From Uliginosibacterium sp. 31-16 (GTDB lineage Bacteria > Pseudomonadota > Gammaproteobacteria > Burkholderiales > Rhodocyclaceae), in NCBI RefSeq assembly GCF_030730865.1, contig NZ_JAVALZ010000005.1, forward strand, positions 62,001-126,000: a stretch of DNA of 64,000 nucleotides, read 5' to 3'. The notes beneath the pieces were generated by a model. The model searched no databases, was not told where the DNA came from, and saw nothing but the letters and a program-made list of their open reading frames with translations. Positions within the stretch are counted from its first letter, which is position 1. Every line of letters begins with the position of its first letter. The translations under genes and the position numbers were made by a program. Below, piece by piece: positions 1 through 64,000 of the stretch.

Positions 1-48
1 AACCCTGTCCAGTGCGACGATGACACTCAAACCTTAAGCAGTTGTTTA

Positions 49-103
49 GCCCCGCGCCGCGTGAGTGGTGCGGGGCCAAGCGTCATCCCGCTTCAGGATG
101 ACG
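49..103. other. Two adjacent hairpins before the first gene
   Basis: Two perfect stem-loops lie back to back: GCCCCGC (49-55) with GCGGGGC (70-76), and CGTCATCC (81-88) with GGATGACG (96-103). No T-run follows either one. They could end transcription of a gene left of the window or form the 5' leader of the transglutaminase-like gene that starts at 144. No coding sequence is supported in 1-143. Confidence 0.5.
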
Positions 104-143
104 ACCAACCCATACCAGGCATCAAAGATTAACGAGGTTGTAC

Positions 144-3100
144 ATGCACTACCTTCGCCGCATATCCCGCCCCCTGAGCCGCGTTCTGATATTTGCGCAC
201 ATTGCGCTGGCCCTTCAGCCCCTGAGTGTGATGGCCAAAGAGCCGGGACAGCTTCAGGCCGAGGCCATGGAAGCCGTGCGACGCGAAGCGAAACGCAATC
301 CCCTGCTGGCGCAAAAGCTGGGCGTCGTGCCCGCCGCACAACAAACCCAGACAGGCATCGTTTCCGCAGACCCGGATCAAGTGCGTCTGCAGCGCATCGA
401 ATCACTCGTCAAGCGACTGAACCCCGAAGTATTCGTCGCTGCGCCGAACGCGAAGGCGGGCGTCAAGGAAGGTACGCAAGATAGTGCGCAAGCCAAGACT
501 GGCGTCTCCGCTAATGCAGGCAATGCCCCAGACAAACGCCTCGCTGCCATCGGCCCGGATTTCAAAGTCGAAATCCAGCAAAGCGCCCAAGCCAAACAAA
601 TCGCCGCCCTCACACCCAAAGGCAAAGCTCGCACCGACGCCCAGAGCGAATTGCGTCAAGCGCTAGCCCAACAAGCCCAGGCGCAAACCCGGCAACTCGC
701 CGACTTTTCCAGCACGCGTCAGAGCCTTCAGCAACTCAAAATCAGCGAAGGCACCCGCACCGAACTGCTCGCCCGTCACGATGCCGCCATGGAAAAACTC
801 CAGGCGCGCAGCGAACAATTCAGTCAGCTTGCCCAAGCCGTGCAGCAAGCCCCTGACAGCGCCAGCCAGCAAATCGCCACCGCCGCTCTGGCTCAGTTCT
901 TCAAGCAGTACCCCGCCAGTGCCGGCCATACCGCCTCAGACCCCAAGCATCTGCCTTGGGGGAGCCCCAGCAGCAAGGTGCGCGCCCCGATAGAGAACGA
1001 AGCCGACTACAGCAAACAAAGCGCCGCGCTCGGCTTCCAGCCCGGCCTTCCGATGCGCAAACTGGCCGGTGGCTTTGGCGCCTCGCCGGTCTCCATGCTC
1101 TTGCCCGGCATCTCTGTGCCGACCACCACACCCGTCGTGGAAGACATGGCCCCCACCGAAGATGTCCAGCTCACCCCGGCCATCATTGCCAAAGCCACCG
1201 AACTGAATAAAGACCCGGTCAAGATCTACAACTGGGTGCGCAACAACATTGAGTTCATCCCCAGCTACGGCAGCATCCAGGGCAGTGATCTCACCCTCAA
1301 GAACCAGCGCGGCAACGCCTTCGACACCGCCAGTTTGCTCATCGCCCTGCTGCGCGCCTCCAATATCAGTGCTCGCTACGTATATGGCACCGTGCGGCTA
1401 CCCATCGAGCAAGCCAAAAACTGGGTCGGTGGCGTCACCGCACCGGCGGCCGTACAAAGCCTGCTCGGCCAAGGCGGCATCCCCAACATCCTGATAACAA
1501 GCGGCGGGCAAGTTACCCACGTCAAACTCGAACACGTCTGGGTCGAAGCCTGGGTCGATTACATCCCCAGCCGTGGCGCCAAGCATAAAGACGGGGATAG
1601 CTGGATCCCCATGGATGCCAGCTACAAGCAATACCAATACACCGCAGGTATGAACATCAAGCAAGGCGTGCCGCTCGATGCCGCTGCTCTGCAAGCCCAA
1701 CTCAAAACCGGCGCCACCCTCAACGAAGCCGAAGGCTGGGTACAGAACCTCAATAGCGCCGCCCTGCAAAGCACGCTGAGCAGCTACCAGGCGCAAGTCA
1801 AAACCTACGTCGACACCCAAAAGCCCGGCGCAACGGTTGGTGACGTACTGGGCACCAAGAAGTCCATCGTGCGCAACGACGCCATCCTGCTCGGCTCACT
1901 GCCTTACCCTGTCCTCGCCACCGGTGGACGCTTCGCCAGCATCCCCGATAGCCTGCGCTGGAAATACCGTACGCAACTGGTCGAAGGCAGCGTCGACTAC
2001 TTTGGCGATGTCATGGGCACCGACTTGGTCAGCCTCAGCCAATCCACTGCCAGCCTCGCGGCTAAAAAGATCACCATCAGCTTCACGCCTGCCACACAGG
2101 CCGACACCGACCTCATCAACAGCTACCTGCCCAAACCGCACGCAGACGGCACCCCGATTCAACCCAGCGAACTACCCAGCAGCCTGCCCGGCTACCTGCT
2201 CAAGCTCAAAGCCGAGATTCGCGTAAACGGCCAGCTCATCAGCCAGAGCACCACAAGCGTCAGCATGGGCACCGAGCTCCTGCAGGCCACTGCGATGTAC
2301 AACCCCGGCACGCAAGCCTGGGAAGAGGGCGAGCCCAACAAGCCCATTGCCGGCGGATACCATGCCATTGCGCTGGATTTGCAGGGCGTGGCCAAGAGCC
2401 AGTTGGAAGAGCACAAAGCCAAGCTGCAGGTGACGCAAGCCAAGCTGCAGCAGTACCAGGCCAACACCAGCGACACCACGTCGATTCAAGGGCTGAGCAA
2501 AGAAGATCTCTCGGGCGACTTGCTCTACAGCGGAATCCTCGGCTACTTCGCCAGCGTGGATGGCAACGACCAGTTCACCGCCCGCAGTAGCGGCAATATT
2601 GTCGCTTACCGCCTCCCCAGCTATGGCGCCTTCATGGCCAATGCCCAGCCACGCTACTGGTTTGGGATCGTGCGCAGCGTGAGCTTCCCGGGCATGATGA
2701 TGGATGTGGATCGTGTCTTTATGCATGTCGAAGCCAAAGACATGGATAAGACGAACAAACTCACTTACATGCGCCAGGTTGGTTCCGCCGGGAGTGCGTT
2801 TGAACATGCCGTGCCGGAAAAGCTGTTTGCGGACCCGCTCAAAGCCTCAGATGACCCGAGCCAGCCGCAGGGCGTGAGTGCCGTTAAAGCGCTAGCGCTA
2901 GCTGGCGCACAAGGCCAAAAAATCTATACGCTGACCCAGGCCAACGCTGCAAGCTTGAGCCAAATATCCATTGATGAAGATGCACGAAGCGAGATTTCGA
3001 GCGCCCTACAAAATGGCAAAGAAGTCACGGTCCATGAGAAACCAATCACCCAGAATGGCTGGGTGGGGAGTGGTTACATCGTTCTGGATCAGGACTCCGG

Positions 3101-3452
3101 GGCAGGGGCTTACAAGATTTCGGGGGGGGCTAATGGGGGTTTTATCGGAGTGTTGCTTTTGGCTACAGGCCTCTCAATGATTGCAATCATCGGAGTTTTG
3201 TCTGCAGCCCCTATTTTTATCGCGGCGTTGTTAGGCATTCTTAGTGCCTTGGTGATGTATTTGGCAACATCGAACATGGATGCCGACCAAAAGCTAGTGA
3301 TCGCGGAATATCAATTGTCTTTAGTTATTTTGGCAATGGCGCTCTTGGCTCCGTTTGTTGTGACCGGATTGGGAATGGCTGCCTTTACAGTAATGCTAGG
3401 ACTAAAATTGGCAGGATTAATTGCCGCTTTTTATGGATATGGCAATTTTTAG
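144..3452 (+). CDS. Exported transglutaminase-like protein with a hydrophobic, AT-rich C-terminal tail
   Basis: This 1102-residue protein is predicted to be exported. I chose ATG 144 over an in-frame TTG at 138 because GAGG (134-137) is correctly spaced for it. Residues 1-30 look like a signal peptide ending in SVMA. Residues about 40-290 are Ala/Gln-rich and probably coiled coil. A transglutaminase-like core spans about 358-500: the His is in EHVWVEAW (about 464) and the Asp in WIPMDAS (about 491), but the usual catalytic Cys position reads GNAFD (Ala about 392), so protease or transglutaminase activity is doubtful. Residues 500-990 form a large soluble region. After the motif GAYKISGGANGG (ending about 999) the sequence becomes hydrophobic with about three membrane segments and visibly lower GC. 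Similar proteins often sit beside RHS genes (recalled knowledge). Its actual function is unknown. Confidence 0.75.
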   Translation: MHYLRRISRPLSRVLIFAHIALALQPLSVMAKEPGQLQAEAMEAVRREAKRNPLLAQKLGVVPAAQQTQTGIVSADPDQVRLQRIESLVKRLNPEVFVAAPNAKAGVKEGTQDSAQAKTGVSANAGNAPDKRLAAIGPDFKVEIQQSAQAKQIAALTPKGKARTDAQSELRQALAQQAQAQTRQLADFSSTRQSLQQLKISEGTRTELLARHDAAMEKLQARSEQFSQLAQAVQQAPDSASQQIATAALAQFFKQYPASAGHTASDPKHLPWGSPSSKVRAPIENEADYSKQSAALGFQPGLPMRKLAGGFGASPVSMLLPGISVPTTTPVVEDMAPTEDVQLTPAIIAKATELNKDPVKIYNWVRNNIEFIPSYGSIQGSDLTLKNQRGNAFDTASLLIALLRASNISARYVYGTVRLPIEQAKNWVGGVTAPAAVQSLLGQGGIPNILITSGGQVTHVKLEHVWVEAWVDYIPSRGAKHKDGDSWIPMDASYKQYQYTAGMNIKQGVPLDAAALQAQLKTGATLNEAEGWVQNLNSAALQSTLSSYQAQVKTYVDTQKPGATVGDVLGTKKSIVRNDAILLGSLPYPVLATGGRFASIPDSLRWKYRTQLVEGSVDYFGDVMGTDLVSLSQSTASLAAKKITISFTPATQADTDLINSYLPKPHADGTPIQPSELPSSLPGYLLKLKAEIRVNGQLISQSTTSVSMGTELLQATAMYNPGTQAWEEGEPNKPIAGGYHAIALDLQGVAKSQLEEHKAKLQVTQAKLQQYQANTSDTTSIQGLSKEDLSGDLLYSGILGYFASVDGNDQFTARSSGNIVAYRLPSYGAFMANAQPRYWFGIVRSVSFPGMMMDVDRVFMHVEAKDMDKTNKLTYMRQVGSAGSAFEHAVPEKLFADPLKASDDPSQPQGVSAVKALALAGAQGQKIYTLTQANAASLSQISIDEDARSEISSALQNGKEVTVHEKPITQNGWVGSGYIVLDQDSGAGAYKISGGANGGFIGVLLLATGLSMIAIIGVLSAAPIFIAALLGILSALVMYLATSNMDADQKLVIAEYQLSLVILAMALLAPFVVTGLGMAAFTVMLGLKLAGLIAAFYGYGNF

Positions 3453-3466
3453 TTTGGGGTGAATTT

Positions 3467-3631
3467 ATGCCTTTGTTAAAAGAGATATGGATGTTTGTGA
3501 CCTTTAGGCATCCTGCTTGGACGGGGCAGGCCAAGGGTGTGGCCTTGGGAAGTGTCTTAGCCTACGTGTTAGTTGCACTTTATGTCACACAGTGCACGGA
3601 TGGAAAATTTCCATTGCCTACGTTTTGGTAG
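3467..3631 (+). CDS. Small single-pass membrane protein, 54 residues
   Basis: ATG at 3467 is preceded by GGGGTGA (3456-3462), a good ribosome binding site 4 nt upstream, and starts 14 nt after the transglutaminase-like gene stops. The product begins MPLLKEIWMF, has one clear membrane segment (about residues 24-43) and ends PLPTFW. It shares the low-GC, TTA-rich codon use of the last 300 bases of the upstream gene, so both probably arrived together. I do not recognise the family. Possible roles are an immunity or partner protein for the hydrophobic tail of the neighbour (inference only), or a remnant. Confidence 0.5.
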   Translation: MPLLKEIWMFVTFRHPAWTGQAKGVALGSVLAYVLVALYVTQCTDGKFPLPTFW

Positions 3632-4040
3632 CTTCAAGTGCTGTTGGAAGAAAAAAATTAGGAGTTCGCCGACTTCGTCCACACCCCTACCACCACAGAG
3701 AGATGCATGGGGGAAAGTCTTGTACTGCGATATTTCTCGAAAATAATCAGCTCTCGCTTTTTGTCTGCTGAGAAATAATGCCCAAAGAGCCGCATCTGGC
3801 GGATTTTTTCAGGTGGGTGGGGCAAGGATGTGGGGATCGCATGTTGCTATAGTGAGAGGGTGTGAAAACCTGCGAAAAACGGCTTCCAGACTTGTTTTCG
3901 ACTTTAGATGTGTGGCAGCGTTGAAATACTCTCTGCAAACCCGCATGGTTGTGGGGGGCGAGTTTTCGACTTTAATTGTCCGGAATAGCAATAAAGTCTG
4001 ATTAGTCATTGCCATTCGGCGACTCAGTTTCTCCGCGAAG
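3632..4040. other. AT-rich intergenic region with a 13-bp direct repeat
   Basis: This stretch of about 400 bases has no convincing gene. It is richer in A and T than the flanks. GTTTTCGACTTTA occurs twice, at 3894-3906 and 3962-3974. Short open frames on both strands have no ribosome binding sites and no familiar motifs. It looks like the tail of acquired DNA that starts inside the upstream gene and ends at the fpr stop codon. Confidence 0.5.
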
Positions 4041-4817
4041 TCATTTTTCGACAAAAGCTCGCTCGATCACGTAATCGCCGGGCGTGCCGATGTTGGGCGA
4101 AACCTTGAAACCGCGCGCATCCAGCATGTCGGAGAGTTCCTGCAGCATGGCCGGGCTACCGCACAGCATGGCACGGTCGTGTGCGGCATCCAGCGGTGGC
4201 AACCCAAGGTCGCTGCACAGTTTGCCGCTCTCGATTAGGGTGGTCAGGCGGCCCTGATTGCGGAAAGACTCACGCGTCACGGTGGGGTAGTAGAGCAGCT
4301 TGTCGCGTGCATAGTCGCCGAGGAATTCATGCTCCGGCAGTTCGCGCTCGATCATGTCGGCATAAGCCAGCTCGCTGACTGAGCGTACGCCGTGGGTGAC
4401 GATGACCTTGTCGAAGCGCTCATAGGTTTCCGGATCCTTGATGATCGAGAGGAATGGCGCCAGACCGGTGCCGGTGCTGAGCAGGAACAGGTTCCGGCCC
4501 GGATTCAGGTCGTCGATGATCAGCGTGCCGGTGGGCTTGCGGCTCACAAAGATCTCGTCGCCGGGCTTGAGGTGCTGCAGGCGCGAAGTGAGCGGCCCGT
4601 TGGGCACCTTGATGCTGAAGAACTCCAGATGCTCTTCATGGTTCGCGCTGGCGATGCTGTAGGCACGCAGCAGCGGGCGGCTCTCACCCTGCAGGCCGAT
4701 CATCACGAACTGGCCGTTGGCAAAGCGCAGGCCAGGGTCGCGGGTGGTCTTGAAGCTGAACAGGCTGTCGTTCCAGTGATGGACGTCGGTAACGGTTTCG
4801 GTGGCAAGCGTGCTCAT
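4041..4817 (-). CDS. fpr: Ferredoxin--NADP+ reductase
   Basis: This 258-residue flavoenzyme moves electrons between NADPH and ferredoxin or flavodoxin in the cytoplasm. The FAD site shows RAYSIAS (about residues 51-57), the pyridine-nucleotide site shows GTGLAPFLS (about 115), and the C-terminus ends ERAFVEK, as in bacterial Fpr proteins. The start lies 3 nt after the etfA stop, so it is the third gene of an etfB-etfA-fpr unit. Placing Fpr with an ETF pair suggests that ETF electrons are linked to the NADPH/ferredoxin pool (inference). Confidence 0.93.
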   Translation of the reverse strand: MSTLATETVTDVHHWNDSLFSFKTTRDPGLRFANGQFVMIGLQGESRPLLRAYSIASANHEEHLEFFSIKVPNGPLTSRLQHLKPGDEIFVSRKPTGTLIIDDLNPGRNLFLLSTGTGLAPFLSIIKDPETYERFDKVIVTHGVRSVSELAYADMIERELPEHEFLGDYARDKLLYYPTVTRESFRNQGRLTTLIESGKLCSDLGLPPLDAAHDRAMLCGSPAMLQELSDMLDARGFKVSPNIGTPGDYVIERAFVEK

Positions 4818-4820
4818 GAT

Positions 4821-5753
4821 TCAGACCTTGGCGGAGAGTTGCTGTTGCAGGGCCGGCACGGTCTCGAAGATGTCGGCGACCAGCGCATAGTCGGCGAGCT
4901 GCATGATGGGAGCATCCGGATCCTGATTGATGGCCACGATCACGCGGCTGTCCTTGATGCCAGCGGTGTGCTGCACGGCACCCGAGATGCCGACCGCGAT
5001 ATACAGATCGGGCGCGACGACCGTGCCGGTCTGGCCGACCTGCCATTCATTCGGCGCATAGCCGGCATCGACCGCTGCGCGCGTGGCGCCCAGCGCCGCA
5101 CCGAGCTGGTCGGCTAGGGGTTCGAGCAAGGCATTGAACTGCGCTTCGCTGCCCAGCGACCGGCCACCCGACACCACCACGCGGGCACTGGCAAGCTCGG
5201 GGCGTTCGCCACCCGCGCTGTGCCGACCGGTCACGCGCGAGCGGCCATCAGCAGCGGGCGCCTCGATGCGCTGCACTTCGGCCGCACCTTCGAGCGCAGC
5301 TGGCGCAAAGCGCGAACCGCGCACCGTCAGCACCTGCAGGCCGGGCGTGTTTTCAACGGCAGCGAGCAGGTTGCCGGCGTAGATCGGGCGTTGGTAAGTA
5401 TGCGGGCCGAGCAGGGCTACCGCCTCGCTGATCATGCCGACGTCACGGCGCGCGGCGAGACGCGGCAGCGCGTTGCGCGCCAGGCTGGCATGCGCCGCGA
5501 GAATGACGTTGTACTCATCGGCCAGCGTATCGAGCAGCTTCGCCAGATCTTCGGCCGTGGGCTGGGCGAGATGGGGGGCGTCAGCCTGCAATACGCGGCG
5601 CACGCCGCTGATGCGAGCGTGGGCCGCAGCATCGCTGGCGCCCAGCACCAGCAGATCGACCGGCTGGCCCCAGTGTTGCGCGGCCGTGACGGCCTGGCGT
5701 GTGGCGCGGGCGATGTCGCCCGCAACGATCTCGGCAATGACGAGTGTATTCAT
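4821..5753 (-). CDS. etfA: Electron transfer flavoprotein alpha subunit
   Basis: This 310-residue subunit carries the FAD of the ETF heterodimer. The N-terminal half is the alpha/beta ETF domain. The C-terminal FAD domain (about 180-300) has the landmarks [30 protein letters not shown] and [11 protein letters not shown]. It overlaps etfB by 4 nt (ATGA), so the pair is translationally coupled. ETF passes electrons from acyl-CoA or other dehydrogenases to ETF-ubiquinone oxidoreductase, which is encoded at 7554-9191 across the divergent promoter. Confidence 0.96.
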
Positions 5754-6502
5754 GCGATCACCTGTGCTTCATGACGGAGTTTTTCGAGCAGTTCGGCCAC
5801 CGAGCCGACGCGCTGGCCGGCCGCACGCGGCGCCGGCGTGTCGATGCGAATGGCGCGGATGCGCGGTGCGAGATCGAGCCCCAGTGCTGCGCAATCGAGC
5901 GACTCGATCGGCAGGCGCTTGGCCTTCATCAGATCCGGCAGCTTCACGAAACGCGGTGCGTTGAGCCGCAAGTCGGCCGACACCACCGCCGGCAACTGCA
6001 CGTCCAGCGCTTCGGTGCCGCCGTCCACTTCGCGGCGCAGCCTGAGCCCGCCGTTCTCCAGCGCCAGCACCGACACCGCGATGGCCTGCGGCCAGTCCAG
6101 CAAGGCTGCGAGCATCTGCGCGGTCTGGCCGGCATCCTCATCTATCGCCTGCTTGCCCAGCAGCACCAGAGCAGCCTCTTCGCGCTGCGCCAGATGCTGC
6201 AGCAGGCGGGCAATGGCGAGCTGGTCCAGCCCGGCCGGCGTCTGCCCCCAGATGGCGCGGGTGGCGCCCATGGCCAGCGCCTGGCGCAGGGAATCCTGCA
6301 CGCCCGCGTCGCCAAAGGAGACGGCGATCACTTCGCTGGCCAGCCCGAGCTCCTTGAGGCGTACGGCTTCTTCCAGCGCGTTCTCGTCGAAGGGATTGAT
6401 GCTCATGCGTGCGCCGGCAAGCTCGACGCCCGACTGATCGCTGCGCGGCCGGACCTGCACATTGGGATCCACGACGCGCTTGATGGAAACGATGATCTTC
6501 AT
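5750..6502 (-). CDS. etfB: Electron transfer flavoprotein beta subunit
   Basis: The 250-residue partner of EtfA begins MKIIVSIKRVVDPN and has the typical NPFDENALEEAVRLKE and ETF_beta signature region (about residues 115-170). It binds AMP and forms the recognition surface for dehydrogenases. It is the first gene of the minus-strand unit etfB-etfA-fpr and is transcribed away from the LysR gene at 6617. The shared 114-bp intergenic region has a clear palindrome that is probably the LysR site. Confidence 0.96.
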   Translation of the reverse strand: MKIIVSIKRVVDPNVQVRPRSDQSGVELAGARMSINPFDENALEEAVRLKELGLASEVIAVSFGDAGVQDSLRQALAMGATRAIWGQTPAGLDQLAIARLLQHLAQREEAALVLLGKQAIDEDAGQTAQMLAALLDWPQAIAVSVLALENGGLRLRREVDGGTEALDVQLPAVVSADLRLNAPRFVKLPDLMKAKRLPIESLDCAALGLDLAPRIRAIRIDTPAPRAAGQRVGSVAELLEKLRHEAQVIA

Positions 6503-6556
6503 CTGGGGCCTTCCTTCTGGGTGATGACTTGCAGCCCATTCTAGGGATCGATAAAC

Positions 6557-6604
6557 TATCTACAAAACGGATTGTGTTGAAGTTGTTTATCTACAAAATA
6601 GATA
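6557..6604. promoter_or_regulatory. Putative LysR operator between etfB and its divergent regulator
   Basis: TATCTA-CAAAA-TAGATA (6588-6604) is a perfect palindrome. Its first 11 bases (TATCTACAAAA) recur at 6557-6567, exactly 31 bp (three helical turns) away. The layout fits a LysR-type regulator with a strong recognition site and a weaker activation site. The palindrome ends 12 bp before the LysR start codon, which suggests autorepression. That the neighbouring LysR binds here is inferred. Confidence 0.6.
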
Positions 6605-6616
6605 TAAAAGGCAACC

Positions 6617-7543
6617 ATGAGATTTACCCTCAGACAACTCGAGATCTTCGTCGCTATCGCCCAGAGCGGCTCGGCCAGCCGGGCGGCGGAGCGCCTGGCG
6701 CTGTCGCAGTCGGCCACCAGCACCGCACTGGCCGAACTGGAGCGCGCCTATTCGCAGGTGCTCTTCGACCGCGTTGGCAAGACCCTGCGCCTCAACGACA
6801 CCGGGCAGTGGCTGCTCGGGCGCGCCACCGAGCTGCTTGACCGCGCGCAGGAGCTGGAAGACACGTTGAGCACCCAGTCCGCCGTCGGCCCCTTGCGCCT
6901 GGGCGCCAGCCTGACCATCGGCAACTATCTCGCGACGCTGTTCGTGGCGGACTTTCTCAAGCGGCATCCCGCCTCGCGCGTGCAGCTTGCCGTGCATAAC
7001 TCCACCGACATCGTTGCCGCCGTCGCCCGCTTCGAGCTGGATCTGGGCTTAGTTGAGGGCGAAGTCCAGCATCCGGACGTGGTCGCCGAGCCCTGGCTGC
7101 ATGACGAGCTGGTGGTGTTCGCCGCCCCCGATCATCCGCTCGCCGCCAAGGCCCGCGTGAGCCGCGCCGAGGTGCTGGCCTGCGACTGGATCCTGCGCGA
7201 GCCCGGCTCGGGCACGCGCGCCACGCTGGATCATGCCTTCGGCAGCGAGCGCCAGCAGTTGCGCGTGCGCCTCGAACTCGAACACACCGAAGCCATCAAG
7301 CGCGCGGTGGAAGCCGGCCTGGGCCTGGGCTGCATCTCGCGCCTCGCGCTGCGCGACGCCTTCCGCCGCGGCAGCCTGGTGCCGCTACCGGTGCAGGGGC
7401 TCGACCTCGGCCGCGCCTTCTATCTGGTGCGCCATCAGAACAAATATGTCACGGGCGGCCTCGCCACCCTGATCGAACACATCCGCGCCTTCACCGGCGA
7501 TGCCACGTCCACTGACGACATCGCCCTCGCGCCCGTTGCCTGA
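6617..7543 (+). CDS. LysR-family transcriptional regulator, probable regulator of the etf genes
   Basis: The 308-residue protein has an N-terminal winged helix-turn-helix (about residues 3-62; RQLEIFVAIAQSGSASRAAE then LSQSATSTALAELE) and a LysR effector-binding domain (about 90-295). It is divergent from etfB and 10 nt upstream of the ETF-QO gene, so it sits inside the electron-transfer module it probably controls. The effector is unknown. The TATCTA-N5-TAGATA palindrome just upstream is the likely binding site. Confidence 0.88.
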   Translation: MRFTLRQLEIFVAIAQSGSASRAAERLALSQSATSTALAELERAYSQVLFDRVGKTLRLNDTGQWLLGRATELLDRAQELEDTLSTQSAVGPLRLGASLTIGNYLATLFVADFLKRHPASRVQLAVHNSTDIVAAVARFELDLGLVEGEVQHPDVVAEPWLHDELVVFAAPDHPLAAKARVSRAEVLACDWILREPGSGTRATLDHAFGSERQQLRVRLELEHTEAIKRAVEAGLGLGCISRLALRDAFRRGSLVPLPVQGLDLGRAFYLVRHQNKYVTGGLATLIEHIRAFTGDATSTDDIALAPVA

Positions 7544-7553
7544 GAAGCAGATC

Positions 7554-9191
7554 ATGACCCGCGACCTCATCGAATACGACGTACTCATCATCGGCGCCGG
7601 CCCGGCCGGCCTCGCCGCCGCCATCCGCCTGCGCCAGCTGGCCACTGAGAACGGACGGGAAATCTCCGTCTGCGTGCTTGAAAAAGGCGCTCAGATCGGT
7701 GCCCACATCCTCTCCGGTGCGGTGATCGACCCGGTCGCGCTGGACGAACTACTGCCGGACTGGCGCGAGCGCGGCGCGCCGCTGCAGACTCAGGTCACCG
7801 AAGACGAAATGCTCTGGCTCACCGCGCGCGGCGCCCTCGCCGCACCGCACTGGAGCCTGCCGCCGCAGCTCGACAATCGCGGCCTCTACACCGGCAGCCT
7901 GGGCGAGCTGTGCCGCTGGCTCGGCGAGCAGGCCGAAGCGCTGGGCGTGGAGCTCTATCCCGGCTTCTCGGCGGCAGCACCGTGCTTCAACGCGCAGGGC
8001 GCGCTCACCGGCGTGATCACCGGCGACATGGGGATCAATGCAGCCGGCGAGCAATCCGCGCGCTTCACGCCCGGCATCGAGATCCGCGCCCGTTACACCC
8101 TGGTGGCCGAAGGCGCCGGCGGCTCGCTGACGCGCGAACTGGAAGCGCATTACCGCCTGCGCGAAGGCGTGGGCGAAAGCCACTACGGTCTGGGCATCAA
8201 GGAAGTCTGGCGCATTCCGCGCGCGCGCCACCGCGCCGGCATGGTGAAGCACTTCCTCGGCTGGCCGCTGGGCCGCGCGGCTGGTGGCGGCGGCTTCCTC
8301 TACCACTACGGCGAGGATCTGCTGGCGCTCGGTCTGGTCACCCATTTCGGCTATCGTGACCCGCAGCTTTCGCCTTATGACGAGTTCCAGCGCCTCAAGA
8401 CCCATCCGCGCATCGCCGCCCTGCTGGAGGGGGGCGAACGCCTCGGTTATGGCGCGCGCAGCATCAACGAAGGCGGGCTGCAGTCGCTGCCGCGCCTGGT
8501 TTTCCCCGGTGGTGCATTGCTGGGCTGTGCCGCGGGCTTTCTCAACGTGCTGCGTCTGAAGGGTACGCACACTGCAATGAAATCCGGCATGTTGGCTGCC
8601 GAGGCGGTGGCGGTAGCCTTGAGTGCCGGGCACCAGCACGACGTGCTGAGCGACTTCCCGGTGGCTGTGGCCGCCTCGTGGATCGGACAGGAGTTGCGTG
8701 ACACGCGCAATGTGAAACCACTGCTATTGCGTTTCGGCAGCCTGTTCGGTGCGCTCTGCAGTGGCCTGGAAATGTGGCTGCTGGCGGCCGGCATCCGCCT
8801 GCCCTGGACTCTGCGCCACCCGGCCCCCGCCCGCAGCGGGATGGCGGGGGGCCGCGATTATCCGCCACGGCCGCCGCTGAAACCGGACGGGGTGCTGACT
8901 TTCGACCGCAACAGCTCCTTGATGCTCGCCAACCTCAGTCACGAGCACGATCAGCCCCCTCATCTGCGGCGCCAGAACACCCCCGCTCAGGAGAGCGTGA
9001 GGATCATCCGCTTTGGTGCGCCGGAGACCCGTTATTGCCCGGCAGGTGTGTATGAACTGGAAGGGGATGCGGTGCGCATCAACAGCCAGAACTGCCTGCA
9101 CTGCAAGGCCTGCGAACTCAGCGATCCCGAGCACAGCCTGCTGTGGCATCCACCCGAAGGCGGCAGTGGGCCGCAGTATGTGGGAATGTAG
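7554..9191 (+). CDS. Electron transfer flavoprotein-ubiquinone oxidoreductase
   Basis: The 545-residue membrane-associated enzyme takes electrons from reduced ETF to ubiquinone. I placed the start at ATG 7554 (MTRDLIEYDV), 10 nt after the LysR stop, with GAGAAG upstream. The FAD Rossmann motif DVLIIGAGPAGLAA is near residue 10. The C-terminal ferredoxin-like domain supplies cysteines for one [4Fe-4S] cluster in RYCPAGVYE and NCLHCKACELSDP (about residues 490-525), and the protein ends GGSGPQYVGM. Length is normal. It completes the ETF chain with etfBA. Confidence 0.95.
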   Translation: MTRDLIEYDVLIIGAGPAGLAAAIRLRQLATENGREISVCVLEKGAQIGAHILSGAVIDPVALDELLPDWRERGAPLQTQVTEDEMLWLTARGALAAPHWSLPPQLDNRGLYTGSLGELCRWLGEQAEALGVELYPGFSAAAPCFNAQGALTGVITGDMGINAAGEQSARFTPGIEIRARYTLVAEGAGGSLTRELEAHYRLREGVGESHYGLGIKEVWRIPRARHRAGMVKHFLGWPLGRAAGGGGFLYHYGEDLLALGLVTHFGYRDPQLSPYDEFQRLKTHPRIAALLEGGERLGYGARSINEGGLQSLPRLVFPGGALLGCAAGFLNVLRLKGTHTAMKSGMLAAEAVAVALSAGHQHDVLSDFPVAVAASWIGQELRDTRNVKPLLLRFGSLFGALCSGLEMWLLAAGIRLPWTLRHPAPARSGMAGGRDYPPRPPLKPDGVLTFDRNSSLMLANLSHEHDQPPHLRRQNTPAQESVRIIRFGAPETRYCPAGVYELEGDAVRINSQNCLHCKACELSDPEHSLLWHPPEGGSGPQYVGM

Positions 9192-9444
9192 CGATCAGCC
9201 CGTCCACGCAACAAACAGCGTTCAGCCCTTGCTGCTGGGAAGCGACCATAACGCCACCGAACGTGTTACGAAGAGCTGCCATCAGCGGACCACCGTTGAC
9301 GGTTTTCAAGGACATCCCGGGGGTCCTGCCTGTCAAGCTGTCGGCTTCAATGGTCAGGAATACCGTCCGTACAGCCAGGAGTGGCGTGTGTTTTCATCGA
9401 TGTGCGATGAAGACCAGCGCCAGTCCTGGCTTCTGGCGTGCAGT

Positions 9445-9479
9445 GCCTGAAGACTGCCTGTGCATGCGGGTCTTCAGGC
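9445..9479. repeat. CTGAAGA-type intergenic hairpin, copy 1
   Basis: GCCTGAAGAC (9445-9454) pairs perfectly with GTCTTCAGGC (9470-9479) around a loop containing TGCATGCGG. The stem and loop match other intergenic copies at 24671, 37327 and 38920. A short direct repeat, GGCTTCTGGC, flanks it on both sides. No T-run follows, so a simple Rho-independent terminator is unlikely. The preceding 250 bases (9192-9444) hold no gene I can support. Confidence 0.6.
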
Positions 9480-9504
9480 TTCTGGCTTCGTCGGTGTAAA
9501 CAGC

Positions 9505-9510
9505 TATAAT
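9505..9510 (+). promoter_or_regulatory. Probable -10 box of the ahcY transcript
   Basis: A perfect TATAAT lies 6 nt upstream of the SAH riboswitch, which is where transcription of that leader should begin. No strong -35 hexamer is visible at the proper spacing. Confidence 0.6.
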
Positions 9511-9515
9511 CCAGC

Positions 9516-9606
9516 TCCTCCGAGGAGCGCTGCGAGATCCATTCCCCGATCCCAGGCTCGGAACCTGTTGCCGCATGCAGCAGGTCAAGTTTCAACGGCG
9601 CTCACC
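9516..9606 (+). promoter_or_regulatory. S-adenosylhomocysteine (SAH) riboswitch
   Basis: The leader of ahcY carries the hallmark blocks of the SAH (ahcY-motif) riboswitch in order: CTCCGAGGAGCGCTGC (9517-9532), CCCAGGCTCGG (9551-9561) and CAACGGCGCTCACC (9593-9606). GAGCGC (9525-9530) pairs with GCGCTC (9598-9603) as the closing stem. SAH binding is known to raise expression of SAH-recycling genes. The 3' stem strand can instead pair with TGGTGAGC at 9635-9642, giving an alternative fold. Confidence 0.92.
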
Positions 9607-9693
9607 AGTTCAACCGTGCCGGGCACGGGGTGGATGGTGAGCTGCATCAAGCCTCCCTTCTCTCGTACCGGCCACTTGTTCAAGGAGAACACC

Positions 9694-11094
9694 GTGGCTC
9701 AATTCAATGATTACGTGATTGCCGATCTCAAGCTGGCCGACTGGGGCCGCAAGGAGATCCTCATTGCCGAAACCGAAATGCCGGGCCTGATGGCAATCCG
9801 CGAAGAATTCGCGAAGGCTCAGCCGCTCAAGGGCGCGCGCATCACCGGCTCGCTGCACATGACCATTCAGACTGCCGTGCTGATCGAGACGCTGACCGCT
9901 CTCGGCGCCGAAGTCCGCTGGGCTTCGTGCAACATTTTCTCGACCCAGGATCATGCCGCTGCCGCGATTGCCGCTGCGAACATCCCGGTCTTCGCCGTCA
10001 AGGGCGAAACGCTGGTCGACTACTGGGATTACACCCACCGCATCTTCGAGTGGGCCGACGGCGGCTACTCGAACATGATTCTGGATGACGGCGGCGACGC
10101 CACCCTGCTGTTGCATCTGGGCGCCCGCGCCGAGAAGGATCTGTCTGTCATCAGCAAGCCGGGCTCGGAAGAGGAAACCATCCTGTTCGCTGCGATCAAG
10201 GCCAAGCTGGCGATTGATCCGAGCTGGTATTCCGTGCGTCTGGCCGCCATCAAGGGCGTGACCGAAGAAACCACCACCGGCGTGCATCGCCTGTATCAGA
10301 TGCACGCACGTGGTGAGCTGAAGTTCCCGGCGATCAACGTCAATGACTCGGTTACCAAGAGCAAGTTCGACAACCTCTATGGCTGCCGCGAATCGCTGGT
10401 CGACGGCATCAAGCGCGCTACCGATGTGATGATTGCCGGCAAGGTTGCCGTGATCGTTGGCTACGGCGACGTGGGCAAGGGCTGCGCCCAGGCCATGCGT
10501 GCGCTGTCGGCCCAGGTGTGGGTCACTGAAATCGACCCGATCTGCGCCCTGCAGGCCGCCATGGAAGGCTATCGCGTCGTGACCATGGAATATGCCGCCG
10601 ACAAGGCCGACATCTTCGTGACCACCACCGGCAACTTCCACGTCATCACGCATGACCACATGGCTGCGATGAAGAACAACGCCATCGTCTGCAACATCGG
10701 CCACTTCGACAACGAAATCGATGTCGCCTCGCTGGAAAAGTATCAGTGGGAAGAGATCAAGCCGCAAGTCGATCACGTCATCTTCCCGGATGGCAAACGG
10801 ATCATCCTGCTGGCCAAGGGGCGCCTGGTGAACCTGGGCTGCGGCACGGGCCACCCGAGCTACGTGATGTCTTCTTCCTTCGCGAATCAGACCATCGCAC
10901 AGATCGAGTTGTTTACGCGTACGGCCGAATATCCGGTAGGTGTGTATACCTTGCCGAAACATCTGGACGAGAAGGTTGCGCGTTTGCAGTTGAAGACACT
11001 CAACGCCCAGCTCTCCGTGCTGCGTCCGGATCAGGCCGCCTACATCGGCGTGCCGGTGGAAGGTCCGTACAAGGCTGATCACTACCGCTATTGA
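9694..11094 (+). CDS. ahcY: Adenosylhomocysteinase (SAH hydrolase)
   Basis: The 466-residue cytosolic enzyme splits S-adenosylhomocysteine into adenosine and homocysteine. I placed the start at GTG 9694, 6 nt after AAGGAG (9682-9687). The longer open frame upstream runs through the riboswitch and is not coding. The NAD site [11 protein letters not shown] is at about residue 256, and the C-terminus ends in the family-typical YKADHYRY. With metF just downstream it forms a methyl-cycle unit under SAH control. Confidence 0.97.
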
Positions 11095-11101
11095 TGCAAG
11101 T

Positions 11102-11136
11102 CTGCGCTGCCATTCCCGCGAGTGGCAGCGCAGTTT
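11102..11136 (+). terminator. Hairpin between ahcY and metF (attenuator candidate)
   Basis: CTGCGCTGCCA (11102-11112) pairs perfectly with TGGCAGCGCAG (11123-11133), an 11-bp stem, followed by only TTT. It starts 7 nt after the ahcY stop and ends just before the metF ribosome binding site. It may be a leaky terminator or an RNA stabiliser that sets the ahcY:metF ratio. Confidence 0.6.
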
Positions 11137-11148
11137 CCGGAGTTGTGA

Positions 11149-11988
11149 ATGATGAGCAGCAAACCCCATTTCAGCATCGAGTTTTTCCCGCCTGCTACAC
11201 CTGAGGGCGTCGAAAAGCTGCGCGGCGTTCGCGATCAGCTCGCCGCCCTGAAGCCCGAGTTTTTCTCGGTCACCTACGGCGCAGGCGGCTCGACACGCGA
11301 CCGCACCTTGCAAGTCGTGCGCGAGATCCGTGAGGCCGGACTGGACGCCGCCCCGCACCTGTCCTGCATTGGCGCAACGCAAGCCAGCATCCGTGAGCAT
11401 CTGGCCGAATTTCGCGAGATCGGCGTCAAGCGTATCGTCGCCCTGCGTGGCGATCTGCCGTCCGGCATGGCTGACCCCGGCGAATTCCGCTATGCCAACG
11501 AGCTGGTCGAATTCATCCGCAAGGATTCCGGCGACGAGTTCTTCCTGGAGGTCGCTGCCTACCCCGAGGTGCATCCGCAGGCGCGCAGCTACGAGGCCGA
11601 TCTGACAGCCTTCGTGCGCAAGGTGCAGGCGGGCGCCAACTCGGCGATCACGCAGTATTTCTACAATGCCGACGCCTATTTCCACTTCGTTGACGCTGCG
11701 CGCAAGGCCGGCGTCACCATTCCGATCCTGCCCGGCATCATGCCGATCGCCAGCTACAGCAAGCTCGCACGTTTCTCCGAAAGCTGTGGCGCCGAGATCC
11801 CGCAATGGATGCGGCGCAAGTTCGAGGGCTTTGGTGATGATGCTGAAAGCGTACGCGCCTTCGGTCTGGACGTGGTGACGGCCATGTGTGAGCGCCTGAT
11901 CACCGGTGGCGCGCCGGGTCTGCATTTCTATTCGCTGAACCAGACAGGACTGACAACGGAGCTCTGTCGGCGCCTGGGTCTGGTTTGA
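11149..11988 (+). CDS. metF: Methylenetetrahydrofolate reductase
   Basis: The 279-residue flavoprotein reduces 5,10-methylene-THF to 5-methyl-THF for methionine synthesis. It starts MMSSKPHFSIEFFPP; either of two adjacent ATGs (11149 or 11152) could serve. Landmarks are SVTYGAGGSTRDRT, the catalytic-region HLSCIG, LRGDLP and the C-terminal PGLHFYSLNQ. Length is usual for the bacterial NADH type. It follows ahcY in the same direction, so one transcript can remove SAH and supply the methyl donor for homocysteine. Confidence 0.96.
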   Translation: MMSSKPHFSIEFFPPATPEGVEKLRGVRDQLAALKPEFFSVTYGAGGSTRDRTLQVVREIREAGLDAAPHLSCIGATQASIREHLAEFREIGVKRIVALRGDLPSGMADPGEFRYANELVEFIRKDSGDEFFLEVAAYPEVHPQARSYEADLTAFVRKVQAGANSAITQYFYNADAYFHFVDAARKAGVTIPILPGIMPIASYSKLARFSESCGAEIPQWMRRKFEGFGDDAESVRAFGLDVVTAMCERLITGGAPGLHFYSLNQTGLTTELCRRLGLV

Positions 11989-12029
11989 GCCAGGGCGGGA
12001 TATTTTTCGCGCAAGATGCAGGGAAATGC

Positions 12030-12059
12030 TTGACGCAGGTGAGGGGCTTTGAATAGAAT
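12030..12059 (+). promoter_or_regulatory. Sigma-70 promoter for the tRNA-Lys pair
   Basis: TTGACG (12030-12035) and TAGAAT (12054-12059) are 18 bp apart and lie 20 nt before the first tRNA, a strong vegetative promoter. Confidence 0.8.
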
Positions 12060-12078
12060 GCGTGGCTTCGCTTACGGC

Positions 12079-12154
12079 GGGTCGTTAGCTCAGCTGGTAG
12101 AGCAGCGGACTTTTAATCCGTTGGTCGCAGGTTCGAATCCCGCACGGCCTACCA
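12079..12154 (+). tRNA. tRNA-Lys (anticodon UUU)
   Basis: The 76-nt cloverleaf includes an encoded CCA. The acceptor GGGTCGT pairs with ACGGCCT, the D-arm has TAGCTCAGCTGGTAGAGCA, the anticodon loop is CTTTTAA, and the T-arm has GGTTCGAATCC. It is the first of two lysine tRNAs in tandem. Confidence 0.98.
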
Positions 12155-12182
12155 ATCGTAAGGTAGAAGCGAAACAGATTTT

Positions 12183-12258
<76 letters not shown>

Positions 12259-12265
12259 AAATCAG

Positions 12266-12294
12266 AAAGCCCAGTCTTCGGACTGGGCTTTTTG
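12266..12294 (+). terminator. Rho-independent terminator of the tRNA-Lys operon
   Basis: AAGCCCAGTC-TTCG-GACTGGGCTT (12267-12290) is a perfect 10-bp stem with a UUCG tetraloop followed by a T-run. It sits between the tRNAs and the convergent zapD gene. Confidence 0.93.
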
Positions 12295-12316
12295 TTTGTC
12301 TGGCGCCTGACAGGCG

Positions 12317-13072
12317 CTACAGACTGCAGAAGGTCAGTTCAAACGGGATGTCGGTTTCGGCCTGGCGCGGACGCGAGGCTACGTCGGGGGCGACAAAGCG
12401 GATATTGAAGGCGTACTTGTTGGCGCTGATCTCGGGCAGGACGTAGGCGTCACGATCAAGGCGGACGCGCACAAGCTGAGCGTGTCGACCAGACATCATG
12501 ATCTGGTAGCTGCCGCGTTTGGCCATCTGGTCTTCGGCGCGTCCGCTCTCGCGCAGCAAGCGCAGAATGATGGTGAGGCCATCGCGGATCGGCAGCATCG
12601 GGGCAAGCCAGCCTTGAATGTCGCGCCGGCGCTTGTCGGCATCGCGGTTGAGCCAGAAGTGATAAGAGGGCAGATCGAATTCGCAGACACCGCCTGGAAT
12701 TGCGGTGCGGGAGCGGATGGCCATCAGCCACTCAGATTCGCGCAGATATTGACCGATACGCCCGGCCATGGCGAGCAGCGCGCTGCTTGCGTGCTCAATC
12801 TCATAGAGAGCACCGGAGAGCGCTTCTTCGGAAATCTGGGGATTGTCGCGGAAGGCCAGCAGGATCTGGCGTTGGCGCTCAAGCTCCTGCACGAGGTCGA
12901 CTTTCAGATCTGCACGACCAGCAACATCAAGGATCTCGAACAGGGCCAGGAGGGCGGTGTGGTGTTCGTAGGCGCCGTCCGCGAGCGAGAAGTGCAGCAC
13001 CTTGTCGAAAAGGTCTTCCAGGCGCAGCAGCGTGCGGATGCGTTCGCTCAGAGGATATTCGTAGGTAATCAC
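12317..13072 (-). CDS. zapD: Cell division protein ZapD
   Basis: The 251-residue cytosolic protein bundles FtsZ protofilaments at the Z-ring. It begins MITYEYPLSERIRTLLRLE, typical of the family, with an alpha-helical N-terminal half and a beta-rich C-terminal half (REC of landmarks: PLLPIRDGLTIILRLLR-like region near residue 170). It lies downstream of coaE, the usual order in beta- and gammaproteobacteria. The stop is 22 nt from the tRNA terminator on the other strand. Confidence 0.95.
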   Translation of the reverse strand: MITYEYPLSERIRTLLRLEDLFDKVLHFSLADGAYEHHTALLALFEILDVAGRADLKVDLVQELERQRQILLAFRDNPQISEEALSGALYEIEHASSALLAMAGRIGQYLRESEWLMAIRSRTAIPGGVCEFDLPSYHFWLNRDADKRRRDIQGWLAPMLPIRDGLTIILRLLRESGRAEDQMAKRGSYQIMMSGRHAQLVRVRLDRDAYVLPEISANKYAFNIRFVAPDVASRPRQAETDIPFELTFCSL

Positions 13073-13132
13073 CGCAATTCGCTGTTCTTGTATTGATGCG
13101 TATATGGGCCTGAGTGCTGCTGCATCATAACA

Positions 13133-13786
13133 TCAAGAATTGCCGGGTGGCTTTGCGGATTCAAGGAGATAGTGCTGGTGCAGGGCTTCTACGCGGGCCT
13201 GCAGGGCTGGCAGGGTGCCAGAATTGTCGATGACCTCGCTGGCCGCTGCGAGACGGGTTTCCCGGCTGACTTGCGCTGCCATGATGCGGCGCGCGTCTTC
13301 CTCACTCAAGCCGCTGCGTTCCATCACTCGTTTGATCTGAAGCTCTGGCGGGCAGTCGACAACGAGAATGCGGTCACAGTGCGTGCGCCACGCATGCGAA
13401 TCGAGCAATAGCGGAACGACCAGCATGGCGTAGGGGGAGTTAGCGAGCCCCAGAAGCCTTGTGCATTCGGTGCGGATCATCGGGTGCAGGATGGCTTCGA
13501 GGCGCGTGCGTGCTGCGCTGTCGGTGAACACCAGTTGCCGCATTGCGGCCCGATTCAGTGCGCCGCTGCTGTCCTGCATGGCTGCGCCAAAACCGGCCCT
13601 GATGGCTGGCATGGCAGCACCGCCAGGAGCGGTGAGGCGATGCGAGACTTCATCCGCATCGACGATGCAGATGCCGTGTTCGGCAAAGCTATCGGCAACC
13701 GTGCTTTTGCCGCTGCCGATGCCACCGGTCAGGCCGACGGTGAAAATGCGTTGGCGCGCCTCAGTTGCCTGGCTGACAGGACTCAC
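13133..13786 (-). CDS. coaE: Dephospho-CoA kinase
   Basis: The 217-residue kinase makes coenzyme A from dephospho-CoA. The P-loop GLTGGIGSGKSTV is at about residues 18-30, DADEVSHRL follows the switch region, and PLLLDSHAWRTHCDRILVVD is the typical lid segment (shown in part). The GTG start at 13786 overlaps the SPOR gene by 26 nt. The coaX gene two genes upstream makes an earlier step of the same pathway, and coaD at 37689 makes the step before CoaE. Confidence 0.96.
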   Translation of the reverse strand: MSPVSQATEARQRIFTVGLTGGIGSGKSTVADSFAEHGICIVDADEVSHRLTAPGGAAMPAIRAGFGAAMQDSSGALNRAAMRQLVFTDSAARTRLEAILHPMIRTECTRLLGLANSPYAMLVVPLLLDSHAWRTHCDRILVVDCPPELQIKRVMERSGLSEEDARRIMAAQVSRETRLAAASEVIDNSGTLPALQARVEALHQHYLLESAKPPGNS

Positions 13787-14471
13787 GCTGGGCGTCCTTG
13801 TGCGAGGCGAGGAAGTCCTTGATCAAGGGCTCCAGATATTCATTGCGCCCACTGATTTCGGCGCGGGCATTGTTGCCGGTGTTGTCGCGCACTGTGATGC
13901 GGGCGGTGGTGACGCCTTTTTTGCGAAGCTGTTCGAGTTGGCGCTTGGCGGCATCTTCATTCAGATACAGGCCAAGCGAAATGGCGAACTGGTTGGGGCC
14001 GGGTTTGCGCTCGATGAAATAGTCTTCCACGCCGACCTTGGTCAGAACCTCGCCTCGTTTGCTAGCACCCTCTTTACCCCCGTTGGGCGGGATATTGACC
14101 CAGTAGGATGTTGGCGTAACACCAATGAGGCGTACTGACAGCCCGTCACCTTGGCGGGCTGCACGGTCGCTCAATTGTTGCGTGGCTTCCAGATTGAGAT
14201 TGCGTAAGGCAGCACAGGCCAATGCATTCGGATCGATGTTTGTCCGGATGTCTGTGGTTGGGGTAATTGCCGTGCTGACCGAAGCCGGTGCAGCTCTGGT
14301 TTCGGTTGTGATGAGCTGGATTTTTTCAGGGGTAAGCTGACGGGCGAGGCGATCAGCCTCCCCGCTGGGCGCCCAGGGAGGCCGAATGCCCAGTAGTGGT
14401 AAGGCGGACAGGACCGCCAGCACGATATTGGCGGCGAGCAGCAGATAGAAGAAGGGGCGCAGAGTCTTCAT
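13761..14471 (-). CDS. SPOR-domain membrane protein
   Basis: The 236-residue protein has an N-terminal membrane anchor (about residues 7-28, FFYLLLAANIVLAVLSALPL), a linker, and a C-terminal SPOR domain (about 125-210; YWVNIPP, then QFAISLGLYLNEDAAKRQLE). SPOR domains bind denuded peptidoglycan at the division septum. It lies between coaX and coaE; the function is probably envelope or septum related. Its 3' end overlaps the coaE start by 26 nt. Confidence 0.85.
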   Translation of the reverse strand: MKTLRPFFYLLLAANIVLAVLSALPLLGIRPPWAPSGEADRLARQLTPEKIQLITTETRAAPASVSTAITPTTDIRTNIDPNALACAALRNLNLEATQQLSDRAARQGDGLSVRLIGVTPTSYWVNIPPNGGKEGASKRGEVLTKVGVEDYFIERKPGPNQFAISLGLYLNEDAAKRQLEQLRKKGVTTARITVRDNTGNNARAEISGRNEYLEPLIKDFLASHKDAQRESCQPGN

Positions 14472-14517
14472 GGTGATGGATTATCCCGCGCCAATGGATT
14501 CGCTCCAAGGTCTCTCG

Positions 14518-15267
14518 TCAGGAATGTGCTGCTGCATTTTGAGGATAGTCTCTGGCGATGGCGAGTAGCCCGTCCATGACCAACCATGGTTGCAGCTGGG
14601 CGCGTGACCCGAGAAAAGAGGCGAGTGTGGCTGCGTATCCGCCTGCCAGCAGGATGGGGCTATCCGTTGGCAGCATGGCTGAAATACGCTCGATGGCACC
14701 AAGCTGGGCGTGCAGGCAGCCCGCAGTGATGGCTGCATGGGTTTCGGTTGGGGGGCTTTGCAGGGAGGCTGGCGGCAATCCGGGCTGCGCACGAGGTAGC
14801 GCGGCAGTTCTGGTGGAGAGTGCGTCAAGCATCAGATCCAGTCCGGGCAAGATGCATCCTCCGGCGAAGATACCTGGTTGGCGTACCACATCAACCGTTG
14901 TGGCAGTTCCCGCACAAACAACAAGGCAGTCTGAGCCAATGCATTGCCATGCGCCAATTGCGGCAGCCCAGCGGTCAGGCCCCAGTTGGCGAGGGTCGGC
15001 ATAGCCGCTGCGCAGATGACAGCGCTCTGGGCTGCCGCGGAGCCACTCAATGGAAGGGGCATTGAGGCTGCGAATGACATGCTCCAGCTGTGCGGACATG
15101 GCTGACCCGGCAACATTGGCGATGACAATTCGCTGTGGCTGGAAGTCTGCTGGTAGTGCTGCAGGGATCTGGCTGGCGTTGTCCAGAGCTTGGCGCAGCC
15201 GCCAGTCGTGCCCGTCATGGCAGGCAATCTTTAGGCGGGAGTTGCCGGAATCTATGAGCAGATACAT
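14518..15267 (-). CDS. coaX: Type III pantothenate kinase
   Basis: The 249-residue kinase phosphorylates pantothenate, the first step of CoA synthesis. I placed the start at ATG 15267 (MYLLIDSGNSRLK), 5 nt after the birA stop; the open frame continues upstream but would overlap birA. Motifs are IDSGNSRLK (phosphate loop), GPDRWAAAIGAW (about 100) and VVCAGTATTVDVV (about 122). It is coupled to birA as in many betaproteobacteria. Confidence 0.94.
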   Translation of the reverse strand: MYLLIDSGNSRLKIACHDGHDWRLRQALDNASQIPAALPADFQPQRIVIANVAGSAMSAQLEHVIRSLNAPSIEWLRGSPERCHLRSGYADPRQLGPDRWAAAIGAWQCIGSDCLVVCAGTATTVDVVRQPGIFAGGCILPGLDLMLDALSTRTAALPRAQPGLPPASLQSPPTETHAAITAGCLHAQLGAIERISAMLPTDSPILLAGGYAATLASFLGSRAQLQPWLVMDGLLAIARDYPQNAAAHS

Positions 15268-15272
15268 GATAT

Positions 15273-16076
15273 TCAGGTTTGAATGGGCGCCAGGCTGACA
15301 TCGCCGCTGGTGATCAGCAGATGGGCGCCGCAATTGACATGCAGGATCAAGGCTCCATCAGCCGCCACATCGCCGCAGATACCCAGATGTTCACCATTTT
15401 CAGAGCTGATGCGAACCGCTTGCCCAAGCAGGGTATTGCGTACGCACCAGGCGTCACGCAGGGGCGTGAAGCCTTCTTTGCCGAAGCAATCCAGAATCTT
15501 GGCGAGTTGGCGCAGAACGCTGCCGAGTACAATTTCCCGGTGGAATTGCGCGCCGTCGTCGCCAAGGGCGGCGCTGGCTTGATCGAGATGGTGCTGCCAC
15601 TCCGGATCGCGTCGCAGATTCAGTCCAATACCGATGATCAGGCCCAGTCCTTCATGATCAAAGGCAACCTCGATCAGAACGCCACCGAGCTTGCGCCCGT
15701 GCTGCCAGATGTCGTTGGGCCATTTCAGACCGATGCCCTGTATGCCGAGGTTCTCCAGTGCCTGTGCGACAGCCAGCCCGACCGCGAGGCTGAGTCCAGC
15801 GCTCGAGATTGCCGGAGGCAGTCGCCAGAGCAGGGAAAAGGTCAGGCTGCAATCGGGCGAGGATAGCCATCTGCGCCCACGGCGCCCGCGGCCGGCGGTT
15901 TGTCTGTCGGTGACCAGCACAGATCCCGACGGAGCGCCCCGTGCCGCCCGCTCAAGCAGCACGGTATTGGTGGATTCGCATTCGGCAAGCCAGTCGACAT
16001 CGAAGCGCGTGCGCGCGTCGTCCAGATGTTGCAACAACAGCGGGTAGTCAAGTCCGTCCTGAGGTGTGGCGGGCAT
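15273..16076 (-). CDS. birA: Biotin--[acetyl-CoA carboxylase] ligase
   Basis: The 267-residue enzyme activates biotin to biotinyl-AMP and attaches it to AccB. The catalytic domain shows ECESTNT, TAGRGRRGRRWLS (about residues 61-73) and LKWPNDIW. The N-terminal DNA-binding domain of the E. coli repressor type is absent, so this is a monofunctional class I ligase. It is the first gene of birA-coaX-SPOR-coaE-zapD on the minus strand. Confidence 0.95.
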   Translation of the reverse strand: MPATPQDGLDYPLLLQHLDDARTRFDVDWLAECESTNTVLLERAARGAPSGSVLVTDRQTAGRGRRGRRWLSSPDCSLTFSLLWRLPPAISSAGLSLAVGLAVAQALENLGIQGIGLKWPNDIWQHGRKLGGVLIEVAFDHEGLGLIIGIGLNLRRDPEWQHHLDQASAALGDDGAQFHREIVLGSVLRQLAKILDCFGKEGFTPLRDAWCVRNTLLGQAVRISSENGEHLGICGDVAADGALILHVNCGAHLLITSGDVSLAPIQT

Positions 16077-16116
16077 GGCATGCAGAGAGCCGGAAAAGCC
16101 GGCAGTCTAGCGCGAA

Positions 16117-17532
16117 TTACTCTTCGCCACGTCCGGCATCAATGCCCAGTTCCTGAATCTTGCGGGTAATCGTATTGCGACCAATGCCCAGCAACTGGGC
16201 TGCTTCGACACGACGTCCTCCCGTAGCCGCAAGTGCGCGCAGGATCAGGTTTTTCTCGAACTCCCTGCTCAGACGATCAAAAACCTCACCTGGAGCCGAG
16301 TGAATCAGACTGTCTGCTTCGGCGTTCAGCGCGCTCACCCAGTCTGTGCCCGCTACGGTTCCGCTGCTGGCAAGGGTTTCACGCATGTCTGCGGGCAGAT
16401 CGGCTTCGTCAACCGTCTGACCCGGGGCCATGACTGTCAGCCAGTGACAGATGTTCTCCAGCTGGCGCACGTTGCCAGGAAAATCAAAACTTTGCAGACG
16501 CCGCAGGGCCGTTTCAGAAAGACGTTTGGTTTCCACTCCAAGCTCTTGCGCGCTGTGCGCCAGGAAATGCTTGGCGAGGATGGGGACGTCTTCACGGCGC
16601 TCACGCAGTGGCGGCAGACGCAGACGGATGACGTTGAGACGGTGGAAAAGGTCTTCCCGGAACAATCCGTCGCGGACTCGCTGCTCAAGATGCTGATGGG
16701 TCGCCGCGATCACACGGACATTGGCCTTGACAGGGGAGTGACCGCCGACGCGATAGAAATTGCCGTCTGAGAGTACGCGCAGCAGACGTGTTTGCAGCTC
16801 CGAAGGCATGTCGCCGATTTCGTCGAGAAACAGGGTGCCGCCCTCTGCCTGTTCAAAGCGCCCGCGACGCTGCGCTGCTGCACCGGTGAAGGCGCCCCGT
16901 TCATGACCGAACAACTCGGATTCAAGCAGATCACGTGGAATCGCGGCAGTGTTGATGGCGACAAAGGGGCCGTCCTTGCGCGGGCTGTGGCGATGCAGGG
17001 CCTGTGCAACCAGTTCCTTGCCAGTCCCTGATTCGCCGTTGATCATGACGGTCGCGGATGATTGGGACAGGCGGCCGATGGCTCGGAATACTTCCTGCAT
17101 CGAGGCGGCTTGACCGAGGATTTCCGGCACGGCTGTGGCAGATTCGTTCGCACCACTTTGGTGCGAACTCTCTTTGAGCGCGCGCTGCAGCAAATCGAGA
17201 GCCTGGTCTACGTCAAACGGCTTGGGCAGGTATTCGAACGCCCCTCCCTGGAATGCGGCGACTGCGCTGTCCAGATCGGAATAAGCCGTCATGATGATGA
17301 CCGGCAAGCTCGGGTGTTTTTCCTTCACGCGCTGCAGCAAGACCAGACCTGAGTCGCCGGGCATGTGAATGTCCGAGATCAGGACCTTGGGAGGTGTGCC
17401 ATTGGCATCCAGCACCGCCAGGGCTTCGGAGGCAGCAGAGAAGCTACGGAAAGCTATGTTCTCCCGGGCTAGCGCTTTTTCCAGCACCCAGCGAATCGAG
17501 CGGTCATCATCAACAATCCAGACAGCATTCAT
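16117..17532 (-). CDS. ntrC: Nitrogen regulation response regulator NtrC (NR-I)
   Basis: The 471-residue sigma-54 activator has a receiver domain (1-120; phospho-acceptor Asp in [12 protein letters not shown], about 54), an AAA+ domain (about 140-370) with Walker A GESGTGKE and the sigma-54 contact motif GAFTGA, and a C-terminal Fis-type HTH ([20 protein letters not shown], about 440-460). It is co-transcribed after ntrB. Two NtrC-like sites and a -24/-12 promoter lie upstream of the nearby glnA gene. Confidence 0.98.
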
Positions 17533-17580
17533 GTTCTGGTAATCCGTTTTTTCTGTTGCGAGTCAGGGCTTCACGCCCGG

Positions 17581-18657
17581 TCACGATTGAGTGATCGGCA
17601 GGAGAATCGTGAAGCAGGTGCGGCCGGGTTCGCTATCCAGGTCAATGGTGCCCTGGTGCTGCTCAACAAAGCTCTGTGCGATTGACAGCCCCAGCCCCGT
17701 GCCGCCTTCCCGCCCCGAAACCAGAGGATAGAAGATCGTGTCACGGATGTCGGCAGGGATGCCCGGTCCGTTGTCGATTACTTGCAATTCCAGTGCCAGT
17801 TTGTGGCGGCGCTTGGCCAGGGTGACCTGACGGGCAGCTCGCGTGCGCAATACGACGATGCCTTGACCTTGCATGGCCTGCGCCGCATTGCGTGAAATAT
17901 TTAGCACCGCCTGGATCAGCTGTTCTCGGTCAGCAGTCAGGTGCGGCAGGCTGACGTCATAGTCACGGCGCACGGTCACGTCGGGAAACTCTGCCTGGAT
18001 GAGTCGCAACACGCGTTCCAGCACATCGTGAACATTCACGATGGAAGGGTGCATCATGCGATGCGAGTTGAGCAGGCGGTTCATCAGGTCTTGCAGGCGG
18101 TCAACCTCTGCGATGATGACCTGGGTGTATTCCCTCCACTGTGGATCGTCCAGCTCCCGCTCCAGAAGCTGTGCGGAGCCGCGGATACCGCCAAGTGGAT
18201 TCTTGATCTCGTGGGCGAGATTGCGCACCAGTTCGCGGTTGGCTTGCTGTTGTTCGGCCAAGCGCTCTTCGCGGGCCACTTTCAGCTGGGCATCCAGTGG
18301 GCGGAACTCCAGCAGCAGGCGTGCTGGAGGCAGGTCGACCGGGGAGGCGGTGCAGTCCAGATGCAGGGCTGGCAGCTTGGGGCGTTTGATGGTCAGGTTC
18401 TGGCCCGTGTGGCTCCAGTTGTTGGCCAGCGCATTGTCCAGTGCCGCCCACAGGCCGGGCAAATCACCCAGCAGGGCGGAGAGGTGGTGCCCCAGGCATT
18501 GTCGGCTGCTGGTCGAAAAAAGATGCTCTGCCGAAGGGTTGACGTAGCACACCGAGCGGTCGGCGCTGACCATCACGACGGCGGAGGAAAGCAGTTCAAG
18601 CCCCGCAGTGGAGGATGACAGGGTTTTTTCAGGTGAACTCAGGCTGGGGGGGCTCAT
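17581..18657 (-). CDS. ntrB: Nitrogen sensor histidine kinase/phosphatase NtrB (NR-II)
   Basis: The 358-residue cytosolic kinase has an N-terminal PAS domain (about 18-110), an H-box with NLAHEIKNPLGGIRG (His about 149) and a GHKL ATPase domain with DNGPGIP and GREGGTGLGLSIAQ. It controls NtrC phosphorylation in response to PII. There are 48 nt between its stop and ntrC. It has no membrane segments, as expected. Confidence 0.97.
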   Translation of the reverse strand: MSPPSLSSPEKTLSSSTAGLELLSSAVVMVSADRSVCYVNPSAEHLFSTSSRQCLGHHLSALLGDLPGLWAALDNALANNWSHTGQNLTIKRPKLPALHLDCTASPVDLPPARLLLEFRPLDAQLKVAREERLAEQQQANRELVRNLAHEIKNPLGGIRGSAQLLERELDDPQWREYTQVIIAEVDRLQDLMNRLLNSHRMMHPSIVNVHDVLERVLRLIQAEFPDVTVRRDYDVSLPHLTADREQLIQAVLNISRNAAQAMQGQGIVVLRTRAARQVTLAKRRHKLALELQVIDNGPGIPADIRDTIFYPLVSGREGGTGLGLSIAQSFVEQHQGTIDLDSEPGRTCFTILLPITQS

Positions 18658-18699
18658 GAAGAATGTACGTTAGCAAGAAGTACGCCCAGCCATGCCAGG

Positions 18700-19173
18700 C
18701 TATTTGAGCTTGGCTATTTCCTTGTTCAGCGCGTCAATGTTGCGTTCGTGCAACGCAACTTTGTCCTTGTAGGGCTGAACGCGGTCGATGAACTTCTGGT
18801 AATTCTTCTCGTCGCCAAGGCGGGTGGCCTCCTGCTCGGCAAGTTCTTTTTTAGCTGCGGCAAGGGCCTTCGTTTCGGTTGCCAGCTCGGTTTCGAGGAT
18901 CTTGCGCCGATCATTGTCGCGACTTTTTTGCGTGTCGCCATCAACCTTTGGGAAAGAGGCCGGAGTTGGTGTGGCAGAGGCTTTTTTCTGCGGGGCTGCC
19001 GTGCTGACGGGCTGATCCTTGGTCATCAGAGCGCAGTTTTTCTGGCCGGCTTCAGGCTTGCCGTTGGTGTAGGTGGTGTGGCCACTGTCATCCATGCACT
19101 TGTATATATCAGCCTGAGCGGTTGAGGCCAGCAGGCTGGTGGCGATGACGGCAAGGAGGTGAGTCCGGTTCAT
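18700..19173 (-). CDS. Exported DUF4124-domain protein
   Basis: The 157-residue protein starts at ATG 19173 (MNRTHLLAVIATSLLASTAQA), a clear signal peptide. It is followed by a DUF4124 segment (DIYKCMDDSGHTTYTN, about residues 22-50) and a long charged helix rich in Lys, Glu and Ala (about 90-157). The role is unknown. It lies between glnA and ntrB in the same direction, but a strong terminator separates it from glnA. Confidence 0.8.
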   Translation of the reverse strand: MNRTHLLAVIATSLLASTAQADIYKCMDDSGHTTYTNGKPEAGQKNCALMTKDQPVSTAAPQKKASATPTPASFPKVDGDTQKSRDNDRRKILETELATETKALAAAKKELAEQEATRLGDEKNYQKFIDRVQPYKDKVALHERNIDALNKEIAKLK

Positions 19174-19274
19174 GAGCAGATCCTGAAGAACTTTCGGGTA
19201 AGCGCGAAGTGTATGCGCGACAGGCCAAAATACAAGCCAGAGCCTGATCAACGCAGGGCAGGGCAGCCGGGTGT

Positions 19275-19308
19275 ACAAAAAAAGGACGGGCAAGCCCGTC
19301 CTTTTTCA
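19275..19308. terminator. Terminator downstream of glnA
   Basis: AAAAGGACGGG-CAAG-CCCGTCCTTTT (19279-19305) is a perfect stem with T-runs readable on both strands. On the minus strand it ends glnA transcription before the DUF4124 gene. Confidence 0.93.
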
Positions 19309-19341
19309 CGCCGGGGCCGGAGCCCCTGTACGTATCGCCAA

Positions 19342-20760
19342 TTACAGCGAGTAGTACATGTCGAATTCGACCGGGTGCGTGGTCATGCGGGTGCGGTTCA
19401 CTTCGCCCATCTTCAGTTCGATGTAAGCGTCAATGAATTCGTTGCTGAACACACCGCCACGGGTCAGGAACTCGCGATCCTTGTCCAGAGCGGCCAGCGC
19501 TTCTTCCAGCGAAGCACACACGGTCGGGATCAGCGCGTCTTCTTCCGGCGGCAGGTCGTACAGGTTCTTGTCGGCCGGCTCGCCCGGGTGAATCTTGTTC
19601 TGCACACCGTCCAGACCGGCCATCATCAGAGCGGAGAAGCACAGGTACGGGTTGGCCAGCGGATCCGGGAAGCGCGTCTCGATACGGCGAGCCTTGTCAG
19701 ACTGCACGTGCGGGATGCGGATCGAAGCGGAACGGTTGCGAGCCGAGTAGGCCAGCTTGACCGGCGCTTCGTAGTGCGGAACCAGACGCTTGTAGGAGTT
19801 GGTGCCCGGGTTGGTGATGGCGTTCAGTGCCTTGGCGTGCTTGATGATGCCGCCGATGTAGTACAGGGCGAACTCGGACATGCCGGCGTAGCCGTTGCCG
19901 GCGAACAGGTTCTTGCCGTCTTTCCAGATCGACTGGTGCACGTGCATGCCGGAACCGTTGTCGCCAACGATGGGCTTGGGCATGAAGGTGGCGGTCTTGC
20001 CGTACTGGTGAGCAACGTTGTGCACCACGTACTTGAGCAATTGGGTCCAGTCGGCGCGTTGCACCAGGGTGCTGAACTTGGTGCCGATTTCGTTCTGGCC
20101 GGCGGTGGCCACTTCGTGGTGGAACACTTCAACCGGGATGCCCAGTTCTTCGAGGATCAGCACCATCGAGGCGCGGATATCCTGGTGGCTGTCGACCGGG
20201 GGAACCGGGAAGTAGCCGCCCTTGACGGTGGGACGGTGGCCGATGTTGCTGCCGTCCTGACCTTCTGCGGAGGCCCATGCGGCTTCGTCGGAGTTGATCT
20301 TGACGAAGCAGCCGGACATGTCGCTGTGCCAGCTGATGCCGTCAAAAATGAAGAATTCGGGTTCCGGGCCGAAGAAGGCAGTGTCGCCCAGGCCGGAGGA
20401 CTTCAGATAGGCTTCAGCGCGCTTGGCGATGGAGCGCGGGTCGCGGTCGTAGCCTTTGCCATCGGACGGCTCGATGACGTCACAGGTCATGATGACCGTG
20501 GTTTCGTCAAAGAAGGGGTCGATGTTGGCGGTGGAGGCGTCCGGCGACAACAGCATGTCGGAGGCTTGAATGCCTTTCCAGCCTGCGATGGAGGAGCCGT
20601 CGAAGGCGTGGCCGTGGTCGAACCACTCTTCGTCCACAACGTGGGACGGCACGGTCACGTGCTGTTCTTTGCCGCGGGTGTCGGTGAAGCGCAGATCAAC
20701 GAACTTGGCTTCGCTTTCCTTGATCAGCTTGATAACGTCCAGAGGGGTCTTCGTGCTCAC
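19342..20760 (-). CDS. glnA: Glutamine synthetase, type I
   Basis: The 472-residue subunit of the dodecamer makes glutamine from glutamate, ammonia and ATP. It has [10 protein letters not shown] (ATP-binding signature), the metal ligands in [10 protein letters not shown], and the adenylylation site Tyr in NLYDLPPEE (about 401), so GlnE control is expected. The start is at 20760. Upstream are a sigma-54 -24/-12 promoter and paired NtrC-like sites, and ntrBC lies downstream, so this is a nitrogen-stress controlled gene. Confidence 0.98.
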
Positions 20761-20866
20761 TTCAGCTCCTAACTAATGAAGAATTGATCGGTTGCGGTAC
20801 CTGTCCGCCATCAGCTGCCAGTACAAAGGGCGTACTCTCAGGCCGTGCGTTACTCTTCGAGATAAA

Positions 20867-20881
20867 GCATGGACTATGCCA
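20867..20881 (-). promoter_or_regulatory. Sigma-54 (-24/-12) promoter of glnA
   Basis: Read on the minus strand the sequence is TGGCATAGTCCATGC. It matches TGGCAC-N5-TTGC at 8 of 10 consensus positions and keeps the invariant GG-N10-GC. Transcription would start near 20855, giving a leader of about 95 nt before glnA. Confidence 0.72.
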
Positions 20882-20988
20882 GTCGTGGCCGCAGAATGCC
20901 CGTATCCCGATACAGACCGGCACATTGCCGGCTCACAGGAAGTCGCGATTGTGCCACAAGGCCATTGCTGCGCGTGGCTTTGCGTAAA

Positions 20989-21036
20989 CGCCCTGAATTG
21001 GTGCGTATTGCGGAAATTCTGCACCAATTCAGGGCG
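20989..21036 (-). promoter_or_regulatory. Paired NtrC-like enhancer sites upstream of glnA
   Basis: A perfect 16-bp inverted repeat, CGCCCTGAATTGGTGC (20989-21004) and GCACCAATTCAGGGCG (21021-21036), has a 16-nt spacer. Each arm resembles the NtrC consensus GCACC-N5-GGTGC: GCCCTGAATTGGTGC and its mirror. Their centres are 31 bp apart, and lie about 140 and 170 bp upstream of the predicted sigma-54 start. Confidence 0.7.
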
Positions 21037-21102
21037 TTGAGGAAAATGACTTGCGCGTCGCATACTTGTCATCTGTCTGACTTGCTACGGATAAAAATAA
21101 TC

Positions 21103-21555
21103 ATGGGAACCCTGACCGATATCCTGCGCCTTGCCAAGGAGCGCGCCGAAAAAATGGGCCTGCCTTACGAAGGGGCTCTGACCCCGCAGGAGGCGCATAC
21201 CGTTTTGCAGCTTGCACCGGGCTCGCGCATTGTTGATGTGCGCACGCGCGCTGAACTGGACTGGGTGGGGCGTATTCCTGGGGCCATTGAAATCGAATGG
21301 AACAGCTACCCCGGCGGCGTGCCGAACCCGCATTTCGTCACGCATCTGAAAAAGCAGGCAGATCCCGAGTCGCTGCTGTTGTTCATCTGTCGCAGCGGCG
21401 CGCGCTCGCACAATGCGGCGATCGCCGCGACCGAAGCCGGCATGCCCGATTGCTACAATGTTCTTGAAGGTTTTGAGGGTGACAAGGACGCCAATGGTCA
21501 GCGTGGCAGGGTTGGTGGCTGGCGCCATGCCGGCCTGCCATGGCAACAAAGCTAG
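21103..21555 (+). CDS. Rhodanese-like domain protein
   Basis: The 150-residue single-domain protein has a rhodanese fold (about 25-145) with active-site loop ICRSGARSHN (Cys about 95). The CH2 region reads RIVDVRTRAELDWVGRIPGA. The C-terminus with NVLEGFEGD and GWRHAGLPW is typical of a betaproteobacterial rhodanese family. It probably transfers sulfur or acts on thiols in the cytoplasm. It is divergent from glnA and reads toward nadA. Confidence 0.88.
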   Translation: MGTLTDILRLAKERAEKMGLPYEGALTPQEAHTVLQLAPGSRIVDVRTRAELDWVGRIPGAIEIEWNSYPGGVPNPHFVTHLKKQADPESLLLFICRSGARSHNAAIAATEAGMPDCYNVLEGFEGDKDANGQRGRVGGWRHAGLPWQQS

Positions 21556-21634
21556 CGTGGTTCAAGGAGACGGGCGGGAGGAGTAGAATCTGCGGCTTTC
21601 CGGGGCCTGGCCCCTTACCGACTTCCGTCCCCGC

Positions 21635-22735
21635 ATGCAGACCTCCATCATCTCCTTCGACCATTTCAATACCCTTCAGGACGCCGAGGCGCACGAACGC
21701 ATCCGCGCCGCCAAGGAGAAACTTGGCAAGCGCGTTGTCCTGCTGGTGCATCACTACCAGCGTGCCGACGTCTATCAGCATCACGACCTGACCGGCGATT
21801 CGTTGAAACTTTCGCGTCTGGCGGGCGAGACCGATGCCGAGTTCATCGTGTTCTGCGGCGTGCATTTCATGGCCGAGGTGGCTGACATCCTTTCGAAGCC
21901 GAACCAGATCGCGATACTGCCGGACCTGGCTGCGGGCTGTTCGATGGCGGACATGGCCAATCTGTCGAAGGTCGAGCGCTGCTGGCGTGATCTGCGCGAA
22001 GTGCTGGGCACGCCCGACGAGCAGGTGACGCCGGTTACCTATATCAACTCGGCCGCAGATCTGAAAGCCTTCTGTGGCGAGCACGGCGGCATCGTGTGCA
22101 CCTCCAGCAACGCGCCGAAGATCCTCGAGTGGAGCTTTGCCCAGCGCGAGAAGATCCTGTTCTTCCCGGACCAGCACTTGGGGCGCTGGAGTGGTTACAA
22201 GATGGGCATCCCGCTCGAAGACATGGCCGTGTGGGATCCGGACCAGCCTTATGGCGGCCTGACGCCGGAGCAGATCAAGAAGGCCAAAATGCTGTTGTGG
22301 AAGGGCCACTGCGCGGTGCACCAGATGTTCCAGCCCTCGCACATCGCCAATTGGCGCAAGGCCAATCCGGATGGTTTTGTCATCTCGCACCCGGAGTCGG
22401 CCTTCGAGGTCTGCCAGCACTCCGATTACGTGGGCTCCACCGAATACATCATCAAGGTGGTGAAGGACGCGGCACCCGGTACGAAATGGCTGGTTGGCAC
22501 CGAGCTGAATCTGGTCAATCGTCTCGCCGAAGAAGTGAAGCACGAGGGCAAGCTGGTGCAGTTCATGAGTCCGATGGTGTGCATGTGCTCGACCATGCAG
22601 CGCATCGATCCGCAACATCTGGCGTGGACGCTGGAGAATCTCGCCGAAGGTCGTGTGGTCAATCAGATCAGCGTGCCTGCCCACGAGGCCGAGTTGGCGA
22701 AACTTTCGCTGGAGCGCATGCTGGCCGTGTCATGA
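21635..22735 (+). CDS. nadA: Quinolinate synthase
   Basis: The 366-residue [4Fe-4S] enzyme condenses iminoaspartate with dihydroxyacetone phosphate to form quinolinate for NAD. Conserved cysteines lie in FCGVHFMAEVA, VCTSSNA and MVCMCSTMQ. VVLLVHHYQ and HPESAFEVC are further family markers. The start at 21635 follows a short GC-rich leader. It belongs to the longer NadA type, about 365 residues. Confidence 0.97.
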   Translation: MQTSIISFDHFNTLQDAEAHERIRAAKEKLGKRVVLLVHHYQRADVYQHHDLTGDSLKLSRLAGETDAEFIVFCGVHFMAEVADILSKPNQIAILPDLAAGCSMADMANLSKVERCWRDLREVLGTPDEQVTPVTYINSAADLKAFCGEHGGIVCTSSNAPKILEWSFAQREKILFFPDQHLGRWSGYKMGIPLEDMAVWDPDQPYGGLTPEQIKKAKMLLWKGHCAVHQMFQPSHIANWRKANPDGFVISHPESAFEVCQHSDYVGSTEYIIKVVKDAAPGTKWLVGTELNLVNRLAEEVKHEGKLVQFMSPMVCMCSTMQRIDPQHLAWTLENLAEGRVVNQISVPAHEAELAKLSLERMLAVS

Positions 22736-22760
22736 ACCCGATGGTTCGCATGTAAGGTCT

Positions 22761-23507
22761 ATGCCAACAACCCTGCGGATCTGCAGTTACAACATACACA
22801 AGGGCTTTTCGCATCTGAATCGCCACATGGCGATTCACCAGATGCGTGAATGTCTGCGTGGGCTCGACCCCGACATCTGTCTGCTGCAGGAAGTGCAGGG
22901 GCTGCACCACAAGCATGAGCGACGGCATCATGACTGGCCGGACCAGCCGCAGCACCAGTTCCTTGCCGGGACCGACTGGCATTCCGCATACGGCGCGAAC
23001 GCCGCCTACGAGCACGGACACCATGGCAACGCGGTGCTTTCGCGCTTTCCGATCCAGCGGACGCGTAATCGTGATGTCAGTCTCTCCCGGCTCGAAAAGC
23101 GGGGGATCCTGCATTGCGAGGTGCGCTTGCCCGACGGTGAGGAGCTGCACTGTCTGTGCGTGCACCTGTCGCTGACCGAGCGCCAGCGTCAGCGCCAGCT
23201 CGAGTTGCTTTCGGAGTATGTGGAGCACCATGTGCCACGCCGGGCACCTTTGATCATTGCCGGGGATTTCAATGACTGGCGGGTGCGTGCCAACGACTGG
23301 TTGCCGCTCCGCCTGGGGCTGACGGAAGCGTTTACCGAATTGACCGGTGCGCCTGCCCGGTCCTATCCGAGCTCCTTGCCGGTCTTGCGGCTGGACCGGA
23401 TCTATCTGCGCGGCATGGTGGCCAGAATGGTTGCCGTGCATTGGGGCAAGCCGTGGTCGGGCGTGTCGGATCATGCCTTGTTGTCCGTACAGGTTAGCCT
23501 GCCATGA
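22761..23507 (+). CDS. Endonuclease/exonuclease/phosphatase-family protein (YbhP-like)
   Basis: The 248-residue protein belongs to the EEP fold: YNIHKG near the start, the metal ligand Glu in DICLLQEVQ (about 44), GDFNDW (about 170) and SDHALL near the end. ATG 22761 follows AAGG. It overlaps clsB by 4 nt. In E. coli the matching pair is ybhP-clsB, so a phospholipid-linked role is likely, but the substrate is not known. Confidence 0.87.
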   Translation: MPTTLRICSYNIHKGFSHLNRHMAIHQMRECLRGLDPDICLLQEVQGLHHKHERRHHDWPDQPQHQFLAGTDWHSAYGANAAYEHGHHGNAVLSRFPIQRTRNRDVSLSRLEKRGILHCEVRLPDGEELHCLCVHLSLTERQRQRQLELLSEYVEHHVPRRAPLIIAGDFNDWRVRANDWLPLRLGLTEAFTELTGAPARSYPSSLPVLRLDRIYLRGMVARMVAVHWGKPWSGVSDHALLSVQVSLP

Positions 23508-24670
23508 GCGACGGTTCCCTTTCCGGCAATCGCCTCAAGCTGCTCGAATCCGGGGCCGAGTATTTCCCCGCCTTGCTTGAGGCGATCCATTCCGCACAAC
23601 GTGAAATCCTGCTCGAAACCTATATCTTCGCGCGCGATGAAACGGGGCTCTCGGTGGCTGCTGCGCTGTGTGCCGCGGCCCTGCGTGGAGTCGTGGTCCG
23701 GCTCATGGTCGATGGCTTCGGTGCGCGGAATTTTGCCGATGAATTCATGGCGGACATGGCCGCCGATGGCGTGGAGGTTTTCATCTACCGGCGCGAAATT
23801 CGTCCTCTCTCTCTGGGCCGACATCGCCTGCGCCGCCTGCATCGCAAGCTGGTGGTCGTAGATGGGCAGATCGCCTTTGTGGGCGGCATCAATATCATTG
23901 ACGACATGGATACGCCGGGCCAGATCCCGCCGCGTTTCGATTTTGCGGTGCGCATCGAAGGGCCGCTCGTGGTGCGCATCCACAGTGCGATGGTGCGTCT
24001 GTGGCGGATGATGAGCTGGGCCAGTTTCAAGCGCCGCCAGCTGCCCCTGCGCTGGGTGACGCCGGTGCGCAAGCGGGTTGGCCGGATGCGCGCGGATTTT
24101 CTGGTGCGCGACAATCTGGGCCACCGGCGTGACATTGAGGTCGCCTATCTGCAGGCCCTGCAAGGTGCGCAGCGTGAAGTGCTGATCGCCAATGCCTACT
24201 TTTTCCCCGGCCGGGCTTTCCGTCACGCGCTGGTTGAAGCGGCCGGGCGGGGCGTAAAGGTTACCCTTCTGCTGCAGGGGCGGGTCGAATACTGGCTGCT
24301 GTTTCACGCCTGTCGTGTGTTGTATCCGCACCTGCTGAACGCCGGGGTGCGCATCGTCGAATACCGCAAGAGCTTCCTGCACGCCAAGGTGGCCGTGGTG
24401 GACGATGACTGGGCTACCGTGGGCTCCAGCAATATCGACCCTTTCAGTCTGCTGCTGGCGCGCGAGGCGAATATTGTGGTGCGCGACAAGGTGTTTGCGG
24501 CAAGGCTGCGCCGATGTCTGGAGCGCGCCATCGTCGATGGCGGCGTAGATCTCACGCCCGAGCGCTGGCAGCGCCAGGGGCTGTGGCTGCGTTGCCTCAG
24601 CTGGTTTGCCTACGGCACCGTGCGTGCGGCGATGGGCCTGGCCGGGTATGGCGGACGGCAATCCGTATAG
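23504..24670 (+). CDS. clsB: Cardiolipin synthase B
   Basis: The 388-residue member of the phospholipase D family has two HKD motifs: HRKLVVVDG (about residue 113) and HAKVAVVDDDW with GSSNIDPFS (about 290-312). It has no N-terminal membrane segments, as in ClsB rather than ClsA. It joins two phosphatidylglycerol molecules, or PG with another alcohol, at the inner membrane. It is coupled by an ATGA overlap to the upstream EEP gene. Confidence 0.93.
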   Translation: MSDGSLSGNRLKLLESGAEYFPALLEAIHSAQREILLETYIFARDETGLSVAAALCAAALRGVVVRLMVDGFGARNFADEFMADMAADGVEVFIYRREIRPLSLGRHRLRRLHRKLVVVDGQIAFVGGINIIDDMDTPGQIPPRFDFAVRIEGPLVVRIHSAMVRLWRMMSWASFKRRQLPLRWVTPVRKRVGRMRADFLVRDNLGHRRDIEVAYLQALQGAQREVLIANAYFFPGRAFRHALVEAAGRGVKVTLLLQGRVEYWLLFHACRVLYPHLLNAGVRIVEYRKSFLHAKVAVVDDDWATVGSSNIDPFSLLLAREANIVVRDKVFAARLRRCLERAIVDGGVDLTPERWQRQGLWLRCLSWFAYGTVRAAMGLAGYGGRQSV

Positions 24671-24765
24671 CTGAAGAGCCGCATGCAGCGGGCTTCTTCA
24701 GGTAGTGCTGCCGGAGATGTCCGTCAGCCGCCGCTGTGCAGCCTGCCTGCTGCGTGAGGCAGGCT
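24671..24765. repeat. Compound intergenic hairpin repeat between clsB and gluQ
   Basis: The first hairpin is CTGAAGAGCC (24671-24680) with GGCTTCTTCAG (24691-24701, one bulge). It is followed by a block, 24698-24727, that recurs almost unchanged at 44281-44311 (shared core GCCGGAGA-GTCCGTCAG). A second hairpin is AGCCTGCCT (24740-24748) with AGGCAGGCT (24757-24765). It separates two convergent genes. Confidence 0.7.
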
Positions 24766-24777
24766 GGACGCGGCTTT

Positions 24778-25680
24778 TCAGGCAATCGTCTGCTGTCGAA
24801 CGCGCGGCACGCTCGCCAGCGACCAGTGCTCCCGCGCCCAGTACCAGACTTCAGCCAGACTGGCACCGCACAGATCGGTGGGCGGATTCTGGCCCAGAAA
24901 GCGCAATGCACGCAGCAGATCGCCCACCGGGTTGCGGGCATCGAGCGGCGTGGCCAGCGTCTGTTTGGAGAGTTTTTCGCCCGCCGCATTGCTGGCTACC
25001 GGCAGGTGAGCGTAGGCCGGCAGCGGCGCTCCGAGCAGACCTTGCAGATAGATCTGGCGTCCGGTGGAATCCAGCAGATCGGCGCCGCGCACGATGTGGG
25101 TCACACCCTGCCAGGCGTCGTCGACCACGACCGCCAGCTGGTAGGCAAACTGGCCGTCGGCGCGCAGCAGCACGAAATCCCCTACGGCCGCGCAAACATC
25201 TTCCTGCTGCGGCCCCTGAATTGCGTCGTGCCAGCGCAGGGTGCCGGTGTCGGTCCTGACGCGCCAGGCGCGGGCGCTGCGGCCAGCGGGCAAGCCATCG
25301 CGACAAGTGCCCGGATAACGGTGGGCGCCATCCGGTGCGATCAGTGCAGAGTCGGCGATCTCGCGCCGGGTGCAGCCGCACGGGTAGGCCAGCTTCTGCG
25401 CGAGCAGGGTGTCGAGCGCGTCGCGATAGGCCTCCAGGCGCAGGCTCTGCCACAGCACCGGGCCATCCCATTCAAAGCCGCAGGCATCCAGCTGATGCAG
25501 GATGGTGTCGGCCGCGCCGGGGATGGTCCGCGGTGCATCCACGTCCTCCATGCGGACCAGCCACTGGCCGTGGTGAGCGCGCGCTTCCAGGCAGGAGGCG
25601 AGGGCGGCAATCAGTGAGCCGATGTGCAGCGGGCCGGTGGGAGAAGGGGCGAAGCGGCCGATGTACGCATGGTTGTGCAT
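24778..25680 (-). CDS. gluQ: Glutamyl-Q tRNA(Asp) synthetase
   Basis: The 300-residue paralogue of GluRS attaches glutamate to queuosine in tRNA(Asp). It has the catalytic HIGS motif in [16 protein letters not shown], zinc-type cysteines in [10 protein letters not shown] and YPGTCRD, and the KMSKS-like EKLSKQ. There is no anticodon-binding domain, and length is normal for this family rather than for full GluRS. Confidence 0.94.
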
Positions 25681-25690
25681 GCGCGCAAGA

Positions 25691-26284
25691 TTAGCAGGCG
25701 CTGTGGTGATCCGGTGTCGTTCCCAGCAGCAGATTGCCGATGACTTCCATCAGCAGCGTATAGGTCTGCGCGGTTTTCTGCATGTAGCCATCGACCGGGT
25801 AGCGCTCGCGCACGGTCGCGTCGTTTTCAAAACCCGGCTGGCCCGAGCGGATCAGGATCTTCAGGTCATTGCGTCCCATCGGGCCACGCAACTGGGTCAC
25901 CAGCTTGAGCCCGGCGTCACGGGTTTCCATCACCACATCCAGCAGCACCAGATCGATCTGTGGTTCAGCGTTGATGATCTCGCGCGCTTCGGCGGCGGAA
26001 TGTGCATGCAGGAAACGGAATGGCCGTTCGGCGACGCGGCCGCGGCGCAGGGTCAGGGTTGTGGCTTCGTGCACCTGCTGCTCGTCATCAACGATGAGCA
26101 GCACCCAAGGCGTCTGGCTGTGCAGGGACGAACGTCCGGCGTCTTCGCTTTCTTCCTGGAACGTGAACAACTCGTCGTTTCCCTCTGCCGCCGGCTCGGC
26201 GGTGTCGCCCGCCAGATTCCAGCCTTGCAGTGGAAAGGCAAGATGCGTTTTGGCAAGGAATGCAGGGGTGACACGGGCAGACAT
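25691..26284 (-). CDS. Stand-alone receiver-domain protein (DUF3369-type receiver)
   Basis: The 197-residue protein has about 60 variable N-terminal residues and then one receiver domain: acidic pocket [13 protein letters not shown] (about 62-74), phospho-acceptor in [14 protein letters not shown], and the Lys in MQKTAQTY. The segment [22 protein letters not shown] matches the receivers that are normally fused to DUF3369 and HD-GYP domains (family knowledge), but no output domain is present here. No kinase gene is adjacent. The partner and function are unknown. Confidence 0.82.
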
Positions 26285-26624
26285 CAGAACTCCTGAACAA
26301 GTGGCGCCGGGATGTAGTTCCAGCGCAGCATACCTATAACTTTAGTTAAAGGCACGTCCATCGGGCCGCGATGCCCGGAAGCTTGTGCTTGATCAGAGTA
26401 TGGTTCGCGATCCGGACAAAGTCAGTGCTGTGTCACGCTCTGACACAAGCGCGAGCTGCGCCCCTCAACGGCAGCGCCTTCCTCTGCGAACGGAACGGGG
26501 CCTGCCCGGTCAGGCGCTTCTGGCGGACTTCTTCAGGATGGTGTGCTGCATAGCCAGCAATCTTGCGGATCTGCAGGGATATGCCCTGAAGAAGTCCGCC
26601 GGGTGCGGCTTTGCGGGCGTGCGA
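26285..26624. other. Intergenic region without a supported gene
   Basis: The 340 bases between the receiver gene and arfB hold a small palindrome CTTTAGTTAAAG (26340-26351) near the receiver-gene promoter region and a large inverted repeat at 26522-26600 that is listed separately. Short open frames here have no ribosome binding sites or known motifs. Confidence 0.6.
26522..26600. repeat. 16-bp perfect inverted repeat downstream of arfB
   Basis: GGCGGACTTCTTCAGG (26522-26537) is matched exactly by CCTGAAGAAGTCCGCC (26585-26600) around a 47-nt loop. The inner stem carries the CTGAAGA/TCTTCAG core of the other intergenic hairpins. It begins 25 nt past the arfB stop codon on the minus strand and has no T-run. 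Confidence 0.75.
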
Positions 26625-27040
26625 TTATTCGGTGCTGATCCTGCCGCGCAGGGCTTTGACCTGCCCGCGCTGCGCCTTGCCTTCCAGACGCTTGCGCTGC
26701 GAGCTGCGCGTAGGTTTGGTGGGGGTGCGGTGGCGCGGCGCCCGGGCGGTGCTGGCGACCAGCTCATGCAGGCGACGCAGCGCGTCGAGGCGGTTGAGTT
26801 CCTGACTGCGTTGCGTTTGCGCCTTGATGATCAGCACGCCCTCGCGGCTAATGCGCTGATCGTTCAACGCCAGCAGGCGGGCCTTGTGCGCGTCGGACAG
26901 CGAGGAGGCCGGGATGTCGAAGCGCAGGTGAATCGCGCTGGAGACTTTATTGACGTTCTGCCCGCCCGCGCCCTGTGAGCGCGTGGCGGTGATTTCGATC
27001 TCATGCGCCGGAATGTCGAATTCCGGCGAGTCTGCGGGCA

Positions 27041-27041
<1 letters not shown>
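26625..27041 (-). CDS. arfB: Peptidyl-tRNA hydrolase ArfB (YaeJ), ribosome rescue
   Basis: The 138-residue release-factor-like hydrolase frees ribosomes stalled at mRNA ends. It has the catalytic GGQ in SQGAGGQNVNKV (about residues 22-33) and a Lys/Arg-rich C-terminal tail (about 108-138), which enters the empty mRNA channel. It overlaps the ychF stop by 1 nt (TAATG) and is the last gene of the rplY-pth-ychF-arfB chain. Confidence 0.94.
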
Positions 27042-28128
<1,087 letters not shown>

Positions 28129-28132
<4 letters not shown>

Positions 28133-28722
28133 GCTTTTTCCTTGGGCGCCGCAGGGCGCGCGTTGATGTGTTGGGTGGCGGCGTTCCAGTCGCCCTTGGC
28201 TATCTTGGGCCAGGCCAGCAGAGCCCGGTCGATGGCCGAATCGATTTCAGTCTGCTCTTCGCGGCGCGGCCGGTTCAGGACGAAGTTTGCCACTTCGTTC
28301 TTGTCACCGGGGTGTCCGATGCCGATGCGCAGGCGCCAGTAGTCTTGCGACGACAGGCGCGAAGTAATGTCTTTGAGGCCGTTGTGGCCGCCCAGCCCGC
28401 CGCCGAATTTCAGGCGCAACTGACCGGGAGGAATGTCGAGGTCATCGTGCACCACGAGAATTTCGCCGGGCAGGATGCGATAGAAGTGCGCCAGGGCCAG
28501 TACCGATTGACCTGAGCGGTTCATGAAGGTTTGTGGCAGCAGCAGCCAGGTATCACCGGCTTTGCCCACGAAGCCGTGAAAGCGGCTTTCATGATTGAGG
28601 CGGGCGCCCAGATCCTGCGCCAGGCGCTCACAAAACCAAAACCCGGCGTTGTGCCGGGTTTCGGTATATTCGGCCCCGGGGTTACCGAGGCCGACAATCA
28701 GCTTGGGAGCCGATGGGCTCAT
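28129..28722 (-). CDS. pth: Peptidyl-tRNA hydrolase
   Basis: The 197-residue enzyme recycles peptidyl-tRNA that drops off ribosomes. It has [19 protein letters not shown] (catalytic His about 24), MNRSGQSV and [12 protein letters not shown] with [12 protein letters not shown]. It overlaps rplY by 1 nt and ychF by 4 nt, so the three are tightly coupled. Confidence 0.97.
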
Positions 28723-29333
28723 CAGGCCTTGGCTTCGTCTTCGCCCGCTTCAGGCTCGGCAGAGCCGCCGCGCGGAGCGACGATGGAAGCGACAACCTTG
28801 GAGCCTTCGGTGGCGTGAGCCAGCTCGACGCCTTCCGGCAGCTTGATGTCGGACAGGTGAATCACGCCGCCAACGTTCAGATCCTTCATGTCGACTTCAA
28901 TGAAGGCCGGCAGCTTGCCCGGCAGACCCTTCAGGTCCAGTTCGTTGATGGTGTGCGAGAACACGCCGCCTTGCAGCTTCACGCCAGGACAAACGTCGTG
29001 GTTGATGAAGTGGACCGGCACCTTGATGTGGGTGACGTGAGTGGCATCGACGCGCTGGAAGTCAATGTGCAGCACGATCTGGCGGAACGGGTGCCATTGC
29101 ACATCGCGCAGCACGGCGGTTTCGGTGCTGCCGTCGACTTCGATGTTCAGCACGGAGCTGTGGAAGGCTTCCTTGCGCAGGGCGTGGAACAGATCGTTGT
29201 GATCCAGCGAGATCTGAACGGCAGCCTTGTCGCCACCGTAGATGATGCCGGGGGTGGTGCCAGCGTTACGCAGGCGGCGGCTCGCACCCGTACCTGTCAC
29301 GTCACGCTTGGTTGCTTTAACGTTGAATTGCAT
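28722..29333 (-). CDS. rplY: 50S ribosomal protein L25/Ctc
   Basis: The 203-residue CTC form has an N-terminal 5S-rRNA-binding L25 domain (about 1-95; [19 protein letters not shown]) and a C-terminal TL5 domain (about 100-185), then an acidic Ala/Glu tail ending AGEDEAKA. It begins 86 nt after the prs stop. It heads the overlapping rplY-pth-ychF-arfB chain. Confidence 0.97.
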
Positions 29334-29386
29334 GTGAATCTCCAGACTTAAAGGGTGGCGGCCCGCGACCAGGCTTTCACCGACAC

Positions 29387-29413
29387 AAAAAGGCGGAACC
29401 GAAGGCGCCGCCC
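29387..29413 (-). terminator. Probable terminator of prs
   Basis: On the minus strand GGGCGGCGCC-TTCGGTTCCGCC forms a stem followed by TTTTT. It lies directly after the prs stop and before rplY, so rplY may have its own promoter in the remaining 50 bases or receive read-through. Confidence 0.6.
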
Positions 29414-29419
29414 GAAAAC

Positions 29420-30376
29420 TTATTCATCCATGAACAGCGAGGACACGGACTCTTCGTTGCTGATGCGCAGCATGGTGTCTGCCAGCAGCGAGCCAATCGA
29501 GATCTGCTTGATCTTCGGACAGGCCTTGGCGTCGTCGCGCAGGGCGATGGTGTCCGTGACAACCAGTTCGTCCAGCTCGGAATCCTGAATGCGCGCAATG
29601 GCGGCTCCCGACAGCACGGCATGGGTGATGTAGCTCACCACGCGTTTGGCGCCATGTTCCTTGAGCGCCTGCGCAGCCTTGCACAGGGTGCCGGCGGTGT
29701 CGACGATGTCATCCACGATCACGCAGGTGCGATCCTTCACGTCACCGATGATGTTCATCACTTCGGAAACGTTGGCTTTCGGACGACGCTTGTCGATGAT
29801 GGCCAGTTCGGTTTCAAGCTGCTTGGCTACGGCACGGGCGCGGACGACGCCACCGACGTCAGGCGAAACCACCATCAGGTTGCCGCCTTGCTCAGCCTTG
29901 CGCAGGTGAGACAGCAGCAGCGGGGTGGCGTAGATGTTGTCGACCGGGATATCGAAGAAGCCCTGAATCTGGTCGGCGTGCAGGTCGACGGTGAGAACGC
30001 GTTGCACTCCCACGGCCTGCAGCATGTTGGCCACCATCTTGGCGGTGATCGGCACGCGCGCCGAGCGCGGGCGGCGATCCTGACGGGCATAGCCGAGATA
30101 GGGGATGGCGGCGGTGATGCGTCCTGCCGATGCGCGCTTGAGCGCGTCGACCATGATCATCAGTTCCATGAGATTGTCGTTGGTGGGAGCCGATGTTGGC
30201 TGCAGTACGAAAACATCCTTGCCCCGGACGTTCTCAAGCAGTTCGACATTCACTTCTCCGTCGGAGAAGCGGCCGACCGTGGCGGAGCCGACGGCAATGC
30301 CCAGGCGTTTTACGACGTCGGCGGCCAGCTTGGGATTGGCGTTGCCGGTGAAGACCATCAGGCTGCGGTAAGCCAT
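29420..30376 (-). CDS. prs: Ribose-phosphate pyrophosphokinase
   Basis: The 318-residue enzyme makes PRPP for nucleotide, histidine and NAD synthesis. I placed the start at ATG 30376 ([15 protein letters not shown]), preceded by GAGG; the open frame upstream would run into the terminator. It has the ATP-region [26 protein letters not shown] and the PRPP loop [13 protein letters not shown]. It sits 27 nt behind the tRNA-Gln terminator, so read-through or an embedded promoter must drive it. Confidence 0.97.
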
Positions 30377-30403
30377 GACTACCTCATGAAATTGCGTTGG
30401 CAG

Positions 30404-30448
30404 AAAAAAATCGGGCAGGCCGACAGCCTCGGCTGTGACCTGCCCGAT
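30404..30448 (-). terminator. Strong terminator between tRNA-Gln and prs
   Basis: On the minus strand ATCGGGCAGG pairs with CCTGCCCGAT (30439-30448 with 30410-30419), enclosing a second stem ACAGCC/GGCTGT, and is followed by seven T. It lies 9 nt after tRNA-Gln and only 27 nt before the prs start codon. Confidence 0.92.
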
Positions 30449-30457
30449 CATATGGGG

Positions 30458-30531
30458 CTGGGGAAGAAGGATTCGAACCTTCGAATACCGGAATCAAAAT
30501 CCGGTGCCTTGACCAACTTGGCGACTCCCCA
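30458..30531 (-). tRNA. tRNA-Gln (anticodon UUG)
   Basis: The cloverleaf is read on the minus strand: acceptor TGGGGAG with CTTCCCCA-type 3' strand, D-arm TCGCCAAGTTGGTCAAGGCA, anticodon loop TTTTGAT with TTG, and T-arm AGGTTCGAATCCT. The discriminator is G and the following bases are CCC, so CCA is not encoded and must be added. It lies between ispE and prs. Confidence 0.96.
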
Positions 30532-30588
30532 ACAAACCTTTGCTGCTTGCCGGACCCCAACGCTTGAATCCGTCAAACAAAAAAACTT

Positions 30589-31452
30589 TCAATCTCTGGC
30601 CCAAGCCAGCAGCGGGTGTTTATCCAGCGCCGAAGCGCACCAGATTTTCCATTCCGCCTGCAAAATCTTTACTACTGTCTCCGCTTCAGCCTGGCACCCA
30701 CACGGCAGGAACACACAGGCTCCCGAGCCACTCATGCGAGGGCTACCGAAGGGTTTCAGAGCGTCCAGCGCCTTCTGAATCACCGGGTAGCGGCTGCAAG
30801 CTACCGGCTCCAGATCATTGCGCCCTTGATTCAGGCGTTTTTCTGTTTCGGCAACTGCGAAGCCCGCAATTATGAGGGGCTCGGTGTCGCGAGTCAATTC
30901 CTTTGCGCAAAAAATTTCTGCGGTAGGCACCGACGCGGGTGGCTCGATGATGACGTACCAGCCAGGGGTGAGCTCCAGCGGCTGGAGTTCTTCGCCAACT
31001 CCTGCAGCCAGTGCGGTGCGGCCATAAACGAAGAAGGGTACGTCGGCGCCGAGCTCCAGTGCCCAGGACTGCAGGCGGCTGCGGGGAACGTCCAGCGCCC
31101 ACAGGTGGTTCAGGGCAAGCAGGGTGGTGGCCGCGTCCGAGCTGCCGCCGCCGAGGCCGCCGCCCATGGGCAGGCGTTTGTCGACACGGATGTCGGCACC
31201 CAGGCGGCAGTGGGTCCTGGCCTGCAGCAGGCGGGCTGCACGTACGATCAGGTCGGATTCAGCCGGCACGCCGGGGATGTCATTGACGCGATGGATCTCG
31301 CCATCATTGCGGATGCGTACCCCGATCGTGTCGCCGTGATCCAGCATGCGGAAGGCTGTCTGGAGCAGGTGATAGCCGTCCGGACGACGGCCGGTGACGT
31401 GCAGGAACAGGTTGATCTTGGCGGGTGCCGGGCAGAGCAGGAAATCGCTCAT
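30589..31452 (-). CDS. ispE: 4-diphosphocytidyl-2-C-methyl-D-erythritol kinase
   Basis: The 287-residue GHMP kinase acts in the MEP isoprenoid pathway. It begins with CPAPAKINLFLHVTGRRPDGYH and has the ATP loop LPMGGGLGGGSSDAAT (about residues 93-108) and MSGSGACVF near the C-terminus. It overlaps lolB by 4 nt, the standard betaproteobacterial lolB-ispE order. Confidence 0.96.
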   Translation of the reverse strand: MSDFLLCPAPAKINLFLHVTGRRPDGYHLLQTAFRMLDHGDTIGVRIRNDGEIHRVNDIPGVPAESDLIVRAARLLQARTHCRLGADIRVDKRLPMGGGLGGGSSDAATTLLALNHLWALDVPRSRLQSWALELGADVPFFVYGRTALAAGVGEELQPLELTPGWYVIIEPPASVPTAEIFCAKELTRDTEPLIIAGFAVAETEKRLNQGRNDLEPVACSRYPVIQKALDALKPFGSPRMSGSGACVFLPCGCQAEAETVVKILQAEWKIWCASALDKHPLLAWARD

Positions 31453-32021
31453 AGCTGCCAGGCCTCGATGGCGAGTTTCACGCGCAAGCCGCTGCCTTCT
31501 ACTTCCAGGGACTTGGGCAGGGCGTTTGGCTGCTCGCTTTCATAGGCGGTGATGCGCACGCGCCAGTTGTTGTCGATGGCCACAAGCAGGCGGCCTGACG
31601 CGTCGCGCTCCAGAATTTCTCCTTGGCGACCAATCCTGCCGAGGACCCACAGGGACAGGCTGTCGAGGGGTATCGGCGTGTCGGTCAGGCGGGTGAGCAA
31701 CTGATCGGCGCTGTGAGCTTCATAGCGCTCCCCGTCGGAGGTGGTCCAGCGTGCGCCCTGCTGATCGCGCTGCAGTTCTGCAAGCTGATTGCCGAGCGGG
31801 CTGGCAAAGCCGATCAGGTCTGTTTCGGGCGCGTGTTCCCAGCTCAGCCTTACGGTGCTGGAGCGGCCTGACTGACTGAATGCGATGCGACCTTCGAGAG
31901 TGAATTTCTGCAGGCTGTCACGTAACGGACGAGGGGGTAGGTCGGGCTTTGGCTGGCTGCTGCAGGCGGCCAGCAGCAAGACAAACAGGCCGATGCAGAA
32001 CTTGTGAAACCGTGATGTCAA
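31449..32021 (-). CDS. lolB: Outer-membrane lipoprotein LolB
   Basis: The 190-residue lipoprotein accepts lipoproteins from LolA and inserts them in the outer membrane. It has a signal peptide with lipobox LLAACSSQP (Cys about 20) and the usual LolB beta-barrel core with GRIAFSQSGRSSTVRLSWEH and ARWTTSDGERYEAHSADQLL (about 50-120; shown in pieces). It starts 12 nt after the TPR gene and is coupled to ispE. Confidence 0.93.
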   Translation of the reverse strand: MTSRFHKFCIGLFVLLLAACSSQPKPDLPPRPLRDSLQKFTLEGRIAFSQSGRSSTVRLSWEHAPETDLIGFASPLGNQLAELQRDQQGARWTTSDGERYEAHSADQLLTRLTDTPIPLDSLSLWVLGRIGRQGEILERDASGRLLVAIDNNWRVRITAYESEQPNALPKSLEVEGSGLRVKLAIEAWQL

Positions 32022-32033
32022 GCGAACTCCTTG

Positions 32034-33668
32034 TTACAGACCGAGGCGGGCGGCCAGTGCCTTGAGCGGGATGCTTGACGGGCTGGCCTTGAGTGCATCG
32101 GCCATGAGCTTGCGTGCCGCGTTCTGCTGGCCGCTGACCCACAGAACTTCAATCAGGTGGCCTGCGACCTCGGCATCCGGAAACAGGGTATAGGCGCGCT
32201 GCAGGACGCTCAGGGCTTCATCCTGCTTGCCCTGGCGGAAACGCAGCCAGCCCACGCTGTCGAGGATAGCCGCATCGTCCGGCGCCAGTTCAATGGCCCG
32301 GGCCAGCAGGCCATCGGCCTCGTCCAGACGCTGGTTGCGATCGGCAAAGGAATAGCCCAGCGCGTTCAGGGCGTGTGCGTGGTCCGGCTTGAGTTCGATC
32401 ACGCGGCGCAGACGCTGTTCCATCAGCGCGGTCTGCGACAACTGCTCGGCAACCAGAGCAGCATCGTAGAGGGCCTCCAGATTGTCCGGTTCGCGCGCCA
32501 GGATGCCCAGCAGCACCTTGTGGGCGGCTTCGAGTTGCCCGTTCTGGCGCAGCAGTTGTGCTTCTGCCGCCTGCAGCGGGGTGAGTTCGCTGCTGCGTGC
32601 GGCGGCATCACGCAAGCTTTGCAGGGCGATATCCGTCTTGCCCTGGGCGGCAAGCAGACGGGCCTTGCGGATCTGTGCTGTAACGAACTGCGCGCCGAGG
32701 CGGACGCTGTCGTAGCTCTGCAGGGCTTCAGCGTGACGCCCTCGCTCTTCCTGTACTTCGCCCAGCAGGAGGCGTATGCGCTCGACGTCGCCCCAGCCAT
32801 TCTGGATGAGGCGTTTCAGCAGGTCTTCGGCTGTCGCCATGTCGCCTGCCTGGGCAGCAATGCCGACAATGGCAAAAGCCAGCTGGTCATTTTCCGGGTA
32901 TTCGCCGAGCAGTTTCTGGTACTGCGCGCTCGCTTCCCTGGTGTGTTTCTCCATGGCCAGCCAGCGTGCGTAATTCAGGCGTGCATCCAGTGCTTGCGGA
33001 TGGCGCTGACCGAAGACTCCCAGAGCCTCCATGCTTTCCTTGCGGCGCTCGGGCGGGGCACTCTGGGCCAGCAGCAGGGCCGCACGCTCGGAGTCCGGCT
33101 TGAGGCGCAAGGCCTCACTGGAGGCGGTGTAGGCAGTGGAGTTCTGTCCGGCATCCAGGGCCGCCTGGGCACGGGCCAGCTGAGCTTCCGGGAGACTGAG
33201 GTAAGGCGCGGTCAGACGTTCGATGGTCTGGGCTACGGCCGCCTTGTCCTGGCTGCGTCCGAACAATGCCGGCAGTTGCAGCAGCAGTGTGCCGCGCATG
33301 GCTTCCTGGCGAGTCAGTGCCGCCTTGATCGCCGCTTCGGCTTCGGCCGGATTGCCGGAAGCGTTGAGCAGGATGCTGGTGGTGGCGATCTCGTTGGCGC
33401 GGCGGGCGATACGCGGATCGTCGCTGCGCCGGCTGAGGTCGACGTAGCCTGCCAGAGCGCCGTCCACGTCGCCGCGTGCATAGGCGATCTCGCTGAGCAT
33501 CATCTGGAGCAGCAACTGGGCGCTGGAAAGCGGCGGACGCGGTCTGGAGGCTGGTGCTGGTTCTGACTTGGCGCCAGGCGTGTCTGCAAAGGCAGTGCCG
33601 GCGCCGCTCAGCGCGAAGGTGCAACCAAGAGCCAGAAGCAGCGGGCGCAAGCGAAAGGGGGTAGCCAT
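32034..33668 (-). CDS. Exported tetratricopeptide-repeat protein
   Basis: The 544-residue protein has a signal peptide (about 1-29, ending GTAFA) and helical TPR-type repeats along nearly its whole length, such as ALNALGYSFADRNQRLDEAD and SVGWLRFRQGKQDEALSVLQ near the C-terminus. Proteins of this kind are conserved upstream of lolB in betaproteobacteria and probably act in the periplasm, but the role is not established. It is divergent from mutM. Confidence 0.87.
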   Translation of the reverse strand: MATPFRLRPLLLALGCTFALSGAGTAFADTPGAKSEPAPASRPRPPLSSAQLLLQMMLSEIAYARGDVDGALAGYVDLSRRSDDPRIARRANEIATTSILLNASGNPAEAEAAIKAALTRQEAMRGTLLLQLPALFGRSQDKAAVAQTIERLTAPYLSLPEAQLARAQAALDAGQNSTAYTASSEALRLKPDSERAALLLAQSAPPERRKESMEALGVFGQRHPQALDARLNYARWLAMEKHTREASAQYQKLLGEYPENDQLAFAIVGIAAQAGDMATAEDLLKRLIQNGWGDVERIRLLLGEVQEERGRHAEALQSYDSVRLGAQFVTAQIRKARLLAAQGKTDIALQSLRDAAARSSELTPLQAAEAQLLRQNGQLEAAHKVLLGILAREPDNLEALYDAALVAEQLSQTALMEQRLRRVIELKPDHAHALNALGYSFADRNQRLDEADGLLARAIELAPDDAAILDSVGWLRFRQGKQDEALSVLQRAYTLFPDAEVAGHLIEVLWVSGQQNAARKLMADALKASPSSIPLKALAARLGL

Positions 33669-33754
33669 GATGATCTTTGCGGGGGCGGTTGTGCGTGGAA
33701 TCTTAACAGCAGTGTAGAGTTTTGCCTTGGAAACCCCGCCCGAAGGATGTCTGC

Positions 33755-34576
33755 ATGCCCGAGTTGCCGGAAGTTGAAATCACCCGTCGCGGGATCGCGC
33801 CACATCTGCTCGGGAAGGTTGTGACGGCGGTGCGGGTGCGCCAGCCACGCCTGCGCTATCCGGTGCCGGCCGATCTGGCGCAGCGACTGACAGGGCAGAC
33901 GCTTCTGGCTGTGCGGCGGCGTGCCAAATACCTGCTGCTGGACTTTTCTGAAGGCTGTCTGCTGCTGCATCTGGGCATGTCCGGCAGTTTGCGCATCGTG
34001 GCGGCCGGCTTGCCCGCCGAAAAGCATGATCATTTCGATCTGGAGGTTGGCGGCGAGGCCTTGCGTCTGCGCGACCCCCGCCGTTTCGGCGCGGCGCTGT
34101 GGCTGGAGCATCCGGCCGAGACTCATCCGCTGCTGGCGAAGCTTGGACTGGAACCGCTGGACGCCGGCTTCGATGGCACCGCCCTCCAGGCCCTGTGCCG
34201 CGGGCGCAGTACGCCGATCAAGCTGCTGATCATGGATGGTCACCTGCTCGTCGGGGTGGGCAACATCTATGCCTCCGAGAGCCTGTTCCGCGCCCGCATT
34301 CATCCGCAGACACCGGCAGGAAAGCTCTCTAAAGCCCGCTGTGACAGGCTTGCCGCCTGCATTCGCGAGACGCTGCAGGATGCCCTGGCCGCAGGCGGCA
34401 GCAGCCTGCGCGATTTCGTGCACAGCGACGGTTCCTCAGGCTATTTCCAGCAGCAGTATTACGTCTATGGGCGTGATGACGAGGCCTGTCGCGTCTGTGC
34501 CGGGCCGATCCGGCGTCTGGTGATGGGGCAGCGGGCCACCTTCTTCTGTCCGCGTTGTCAGCGCAAGTCAAAGTGA
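33755..34576 (+). CDS. mutM: Formamidopyrimidine-DNA glycosylase
   Basis: The 273-residue enzyme removes 8-oxoguanine and FaPy and nicks the abasic site. The catalytic Pro2-Glu3 are in MPELPEVE. It has LLHLGMSGSLR, the H2TH region with VGVGNIYASES, and a C-terminal zinc finger (CRVCAGPI then FFCPRCQRK). The start at 33755 exposes Pro2 as needed for catalysis. The usual betaproteobacterial neighbour mutY is not here. Confidence 0.97.
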   Translation: MPELPEVEITRRGIAPHLLGKVVTAVRVRQPRLRYPVPADLAQRLTGQTLLAVRRRAKYLLLDFSEGCLLLHLGMSGSLRIVAAGLPAEKHDHFDLEVGGEALRLRDPRRFGAALWLEHPAETHPLLAKLGLEPLDAGFDGTALQALCRGRSTPIKLLIMDGHLLVGVGNIYASESLFRARIHPQTPAGKLSKARCDRLAACIRETLQDALAAGGSSLRDFVHSDGSSGYFQQQYYVYGRDDEACRVCAGPIRRLVMGQRATFFCPRCQRKSK

Positions 34577-34690
34577 TTTCTCGATCTGTCCGGCAACGCC
34601 TTGATTGCATTGGGGTATGCTACGCTTCCAGATCAATTCTGCCTGCCGTTTGCTGGCGGGCCGCAACAGCATCACCAGGAGGAGCCACGG

Positions 34691-36652
34691 ATGGCCCTGA
34701 TTGACAGTTTTTCCGCCTACACCCGCTGGCGTGCCGATGTCGGCAACGCCGTGCAGCACCTGCGTGGCTGGCTGAACCATAACGACATCGGTGACGCCCA
34801 GACCGATCTGCGCCTGCAGTGCGTGCTTGACCGTCTGAAGGAAGACAAGCTGGTGGTGGCCTTTGTGGCCGAGTTTTCGCGCGGCAAGTCGGAACTGATC
34901 AACGCCGTCTTCTTCTCGCACTATGGCAGCCGTATCCTGCCCTCCAGCGCCGGCCGCACCACCATGTGCCCGACCGAGCTGCAATGGGAGGCCGGACAGC
35001 AGCCGGGTGTGCGCCTGCTGCCGATCGAGACGCGGGACCGTCAGGAAAGCGTGGCCGATCTGCGGCGCATGCCGGCTGAATGGGTTTTCGAGCCGATCAG
35101 CCTGAATGATGCCGAAAGCCTGCAGCGTGCCTTCTCGCGCGTTTCGGAAACTCGTCTGGTGCCGCGCGAGCAGGCCGAGTCGCTGGGTTTCGCGGTTGAC
35201 GATACAGGTGTCGAAGGCACCCGGCCGGACGCCAACGGGATGGTTGAAATCGCCTGCTGGCGCCACGCCATCGTGCAATTCCCGCATCCGCTGCTGGAGC
35301 AGGGACTGGTCATCGTTGATACCCCGGGGCTGAACGCCATCGGTTCCGAGCCGGAATTGACCCTGTCGCTGCTGCCTTCGGCACATGCCGTGCTGTTCAT
35401 CCTGGCGGCCGACACCGGCGTGACCCACAGTGATCTGCAGGTCTGGCAACGTCACGTCAATGTCGGGCGGACCCAGCGCCATGGCCGCGTGGTGGTGCTC
35501 AACAAGATCGACGGTCTGTGGGATGGTCTGCGAAGCGAAGCCGAGATCAACGCCGAGATCGACAAGCAGGTGCATTCGGTTGCGACCACGCTCGAATTGT
35601 CCGACGACATGGTCTTCCCGGTTTCGGCACAGAAGGCGCTGCTGGCCAAGGTCAGCCAGGACGCCACCCTGCTTGAGCGCTCACGCATCGGTGCGCTGGA
35701 AACTGCGTTGTCGACCGAGTTGCTGCCCACGCGCCAGCAGATCATCCGTGAAAACGCGCTGCTGGAAACCGGCGAAATCATTCACCGCGCCAGCGAACTG
35801 CTGCACACCCGGCTGATCGGGCTGCGCGAACAGCTCAAGGAAATGGCCGACCTGCGTGGCAAGAACCAGAGCGTGATCGAATACATGATGCGCAAGGTGC
35901 GCGCCGAGAAGGACGAGTTCGATCGCGGCCTGCAGAAGTACCACGCCGTGCGCAGCGTATTTACGAATCTTTCAAACAAGGTGTTTTCGCACATCGGCAT
36001 GGATGCGGTGCGCTCCGAAACCCGCCGCACGCGTGACGCGATGGGCGGCGCCACCTTCTCGCGCGACCTGCGTTCGGCCATGCAGGAGTTTTTCGAGACC
36101 CTGCGCAGCAAGCTGCGTGATTCGTCCGAGGACATCAACGAAATCAGCAAGATGCTCGACGCCATGTACAAGCGCTTTGCGGTGGAGCATGGCCTCAAGC
36201 TGGCACCGCCGAACAGCTTCTCGACGATGCGTTACGAGCGCGACATCCTGCGCCTGGAATCCGCCTTCAACGAAGAGATCAACACGCTGGCGTCGATGGT
36301 CACGCACACCAAGGGCACGCTGACCCAGCGTTTCTTCGAGACCGTGGCGCTGGAAGCGCGCAAGACCTTCGAGATTGCCAACCGGGATGTCGAGCAATGG
36401 CTGCGCGTGGTGATGTCGCCGCTGGAAACCCAGGTGCGCGAATACCAGTTGCAGCTCAAGCGCCGGCTGGAGAGCGTCAAACGCGTGCATGAAGCCACCG
36501 GCACGCTGGAAGAACGCATCAAGGAGCTGCTGCAGGCGGAAGGTGCGCTGTTGCGTCAGGTCGAGGAAATCGATGCGATGCGCAAGGTCATCGAAAGTGC
36601 TCTGGGCGGATCGCTGGAGGGCTCGCATCGCGAGGACGAGCTGGCGGCCTGA
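34691..36652 (+). CDS. Dynamin-like GTPase
   Basis: The 653-residue protein starts at ATG 34691 after AGGAGGAG. The G domain (about 50-310) has P-loop AEFSRGKSELIN, G3 VDTPGLNAIG and G4 VVLNKIDGL. The rest is long alpha-helical sequence (about 320-650) as in bacterial dynamin-like proteins, which bind and remodel membranes. There is no obvious membrane segment. It stands alone between mutM and a convergent gene, without the usual tandem dynamin partner. Its function here is unknown. Confidence 0.87.
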   Translation: MALIDSFSAYTRWRADVGNAVQHLRGWLNHNDIGDAQTDLRLQCVLDRLKEDKLVVAFVAEFSRGKSELINAVFFSHYGSRILPSSAGRTTMCPTELQWEAGQQPGVRLLPIETRDRQESVADLRRMPAEWVFEPISLNDAESLQRAFSRVSETRLVPREQAESLGFAVDDTGVEGTRPDANGMVEIACWRHAIVQFPHPLLEQGLVIVDTPGLNAIGSEPELTLSLLPSAHAVLFILAADTGVTHSDLQVWQRHVNVGRTQRHGRVVVLNKIDGLWDGLRSEAEINAEIDKQVHSVATTLELSDDMVFPVSAQKALLAKVSQDATLLERSRIGALETALSTELLPTRQQIIRENALLETGEIIHRASELLHTRLIGLREQLKEMADLRGKNQSVIEYMMRKVRAEKDEFDRGLQKYHAVRSVFTNLSNKVFSHIGMDAVRSETRRTRDAMGGATFSRDLRSAMQEFFETLRSKLRDSSEDINEISKMLDAMYKRFAVEHGLKLAPPNSFSTMRYERDILRLESAFNEEINTLASMVTHTKGTLTQRFFETVALEARKTFEIANRDVEQWLRVVMSPLETQVREYQLQLKRRLESVKRVHEATGTLEERIKELLQAEGALLRQVEEIDAMRKVIESALGGSLEGSHREDELAA

Positions 36653-36670
36653 GGACACTCCGCACACAGA

Positions 36671-36698
36671 AAAAAACCGGGCTGCGGCCCGGTTTTTT
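36671..36698. terminator. Bidirectional terminator behind the dynamin gene
   Basis: AAAAAACCGGGC-TGC-GGCCCGGTTTTTT (about 36671-36698) is a near-perfect stem with A and T runs. It serves both convergent genes. Confidence 0.95.
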
Positions 36699-36720
36699 CA
36701 TGGGGCTGGCGCTGCGTCCG

Positions 36721-37224
36721 TCAGAACATCGAGACACTGCCGTCGGAGGCGGTGATGCGCGTCTTGCCCAGACTGCGCGCGAACACGTCGGTGCGCTGCT
36801 CGGTGATTTTCAGGAACAGGCGTTGTTCCGTGCCGATCCGGATTTCGCTGCGCACCTGTGCGCGGGCCAGTTTCTTGTCGGGCGTGATATCGATGCGTTC
36901 GACATTGAATTCCGAATTGAAATACAAGGTCTGGCCGGTGGCGCTTTCCATCTGCTGCTTGAGGGCGTAAAACTTCGCCACGCCGGCACAGGCTGCCGCA
37001 TGGTCGGCGCTTTCCTCAACGCTGCCTGCCGGTGTGCGGGTCCGGATCTTCGCGCTGTACGCCGTATCGAACAGCGCGCAGGCGGCTTCGCTGTTGTTGT
37101 CGTGAAAGGCGCTCCAGTAAGCGTTGTAGGCCTCGTAGATGTGCGCCTCTTTCAGCTCGCGGCCGCCGATGGCCAGATACCACACCGCCCCCGCCGCGAG
37201 CACGCCCAGCAGAATTTTACGCAT
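36721..37224 (-). CDS. Small membrane-anchored or exported protein of unknown function
   Basis: The 167-residue protein starts at ATG 37224 (MRKILLGVLAAGAVWYLAIGG) after AAAGGAAA. It has one N-terminal membrane segment or uncleaved signal and then a soluble domain (about 25-167) with a helical start (IYEAYNAYWSAFHDNN) and a beta-rich end, resembling NTF2-like folds in layout only. I do not recognise the family. It lies between the dynamin terminator and a compound repeat. Confidence 0.75.
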   Translation of the reverse strand: MRKILLGVLAAGAVWYLAIGGRELKEAHIYEAYNAYWSAFHDNNSEAACALFDTAYSAKIRTRTPAGSVEESADHAAACAGVAKFYALKQQMESATGQTLYFNSEFNVERIDITPDKKLARAQVRSEIRIGTEQRLFLKITEQRTDVFARSLGKTRITASDGSVSMF

Positions 37225-37326
37225 CCGTTTTCCTTTGAAGGGCTGGCTGGAGAGCCGCTTGCGGCGGGCTTGTGCAGGCATTCCCCGGGCAGATCCGCTC
37301 AGGGCGTGGGTTTGCCAGCATGGGGG

Positions 37327-37357
37327 CTGAAGAGCCTTGCTGCAGGCGGCTCTTCAG
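37327..37357. repeat. CTGAAGA-type intergenic hairpin, copy at ferredoxin 3' end
   Basis: CTGAAGAGCC (37327-37336) pairs perfectly with GGCTCTTCAG (37348-37357) around TTGCTGCAGGC. It ends 6 nt past the ferredoxin stop codon (minus strand). The upstream part, 37239-37326, resembles the intergenic repeat at 51825-51865 (GGCTGGCTGGAGAGC core). Confidence 0.7.
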
Positions 37358-37363
37358 AGGGGG

Positions 37364-38169
<806 letters not shown>

Positions 38170-38177
<8 letters not shown>

Positions 38178-38718
38178 GGGCGTCCTGAGGGTCGCAAAAC
38201 AGCTGGTAGTGTACCTGACCGGCCTTGCCCTGCTTCAGCAGCGTCAAACCGGCGAAAGATTCCACGGCCTGTTCGGCTTCAATGTAGACCTTCGCGCCGG
38301 GCGAAAGGACCTGGCACAGATGCGGCGCCAGGCGCTCCAGCCAGCCCTGGCGATAGGGTGGGTCAAGGAAGACTACGTCAAACCGCGCTGGCGCGGTCTG
38401 CAGGAATTTCAGCCCGTCACCGGGCAGCAGGCGCACATTGTCGAACTTCAGGGCACTCTGTGCCGCGCGCAGATGGGCCATCACCTTCGGCGCGAATTCC
38501 ACCATCACCACCTCGGCCGCGCCGCGTGAAGCGGCCTCGAAGCCCAGCGCGCCGCTGCCGGCGAAAAGATCAAGCACGCGCAGACCGTCCAGATCCTGCC
38601 CCAGCCAGTTGAACAGGGTTTCGCGCACACGGTCTGGCGTCGGGCGCAGGCCGATGGCGTCGGGCACATCGATGAGACGCGAGCGGTGCGTGCCGCCCAC
38701 GATGCGAACTTTGCTCAC
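38170..38718 (-). CDS. rsmD: 16S rRNA (guanine966-N2)-methyltransferase RsmD
   Basis: The 182-residue methyltransferase has the SAM-binding [18 protein letters not shown] and catalytic [10 protein letters not shown] chose GTG 38718 (start of [13 protein letters not shown]), which matches typical RsmD N-termini; another in-frame GTG at 38757 is possible. It acts on the assembled 30S subunit. It is coupled with coaD. Confidence 0.93.
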
Positions 38719-38919
38719 GGCAAGCTCACGGAAGTGGAAAGGCGCGCATTTTCGCACGCCTTGCTGGCTTCAACAGCCCCTTCGGCGTGGTGAGTGCGGG
38801 GAACACCGGGCACATGGGCAAAGGCCGGTGGTGGCCTGCCTGTACTGCCGCATCGGGCGGCTCTTTCCGGCGGGCATGCCCGCCACCCCGCATGCAGCAA
38901 GGCTGTGCGGTGTGGGTGG

Positions 38920-38950
38920 CTGAAGAGCCCCGCTGCATGCGGGTCTTCAG
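38920..38950. repeat. CTGAAGA-type intergenic hairpin, copy behind the M16 gene
   Basis: CTGAAGA (38920-38926) pairs with TCTTCAG (38944-38950), and inside it CCCGC (38929-38933) pairs with GCGGG (38939-38943) around TGCAT. It ends 7 nt past the M16 gene stop on the minus strand. The whole gap 38719-38957 has related palindromes, such as GGCGGGCATGCCCGCC at 38870-38885, and no gene. Confidence 0.7.
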
Positions 38951-38957
38951 GCAGGGC

Positions 38958-40253
38958 TCATTTTCCGCCGACGATCACCGTCACCAGATGCTCCGGCTTC
39001 ACATGGCGCGCAAAGGCGGCGCGGATGTCGGCCAGCGTGACGGCCTCGACGCGGGCGGTGTAGGTATCCAGCGAGTCGAGCGGGCGCTGGTAGAAGCCGA
39101 TGTCGGCAACCTGGCCGAGCAGCTTGGCATTGCTGTCCAGACGCAGGGAAAAGCTGTTGATCAGATTCGCTTTGGCGGCCGCAAGTTCGGCTTCAGTCGG
39201 GCCCTCGGCGAGGAATTTTGCCAGCGTGTCCTGCGCCAGCTTGACGGCCTCTTCCGCCTGTTCGGCCTTGGTTTCCAGCCCGATCTGGAACAGCCCTTCA
39301 GCGGCCATCGGCGCGAAATAGCTGTAGGCCCCGTAGGCGAGGCCGCGCTTGTCGCGGATCTCCTGCATCAGGCGCGAATTGAAACCGCCGCCACCCAGGG
39401 TGTAATTGCCGACGGACAGCGCCATCTGGTCCGGATCGCCGCGCTTGAGCGCGGGCATGCCGATGGCGATGTGCGCCTGCGCCGCCGGATGCGGGATGCG
39501 CTCGCTGCGACCCGGCGGGAGTTCGACCGGGGGCAGGGCAGCGGCGGCGCTCCCGCTGGGCAGATCGGCGACCAGATCACGGGCAATCGCTTCGGCGTCA
39601 CTGCGCTGCAGATCGCCGACCAGCGTGATCTGCGCAGCGCGGGCGGTGTAATGCTGGCGGTGGAAGTTGACCAGCGCCTGCCGCGTGATGCGCTTCAGGT
39701 CTGCTTCTTCGGTGGATTGGCCGTAAGGATGGCGAGCGTAGGTGAGTTGCGCAAAGCGCTTGTCGAGGATTGCCGCAGGCTGGGTTTGCGCTTCGCGCAG
39801 ACCGGCAATGGCGCGGGCCCGTTCGCGCTCCAGCACCGCCGCCGGGAACTGCGGCCGGGCCAGAATCTGGCGCAGCAGGCCGAGCGCCGCATCGCGCTCG
39901 GCTGCGTTGCTCAGCACGCGCAGGTTGAGGCTGGCGCGATCGGCATCCAGCCCGCCACCGAGATGGGCGCCGACATCGGCGAAGCGGTCGGCGATGGCGT
40001 TTTCATTCAACGCCGTTTTGCCGCTGCCGATGCCCGCGTCGAGCAGGCTGTGCGCCATGGCCGCGACGCCCGGAGCGGGGCTGCGCGCGGAGCCCGCGGC
40101 GAAGTCGACCTGCACGTCGAGCATCGGCAGATTGTGGTTTTCAATGAAGAGCACACGGGCGCCGTTGGGTGTGTGCCAAGTCTGGATGGGCACCCCGGCC
40201 TGTGCCGTCAGGGCGGTCATGCTCAGGGCGAGGCAGGCAAGCAGGTTTCTCAT
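38958..40253 (-). CDS. M16-family peptidase-like protein, probably non-catalytic subunit
   Basis: The 431-residue protein starts at ATG 40253 with a signal peptide ([19 protein letters not shown]). It has the two-lobed M16 fold, but the place of the zinc motif HxxEH reads [10 protein letters not shown], so the metal site is missing. It follows the active M16 gene by 13 nt. Such active/inactive pairs form heterodimeric periplasmic proteases. The protein ends VTVIVGGK. Confidence 0.92.
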
Positions 40254-40266
40254 TGCGGGCTTCCTG

Positions 40267-41658
40267 TCAGTATTTGAAGTTCGGCGCAGTCTTGGGCGCG
40301 TTCGGGTCAATCGGCAAGGGCACGAGATCGGCGATGGTCAGTGCATCGCTCCCCAGCAGCGTTCTTGCCGCAGCCTGCACTTCGGCTGGCGTCACGCTGC
40401 GCAGGGCGTCGAGCAGGGCCTCCTCGTCGCGCCAGGAGAAGCCCGTCATCTCCAGTCCGCCGATCTGCATGGCCTGGCCCATGTTGGAATCTCGCGAGAA
40501 CACCTTGCTGGCCAGCAGCTGGGCCTTGATGCGGGCCAGTTCCGCAGCGCGCACGCCGTCTTTGGCGATCTTGTCCAGCTCGGCCCGCAAGGCCGCTTCA
40601 AGCTGGGCGACGCTGACGCCTTTGCTGGGCACGCCTTCCAGCATGAACAGGCTCTGCTGGCCGCGCGAAATCGGGTCGTAGCCGGCCCCGGCCGACACCG
40701 CGAGCTTGCGCTCGCGAACCAGCGTGCGGCCCAGGCGTGCGCCGTCGTAACCATCCAGCACGGCCGCCAGCACCTGCAAGGCGAGGGCGTCGCGCACGGC
40801 GGGCTGTTTTGCGTCGATGGTGTTCAGCGATGGTGCGCGCCAGGCCAGCATCAGGTAGGGCAGCTCCGCTGGCGCCTTGACGGTGACGCGGCGGATGCCG
40901 CTCTGCGGGGCCTCGCCTTGCGGTTTGCGCACCGGCAGCGGGCGGGCCGAGAGCTTGCCGTAGGTGTCGGCAGCGAGCTTGAACACGGCGGCGTGTTCGA
41001 CATCTCCCACGACGATCAGCGTGGCATTGTTGGGGCCATACCAGCGCGCGTACCAGTCGCGCAGATCCTGTGCCGTCATGTTGTCCAGATCGTTCATCCA
41101 GCCGATCACCGGGCGGCCATAGGGGTGGGCGTGATACACCGTGCCCATCAGGGCCTCGTAGGCTTTCGAACGCGGCTGATCGTCGGTGCGCCAGCGGCGC
41201 TCTTCCTTGATGACGGCGATTTCCTTGCTGAACAGCGCATCGTCAATCACCAGATTGGCCATCCGGTCTGCCTCCAGCCCCATCAGTTCGGGCAGGCGCT
41301 CGCGCGGGGCAAGCTGGAAGTAGGCGGTGTAATCCTGCGTGGTGAAGGCGTTGTCCTGCCCGCCTAGCGCCGCCACCAATTTGTTGAATTCACCCGGACC
41401 ATGGGCTTGCGTGCCCTTGAACATCATGTGTTCCAGAGCATGGGCCACGCCGGTGGTGCCGGTAGTCTCGTCGAGACTGCCGACGCGATACCAGACCATG
41501 TGGGTCACGGTGGGGGCGCGATGGTCTTCCTTGACGATCACTTTCAGCCCGTTGGGCAGGGTGGTTTCGAAAGGGTTGGCCGCCGCAGGCAGGCAGGCCA
41601 TGCCAAGGCTCAGCGCGCTGGCGAGCAGGGCAGGGCGAAACAGATCAATCAAACGCAT
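40267..41658 (-). CDS. Zinc protease, M16 family (active subunit)
   Basis: The 463-residue periplasmic metallopeptidase has a signal peptide (about 1-27, ending PAAA) and the inverted zinc motif HALEH in [13 protein letters not shown] (about residues 75-87), with the further Glu about 75 residues later. The second lobe is at about 240-440. It lies 13 nt upstream of the non-catalytic partner and divergent from ftsY, a conserved betaproteobacterial order. Confidence 0.95.
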
Positions 41659-41729
41659 CTGATAGACTTCCTCTCCGTTTTACAGGTCGGCGCATCCGTG
41701 CCGAGCCGCATCATAGACTCAAGATCCCC

Positions 41730-42731
41730 ATGTTTAGTTTCTTCAAAAAATCCGACAAGGCTGAAGAAGCCCAATCCGCCCCTGCTGCCGAGGTGGCGCC
41801 CAGCCAATCCTGGCTGACACGCCTGAAGGCAGGCCTGTCGCGTACCAGTTCGCAGCTGGGCAGCGTGTTCTCGCTGCGCCGCATTGACGAAGAGCTGCTC
41901 GAAGAGCTCGAAGCCACCTTGCTGATGGCCGATTGCGGCGTGGAGGCAACCAACACCCTGCTGGCGGAACTGCGCCGGCGCTGGAAGCACGACAAGCTGG
42001 AAACCGGCGAAGAACTGCGCGCCGCACTCGCCGAGCATCTGGTGAAGCTGCTTAGGCCGCTGCAGCAGCCGATGGCGTTCGAGTCGCACAAGCCTTTCAT
42101 CATCATGCTCGCCGGGGTGAATGGCGCGGGCAAGACTACCTCCATTGGCAAGCTGGCGAACTTCTTCCAGCAGCATGGCAAGAGCGTGCTGCTCGCGGCG
42201 GGTGACACCTTCCGCGCTGCAGCGCGTGAGCAACTGGTGGAATGGGGCAACCGGAATCACGTGACGGTGATCGCCCAGGATGGCGGTGACCCGGCTGCCG
42301 TGGCCTTCGATGCCATCAGCGCGGCCAAGGCGCGCGGCATCGACGTGGTGATGATCGACACCGCTGGTCGCCTGCCGACCCAGATGCACCTGATGGATGA
42401 AATCGCCAAGGTGCGCCGGGTGATCCAGAAAGCCGAGCCGACGGGGCCGCACGAAGTGCTGCTGGTGCTCGATGGCAATGTCGGCCAGAACGCGCTGGCC
42501 CAGCTCAAGGCTTTCGACAAGGCCATCGGCGTCACCGGCCTGATCATCACCAAGCTCGACGGCACCGCCAAGGGGGGCGTGATTGCCGCGATAGCCCGCA
42601 CCCATCCCAAGCCTTTGCGCTTTATCGGAGTGGGCGAAGGCATTGAGGATTTGCAGCCTTTCATGGCAACGGAGTATGTTGACGCACTCTTGGCGACCGG
42701 TAACACGGCCGCTGCCGAGGCATCTTCATAA
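41730..42731 (+). CDS. ftsY: Signal recognition particle receptor FtsY
   Basis: The 333-residue GTPase docks SRP-ribosome complexes at the membrane. It begins MFSFFKK with a short acidic A-domain (about 1-35), then the NG domain: GVNGAGKTTSIGKLA (about 126-140), DTAGRLPTQ and TKLDGTAKGG. The A-domain is much shorter than in E. coli, as is common outside enterics. ftsE and ftsX follow 3.4 kb downstream. Confidence 0.97.
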   Translation: MFSFFKKSDKAEEAQSAPAAEVAPSQSWLTRLKAGLSRTSSQLGSVFSLRRIDEELLEELEATLLMADCGVEATNTLLAELRRRWKHDKLETGEELRAALAEHLVKLLRPLQQPMAFESHKPFIIMLAGVNGAGKTTSIGKLANFFQQHGKSVLLAAGDTFRAAAREQLVEWGNRNHVTVIAQDGGDPAAVAFDAISAAKARGIDVVMIDTAGRLPTQMHLMDEIAKVRRVIQKAEPTGPHEVLLVLDGNVGQNALAQLKAFDKAIGVTGLIITKLDGTAKGGVIAAIARTHPKPLRFIGVGEGIEDLQPFMATEYVDALLATGNTAAAEASS

Positions 42732-42753
42732 AACCGATCATGAAGGAGACATC

Positions 42754-43911
42754 ATGGGAGTGTGCAGCAGGCTGTTGGCAGGAATCGTGGCGATGAGCGC
42801 GATAGGGACCGGCGTGGCCGCGAGTCCGGATTTCCAGACCGCCGGGACGACCAAGGACAACCTGCCGGTGATGGCCGCGCAGATCAAGTCGCGCCTGACT
42901 TTTCCGCTGGGCTGGAATGAGCAGGTCAAAAATCTAGCTGCCTGGCGCAAGGCCGGTGTGGCCAAAGCCTGGGAGCTGACCTGGCAGGCGCCGGACAAGA
43001 CGCCTTTTGACGCGCAGGTCATCGATGAAGTGGATCGCGGCACGTATGTTGCGCGCAAGGTCGTTTTCAACATTACGGCGGATAGCCGGGTGTCCGGCCT
43101 GCTGCTGCTGCCCAAGGGCAAGGGTCCGTTCCCGGCGGCGGTGTTCTATCACGACCACGGCTCCAAGTTCGACATCGGCAAGGAAAAGTGGATCGAGCCC
43201 TGGGGCGATGATGCCAAGCTGGCTTCAGCCAAGGGCTGGGCCAAGAAATTCTTCACCGAGCGTTTCCCTGGCGACGAGCTGGCCAAACGCGGCTACGTCG
43301 TCTTCGCCAGCGATGCGCTGGGCTGGGGCGACCGCGCCGGCATGACGTATGACATGCAGCAGGCGCTGGCCGCCAACATGTTCAACATGGGCAGCTCGAT
43401 GGCCGGCCTGATGGCGCTGGAAGATGCGCGCGCCGCCGAGTTCCTGGCCAGCCTGCCGGAAGTGAACAAGAAGCAGGTGGCGGCCGTCGGTTTCTCGATG
43501 GGCGCTTTCCGTGCCTGGCAAGCTGCCGCGCTGTCGGATGCGGTGACCGCCTCGGTCGCCGTGAACTGGATGGCCACCGCCGACGGACTGATGGTGCCGG
43601 GCAATAACCAGCTGCGTGGCGGCTCGGCCTGGCAGATGCTGCACCCGGGCCTGCTGCACTATCTGGACTATCCGGATGTGGCCAGCCTGGCAGCGCCGAA
43701 ACCCATGCTGATCTATGCGGGCGAGAAGGACACCCTGTTCCCGCTCGATTCGGTGAATGCCGCCTTTGGCAAGATGAGCAAGGTGTGGGGCGCGTGGAAA
43801 GCGGCGGACAAATTCGAGTCGAAAATCTGGGCTGGCGGCCATGTGTTTGAAGCGCCGCAGCAGGACTACGCCTACGACTGGCTCGATCGCCAATTCGGGA
43901 TCAAGCGGTGA
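42754..43911 (+). CDS. Exported alpha/beta hydrolase
   Basis: The 385-residue protein starts at ATG 42754 after GAAGGAG and has a signal peptide (about 1-24, ending GVAA). The hydrolase fold shows VFYHDHGSKF (oxyanion region), the nucleophile elbow GFSMGAFR (Ser about 248), an acid in YAGEKDTLF (about 330) and a likely catalytic His in WAGGHVFE (about 361). It resembles acetyl-xylan-esterase or abhydrolase_7 proteins. The substrate is not known. It interrupts the usual ftsY-ftsE spacing. Confidence 0.85.
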   Translation: MGVCSRLLAGIVAMSAIGTGVAASPDFQTAGTTKDNLPVMAAQIKSRLTFPLGWNEQVKNLAAWRKAGVAKAWELTWQAPDKTPFDAQVIDEVDRGTYVARKVVFNITADSRVSGLLLLPKGKGPFPAAVFYHDHGSKFDIGKEKWIEPWGDDAKLASAKGWAKKFFTERFPGDELAKRGYVVFASDALGWGDRAGMTYDMQQALAANMFNMGSSMAGLMALEDARAAEFLASLPEVNKKQVAAVGFSMGAFRAWQAAALSDAVTASVAVNWMATADGLMVPGNNQLRGGSAWQMLHPGLLHYLDYPDVASLAAPKPMLIYAGEKDTLFPLDSVNAAFGKMSKVWGAWKAADKFESKIWAGGHVFEAPQQDYAYDWLDRQFGIKR

Positions 43912-43924
43912 GTCGGGAGTAGGG

Positions 43925-43952
43925 AGTCGAAAGTCGAAAGTCGAAAGTCGAA
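43925..43952. repeat. Four tandem AGTCGAA heptamers
   Basis: AGTCGAA is repeated four times without interruption (43925-43952), directly before a terminator. The 7-bp unit is prone to slippage and could vary between strains. Confidence 0.9.
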
Positions 43953-43976
43953 GGGCGCCTGCGGGCGCCCTTTTTT
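43953..43976 (+). terminator. Terminator of the alpha/beta hydrolase gene
   Basis: GGGCGCC-TGCG-GGCGCCC (43953-43970) is followed by six T, a standard Rho-independent terminator. Confidence 0.95.
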
Positions 43977-44331
43977 GGCGCTGTCGGAATTAGCTGTTGT
44001 GGTCCCGAAGTCCGTTCGGCCCGAGTGCCGCGCTTGCGCGGTGTATCGAGGGCAGGGCGAGAGGCACGGCCCCGGTCTCGATACGATGGGCTGCGCCCAT
44101 CACTCGACCCGAACGGTTGGAAAGGGCAACGCCCGGCGAGGAGTGTTGCAACACTTGACGCATACAGAGCCCCTTTTTGTGCCAGCGGCGATTTGCCGCT
44201 CCTGCGAGGGATGGCTGCAGAGCCGCATGGCGCCTTGCTCTCCCGGCAGGTGTGCCGGAGAAGAAGGTGCAGTGCCGCTTTCAGGTATGGCGTGCCGGAG
44301 AAGTCCGTCAGATGCGGCTCTCCGGGTGGTC
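43977..44331. repeat. Intergenic region made of mosaic repeat blocks
   Basis: This gap lies between convergent genes. CCTTGCTCTCCCGGCAGGTG (from 44233) recurs with two changes at 48934, ahead of xylG. The block 44281-44311 recurs at 24698-24727 with core GCCGGAGA-GTCCGTCAG. Several inverted GGCTGCAGAGCC and GGCTCTCC segments could fold. The translated frames look like random GC-rich DNA, so I see no gene. Confidence 0.6.
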
Positions 44332-45879
44332 TCAGGCCAGCACGGTGCGCGCCTGCGCCCAGCTGCGCAACTCAGCCATGGTTTCGGCCATCAGCACCGA
44401 GAGCGGGCGGGTGCGCGCCATCTCGCCGGCGATGTGGCCGGTGGCCAGCGGCTGGCGGCTGGCGTGGGCCTCGAAGGCGGCGCCGACGATGGCCTGTTCG
44501 ATTTCGGCGCCGGTGAAACCTTCGCTAGCGCGGGCCAGCTGTTCGAGGTCGAAGCCGGTGGCGGCGTGACCACGGCGGGCGAGGTGGATGCCGAGAATCT
44601 CGCGCCGCGTCTCGGCGTCGGGCAGATCCACGAAAAAGATTTCGTCGAAGCGGCCCTTGCGCATCAGCTCCGGCGGCAGCGCGCGGATATCGTTGGCGGT
44701 GGCGGCGATGAAGACCCGTTCATCATGTTCGGACATCCAGGTCAGCAGGGTGCCCAGCACGCGCCGACCGACGCCGCCGTCGGACTCGGCCGAGCCCTGT
44801 GCCAGCGCCTTTTCGATTTCGTCGATCCACAGCACGCAGGGGGCGAGCGATTCGGCGGCGGCGAGCGCCTTGCGCAGGTTGCGTTCGGTTTCGCCATGAA
44901 ACTTGTCGAACAGGCTGCCCATGTCCAGTCGTGCCAGCGGCACGTTCCAGGCGCCGGCGATGGTGCGGGCCGCCAGACTCTTGCCGGCCCCCTGCACACC
45001 CAGCAGGAGCACGCCACGCGGTGCGGGCAGGTTCGGTGCCTGGCCGGCGAAGGCCATCTGGCGCAGGGCCAGCCAGCGTTTCAGGTTGGGCATGCCGCCG
45101 ACGGTCGCGAGATCGGCGACCGCGAATTCGATTTCCAGCGCCGATTCGGCACACATCTCGCGCTTGGCCTGCACGATGCGGGCGATGTCGCTGCGGGTGA
45201 TCGCCGCATCGTCACGGATCGACAGGCGCAGCAGGCGCCGCACATCTTCCTCGCACAGGCCGACCAGATGCTGCACCAGCAGGTCGGCGATGGCCTGCTC
45301 ACCCTGCACCTTGCGCCCTTCGCGCGAGTGGGCGAAGAGTTCGATCTCCTCGGTGAAGATGGCGCGCACGCGCACCGCGTCCGGCAGACGCAGGGTGTGA
45401 AACAGGGCATGGCGGGCAATTTCGGGCGGCAGCACGATGCTCGGGCCGATCAGCACCAGGGTGCGGGGATTGTCGGTGTGGGCGAAGGCGATTTCGCGCA
45501 GCAGGCGCTGGACGGCGGCCTGTTCGAGGAAGGGATGTACGTCGAAGAGCAGGTACAGTCCGGCCTCGCCGGCCTTGTCGATGTGCTGCAGCGCGGCCTG
45601 CAGTTCCTGTGTCTGCTCCACCACGCGGCGCTGGCCGCTGGCCTCTTCGCGTGGCGGTTGCCAGCCTTCGACGGTCTGCCAGCTGGCGCGGCGCTCGCTG
45701 CCATACTGGAAATTGGTGTGGATCAGGCCATCGGCAATGCTCCACTCATAGAGGCCGCCACCCTGTTCGAGGGCCAGCTTGTGCAGCAGGGCGCGCGCCC
45801 GCGGCTCCTCGTGGGTCTCGATGCACAGGATCGGAAAGCGCGCGGAGAGCGCGGTGCGGAGGTCGTCGATATCGTTCAT
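44332..45879 (-). CDS. AAA+ ATPase, Ycf46-like
   Basis: The 515-residue protein has an N-terminal domain (about 1-250) without a P-loop and then one AAA+ module: Walker A GVQGAGKS (about 285), Walker B CVLWIDEIEKA, sensor 1 AATAND and the arginine finger region ELMRKGRFDEIFFVDLP. This arrangement matches the chloroplast/cyanobacterial Ycf46 family, which is known in bacteria but poorly defined. It is convergent with the hydrolase gene and divergent from ftsE. Confidence 0.9.
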   Translation of the reverse strand: MNDIDDLRTALSARFPILCIETHEEPRARALLHKLALEQGGGLYEWSIADGLIHTNFQYGSERRASWQTVEGWQPPREEASGQRRVVEQTQELQAALQHIDKAGEAGLYLLFDVHPFLEQAAVQRLLREIAFAHTDNPRTLVLIGPSIVLPPEIARHALFHTLRLPDAVRVRAIFTEEIELFAHSREGRKVQGEQAIADLLVQHLVGLCEEDVRRLLRLSIRDDAAITRSDIARIVQAKREMCAESALEIEFAVADLATVGGMPNLKRWLALRQMAFAGQAPNLPAPRGVLLLGVQGAGKSLAARTIAGAWNVPLARLDMGSLFDKFHGETERNLRKALAAAESLAPCVLWIDEIEKALAQGSAESDGGVGRRVLGTLLTWMSEHDERVFIAATANDIRALPPELMRKGRFDEIFFVDLPDAETRREILGIHLARRGHAATGFDLEQLARASEGFTGAEIEQAIVGAAFEAHASRQPLATGHIAGEMARTRPLSVLMAETMAELRSWAQARTVLA

Positions 45880-46087
45880 CGGAGCATGGCCAGAGCATGA
45901 GGGAACGCCGATTGTATGCCGAACGCGTTCGCTGCCTGTGGCCCGGCACCGCGTCGGCCTCTTCCCGGGCAGGCTTGCCGCTCAGCGGAGATCTTCTAGC
46001 AAGCTGCCCGGATTGACCGGTTGCGCGGCGCGAGATGGAGCTTGCGGGTAAACTGGCGCCTTTCCTTGCCGCGATTTTCTCTTTTTC

Positions 46088-46741
46088 ATGATCCGTTTCG
46101 AACACGTCAGCAAGCGTTACGACGGAGGGCATGAAGCCCTCGCGAACGTGAGCCTTGAAATCCGCCACGGTGAACTGCTGGTGCTGGCCGGGCATTCCGG
46201 CGCGGGCAAGAGCACGCTGATCAAGCTGATTGCCGGGCTGGAGAAGCCTACGGCGGGCAAGGTCTGGGTGTCCGGGCAGGATGTGGGCAGCCTGCGCCAG
46301 AATCAGCTGCCGTATCTGCGCCGCAGCCTTGGGTTGGTGATGCAGGAGCACCGCCTGCTGACCGATCGCACGGTATACGACAACGTGATGCTGCCGCTGC
46401 TGGTGACGGGCTATCCGCCCAGGGATGCGGCCAAGCGGGTGCGCGTGGCACTGGAGAAAGTCGGCATGGGAACATTTGAAAAAGCCATGCCGCTGACGCT
46501 GTCTGGCGGCGAGCAACATCGCGTGGCAATTGCCCGGGCCATCGTGAATCGCCCTTCGGTGCTGATCGCCGATGAGCCGACTGCACACCTCGACCCGGCC
46601 TATGCGCGCGAGATCGCCGCGCTGTTCCGTTCATTCCACGCCGCCGGTGTCACCATCCTGCTGGCGACGCACGATGACACCCTGTTCTCGCCCTATGGCG
46701 CACGACGCATCGAACTGGCCAAGGGGAGGTTGCTGGCATGA
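46088..46741 (+). CDS. ftsE: Cell division ATP-binding protein FtsE
   Basis: The 217-residue ABC ATPase has Walker A GHSGAGKST (about 36-44), signature LSGGEQ (about 137) and Walker B VLIADEPTAHLD. With FtsX it activates peptidoglycan hydrolases through their coiled-coil partners at the septum. It overlaps ftsX by 4 nt. Confidence 0.98.
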   Translation: MIRFEHVSKRYDGGHEALANVSLEIRHGELLVLAGHSGAGKSTLIKLIAGLEKPTAGKVWVSGQDVGSLRQNQLPYLRRSLGLVMQEHRLLTDRTVYDNVMLPLLVTGYPPRDAAKRVRVALEKVGMGTFEKAMPLTLSGGEQHRVAIARAIVNRPSVLIADEPTAHLDPAYAREIAALFRSFHAAGVTILLATHDDTLFSPYGARRIELAKGRLLA

Positions 46742-47640
46742 GTTTTCTTCCCCATGGCATGGCATTTCGTCAGGCTCTGCATCGCCTTGCTGGCAAACCG
46801 CTGTCCACGCTGCTCTCCGCACTGGTGGTGGCGATTGCGCTGACGCTGCCCGCCTTGAGTTACGTGCTGATCGACAATCTGGCCAGCCTCGCCAATGGCG
46901 TGACGGGCAAGCCCGAGATCAGCGTGTTCCTGAAGAAGGAAGTGACGGCCGAGAAAGCCCAGGCAATGGAGAACCGCCTGCGTGCCGACAAGCGTATTGT
47001 GGCCATCCGGTTCATCGGCCGCGATACCGCACTCAAGCAGCTCGCCGCGCGCGGCGGTTTCGCTGACGTGACCGGGGCGCTGAGCGAAAACCCCTTGCCG
47101 GATGCCTTCATTCTTGAGCCGGGTGGTGAAGATCCCAAGGTCTTCGAGGCCATTCGCACCAGCCTGACGGCCATGCCGGAGGTATTGCACGTGCAGCTTG
47201 ATTCGGCCTGGGTCGAGCGGCTGCATGCGGCGGTTGAACTGGGGCGCTGGGTGGCGCTGCTGCTGGCCGCGCTTCTTGGCACGGCGCTGATCATTGTGAC
47301 GTTCAATACCATCCGCCTGCAGATTCTCACGCAGCGCCACGAAATTACCGTGAGCCTGCTGCTGGGGGCGACGCGGGCTTTCGTGCGGCGACCTTTCCTC
47401 TACTTCGGTCTGCTGCAGGGGCTGCTCGGTGGCGTGCTGGCCTGGGGCATGGTGCAGGGTCTGGTTCTGCTGATTGCGCCGCGCGTACAGGCTCTGGCGC
47501 GGGCCTACAACATTGTGGTGGATCTGGCTGGGCCAAGCGTGTGGCAGGGGCTTGCGCTGCTGGTCTTTGCGGCAGTACTGGGCTGGCTGGGGGCTGGTCT
47601 GTCGGTGCGCCGACACCTGCACGATGGGGCGGTGGACTGA
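46738..47640 (+). CDS. ftsX: Cell division protein FtsX
   Basis: The 300-residue inner-membrane protein has one N-terminal membrane helix (about 25-45), a periplasmic loop (about 60-155) that contacts hydrolase activators, and three C-terminal helices (about 165-185, 215-235 and 265-290) of the FtsX-type permease domain. The coupling to ftsE by ATGA overlap is standard. Confidence 0.97.
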   Translation: MSFLPHGMAFRQALHRLAGKPLSTLLSALVVAIALTLPALSYVLIDNLASLANGVTGKPEISVFLKKEVTAEKAQAMENRLRADKRIVAIRFIGRDTALKQLAARGGFADVTGALSENPLPDAFILEPGGEDPKVFEAIRTSLTAMPEVLHVQLDSAWVERLHAAVELGRWVALLLAALLGTALIIVTFNTIRLQILTQRHEITVSLLLGATRAFVRRPFLYFGLLQGLLGGVLAWGMVQGLVLLIAPRVQALARAYNIVVDLAGPSVWQGLALLVFAAVLGWLGAGLSVRRHLHDGAVD

Positions 47641-47837
47641 ACGTTGATCGAGGCGCTTGGTAGGCTGCACAGGGTCAGCCGCTATTGCGAAAGTCCGACT
47701 CTCGCACTAAGGTGGCGTCCGTAGTTTCAGAACAAGAACAGTTCGTCTGATGTGCCGCTGGACCCCGCTGCCGGATAGCCTGCGGCGGGAATCGAGAGAG
47801 GCCGCGGTCTCTCTTCGCCAAACCAAAGGAGACCCTG

Positions 47838-48854
47838 ATGAGCATTTTCACTACCCGCCGTACCGTTCTGGCCGTTCTGGCCGCCGTTTCCACTCTCGCT
47901 GCCTTGCCGGCCTTTGCGTCGAAGGACAAGCCGGTCATCGGTTTCTCCATTGATGACCTGCGCGTCGAACGCTGGGCACGGGACCGCGATTATTTCGTCG
48001 AAGCAGCCAAGGGCCTCGGTGCCGAGGTGAATGTGCAGTCGGCGGATGCCAACGAGCAGCGCCAGATCTCACAGATCGAGAATCTGATCGCCAAGAAGGT
48101 CGACGTGCTGGTGATCGTGCCCTTCAACTCGAAGGTGCTGACCAATGCCATCAAGGAAGCCAAGAAATCCGGCATCAAGGTGGTGTCTTACGACCGCCTG
48201 ATCCTGAATGCCGATGTGGACGCCTACATCTCCTTCGACAACGAGCGCGTCGGCGCGCTGCAGGCTGAAGGCATCGTCAAGATGGTACCCAAGGGCAGCT
48301 ACTACCTGCTCGGTGGCGCGCCGACCGACAACAACGCCAAACTGCTGCGTGCCGGGCAGATGTCGGTACTCAAACCCTTTGTGGACAAGGGTGACATCAA
48401 GATTCTCGGCGACCAGTGGGTGAAGGACTGGAGCCCGGAAGAAGCGCTCAAGATCACCGAGAACGTGCTGACCAAGAATGCCAACAAGATCGACGCGATC
48501 ATCGCCTCGAACGACGGCACGGCAGGCGGTGCGATTCAGGCTCTGGCAGCCCAGAAGCTGGCCGGCAAGGTGGCGGTTTCCGGGCAGGATGCGGAGCTGG
48601 CTGCCGTCAAGCGGGTGGTGGCCGGTACCCAGGCGCTCACCGTCTACAAGCCGCTCAAGCTGATTGCTTCCAGCGCCGCCAAGCTGGCGGTGCAACTCGT
48701 GAAGGGTGAGGCGCCGGCCTACAACGCCAAGCTGGACAATGGCATGAAGAAGGTGGATTCGGTGCTGCTGACGCCAACCATCATCACCAAGGCCAATGTC
48801 GATCTGCTGGTGACGGACAAGTTCTTCACCAAGGATCAGCTGGGACTGAAGTAA
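47838..48854 (+). CDS. xylF: D-xylose ABC transporter substrate-binding protein
   Basis: The 338-residue periplasmic protein has a signal peptide (about 1-25, ending PAFA). The mature part begins SKDKPVIGFSIDDLRVERW, the XylF-type N-terminus (shown in part), and has a two-lobe sugar-binding fold with YDRLILNADVDAYISFDN and NDGTAGGAIQAL. It is the first gene of xylFGH. No xylA, xylB or XylR gene is in the window. Confidence 0.94.
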   Translation: MSIFTTRRTVLAVLAAVSTLAALPAFASKDKPVIGFSIDDLRVERWARDRDYFVEAAKGLGAEVNVQSADANEQRQISQIENLIAKKVDVLVIVPFNSKVLTNAIKEAKKSGIKVVSYDRLILNADVDAYISFDNERVGALQAEGIVKMVPKGSYYLLGGAPTDNNAKLLRAGQMSVLKPFVDKGDIKILGDQWVKDWSPEEALKITENVLTKNANKIDAIIASNDGTAGGAIQALAAQKLAGKVAVSGQDAELAAVKRVVAGTQALTVYKPLKLIASSAAKLAVQLVKGEAPAYNAKLDNGMKKVDSVLLTPTIITKANVDLLVTDKFFTKDQLGLK

Positions 48855-48864
48855 GTCCGGTAAA

Positions 48865-48897
48865 AAGGCGGCATCCCCGCAAGGGGCTTGCCGCCTT
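48865..48897 (+). terminator. Hairpin after xylF
   Basis: AAGGCGGC (48865-48872) pairs with GCCGCCTT (48890-48897) around an inner CCCCGCAAGGGG stem. Only a weak T-run (GTTGTG) follows. It probably protects or partly terminates the xylF message, as is usual where a binding protein is made in excess of its transporter. Confidence 0.75.
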
Positions 48898-48933
48898 GTT
48901 GTGCAGGCAGCCTCTCTGGTGATTGGCTTCCTG

Positions 48934-48956
48934 CCTTGCTCTTGCGGCAGGTGTGC
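48934..48956. repeat. Intergenic repeat block before xylG
   Basis: CCTTGCTCTTGCGGCAGGTG (48934-48953) matches 44233-44252 at all but two positions. It lies in a region rich in short inverted copies of GGCTTCC and AGAGGCGG just ahead of the xylG ribosome binding site. Confidence 0.55.
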
Positions 48957-48992
48957 TGCAGAGTCAATCCAGAGGCGGCTGTCGGAGGCGGA

Positions 48993-50540
48993 GTGTCCGA
49001 ATTCCTGCTTGAAATGCGTGGCATCGTCAAAGCCTTTTCGGGGGTCAAGGCGCTCGATGGCATCGACCTGGCGGTGCGCGCCGGCGAATGTGTAGGCTTG
49101 TGCGGCGAGAATGGCGCGGGCAAATCCACCCTGATGAAAGTGCTCTCCGCCGTGTATCCCTACGGGGAGTGGGAGGGGCAGATCCTGTGGGATGGCCAGC
49201 CTTTGCGCGCGCGCAGCATCCGCGAAACCGAGGCGGCCGGTATCGTCATCATCCATCAGGAACTGATGCTGGTGCCGCACCTGTCGGTGGCCGAGAACAT
49301 CTTCCTTGGCAACGAGATCACCGGCCCCGGCGGCACGCTCAATTACGCCGCGATGTATCAGCGTGCGGCCGAACTGATGGCCGAGCTGAAAATGCCGGAA
49401 GTGAATGTGGCGCTGCCGGTGTCCCAATACGGCGGCGGTCATCAGCAGCTGATCGAGATTGCCAAGGCGCTGAACAAGAAGGCCCGCCTGCTGATTCTCG
49501 ACGAGCCCACTTCCTCGCTGACCAAGGCCGAAACCGCAATCCTCCTCGACATCATCCTGGCCCTGAAGAAAAAGGGCGTGGCCTGCGTAATGATCTCGCA
49601 CAAGCTCGACGAGATCGCCGCCGTGTGCGACACCATCAGCGTGATCCGTGATGGCACGCATGTGGCAACCCGGCCGATGGGCGAGCTGTCGGTCGACCAG
49701 ATCATCACCCTGATGGTCGGGCGTGAGATCAAGAACCTGTTCCCGCGCGAAGAACACGCCATCGGCGAGGTGATCTTCGAAGCGCGCAACGTGACCTGTC
49801 ATGACGTCGACAACCCCGCGCGCAAGCGGGTCGACAACATCTCCTTCCAGCTGCGCAAGGGCGAGATCCTCGGCGTGGCGGGGCTGGTCGGCGCCGGGCG
49901 GACCGAGCTGGCGATGGCGATCTTCGGCTGCTATCCAGGGCGTTATGAGGCGACCGTAGTGCTGGATGGCAAGAGCCTGGAAATCCGCTCGCCGCAAGCC
50001 GCTGTGCAGGCCGGCCTGTGTCTGGTGCCGGAAGACCGCAAACGGCACGGCATCGTGCCGCTGATGGGCGTGGGCTACAACATCACCCTGTCGGTGCCGG
50101 AGAAGTACAGCCGCTTCGGGGTGATCGACCCGCCGGCCGAAATGCTGATCATCGAGCAGATGATCAGCCGCATGTGCATCAAGACCGCCACCCCCGTGCT
50201 GCCGATCAAGGGGCTGTCCGGCGGCAACCAGCAGAAGGCCGTGCTCGCCAAGATGCTGTTGCCGGCCCCGCGCGTGCTGATCCTCGACGAGCCGACCCGC
50301 GGCGTGGATGTGGGTGCCAAGTACGAGATCTACAAGCTGATGATGGAACTGGTGAAGGAAGGCATGTCCATCATCATGATCAGTTCGGAACTGCCCGAAG
50401 TGCTCGGCGTCAGCGACCGCGTGCTGGTCATTGGCGAAGGGCGCCTGCGCGGTGATTTCGTCAATGACGGGTTGAGCCAGGAAACCGTGATGGCCGCAGC
50501 CATCGGGCAGAAAGAGGACGCATTGAGTACTGCATGTTGA
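48993..50540 (+). CDS. xylG: D-xylose ABC transporter ATP-binding protein
   Basis: The 515-residue protein has two ABC domains. I chose GTG 48993 ([16 protein letters not shown]) after GGAGGCGG; the longer frame runs back through the repeat. Domain 1 has [12 protein letters not shown] (about 36) and LDEPTSSLT; domain 2 has the degenerate P-loop GLVGAGRTE (about 295), signature LSGGNQQK and [11 protein letters not shown]. It powers xylose import with XylF and XylH. Confidence 0.95.
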
Positions 50541-50546
50541 AATAGT

Positions 50547-50599
50547 CCGGTCGGACTTCCGACCGGCGCGGGCAACAGGGAGTCGGACTGAAGTCCGAC
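50547..50599. repeat. Two REP-like hairpins between xylG and xylH
   Basis: CCGGTCGG-ACTT-CCGACCGG (50547-50566) and GTCGGACT-GA-AGTCCGAC (50582-50599) are perfect stems sharing the core GTCGGACT. This looks like a REP-type palindromic element inserted in the operon. It is unrelated in sequence to the CTGAAGA hairpins. Confidence 0.8.
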
Positions 50600-50644
50600 C
50601 TACGAAACTGAGTGAGTGCCGAGACAAACCGGACAGGTGCACCA

Positions 50645-51790
50645 ATGACCATTTTTCATTCGATCCAGCAGGTTTTTTCCCGCTACAAGATCCTCGCCTT
50701 GCTGATCGCCATCGCGCTCATCTGGGCCTTCTTCACCTGGCAGAGCGACGGCGCCTTCCTGACCGCACGCAATTTCGCCAACCTGCTGCGCCAGATGGCG
50801 ATCACCGGCATGCTCGCCTCCGGCATGGTCTTCGTGATCATCGCCGGCGAGATCGATCTCTCGGTCGGCTCGCTGCTCGGTCTGCTTGGCGGCGTGGCGG
50901 CAGTGCTGGATGCAACCTACCAGCTGCCGGTAGCGTTGAATTTTGCCATCGTGCTCGGTCTGGGGCTGGTGCTGGGGCTGTTCAACGGTTACTGGGTGGC
51001 GTACCTGCGCGTGCCGTCCTTCATCGTCGGGCTGGCCGGCATGCTGATCTTCCGCGGCATCCTGCTGGCGGTGACCAAGGGCACGACGACGCCGATCGAG
51101 TCGGAGAGCTTCGTCAGCTTCGGCCAGGGTCATCTGCCGATGATGCTGGGCTACTTCATCGGTGCCGCGGTATTCCTGTTCCTGGTGGTGATGACATTCC
51201 GCAGCCGCGCCAATCGCCAGCGCTATCAGCTGGCCGTGCCGCCGCTGTGGCAGGAAGGCGCCAAGCTGCTGATCATCGCGCTGATCATTGCGGGTTTTGT
51301 CGAGGCGCTCAACAGCAACGAGGGCATTCCGGTGCCGGTGCTGCTGATGCTGGCGATTCTCGGCGGTTTCTCGTTCATGGCGCGCAACACCGTGTTTGGC
51401 CGGCGCATCTACGCGGTGGGCTCGAATCTGGAAGCCACCCGCCTGTCCGGTGTGAATACGCGGTTGGTGAAGATGGCGCTCTTCGGCGTGATGGGCCTGA
51501 TGTGTGCGCTGGCCGGTCTGACCACCACCGCCCGCATGGCCGCCGGCTCACCCTCGGCAGGCAATATGGGCGAGCTGGACGCCATCGCCTCCTGCTTCAT
51601 CGGTGGCACCTCGATGCGCGGCGGTTCCGGCACCGTGCTTGGCGCGCTGATCGGTGCGCTGATCATGGCCAGCCTGGATAACGGGATGTCCATGCTCAGT
51701 GTGGAGAGCTACTGGCAGATGATCGTCAAAGGCTCGATCCTGCTGCTGGCGGTCTGGATCGACGTGATGTCCGGGTCAAGCGAGCGCTGA
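50645..51790 (+). CDS. xylH: D-xylose ABC transporter permease
   Basis: The 381-residue permease has about ten membrane helices and the binding-protein-dependent transport motif region VGLAGMLIFRGILL (about 130-143) and AGSPSAGNMGELDAIASCFI (shown in part, about 300-320). I chose ATG 50645, which has AGG 7 nt upstream; an in-frame GTG at 50612 has no ribosome binding site. It is the last gene of xylFGH. Confidence 0.93.
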   Translation: MTIFHSIQQVFSRYKILALLIAIALIWAFFTWQSDGAFLTARNFANLLRQMAITGMLASGMVFVIIAGEIDLSVGSLLGLLGGVAAVLDATYQLPVALNFAIVLGLGLVLGLFNGYWVAYLRVPSFIVGLAGMLIFRGILLAVTKGTTTPIESESFVSFGQGHLPMMLGYFIGAAVFLFLVVMTFRSRANRQRYQLAVPPLWQEGAKLLIIALIIAGFVEALNSNEGIPVPVLLMLAILGGFSFMARNTVFGRRIYAVGSNLEATRLSGVNTRLVKMALFGVMGLMCALAGLTTTARMAAGSPSAGNMGELDAIASCFIGGTSMRGGSGTVLGALIGALIMASLDNGMSMLSVESYWQMIVKGSILLLAVWIDVMSGSSER

Positions 51791-51865
51791 CAGCCGCGCC
51801 GGGCGGCTTTCTCCAAGGGTGCTGGCTGGAGAGCAGCCATTGGCAAGCATTCCCGTTGATGCATG

Positions 51866-51895
51866 CCGAAGACGGCCGCTGCGCGCGGCTTTCAG
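51866..51895. repeat. Degenerate CTGAAGA-type hairpin behind xylH
   Basis: CCGAAGA then GCCGC (51875-51879)-TGCGC-GCGGC (51885-51889) then TTTCAG mirrors the layout of the copy at 38920. The flanking GGCTGGAGAGC (51830-51840) resembles 37243-37253. Confidence 0.5.
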
Positions 51896-51969
51896 AGGCG
51901 CGCCTCACAGACTCAACGTTTTGCATGGGCGATCAGCGTCGTGCGGCTATCCGGAACTTTTTCGAGCCC

Positions 51970-51999
51970 TTAGCACTCTCATGTCCCGAGTGCTAAAAT
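51970..51999 (+). promoter_or_regulatory. CIRCE operator over the rpoH promoter
   Basis: TTAGCACTC-N9-GAGTGCTAA (51970-51996) is a perfect match to CIRCE, the binding site of the heat-shock repressor HrcA. An extended -10 box TGCTAAAAT (51991-51999) overlaps its right arm, so HrcA binding would block transcription directly. rpoH begins 43 nt downstream. Confidence 0.93.
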
Positions 52000-52042
52000 C
52001 TGGGTGCAAAAGTCTCACCCGTCGTTTTCTGGAGTTCAAGCA

Positions 52043-52891
52043 ATGACGCAAGCCTTGGCATTTCCGGTCCCCAATGCACTGGGCAACATCGACCAGTACG
52101 TGCAGGCCGTCAATCGTTACCCGCTGCTCACCGAAGAGCAGGAGCAGGCGCTTGCCCGCCGGCTGCACGACGACAACGATCTGGATGCCGCCCGCCAGCT
52201 GGTGCTCTCGCACCTGCGTCTGGTCGTGTCGATTGCCCGCAATTACATCGGCTACGGCCTGCCGCATGCCGACCTGATCCAGGAAGGCAATATCGGTCTG
52301 ATGAAGGCCGTGAAGCGTTTCGACCCGGATCGCGGTGTGCGCCTGGTCTCCTTTGCCATGCACTGGATCAAGGCCGAAATCCACGAGTACATCGTGAAAA
52401 ACTGGCGTCTGGTCAAGATCGCCACGACCAAGGCCCAGCGCAAGCTTTTCTTCAACCTGCGCAGCATGCGCAGCGACTCCTCGACCCTGTCGCCCGACGA
52501 TGTGCAGGGTATCGCCAGCAAGCTGGGCGTGAAGCCGGAAGAAGTTGTCGAGATGGAAACTCGCTTTGCCGGTGGCGAAGTGGCGATTGATCGCGGCTCG
52601 GATGAAGACGACGAGCGCATGGCTCCGATCGACTGGCTGGCCGATGAATCTGCCGAACCGGTGGAAGTGCTGGTGACGGCGCAGAATGAGCGCCTGGCGG
52701 ATGAAGGTCTCAAAGGCGCGCTGGCCAGTCTTGATGAACGTAGCCGGGCCATCGTGGCACGTCGTTGGCTGGTGGAAGACAATCCCGCCACCCTGCACGA
52801 ACTGGCCGCTGAATATGGCGTGTCGGCCGAACGGATTCGTCAGATTGAAGTAAAGGCCATGCAGAAGATGCGTCTGGCGCTGAGCGCCTGA
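52043..52891 (+). CDS. rpoH: RNA polymerase sigma factor RpoH (sigma-32)
   Basis: The 282-residue heat-shock sigma factor starts at ATG 52043 after GGAG. It has region 2 (about 50-120; HLRLVVSIARNY, LIQEGNIGLMKAVKRFD), the RpoH box QRKLFFNLR (about 132-140), which marks it as sigma-32, and a region 4 HTH (about 225-275; ERIRQIEVKAMQKMR). The perfect CIRCE site upstream puts it under HrcA, so heat-shock control is hierarchical. Confidence 0.97.
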   Translation: MTQALAFPVPNALGNIDQYVQAVNRYPLLTEEQEQALARRLHDDNDLDAARQLVLSHLRLVVSIARNYIGYGLPHADLIQEGNIGLMKAVKRFDPDRGVRLVSFAMHWIKAEIHEYIVKNWRLVKIATTKAQRKLFFNLRSMRSDSSTLSPDDVQGIASKLGVKPEEVVEMETRFAGGEVAIDRGSDEDDERMAPIDWLADESAEPVEVLVTAQNERLADEGLKGALASLDERSRAIVARRWLVEDNPATLHELAAEYGVSAERIRQIEVKAMQKMRLALSA

Positions 52892-52914
52892 TTCTTCCGT
52901 ATCCAGATCAAAGA

Positions 52915-52949
52915 AAAACGCCCGGCTCCGCGAGGAGGCCGGGCGTTTT
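52915..52949. terminator. Terminator between rpoH and the TerC-Usp gene
   Basis: AAAACGCCCGGCTCC-GCGA-GGAGGCCGGGCGTTTT forms a long stem with one bulge and A/T flanks usable in both directions. It serves the two convergent genes. Confidence 0.93.
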
Positions 52950-52962
52950 ATCTGGGGCCTGC

Positions 52963-54234
52963 TCAGTCGGCAATGGCCAGCAGCAACAGGGCCAGAGCCG
53001 CTCCCAGGCCGGCGGGGATGCCGAATTTCTCGAACTTCGAGACCGCACCTCCAGTCACGACTTCCACAGGTACGCTGGTCAGTTCCAGCACCTTGCTGGT
53101 CACTGATGATTCGAGCATGCGCGTCAATGAGTTCTTGCGGGCCGTACCCATCACGATATGGTCGGCTTGCAGGCGTTTGGCGACTGCGACGATGGTTTCG
53201 GCCTTCTTGCCTTTCTCGATGTGCTCGGCACACGGAATGCTGTGTTTTTCGAGCAGGCTGCGCGTCGGTCCGAGTGCCTTTTCAGCTTCATCGCGGCGCC
53301 AGGCATCGAGATTGCGTTTGCTGACAAAGCGCCCGATGTGACGCGGAATCGGGGTCTGCACATGGAGCAGGTGCACTTCCATGTCCGTGTTCTGGAAAAA
53401 CTCGCGGACGACCTGTTGCAGGGCCAGCAGGGAGTTCGGCGAGGCATCGACCGGGACGAGGATCTTCAGCATGGTTTGATCTCCTTTGTTGTTGAGCAGG
53501 GCGGCTTTCTGACGGGCGTGAATGGCAAGGTGGGCGCTGATGCGGGATTCTCGATGCAGATGATTCTTGAAGAAGCCTGCGGCCAGGACGCCGCCGACCA
53601 GTACCGTATACAGCATCGGCACGATTATGGCATGGGCGTGCAGCCATGGATGCAGCAGGGGTTCGCTCGCTATCATCTTGGCTGAGGTCCAGGCCAGGAC
53701 ACCTGCTCCCAGATAGACGAATGCCGGATAGCGTTCGACGACACCCAGAATCAGCGTGCTGCCCCAGATCACGATCGGGATGCTGATGAGCAGGCCGCAG
53801 ACGACCAGCAGGAAGCTGCCGTGTGCCGCTCCGGCGACCGCCAGCACGTTGTCCAGCCCCATGATGGTGTCGGCTACCACAATGGTTCGCATGGCACCCC
53901 AGAAGCCCTTGCTGGCGTGGGCATGCACGTCCTGCCCCTTGCTGTCATCCGGGGTCAGCAGGCGGTAGGCGATCCAGATCAGCAGGGCGCCACCCGCCGC
54001 CAGCAGGCCGGGGACCTTGAGCAGCCAGACCACGACCATGGTCAGCGAAGTGCGCATCACGATGGCGCCCAGGGTGCCCCAGATGATGGCTTTTTTCTGC
54101 AGATGCTTGGGGACGCTGCGTGCGGCCAGCGCAATCACGATGGCGTTGTCGCCAGCCAGTACCAGGTCGATCACGACGATGGCAAATAGTGCGGACAGGA
54201 AACCTGTCGACATCAGTTCCACGATTTTCTCCAT
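52963..54234 (-). CDS. TerC-family membrane protein fused to a universal stress protein domain
   Basis: The 423-residue frame joins two usually separate proteins. Residues about 1-235 are TerC/YjbE-like: seven or so membrane helices with acidic motifs VIDLVLAGDNAIVIA (about 20-34) and VVADTIMGLDNVLAVAG (about 118-134), thought to handle metal ions. Residues 255-400 are a UspA domain (MLKILVPVDASPNS, ending VMGTARKNS and SVTSKVLELTSVPVEVV), followed by one C-terminal membrane segment. A perfect ribosome binding site lies before residue 255, so the Usp part may also be made alone (52963-53472). Confidence 0.88.
   Translation of the reverse strand: MEKIVELMSTGFLSALFAIVVIDLVLAGDNAIVIALAARSVPKHLQKKAIIWGTLGAIVMRTSLTMVVVWLLKVPGLLAAGGALLIWIAYRLLTPDDSKGQDVHAHASKGFWGAMRTIVVADTIMGLDNVLAVAGAAHGSFLLVVCGLLISIPIVIWGSTLILGVVERYPAFVYLGAGVLAWTSAKMIASEPLLHPWLHAHAIIVPMLYTVLVGGVLAAGFFKNHLHRESRISAHLAIHARQKAALLNNKGDQTMLKILVPVDASPNSLLALQQVVREFFQNTDMEVHLLHVQTPIPRHIGRFVSKRNLDAWRRDEAEKALGPTRSLLEKHSIPCAEHIEKGKKAETIVAVAKRLQADHIVMGTARKNSLTRMLESSVTSKVLELTSVPVEVVTGGAVSKFEKFGIPAGLGAALALLLLAIAD
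53479..53487 (-). promoter_or_regulatory. Internal ribosome binding site for a separate Usp product
   Basis: Read on the minus strand, AAAGGAGAT lies 8 nt from the in-frame ATG at 53472 that starts MLKILVPVDAS. It is stronger than most gene-start sites in this window, although it lies inside an open frame. Confidence 0.7.
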
Positions 54235-54630
54235 GAATATGTTGCGGTAAATCCATTATCGGCAGGCGCTGCCGGCAATGACATTTGCACTTTGGCATGC
54301 TGACCATGCCGAAACGTAATGGATCGGCGTCTGCCGGGTTTGCAAACCGGGCTTGACAGGGCTCCACCCGTCACCGAAGATGGAAATGTGCGTGGCAGGG
54401 TTCTGCCACGCATCCCTGAAGTTGAAAGGGGAGTAGCTTCGGCCACTGCAAGGTGGCTGTGATACGGTCGTCAATCCGGGCGCGAGCCCCGGTCGTATCG
54501 GCGCGTGACGGTGCAAGCGAGACCTTTGCCGGAAAGGCAAAGGCACGTCGACCAAGCGGCCTTTGCCTTTCCGGTAATGGCCGCTTTGCATTGGGCAATG
54601 CGGTGTGGAACACACGACCGGAGCGCCGCG
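54235..54630. other. Structured intergenic region between TerC-Usp and a LysR gene
   Basis: The 396 bases contain no supported gene. Notable structures are GCGTGGCAG-GGTT-CTGCCACGC (54390-54411), a short palindrome GGTTTGCAAACC near 54340, and the competing stem set at 54523-54574 listed separately. Confidence 0.6.
54523..54574 (+). promoter_or_regulatory. Three-arm alternative hairpin ahead of the LysR gene
   Basis: CCGGAAAGGCAAAGG (54529-54543) and CCTTTGCCTTTCCGG (54560-54574) form a perfect 15-bp stem. The inner GGCAAAGG (54536-54543) can instead pair with CCTTTGCC at 54523-54530. The two folds exclude each other, as in attenuators or riboswitch-like leaders. There is no T-run, and 56 nt separate it from the start codon at 54631. 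Confidence 0.55.
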
Positions 54631-55614
54631 ATGTCACTCACCCGAATCCAGAGATTCCTCAAACATGGTTCCCTGCCGCAGCTTGTGGTGTTCGAGGCGT
54701 GCGCACGCCTTGGCAGTTTCACCCGGGCGGCGGAAGAGCTGCATATGGCCCAGCCCACTGTTTCGGTACAGATTCGCAAACTGACTGAAACGGCCGGCGT
54801 GGCACTGTTCGAGCAGATCGGCAAGCGCATGTTTCTGACCGAGGCGGGGCAGGCCTTGCAAGCCGCCTGTGGTGAGATATTCCGGGCCATGGAGCAGGCA
54901 GAAAGTGCGCTCGACCCGCTGCGAGGTATTGAAGGTGGCGTTCTGCGGCTGGCCGCATGTCCGGCCGCGCGCTGCTTCGGCCTGCGCATGCTGGCCGCCT
55001 TTGTGCGCAGTCATCCCGGGGCGCAGATTGAACTGAGCGTGGGCAATCGTGCGCAACTGCAGCAGCGTCTCGCGGACAACACTGATGACCTGTATCTGTT
55101 TACCCAGTCTCTGCAGGGTATGGCGGTGGTGCAACAGGCCGTCCTGAGCAATCCGCTGGAGGCTTGGGTTCTCGCGGGACACCCCTTGCTGCGGCGTGCC
55201 CGTGTATCGCTGGCACAACTGGCCGATGAAGCCTTCCTGATGCGCGAACATGGTTCGGCTACGGCGGAGGCCGTACTGCGCCTGTTTGCCCGGCATGGTT
55301 TGCAACCCAAGGTCCGCATGGTGCTGAGTGATGATGAAGAAATCCGTCAGGCGGTGGCGGCCGGGCTCGGCGTCGCGATCCTGCCGCGCCATGGTTTCGG
55401 CCCGACGCTGGATGGCGTGCGAGGTTTGCGGCCACTGGCGGTCGAAGGACTGCCTCTGCCAGCGCAATGGAATTTTGCCTATCCCTTCGGCAAACGGCCC
55501 TCTCCGGTGGCACGAGCGTTCATGGATTTCGTTCGTGCTGAAACCCCTTCACTGCTGCGGCAGCTACGCGATCCGGCTCCGGTAATGGAGCATGCAGAAC
55601 CGGCCTATGCGTGA
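54631..55614 (+). CDS. LysR-family transcriptional regulator
   Basis: The 327-residue protein starts at ATG 54631 (MSLTRIQRFLKHGSLPQL), with GGAG upstream. It has an N-terminal HTH (about 15-75; ACARLGSFTRAAEELHMAQPT shown in part) and an effector domain (about 100-305) with the CbbR-like pattern of hydrophobic and acidic residues. There is no adjacent target gene in the same direction. The target is unknown. Confidence 0.87.
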   Translation: MSLTRIQRFLKHGSLPQLVVFEACARLGSFTRAAEELHMAQPTVSVQIRKLTETAGVALFEQIGKRMFLTEAGQALQAACGEIFRAMEQAESALDPLRGIEGGVLRLAACPAARCFGLRMLAAFVRSHPGAQIELSVGNRAQLQQRLADNTDDLYLFTQSLQGMAVVQQAVLSNPLEAWVLAGHPLLRRARVSLAQLADEAFLMREHGSATAEAVLRLFARHGLQPKVRMVLSDDEEIRQAVAAGLGVAILPRHGFGPTLDGVRGLRPLAVEGLPLPAQWNFAYPFGKRPSPVARAFMDFVRAETPSLLRQLRDPAPVMEHAEPAYA

Positions 55615-55752
55615 CCCCCGGCGGGAAGGTTGTGCTTCTCCCGTCAGGCAGCACCCCTGGAAGCCGCGCGGGACGGCGATCTTCGGACAGCCTGTCCGCA
55701 GATGCAGGCGCAGCGCCCGTTTGCCAGAGGCTGCATGCGGGAGCCCCATCGG

Positions 55753-56655
55753 TTATCCCGTTGTTCCCAGAGCCCCCTCCAAAGCCGTCAGAAAGACCCG
55801 CGTGCGGGCCGGGATCAGACGGCGGCCGGGCATGACCGCCCAAACTGTCATGGTCGGAAGTTGCCATCCCGGCAGGACACGCACCAGCAGACCGTCTGCC
55901 ACGCTGCTGGCGACAAAGCGTTCCGAGAGTCCTGCAACACCCAGGCCGTGACTGGCCAGCAGGCGCAGCAGGCCGACAGAGTTGGCCGCCAGTGGCCCGG
56001 CGGGCAGATCTTCCCACACGTCTTTGCCTTGGGTCAGGCGCCAGCGCTGTGCTTCGCCGCTGCTGCCGACCAGTTGCAAGGCGGTGTGGCGCATCAGTTC
56101 GTCCGGATGGCTTGGGCTGCCAAAATGCTTGAGATAGGCTGGGCTGGCGTAAAGGCCGCTTTCCAGCGTGCACAGGCGCCGTGCGACCAGAGTGGCATCG
56201 TCCGGCAGACGCGGGGCGACCCGCAGAGCCAGATCGAACTGCTCGCCGATCAGATCGACGCGACGCGGCGAGAGATCCAGCTCCAGCCTCACTTCCGGGT
56301 AGCTTGCTGCGAACTGCAGGAACAGCGGGCCGAGAATCCATTCGCCAAAGTCTGCTGGCATCGACACTCGCAGGCGTCCGCGTACCGCAGTCTGACGATG
56401 TTGGGCGTAGGCACTGACTGCCTCGGTTTCTTCTTGCAGACGGCGGGCGTGTTCAAGAATCTCTGTGCCGAATTCGGTCAGCGCCAGGCGCCGGGTGCTG
56501 CGCGTGAGCAAGCGTTCGCCCAGGCGTGCTTCGAGCGCGGCAATGCGCCGCGATACGGTCGATTTGGGCAGGCTGGCGCGCTCGGCGGCGGCCGAGAAGC
56601 TGCCGGCGTCCATCACGCGGGCGAAGAGCAGAAGGTCGTTGGCGTCGAGGTTCAT
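55753..56655 (-). CDS. LysR-family regulator divergent from azoR
   Basis: The 300-residue protein has an N-terminal HTH (about 1-62; MDAGSFSAAAERASLPKSTV, shown in part) and a LysR substrate domain (about 90-290). It lies back to back with the azoreductase-pirin genes. An inverted TTGTT...AACAA element in the gap is a likely operator. Regulators of this type commonly respond to quinones or electrophiles, but that is inference. The gap after it (55617-55752) has no gene. Confidence 0.88.
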   Translation of the reverse strand: MNLDANDLLLFARVMDAGSFSAAAERASLPKSTVSRRIAALEARLGERLLTRSTRRLALTEFGTEILEHARRLQEETEAVSAYAQHRQTAVRGRLRVSMPADFGEWILGPLFLQFAASYPEVRLELDLSPRRVDLIGEQFDLALRVAPRLPDDATLVARRLCTLESGLYASPAYLKHFGSPSHPDELMRHTALQLVGSSGEAQRWRLTQGKDVWEDLPAGPLAANSVGLLRLLASHGLGVAGLSERFVASSVADGLLVRVLPGWQLPTMTVWAVMPGRRLIPARTRVFLTALEGALGTTG

Positions 56656-56660
56656 GGTTA

Positions 56661-56680
56661 TTGTTGCGCTGATGGAACAA
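56661..56680. promoter_or_regulatory. Candidate LysR operator in the LysR-azoR gap
   Basis: TTGTTGCGCTGATGGAACAA is a partial palindrome with TTGTT and AACAA ends and the T-N11-A spacing of LysR boxes. It lies 5 bp upstream of the minus-strand LysR start codon, so it would also block that gene. Confidence 0.5.
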
Positions 56681-56765
56681 TACTATCCATTCTATGGGCT
56701 TCTGATGCTTGAGTGTGAGGAATAAAGTGGCGTCACTCCCTCCCCCAACCCCAAGGAGAAACACC

Positions 56766-57359
56766 ATGAACATCCTGCAAATCAACTCCAGCGTCCGTGG
56801 CGCTGCATCCGCTTCCACCCGCTTGGCCAGCAGCATCGTGACCCGCCTGCGCGCACTCGACCCGAGCGCTACGCTGACCGTGCGCGAAACCGGCAATCAG
56901 CCGATCCTCGACGAAGCTGCGCTGGGCGCCATCTTCACCCCGGCTGATGCACGCACTCCGGAACAGGCTGCACGTGCCGCCATTGATGACGCCACGATTG
57001 CCGAGGTACAGGCTGCGGATGCCATCGTGATCGGCGTGCCGATGTACAACTTCGGCGTGCCGGTGCAGTTGAAAGCCTGGATCGACGCGATTGCCAAGGC
57101 GGGCGTGACTTTCCGCTACACCGAGAAAGGCCCGGAAGGTCTGCTCAAGGGCAAGAAGGTGTATGTGGCGCTGGCCCGTGGCGGCCTGTACCGCGACACC
57201 CTGGCCGATTCGCAAGTGCCTTATCTGAAAAGCGTGCTGGGCTTCCTCGGCCTGAGCGACATCACCTTCATCCACGCCGAAGGTCTGGCGATGGGCGAAG
57301 AGCCGGCGGCCAAGGCATTTGCCGATGCTGAGGCAGAAATCGCTACGCTGACAGCGTAA
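56766..57359 (+). CDS. azoR: FMN-dependent NADH-azoreductase / quinone reductase
   Basis: The 197-residue flavodoxin-fold enzyme reduces quinones and azo compounds using NADH. It starts at ATG 56766 ([17 protein letters not shown]) after AAGGAG. It has the flavin phosphate loop NSSVRG.AS, the [15 protein letters not shown] motif (about 95-110; part shown) and ARGGLY. The pirin gene follows 68 nt downstream in the same direction. Confidence 0.94.
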
Positions 57360-57427
57360 ATGAACAAGGGGCGGTTGGCGCCGCCCCAAGAGCCGCCCCC
57401 GGCCTTGATCTGCGAAAGGATTGCTCC

Positions 57428-58321
57428 ATGACCCGCACCACGCTTGCCTCTTCAGTCGCCACCTTTGTATCGCGAGGTGTGGAGCGCCTCGTGGCCGGGC
57501 GGGCCACATCAGACGGTGCCGGGGTGAAACTTACCCGCGTACTCACGCAGGACCTGCAGCGCCGGCTGGACCCTTTCCTGATGCTTGATGCGTTCCGCAA
57601 CGAAAATCCGGATGACTACATCGGCGGTTTTCCCGATCACCCGCACCGTGGTTTCGAGACGGTGACCTACATGCTTGCCGGGCGCATGCGCCATCACGAC
57701 AGCGCCGGCAATGCCGGCCTGCTCGGTCCTGGCGGTGCGCAGTGGATGACGGCGGGTTCCGGCCTGATCCACTCCGAGCTGCCCGAGCAGGAAGAGGGTT
57801 TGATGGAGGGCTTTCAGCTATGGGTGAATCTGCCGGCCAAGAACAAGATGATTGCACCCTTCTATCGTGATATTCCGGGCGAAGCGATTCCCGAATTCAC
57901 CACACCGGAAGGCGTGACGGTGCGTGTGATTGCGGGCGAAAGCCAGGGTACGGCGGGCGCCGTTCAGCGGCCGGATACCGAGCCGCTGTATCTGGACCTG
58001 CATCTGCCGGCCGGTACGCATTTCGCACAGACCATTCCGGCCGGGCACAACGCCTTTCTGTATACCTATCGCGGTGAGGTCAGCGTAGCGGGCAAGGCGG
58101 TGGCAGATCGGTTCATGGCGATCCTGAGCAATGACAGTGCTGACGGCGTCGTCATCGAGGCCGCGCAGGATGCACGCGTGATCCTCGTCGCCGGCGCGCC
58201 GCTGAACGAGCCGATTGCCCAGTATGGCCCCTTCGTGATGAACACGGCAGAGCAGATCCAGCAGACTCTGCGTGATTATCAGGCCGGTTTGTTCGAAGCC
58301 TCGCATGTCCGGGCTGCCTGA
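57428..58321 (+). CDS. Pirin-family protein
   Basis: The 297-residue bicupin has the metal-binding histidines in FPDHPHRGFETVTYML (about residues 66-81, part) and HSELPEQEE (about 115). Bacterial pirins are iron proteins with quercetin 2,3-dioxygenase or redox-sensing roles. It is in the same direction as azoR and probably under the same LysR regulator, suggesting quinone or flavonoid stress handling. Confidence 0.9.
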   Translation: MTRTTLASSVATFVSRGVERLVAGRATSDGAGVKLTRVLTQDLQRRLDPFLMLDAFRNENPDDYIGGFPDHPHRGFETVTYMLAGRMRHHDSAGNAGLLGPGGAQWMTAGSGLIHSELPEQEEGLMEGFQLWVNLPAKNKMIAPFYRDIPGEAIPEFTTPEGVTVRVIAGESQGTAGAVQRPDTEPLYLDLHLPAGTHFAQTIPAGHNAFLYTYRGEVSVAGKAVADRFMAILSNDSADGVVIEAAQDARVILVAGAPLNEPIAQYGPFVMNTAEQIQQTLRDYQAGLFEASHVRAA

Positions 58322-58357
58322 AAGGGCTTTGTTCGTTTGATGCTTCAAGTTATGCCA

Positions 58358-58392
58358 GGGCCACGCCGTTAGATAGCGGCGTGGCTCTGTTC
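58358..58392 (+). terminator. Hairpin after the pirin gene
   Basis: GCCACGCCG (58360-58368) pairs perfectly with CGGCGTGGC (58377-58385), with CTCTGTTCTT following. It is a probable terminator. A smaller stem, GGGGCGG/CCGCCCC at 57368-57387, lies between azoR and pirin. Confidence 0.75.
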
Positions 58393-58447
58393 TTCCGGGC
58401 CGGCATGATGATGTGATCATGAATGGTTTCTGAACGGGGAGTACAGT

Positions 58448-60070
58448 ATGAACTTGACGATTTCCAAGCGCCTGTGGGCAATGATTCTGGCCGCAGCGGT
58501 AGCTCTGCTGGTTGTCGGTGGCGTGGGGCTGGTGACAATCTCCAAGCTGTCCGGAGCCGTCGATGTGGTCAACAAGAACTCGATTCCCAGCATCGGTACC
58601 GTGGATAGCGCCGAAATGGCGCTGTTGCGGGCACGACTGGGGGTGACCCAGCATGTCACCGCGGCAACCGAATTGAGAAAGGATGCTGCCGAGAAGAGCA
58701 TTGCTGCGGCTCGCGCCGAGCTGAATGCGCAGATCAAGACGTATGCGACCGAGCTGGTGAGCGACGCGGACGACCGAAAATTGCTGGATGCCGTGCAGGC
58801 GGCATTGAAGACCTACGAGACGATTCTGGATAAAAACCTGAAGTTTTCGCGTGAGGATGACGCCGGCGAGGCCCGCAGGGTGTTGTACGAAGAGCTCGCC
58901 CCGGCGGGTGAAGCAGCATTGCAGGCACTGGAAGAGCTGGCTACCTTCAATGAGCAACATGCCAAGCAACAAGGCGAGGACGCCGAGCGTCTGGGCAGCA
59001 CCGGCCGCAGCGTGATGCTGGTGATCATAGTGCTGGCGATAGCGGCAGTTGGCGGTATGGGGTTCACGCTGGTGCGCAGCATTGGTGGCGCTTTGCAGCA
59101 AGTGCAGGGCACGGTTTCGCGGATTCAGCGGGAGCAGGACTTCACCCAGCGTATCCCGGTTGGAAGCCGTGATGAGTTGGGTTTGACCGCTGAAGCGCTC
59201 AACCAGCTTCTGGCCACCCTGCAGGCCAATCTGAAGAGCATTGCCGAAAGCGCCTTGTCGGTGGCCTCCGCATCCGGCCGGATGGCCTCTACCTCGGACC
59301 AGGTGGCTACCGCGTCACATGCACAAAGCTCGGCAGCATCAAGCATGGCGGCTGCCGTGGAGGAGATGACCGTCAGCATTACCCACGTGGGCGATCGTGC
59401 TGGTGAGGCAAACGAACTCTCGAAAGAATCGGGTCGTCTGGCTTCCTCCGGCGAAACCGTGATCAACCAGACCGTTGGAGACATCAATGAAATTGCCGGT
59501 ACTGTCGATCAGGCCTCGCAGCGTATTCGCGATCTGGGTGAGCAGACCGACAGGATTTCGACTGTGGTGGGGGTGATTCGTGAGGTCGCAGATCAGACCA
59601 ATCTGCTTGCACTCAATGCCGCCATCGAAGCTGCGCGGGCGGGTGAGCAAGGGCGTGGTTTTGCCGTGGTGGCCGATGAGGTGAGAAAGCTCGCCGAGCG
59701 CACCGCCCAGTCCACCCAGGAAATTTCTGCCATGGTCGAGGCTGTGCGCAATGGAGCGCGCGGCGCGGTGGAGGGCATGGAGCAGGCCGTCAGCAAGGTT
59801 GGCATGGGTGTGAGCCGTGCTCAGGACGCGAGCGGCGCGATCCGCCAGATCGGCACGGCCAATCGCAGTGCCGTCGAGATGGTCAGCGAAATTACCGATG
59901 CGATCCGCGAGCAGAGCACCACCAGCACCAGTATTGCGCAGCAGGTCGAGCGTATTGCGCAAATGGCGGAGGAGTCCAGTGCAGCGGCCGCAGAAAGTTC
60001 TGATGCCGCACGGGAACTGGACCGGCTGGCGGAATCCATGCAGCGCATCGTGGCCAGTTACAAATTGTAG
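58448..60070 (+). CDS. Methyl-accepting chemotaxis protein
   Basis: The 540-residue transmembrane receptor has TM1 (about 11-31), a helical four-helix-bundle sensor domain (about 35-185), TM2 (about 190-210), a HAMP domain (about 212-262) and a signalling domain with hairpin tip [20 protein letters not shown] (about 380-399). It ends without a CheR-docking pentapeptide. The ligand is unknown. No other chemotaxis genes are nearby. Confidence 0.95.
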
Positions 60071-60117
60071 GCATGCCCTGAAAAGGCGCGCCGGGCCTGG
60101 TTTTCCGGACAGGATAT

Positions 60118-60145
60118 GTGAAGAGGGCCGCAGCATGCGGCCCTT
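60118..60145. repeat. Hairpin of the CTGAAGA family between the MCP and sua5 genes
   Basis: GTGAAG-AGGGCCGC (60119-60131) pairs with GCGGCCCT (60137-60144) around AGCAT. The GAAGAG-CCGC-GCATGCGG order matches the copies at 24671 and 38920. The two flanking genes are convergent. Confidence 0.55.
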
Positions 60146-60175
60146 GGCGCGTGCGGATTCCGCGCTGGCGCGGGA

Positions 60176-61150
60176 TCAGGTTTCGTCGTCTTCGCCAGAA
60201 CCTACGACGGCCCGGCCAAGCCGGTCACGTACGGCATCCCAGCTGCTGTCGGCGGGCAGGTTCTCGACCAGGATCAGGCTGGCCCCCGCGGCGTCCAGTG
60301 CGCGCAGGTTGGCGTAAAGCTCGTGGGCATAGCCGTGCGCATCGAAAGGTGCGTCAATGCTCATGGCGTAACGTCCTGGCGCACTTTCGCCAGCAAGGGT
60401 CAGTACAGCGCAGTCTGCCTGGGCTTCAGCGATTTCAGTTTTTGATGCCATGCGCATTGACGTGCGTGGGGCGTAGTGTGCCGCCAGAGCGCCCGAGACG
60501 CGCGGAGCGCTTTCTGTTTCGTGTTTCAGGCGCGGCTGACGACCGATCACCGCTGCAATTGCGTCGCGACCAATCATGCCGGGACGCAGGATCACCGGTT
60601 CGCCACGGGAGAGATCGAGAATGGTGGATTCGATGCCCACATCACAGGGGCCGCCATCAAGGATCATGGCGACGGATTCGCCAAGCTCTTCCTGCACATG
60701 CTGCGCGGTGGTCGGACTGATACGGCCGAAACGATTCGCCGAGGGGGCTGCCACGCCGCCTCCAAAGGCTCGCAGCAGCGCCAGTGCTACCGGATGATCC
60801 GGCACACGCAGACCAACTGTATCCTGACCGCCGGTGACCGTATCGGAAACGTCGGCTTCCTTTTTCAGGATCAGGGTCAGCGGGCCGGGCCAGAAGGCTC
60901 GGGCCAGCGCGATGGCTTCCATGGGTATTTCGCGCGCCCATTCAGTGAGCTGCTCGGGGTCGGCCAGATGCACGATCAGCGGGTGGTCTGCCGGCCTGTC
61001 CTTGGCAGCGAAAATCTTCGTCACGGCCGCATCATCGGCGGCATCGGCGCCGAGGCCGTAGACCGTTTCGGTCGGCAGGGCTACGAGTTCGCCGGCACGC
61101 AGCAATTCGGCGGCGCGGGCGATGTTTTCAGGAGTAGGGCGACAGATCAT
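60176..61150 (-). CDS. sua5: L-threonylcarbamoyladenylate synthase, Sua5 type
   Basis: The 324-residue enzyme makes TC-AMP for the t6A37 tRNA modification. It starts at ATG 61150 (MICRPTPENIARAAELLR). The YrdC domain (about 1-205) has ALPTETVYGLG, KDRPADHPLIVHL and SANRFGRISPT; the C-terminal Sua5 domain is at about 235-324. It overlaps the hydrolase gene by 4 nt. This is the usual place after purK, which is missing here. Confidence 0.95.
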   Translation of the reverse strand: MICRPTPENIARAAELLRAGELVALPTETVYGLGADAADDAAVTKIFAAKDRPADHPLIVHLADPEQLTEWAREIPMEAIALARAFWPGPLTLILKKEADVSDTVTGGQDTVGLRVPDHPVALALLRAFGGGVAAPSANRFGRISPTTAQHVQEELGESVAMILDGGPCDVGIESTILDLSRGEPVILRPGMIGRDAIAAVIGRQPRLKHETESAPRVSGALAAHYAPRTSMRMASKTEIAEAQADCAVLTLAGESAPGRYAMSIDAPFDAHGYAHELYANLRALDAAGASLILVENLPADSSWDAVRDRLGRAVVGSGEDDET

Positions 61151-61998
61151 TTCAGGTGTTCGGCAAGGAAGGCGATGACGCGGAGCTTGGCGTCTTCGCG
61201 GGCTTCGGGGTTTGGTGCGGTGGTGGTCCCCCGGCCAGGATTTACCCCGTTCGGCACATCGCGGCGCACACGCTTGCGTGTCAGCGTCGGGTTGTCGAAA
61301 TCGTGGTAAGTGTCCGGATAGGTCACTATCCACATGGGCTCGCCACGCGCGGCAACTGCCGCAGCAAGCGATTTGCAGGGGGCGGCCGGCGTCCAGTCAT
61401 CCGCTTCACCGATGAGCAGCAACAGCGGAGCATAAGGATGGAACGCTTCGGTTTTTTTCGCCTTGCTTGTGCAGCCGGGGTAGAACGAGACAGCCGCGGC
61501 AAAGCCGTCGCCAGTCATGGGCAGATGGGTGATGGTGTCCAGCGTGACCCCGCCGCCATGTGACCAGCCAAGCAGCCCGATCCGTTTGGCATCGATGTCG
61601 CTGCGACTGCGCAGATACGCGAGCGCGGCATAGGCATCACCGCGGCGATCAGCTTCCTTCAGCTTGCGCTCGCTGAACTTCTGCGTGCACAGCTCCTTGA
61701 TGCCACGTGATCCCAGGCTGTCGAGCATCAGGGCGGTGTAGCCCTGAGCGGCGAGGGCTTCTCCCCACATTCGGTGGCGTGCGTTGAGCGTGCCGTCCTT
61801 GGCATAGGCGCCGCCACAGCCATGCAACATCACCACGGCTGGATGCGGTCCGGGACTGACTGGCTGGAAGAGGAAGGCGGTCAGCGGCGCGGGGGAAGAA
61901 GAAAGCCCGCCAGCGGGAATGCTGACGGGTTCGAGCATGACGGCATTCGCCATGCAGGCGAAGACCACTGACAGGAGTGCTGTGGTAGTGCGGATCAC
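61147..61998 (-). CDS. Dienelactone hydrolase-family protein
   Basis: The 283-residue protein has a signal peptide (about 1-19, ending NAVM or ANA), HGCGGAYAKDG (oxyanion region), the nucleophile elbow GWSHGGGV (about 145) and His in TYHDFDN (about 237) of an alpha/beta hydrolase. DLH proper uses Cys, but here the nucleophile is Ser. It lies between purE and sua5 with 4-nt overlaps on both sides, in the position often held by purK. Confidence 0.86.
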   Translation of the reverse strand: MIRTTTALLSVVFACMANAVMLEPVSIPAGGLSSSPAPLTAFLFQPVSPGPHPAVVMLHGCGGAYAKDGTLNARHRMWGEALAAQGYTALMLDSLGSRGIKELCTQKFSERKLKEADRRGDAYAALAYLRSRSDIDAKRIGLLGWSHGGGVTLDTITHLPMTGDGFAAAVSFYPGCTSKAKKTEAFHPYAPLLLLIGEADDWTPAAPCKSLAAAVAARGEPMWIVTYPDTYHDFDNPTLTRKRVRRDVPNGVNPGRGTTTAPNPEAREDAKLRVIAFLAEHLK

Positions 61999-62495
61999 TC
62001 GACTTCGGGCAGGGTCTTGGACAGCACTTTTTCCGTCTGCTTGACGCGGAAGGCGGAGAGTTTTCTGGCGATTTCGGCGTCATTCAGGGCCAGCATCGAG
62101 ATGGCGAACAATGCAGCATTCACGGCACCGGCTTCACCGATGGCGAAGGTGGCCACCGGGATGCCGCCGGGCATCTGGACCATGGCCAGCAGCGAGTCCA
62201 GACCACCCAGATGTTTGGAGGGCATCGGCACAGCCAGCACTGGCAGCTCGGTCTTGGCGGCCAGCACGCCGGCCAGGTGGGCGGCGCCGCCAGCGGCACC
62301 GATCAGAATCTTCATGCCGCGCGCCTGAGCGCCGGAGGCGTAGTCCAGTGCCTGATCCGGGGTGCGGTGGGCTGACAGAACCTTGGCTTCATAGGCGATG
62401 CCGAAATCCTTGAAGGTCTTGGCACAGGCGCTCATGACCGGCCAGTCGCTGTCGGAGCCCATGAGGATGCCGACGATGGGGGTGGGAGTGCTCAT
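61995..62495 (-). CDS. purE: N5-carboxyaminoimidazole ribonucleotide mutase
   Basis: The 166-residue enzyme converts N5-CAIR to CAIR in purine synthesis. It has GILMGSDSDWPVM, SAHRTPDQ and GGAAHLAGV. It is class I PurE by these motifs, which needs PurK to make its substrate, but purK is not next to it. It begins 10 nt after the folD stop. Confidence 0.96.
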   Translation of the reverse strand: MSTPTPIVGILMGSDSDWPVMSACAKTFKDFGIAYEAKVLSAHRTPDQALDYASGAQARGMKILIGAAGGAAHLAGVLAAKTELPVLAVPMPSKHLGGLDSLLAMVQMPGGIPVATFAIGEAGAVNAALFAISMLALNDAEIARKLSAFRVKQTEKVLSKTLPEVE

Positions 62496-62505
62496 TATTT
62501 TCTCC

Positions 62506-63372
62506 TTACTTTTTGGATGCGCGTTCGGCGCTCTCTACGGTGTTGGCCAGCAGCATGGTGATGGTCATCGGGCCTACGCCGCCGGGGACGGGGGTAATCA
62601 GGGCGGCTACTTCCTTCGCGCTGTCGAACTCCACGTCGCCACACAGCTTGCCGGCGTTCGGACCTTCGGTGAGACGATTGATGCCTACATCAATCACCAC
62701 GGCGCCGGGTTTGATCATGTCGCCCTTGAGGAAGTTCGGACGGCCCACTGCGGCGACCACGATGTCGGCACGCTTGGTGTGGAAGGCCAGATCCCTGGTT
62801 TGCGAATGACACACGGTGACAGTGGCGCCGCGTGACAGCAGCATCACAGCCATGGGCTTGCCGACGATGTTGGAGCGGCCGATGACGACGGCTTCCGCAC
62901 CCTTGATCTGGACGTTTTCGCTGTCCAGCATCTTCATCACGCCCCAGGGCGTGCAAGGGTAGAAGGATTTGCGCCCCTGCAGGAGCAGACCGAAGTTTTC
63001 GGCATGAAAACCATCCACGTCCTTTTCCGGCGAGATGGCTTCAAGCACCTTGTCTTCATCGAACTGCTTGGGCAGCGGCAGTTGCACGAGGATGCCGTGT
63101 ACGGTTTTGTCGGCGTTCAGTTCGGCGATTTTGGCGAGCACTTCTTCCGGCGCCACATCTGCCGGGTATTCGAACTTCAGCGAGCGAATGCCGGTCTTCT
63201 CGCAGCCGGCCACCTTGTTGCGCACATACACGGCAGAGGCCGGGTCGCCACCGACGAGGATCACGGCGAGGCTGGGCTGGGTACCCTGAGCGGTGAGTTC
63301 CGCGGCGCGTTGCGCGATCTCGCCGCGCACTTGCGCCGAGAGAGCGACACCATCGATGTTGCGAGCAGTCAT
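62506..63372 (-). CDS. folD: Methylenetetrahydrofolate dehydrogenase/cyclohydrolase
   Basis: The 288-residue bifunctional enzyme interconverts methylene-, methenyl- and formyl-THF. It has the substrate-binding [14 protein letters not shown] (catalytic Lys), the loop [23 protein letters not shown] (NADP site) and [12 protein letters not shown]. It supplies formyl-THF for purines with purE next door. Its product methylene-THF feeds MetF (11149). Confidence 0.97.
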
Positions 63373-63643
63373 GATGAGCCTAAGCTTTTGAAAAACCGAT
63401 GATTATACCTGTCTGGGGAGGGCTCGGGAAAGGGTGGAGAGTGGAGTCAGGAGTGTTTTCCTGAATTACACGGGAGGCAGACTGCAGGCCCCATAACGGT
63501 GCCTGACTGGCAGTGCCGTGCTGCAGATGCGTGAGGCTGGTGCGGCATGTTTCGCTGCGCTGCGTCGGAGCCCGCAAAACAGGTGTTGCACGGTCCTTGC
63601 TATGACTTCGGTGCCCCGCTTCATCTCACATAGAGAGAATCCG

Positions 63644-64000
63644 ATGTCGATTCAAGTCGCACTGAACCACGTCACCCACTACCGTTACGATAAACCGATC
63701 AGCCTTGGCCCGCAGATCGTGCGGCTGCGCCCGGCACCGCATTCGCGAACCCGGGTGCTCTCGTATTCGCTGCGGGTGACTCCTGCGGAGCACTTCATCA
63801 ACTGGCAGCAAGACCCGGCCTCGAACTATCTGGCGCGGCTGGTGATTCCCGGGAAGACCCGCGAGTTTCGCGTCGAGGTCGATCTGCTCGTCGAGATGGC
63901 GGTACAGAACCCGTTCGATTTCTTCCTCGAACCGGAGGCGATGAACAGCCCCTTCGTCTACAACCCGAATCTTGCTACCGAACTGGCTCCCTATCTGCTC
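63644..64000 (+). CDS. Transglutaminase-family protein, N-terminal part (cut by window end)
   Basis: The open frame runs from ATG 63644, after GAGAGAA, to the last base (119 codons) without a stop. It begins MSIQVALNHVTHYRYDKPI and has the N-terminal region of the bacterial transglutaminase-like family (SLGPQIVRLRPAPHSRTR, then NYLARLVIPGKTREF, about 80-95). In long homologues this is followed by the catalytic core and a DUF2126 domain, which would lie outside the window. The 271-bp gap before it has no gene. Confidence 0.88.
   Translation, partial: MSIQVALNHVTHYRYDKPISLGPQIVRLRPAPHSRTRVLSYSLRVTPAEHFINWQQDPASNYLARLVIPGKTREFRVEVDLLVEMAVQNPFDFFLEPEAMNSPFVYNPNLATELAPYLL

Follow-up and report, generated by a model that had tools for sequence, protein, structure and literature searches.

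A probable nitrogen-regulated, tandem-promoter region upstream of glnA in Uliginosibacterium sp. 31-16, with mirror-image NtrC-like sites

We identified a region upstream of glnA in Uliginosibacterium sp. 31-16 that, judging by its sequence, is very probably a nitrogen-regulated glnA control region, with putative tandem promoters of the enteric and betaproteobacterial type. The region lies in a 64-kb stretch of contig NZ_JAVALZ010000005.1 (the whole stretch analysed, hereafter the window), and all coordinates are positions within it. The elements themselves, their conservation and spacing, and the genes encoding NtrB, NtrC, and RpoN are observed here. The features that we discuss are the following.

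16117 to 17532, minus strand: ntrC (NR(I)), NCBIfam TIGR01818, 691 bits against a cut-off of 558.6
17581 to 18657, minus strand: ntrB (NR(II)), NCBIfam NF008293, 355.9 bits against a cut-off of 240
about 18700 to 19173, counted from the likely ATG: DUF4124 gene between glnA and ntrB
19342 to 20760, minus strand: glnA, type I glutamine synthetase, NCBIfam TIGR00653, 659.9 bits against a cut-off of 429.15
20866 to 20881, minus strand: sigma-54 -24/-12 element TGGCATAGTCCATGCT of glnA promoter P2, GG-N10-GC, with an expected start near 20855
20948 to 20959, minus strand: conserved TTGTGGCACAAT, which is probably the extended -10 of glnA promoter P1 (sigma-70)
20990 to 21004: glnA-proximal NtrC-like site, reading GCACCAATTCAGGGC on the minus strand, 9/12 consensus positions
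21021 to 21035: glnA-distal NtrC-like site, reading GCCCTGAATTGGTGC on the minus strand, 9/12 consensus positions
20987 to 21038: 18-bp perfect inverted repeat holding both NtrC-like sites, with arms at 20987-21004 and 21021-21038 and a 16-base spacer
21037 to 21066, plus strand: weak sigma-70-like promoter TTGAGG-N18-CATACT, possibly of the rhodanese gene, found in the sequence by eye
21103 to 21555, plus strand: divergent gene for a rhodanese-like domain protein, Pfam PF00581, 42.4 bits against a cut-off of 22.2

The glnA gene reads leftward from a GTG start at 20760, where the sequence is TTAGGAGCTGAAGTG. The NtrB and NtrC matches are equivalog-level and lie above the curated cut-offs; NtrC has receiver, sigma-54 interaction, and Fis-type HTH domains (Pfam), with GAFTGA visible in the alignment, and RpoN is encoded in the genome. 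The original prediction placed ntrBC just beyond glnA, which describes the neighbourhood correctly, but a single operon, with ntrBC directly downstream on one transcript, is not what we found. A GC-rich hairpin (19279-19306) lies just 3' of glnA and is followed by T's on the glnA strand, and the DUF4124 gene also intervenes. The hairpin is likely a terminator between glnA and the DUF4124-ntrB-ntrC genes, although read-through is possible. The ntrBC genes may need either a promoter of their own or such read-through.

Both NtrC-like 15-mers that had been predicted are present, and their centres, at 20997 and 21028, are 31 bp apart as claimed. Each contains one perfect half-site of the consensus GCACCA-N3-TGGTGC (12 fixed positions), a consensus that, like the weights of our sigma-54 score, comes from the literature. 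The half-sites TGGTGC and GCACCA are ones that we take to be of NtrC type. The accompanying remark that the sequence differs from the enteric site was half right, given that the inner half-sites are exactly the TGGTGC and GCACCA of this consensus. The predicted -24/-12 element with GG-N10-GC upstream of glnA is likewise present at 20866-20881 and conserved in relatives, lining up in the five genus regions that were aligned (of seven available); its -12 part reads ATGC rather than TTGC. Motif scoring, which had been proposed as a check, favoured the sigma-54 element, with 0.89 of the maximum versus a mean best score of 0.78 in shuffles, but left the NtrC-like sites weak when taken singly (9/12 each). 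The summed score of the pair, 18, is among the weakest that we recorded, with 96 of 103 pairs scoring at least 19.

Single motifs carry little weight in this genome. Two perfect GCACCA-N3-TGGTGC sites occur in it, one in a HAD-type coding frame (recognized by eye) and one in ntrC, and because both sit in coding frames, single-site matches prove little; we therefore took pairs and conservation as the evidence. Nor is the inner half-site pair diagnostic by itself, since TGGTGC-N16-GCACCA has one further copy in the genome (L067) and, with up to two mismatches, 382 matches versus 268 for the reversed control. Matches to the looser sigma-54 consensus TGGCAC-N5-TTGCW (up to two mismatches) number 42 in the window versus a shuffle mean of 47, which is no enrichment, and because this loose consensus is no commoner in the window than in shuffles, the sigma-54 motif alone proves nothing. 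The narrower pattern TGGCAYN5WTGCT, which was picked after seeing the site, occurs 17 times in the 3.9-Mb genome versus three times for its reversed control. As a separate observation, the perfect NtrC dyad of ntrC lies at 17150-17164, and a perfect sigma-54 consensus lies inside ntrB at 17783-17798 on the minus strand; the two are probably coding coincidences.

The comparison with related bacteria was drawn from three samples: glnA upstream regions from seven of the eight genus genomes (this one included), 27 further loci from a search of the family (GlnA matches in 115 of 121 genomes, with loci restricted to the top 30), and 80 loci on named public contigs, which were the top 80 of 589. The eighth genus genome (G006) yielded no GlnA match at the cut-off and no glnA upstream region, and neither TTGTGGCACAAT nor the start of GlnA was found at its best DNA match (L177). 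One locus too short at a contig edge (L160) was dropped from all upstream counts, and L094 also from the 112-region count of TTGTGGCACAAT. L094, a Candidatus Dactylopiibacterium metagenome assembly, has the closest GlnA among the best 80 of the 589 named public contigs (93%), and its glnA upstream region matches that of genus genome G007. A de-duplicated set of 106 regions omits seven near-duplicates (L094, L096, L109, L116, L159, L161, and L169). The thresholds (8 and 9 of 12 for NtrC-like sites and 0.85 for sigma-54) and the 31-bp search span were chosen after seeing the first scores.

Across the 113 regions before de-duplication, the best sigma-54 score averaged 0.92 versus 0.76 in dinucleotide shuffles, and NtrC-like sites of at least 9/12 averaged 2.6 versus 0.4. 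After de-duplication, a sigma-54 score of at least 0.85 was reached in 95/106 regions and an NtrC-like pair 28-33 bp apart occurred in 88/106, the means of 20 mononucleotide shuffles being 1.1 and 0.9 regions, respectively. Pair and sigma-54 element stand together in 84/106 regions against a shuffle mean of 0.05, and it is this conservation that backs the predicted combination of an NtrC pair and a sigma-54 promoter at glnA. In 58 of the 88 regions the two sites of the pair are spaced 30 or 31 bp apart. The 22 of the 106 that do not have both pair and sigma-54 element at the thresholds used comprise seven with neither, four with the pair only, and 11 with the sigma-54 element only. All seven readable genus regions carry a pair 28-33 bp apart together with a sigma-54 element scoring at least 0.89, the weaker member of the pair reaching only 8/12 in three of them. 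The layout of pair plus sigma-54 element thus holds widely at glnA in related bacteria.

We also identified a conserved element, TTGTGGCACAAT, that the original prediction had overlooked and that lies between the NtrC pair and the sigma-54 element. Of 112 glnA upstream regions, 28 carry it exactly and a further 27 with one mismatch (28/106 and 25/106 after de-duplication), the best match in one shuffle of each region being 10/12, and TTGTGGCA(C/G)AAT is present in all seven readable genus regions. The start of the element is 38 bp from the centre of the proximal NtrC-like site here and 35-41 bp from it in 40 of the 52 de-duplicated regions where the element accompanies an NtrC pair. Measured to the sigma-54 element, the distance is 78 bp here and 78-85 bp in 7/7 genus regions, as against 32-36 bp in 37 of the 50 regions where TTGTGGCACAAT and a sigma-54 element occur together. 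The portion TGTGG-CACAAT reads as an extended -10, and because there is no good -35 and a simple sigma-70 scan of the region found nothing, promoter P1 is a name that we infer. TTGTGGCACAAT is, on its sequence, probably the extended -10 of a sigma-70 promoter, which would make a tandem promoter like the enteric glnAp1/glnAp2. Moreover, the distance between the NtrC pair and TTGTGGCACAAT is largely fixed, an indication that regulation of the upstream promoter by NtrC may be conserved as well.

On the divergent side, AGTAT, the complement of the -10 part of the putative promoter at 21037-21066, is invariant in the five genus regions aligned, and the sigma-70 scan did not pick this promoter up at its threshold. 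NtrC binding could also affect the rhodanese gene, since its possible promoter abuts the distal NtrC site.

By analogy with known systems, we propose that glnA would be read from the sigma-70 promoter P1, with TTGTGGCACAAT as its extended -10, under nitrogen excess. Under nitrogen limitation, NtrB would phosphorylate NtrC, two NtrC dimers would bind the site pair three helical turns apart and oligomerise, and NtrC would contact, by looping, the RNA polymerase-sigma-54 bound at the -24/-12 element and open P2 using ATP. NtrC bound beside P1 probably represses it. We infer binding, activation, looping, and the activity and repression of P1 from the known system, in which the E. coli tandem promoters glnAp1 and glnAp2 are reported to include two high-affinity NtrC enhancer sites and repression of glnAp1 by NtrC (PMC3870243). 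In Burkholderia cenocepacia, glnA is reported to be down in an ntrC mutant (PMC5491218).

The sites might instead bind another Fis-type sigma-54 activator, for instance NtrX or NifA, two families of the same class that this NtrC protein also matches, at lower scores. We regard such a substitution as very improbable, given that the TGGTGC/GCACCA half-sites are of NtrC type, that glnA and ntrBC are neighbours, and that the pair at glnA is conserved across genera. A second candidate target in the same genome bears on the specificity of NtrC. A Gcw_chp gene, a P-II gene, and an AmtB-like frame (identified by eye) stand in a row at locus L092, and upstream of the Gcw_chp gene (L092 476-615) are two overlapping NtrC-like sites, each 11/12 and 13 bp from the other, as well as TGGCACGAAACCGGCT, a -24/-12-like element of sigma-54 character that overlaps the start of the first listed ORF. 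With these two sites and TGGCACGAAACCGGCT present, classic NtrC specificity is plausible at the Gcw_chp/P-II locus. At the second P-II gene (L091), the 300 bases scanned (1200-1500) held no NtrC site of at least 9 and no sigma-54 score above 0.85, and a third P-II match occurs in the genome at L093.

With NtrC as the preferred regulator of the glnA pair, what sets this genome apart is the mirror symmetry of the two sites. The inverted repeat had been described as perfect and 16 bp long; it is perfect, and its arms are 18 bp, two more than claimed. The window holds seven perfect inverted repeats of at least 12 bp with spacers of 3-40 bases, and this one is the longest of them. In eight 64-kb sequences generated from a first-order Markov model, by contrast, a single repeat reached 12 bp and none exceeded that length. 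The second longest repeat of the window, at 54529-54574, has 16-bp arms and a 14-base spacer. A dispersed repeat or REP-like element was ruled out as the source of the arms, because the 16-mer of the arms has no copy in the genome, with zero or one mismatch, beyond the two local ones. No repeat this long was found in the 112 other glnA upstream regions, so perfect mirror symmetry is not part of a conserved design; the next longest among the 113 is a 15-bp repeat in Thauera butanivorans (L114), where both sites are perfect self-symmetric dyads. We found no sign of a function for the symmetry, which is unusual, seen in this genome only, unnecessary for the mechanism, and could have arisen by chance or by homogenisation through template switching.

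We hypothesize, tentatively and with the balance of our judgement against it, that a template switch (quasipalindrome) event copied one arm onto the other as a neutral or slightly harmful accident, the NtrC sites themselves being functional. Such an origin concerns the arms only and is compatible with NtrC/sigma-54 control of glnA. An 18-bp run has a probability of 1.4e-5 per pair under a motif-constrained, column-independent model built from 92 other pairs (L002 and L094 left out, other near-duplicates kept), and the perfect arms are the longest among the 113 glnA upstream regions. Compared with G005, the nearest genome (72% DNA identity), the distal arm differs at four bases within a span of five, and the aligned distal site scores 12/12 in G005 versus 9/12 here, which would fit the proximal arm having served as template for the distal one. 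Homogenisation of arms by template switching at inverted repeats is described in yeast (PMC8604942). This comparison relies on G005, however, as no other relative could be aligned across almost all of the region, and the distal site is weak in two other genus members too (8 in L005 and 9 in L007). The outer CGTT of the proximal arm, missing in G005, would need copying in the opposite direction. Furthermore, one of 8464 cross-pairings of real sites reached at least 19 of 21 complementary positions, so that over about 100 loci a chance origin of the symmetry is of the order of 1%, for a locus that was picked for its symmetry. Since the symmetry itself drew attention to the locus, chance may still account for it. 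If template switching does act between dyad-like sites, which we think possible though doubtful, the paired sites of a regulator would seed their own homogenisation, and enhancer pairs would change in part through concerted jumps of several bases, which here would have left the distal site weaker. Mirror symmetry of such an origin would be a modest case of joint evolution of binding sites.

The exact arms also raised the question of RNA folding, as the original prediction had remarked that a transcript would form a strong stem. The predicted stem is indeed strong (-32.7 and -36.9 kcal/mol on the two strands, z near -7), and one could suppose that the repeat is mainly an RNA element, such as a terminator, attenuator, or processing stem, with its NtrC likeness secondary. 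The repeat, however, sits upstream of either predicted glnA promoter and likewise of the promoter likely to serve the rhodanese gene. Transcription of it is not expected other than by read-through, and because no predicted promoter transcribes the repeat, the remark has little force. A terminator scan found no T-run after the 18-bp stem and no terminator, no Rfam family matched the stem at the gathering threshold, and the long perfect repeat is unconserved (0/112 other regions) whereas the NtrC pair is conserved. We therefore rejected an RNA function of the stem, and a mainly RNA role for the repeat seems to us highly unlikely.

As a pair of NtrC sites upstream of a sigma-54 promoter, the region resembles the enteric glnAp1/glnAp2 of E. 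coli and Salmonella, where the NtrC pair also has a three-turn spacing. Unlike those of enteric glnA, the NtrC sites here are weaker matches and exact mirror copies, and unlike in enteric glnALG, ntrBC are set off from glnA by a terminator-like hairpin and the DUF4124 gene. A betaproteobacterial glnA with two upstream promoters reportedly exists, going by the title of a paper, and to that extent the region is like it. Enteric glnA is reported to have a sigma-70-type promoter upstream, near its NtrC sites (PMC3870243), of which P1 would be the putative counterpart here. Measured from the expected start, the NtrC-like sites of this genome are about 142 and 173 bp away, compared with about 90 and 140 bp upstream of the start in enteric glnA, where at least 70 bp are reported to be needed (PMC7408454). 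The spacing of the pair and the sigma-54 element are shared with the set of 106 related glnA upstream regions, as is TTGTGGCACAAT, within one mismatch in 52 pair-bearing regions; unlike in those relatives, 18-bp perfect mirror arms occur only here. More generally, this is an ordinary, well-conserved nitrogen-control region whose novelty is confined to the site symmetry of this genome, and it adds one more well-supported instance of a textbook regulatory system.
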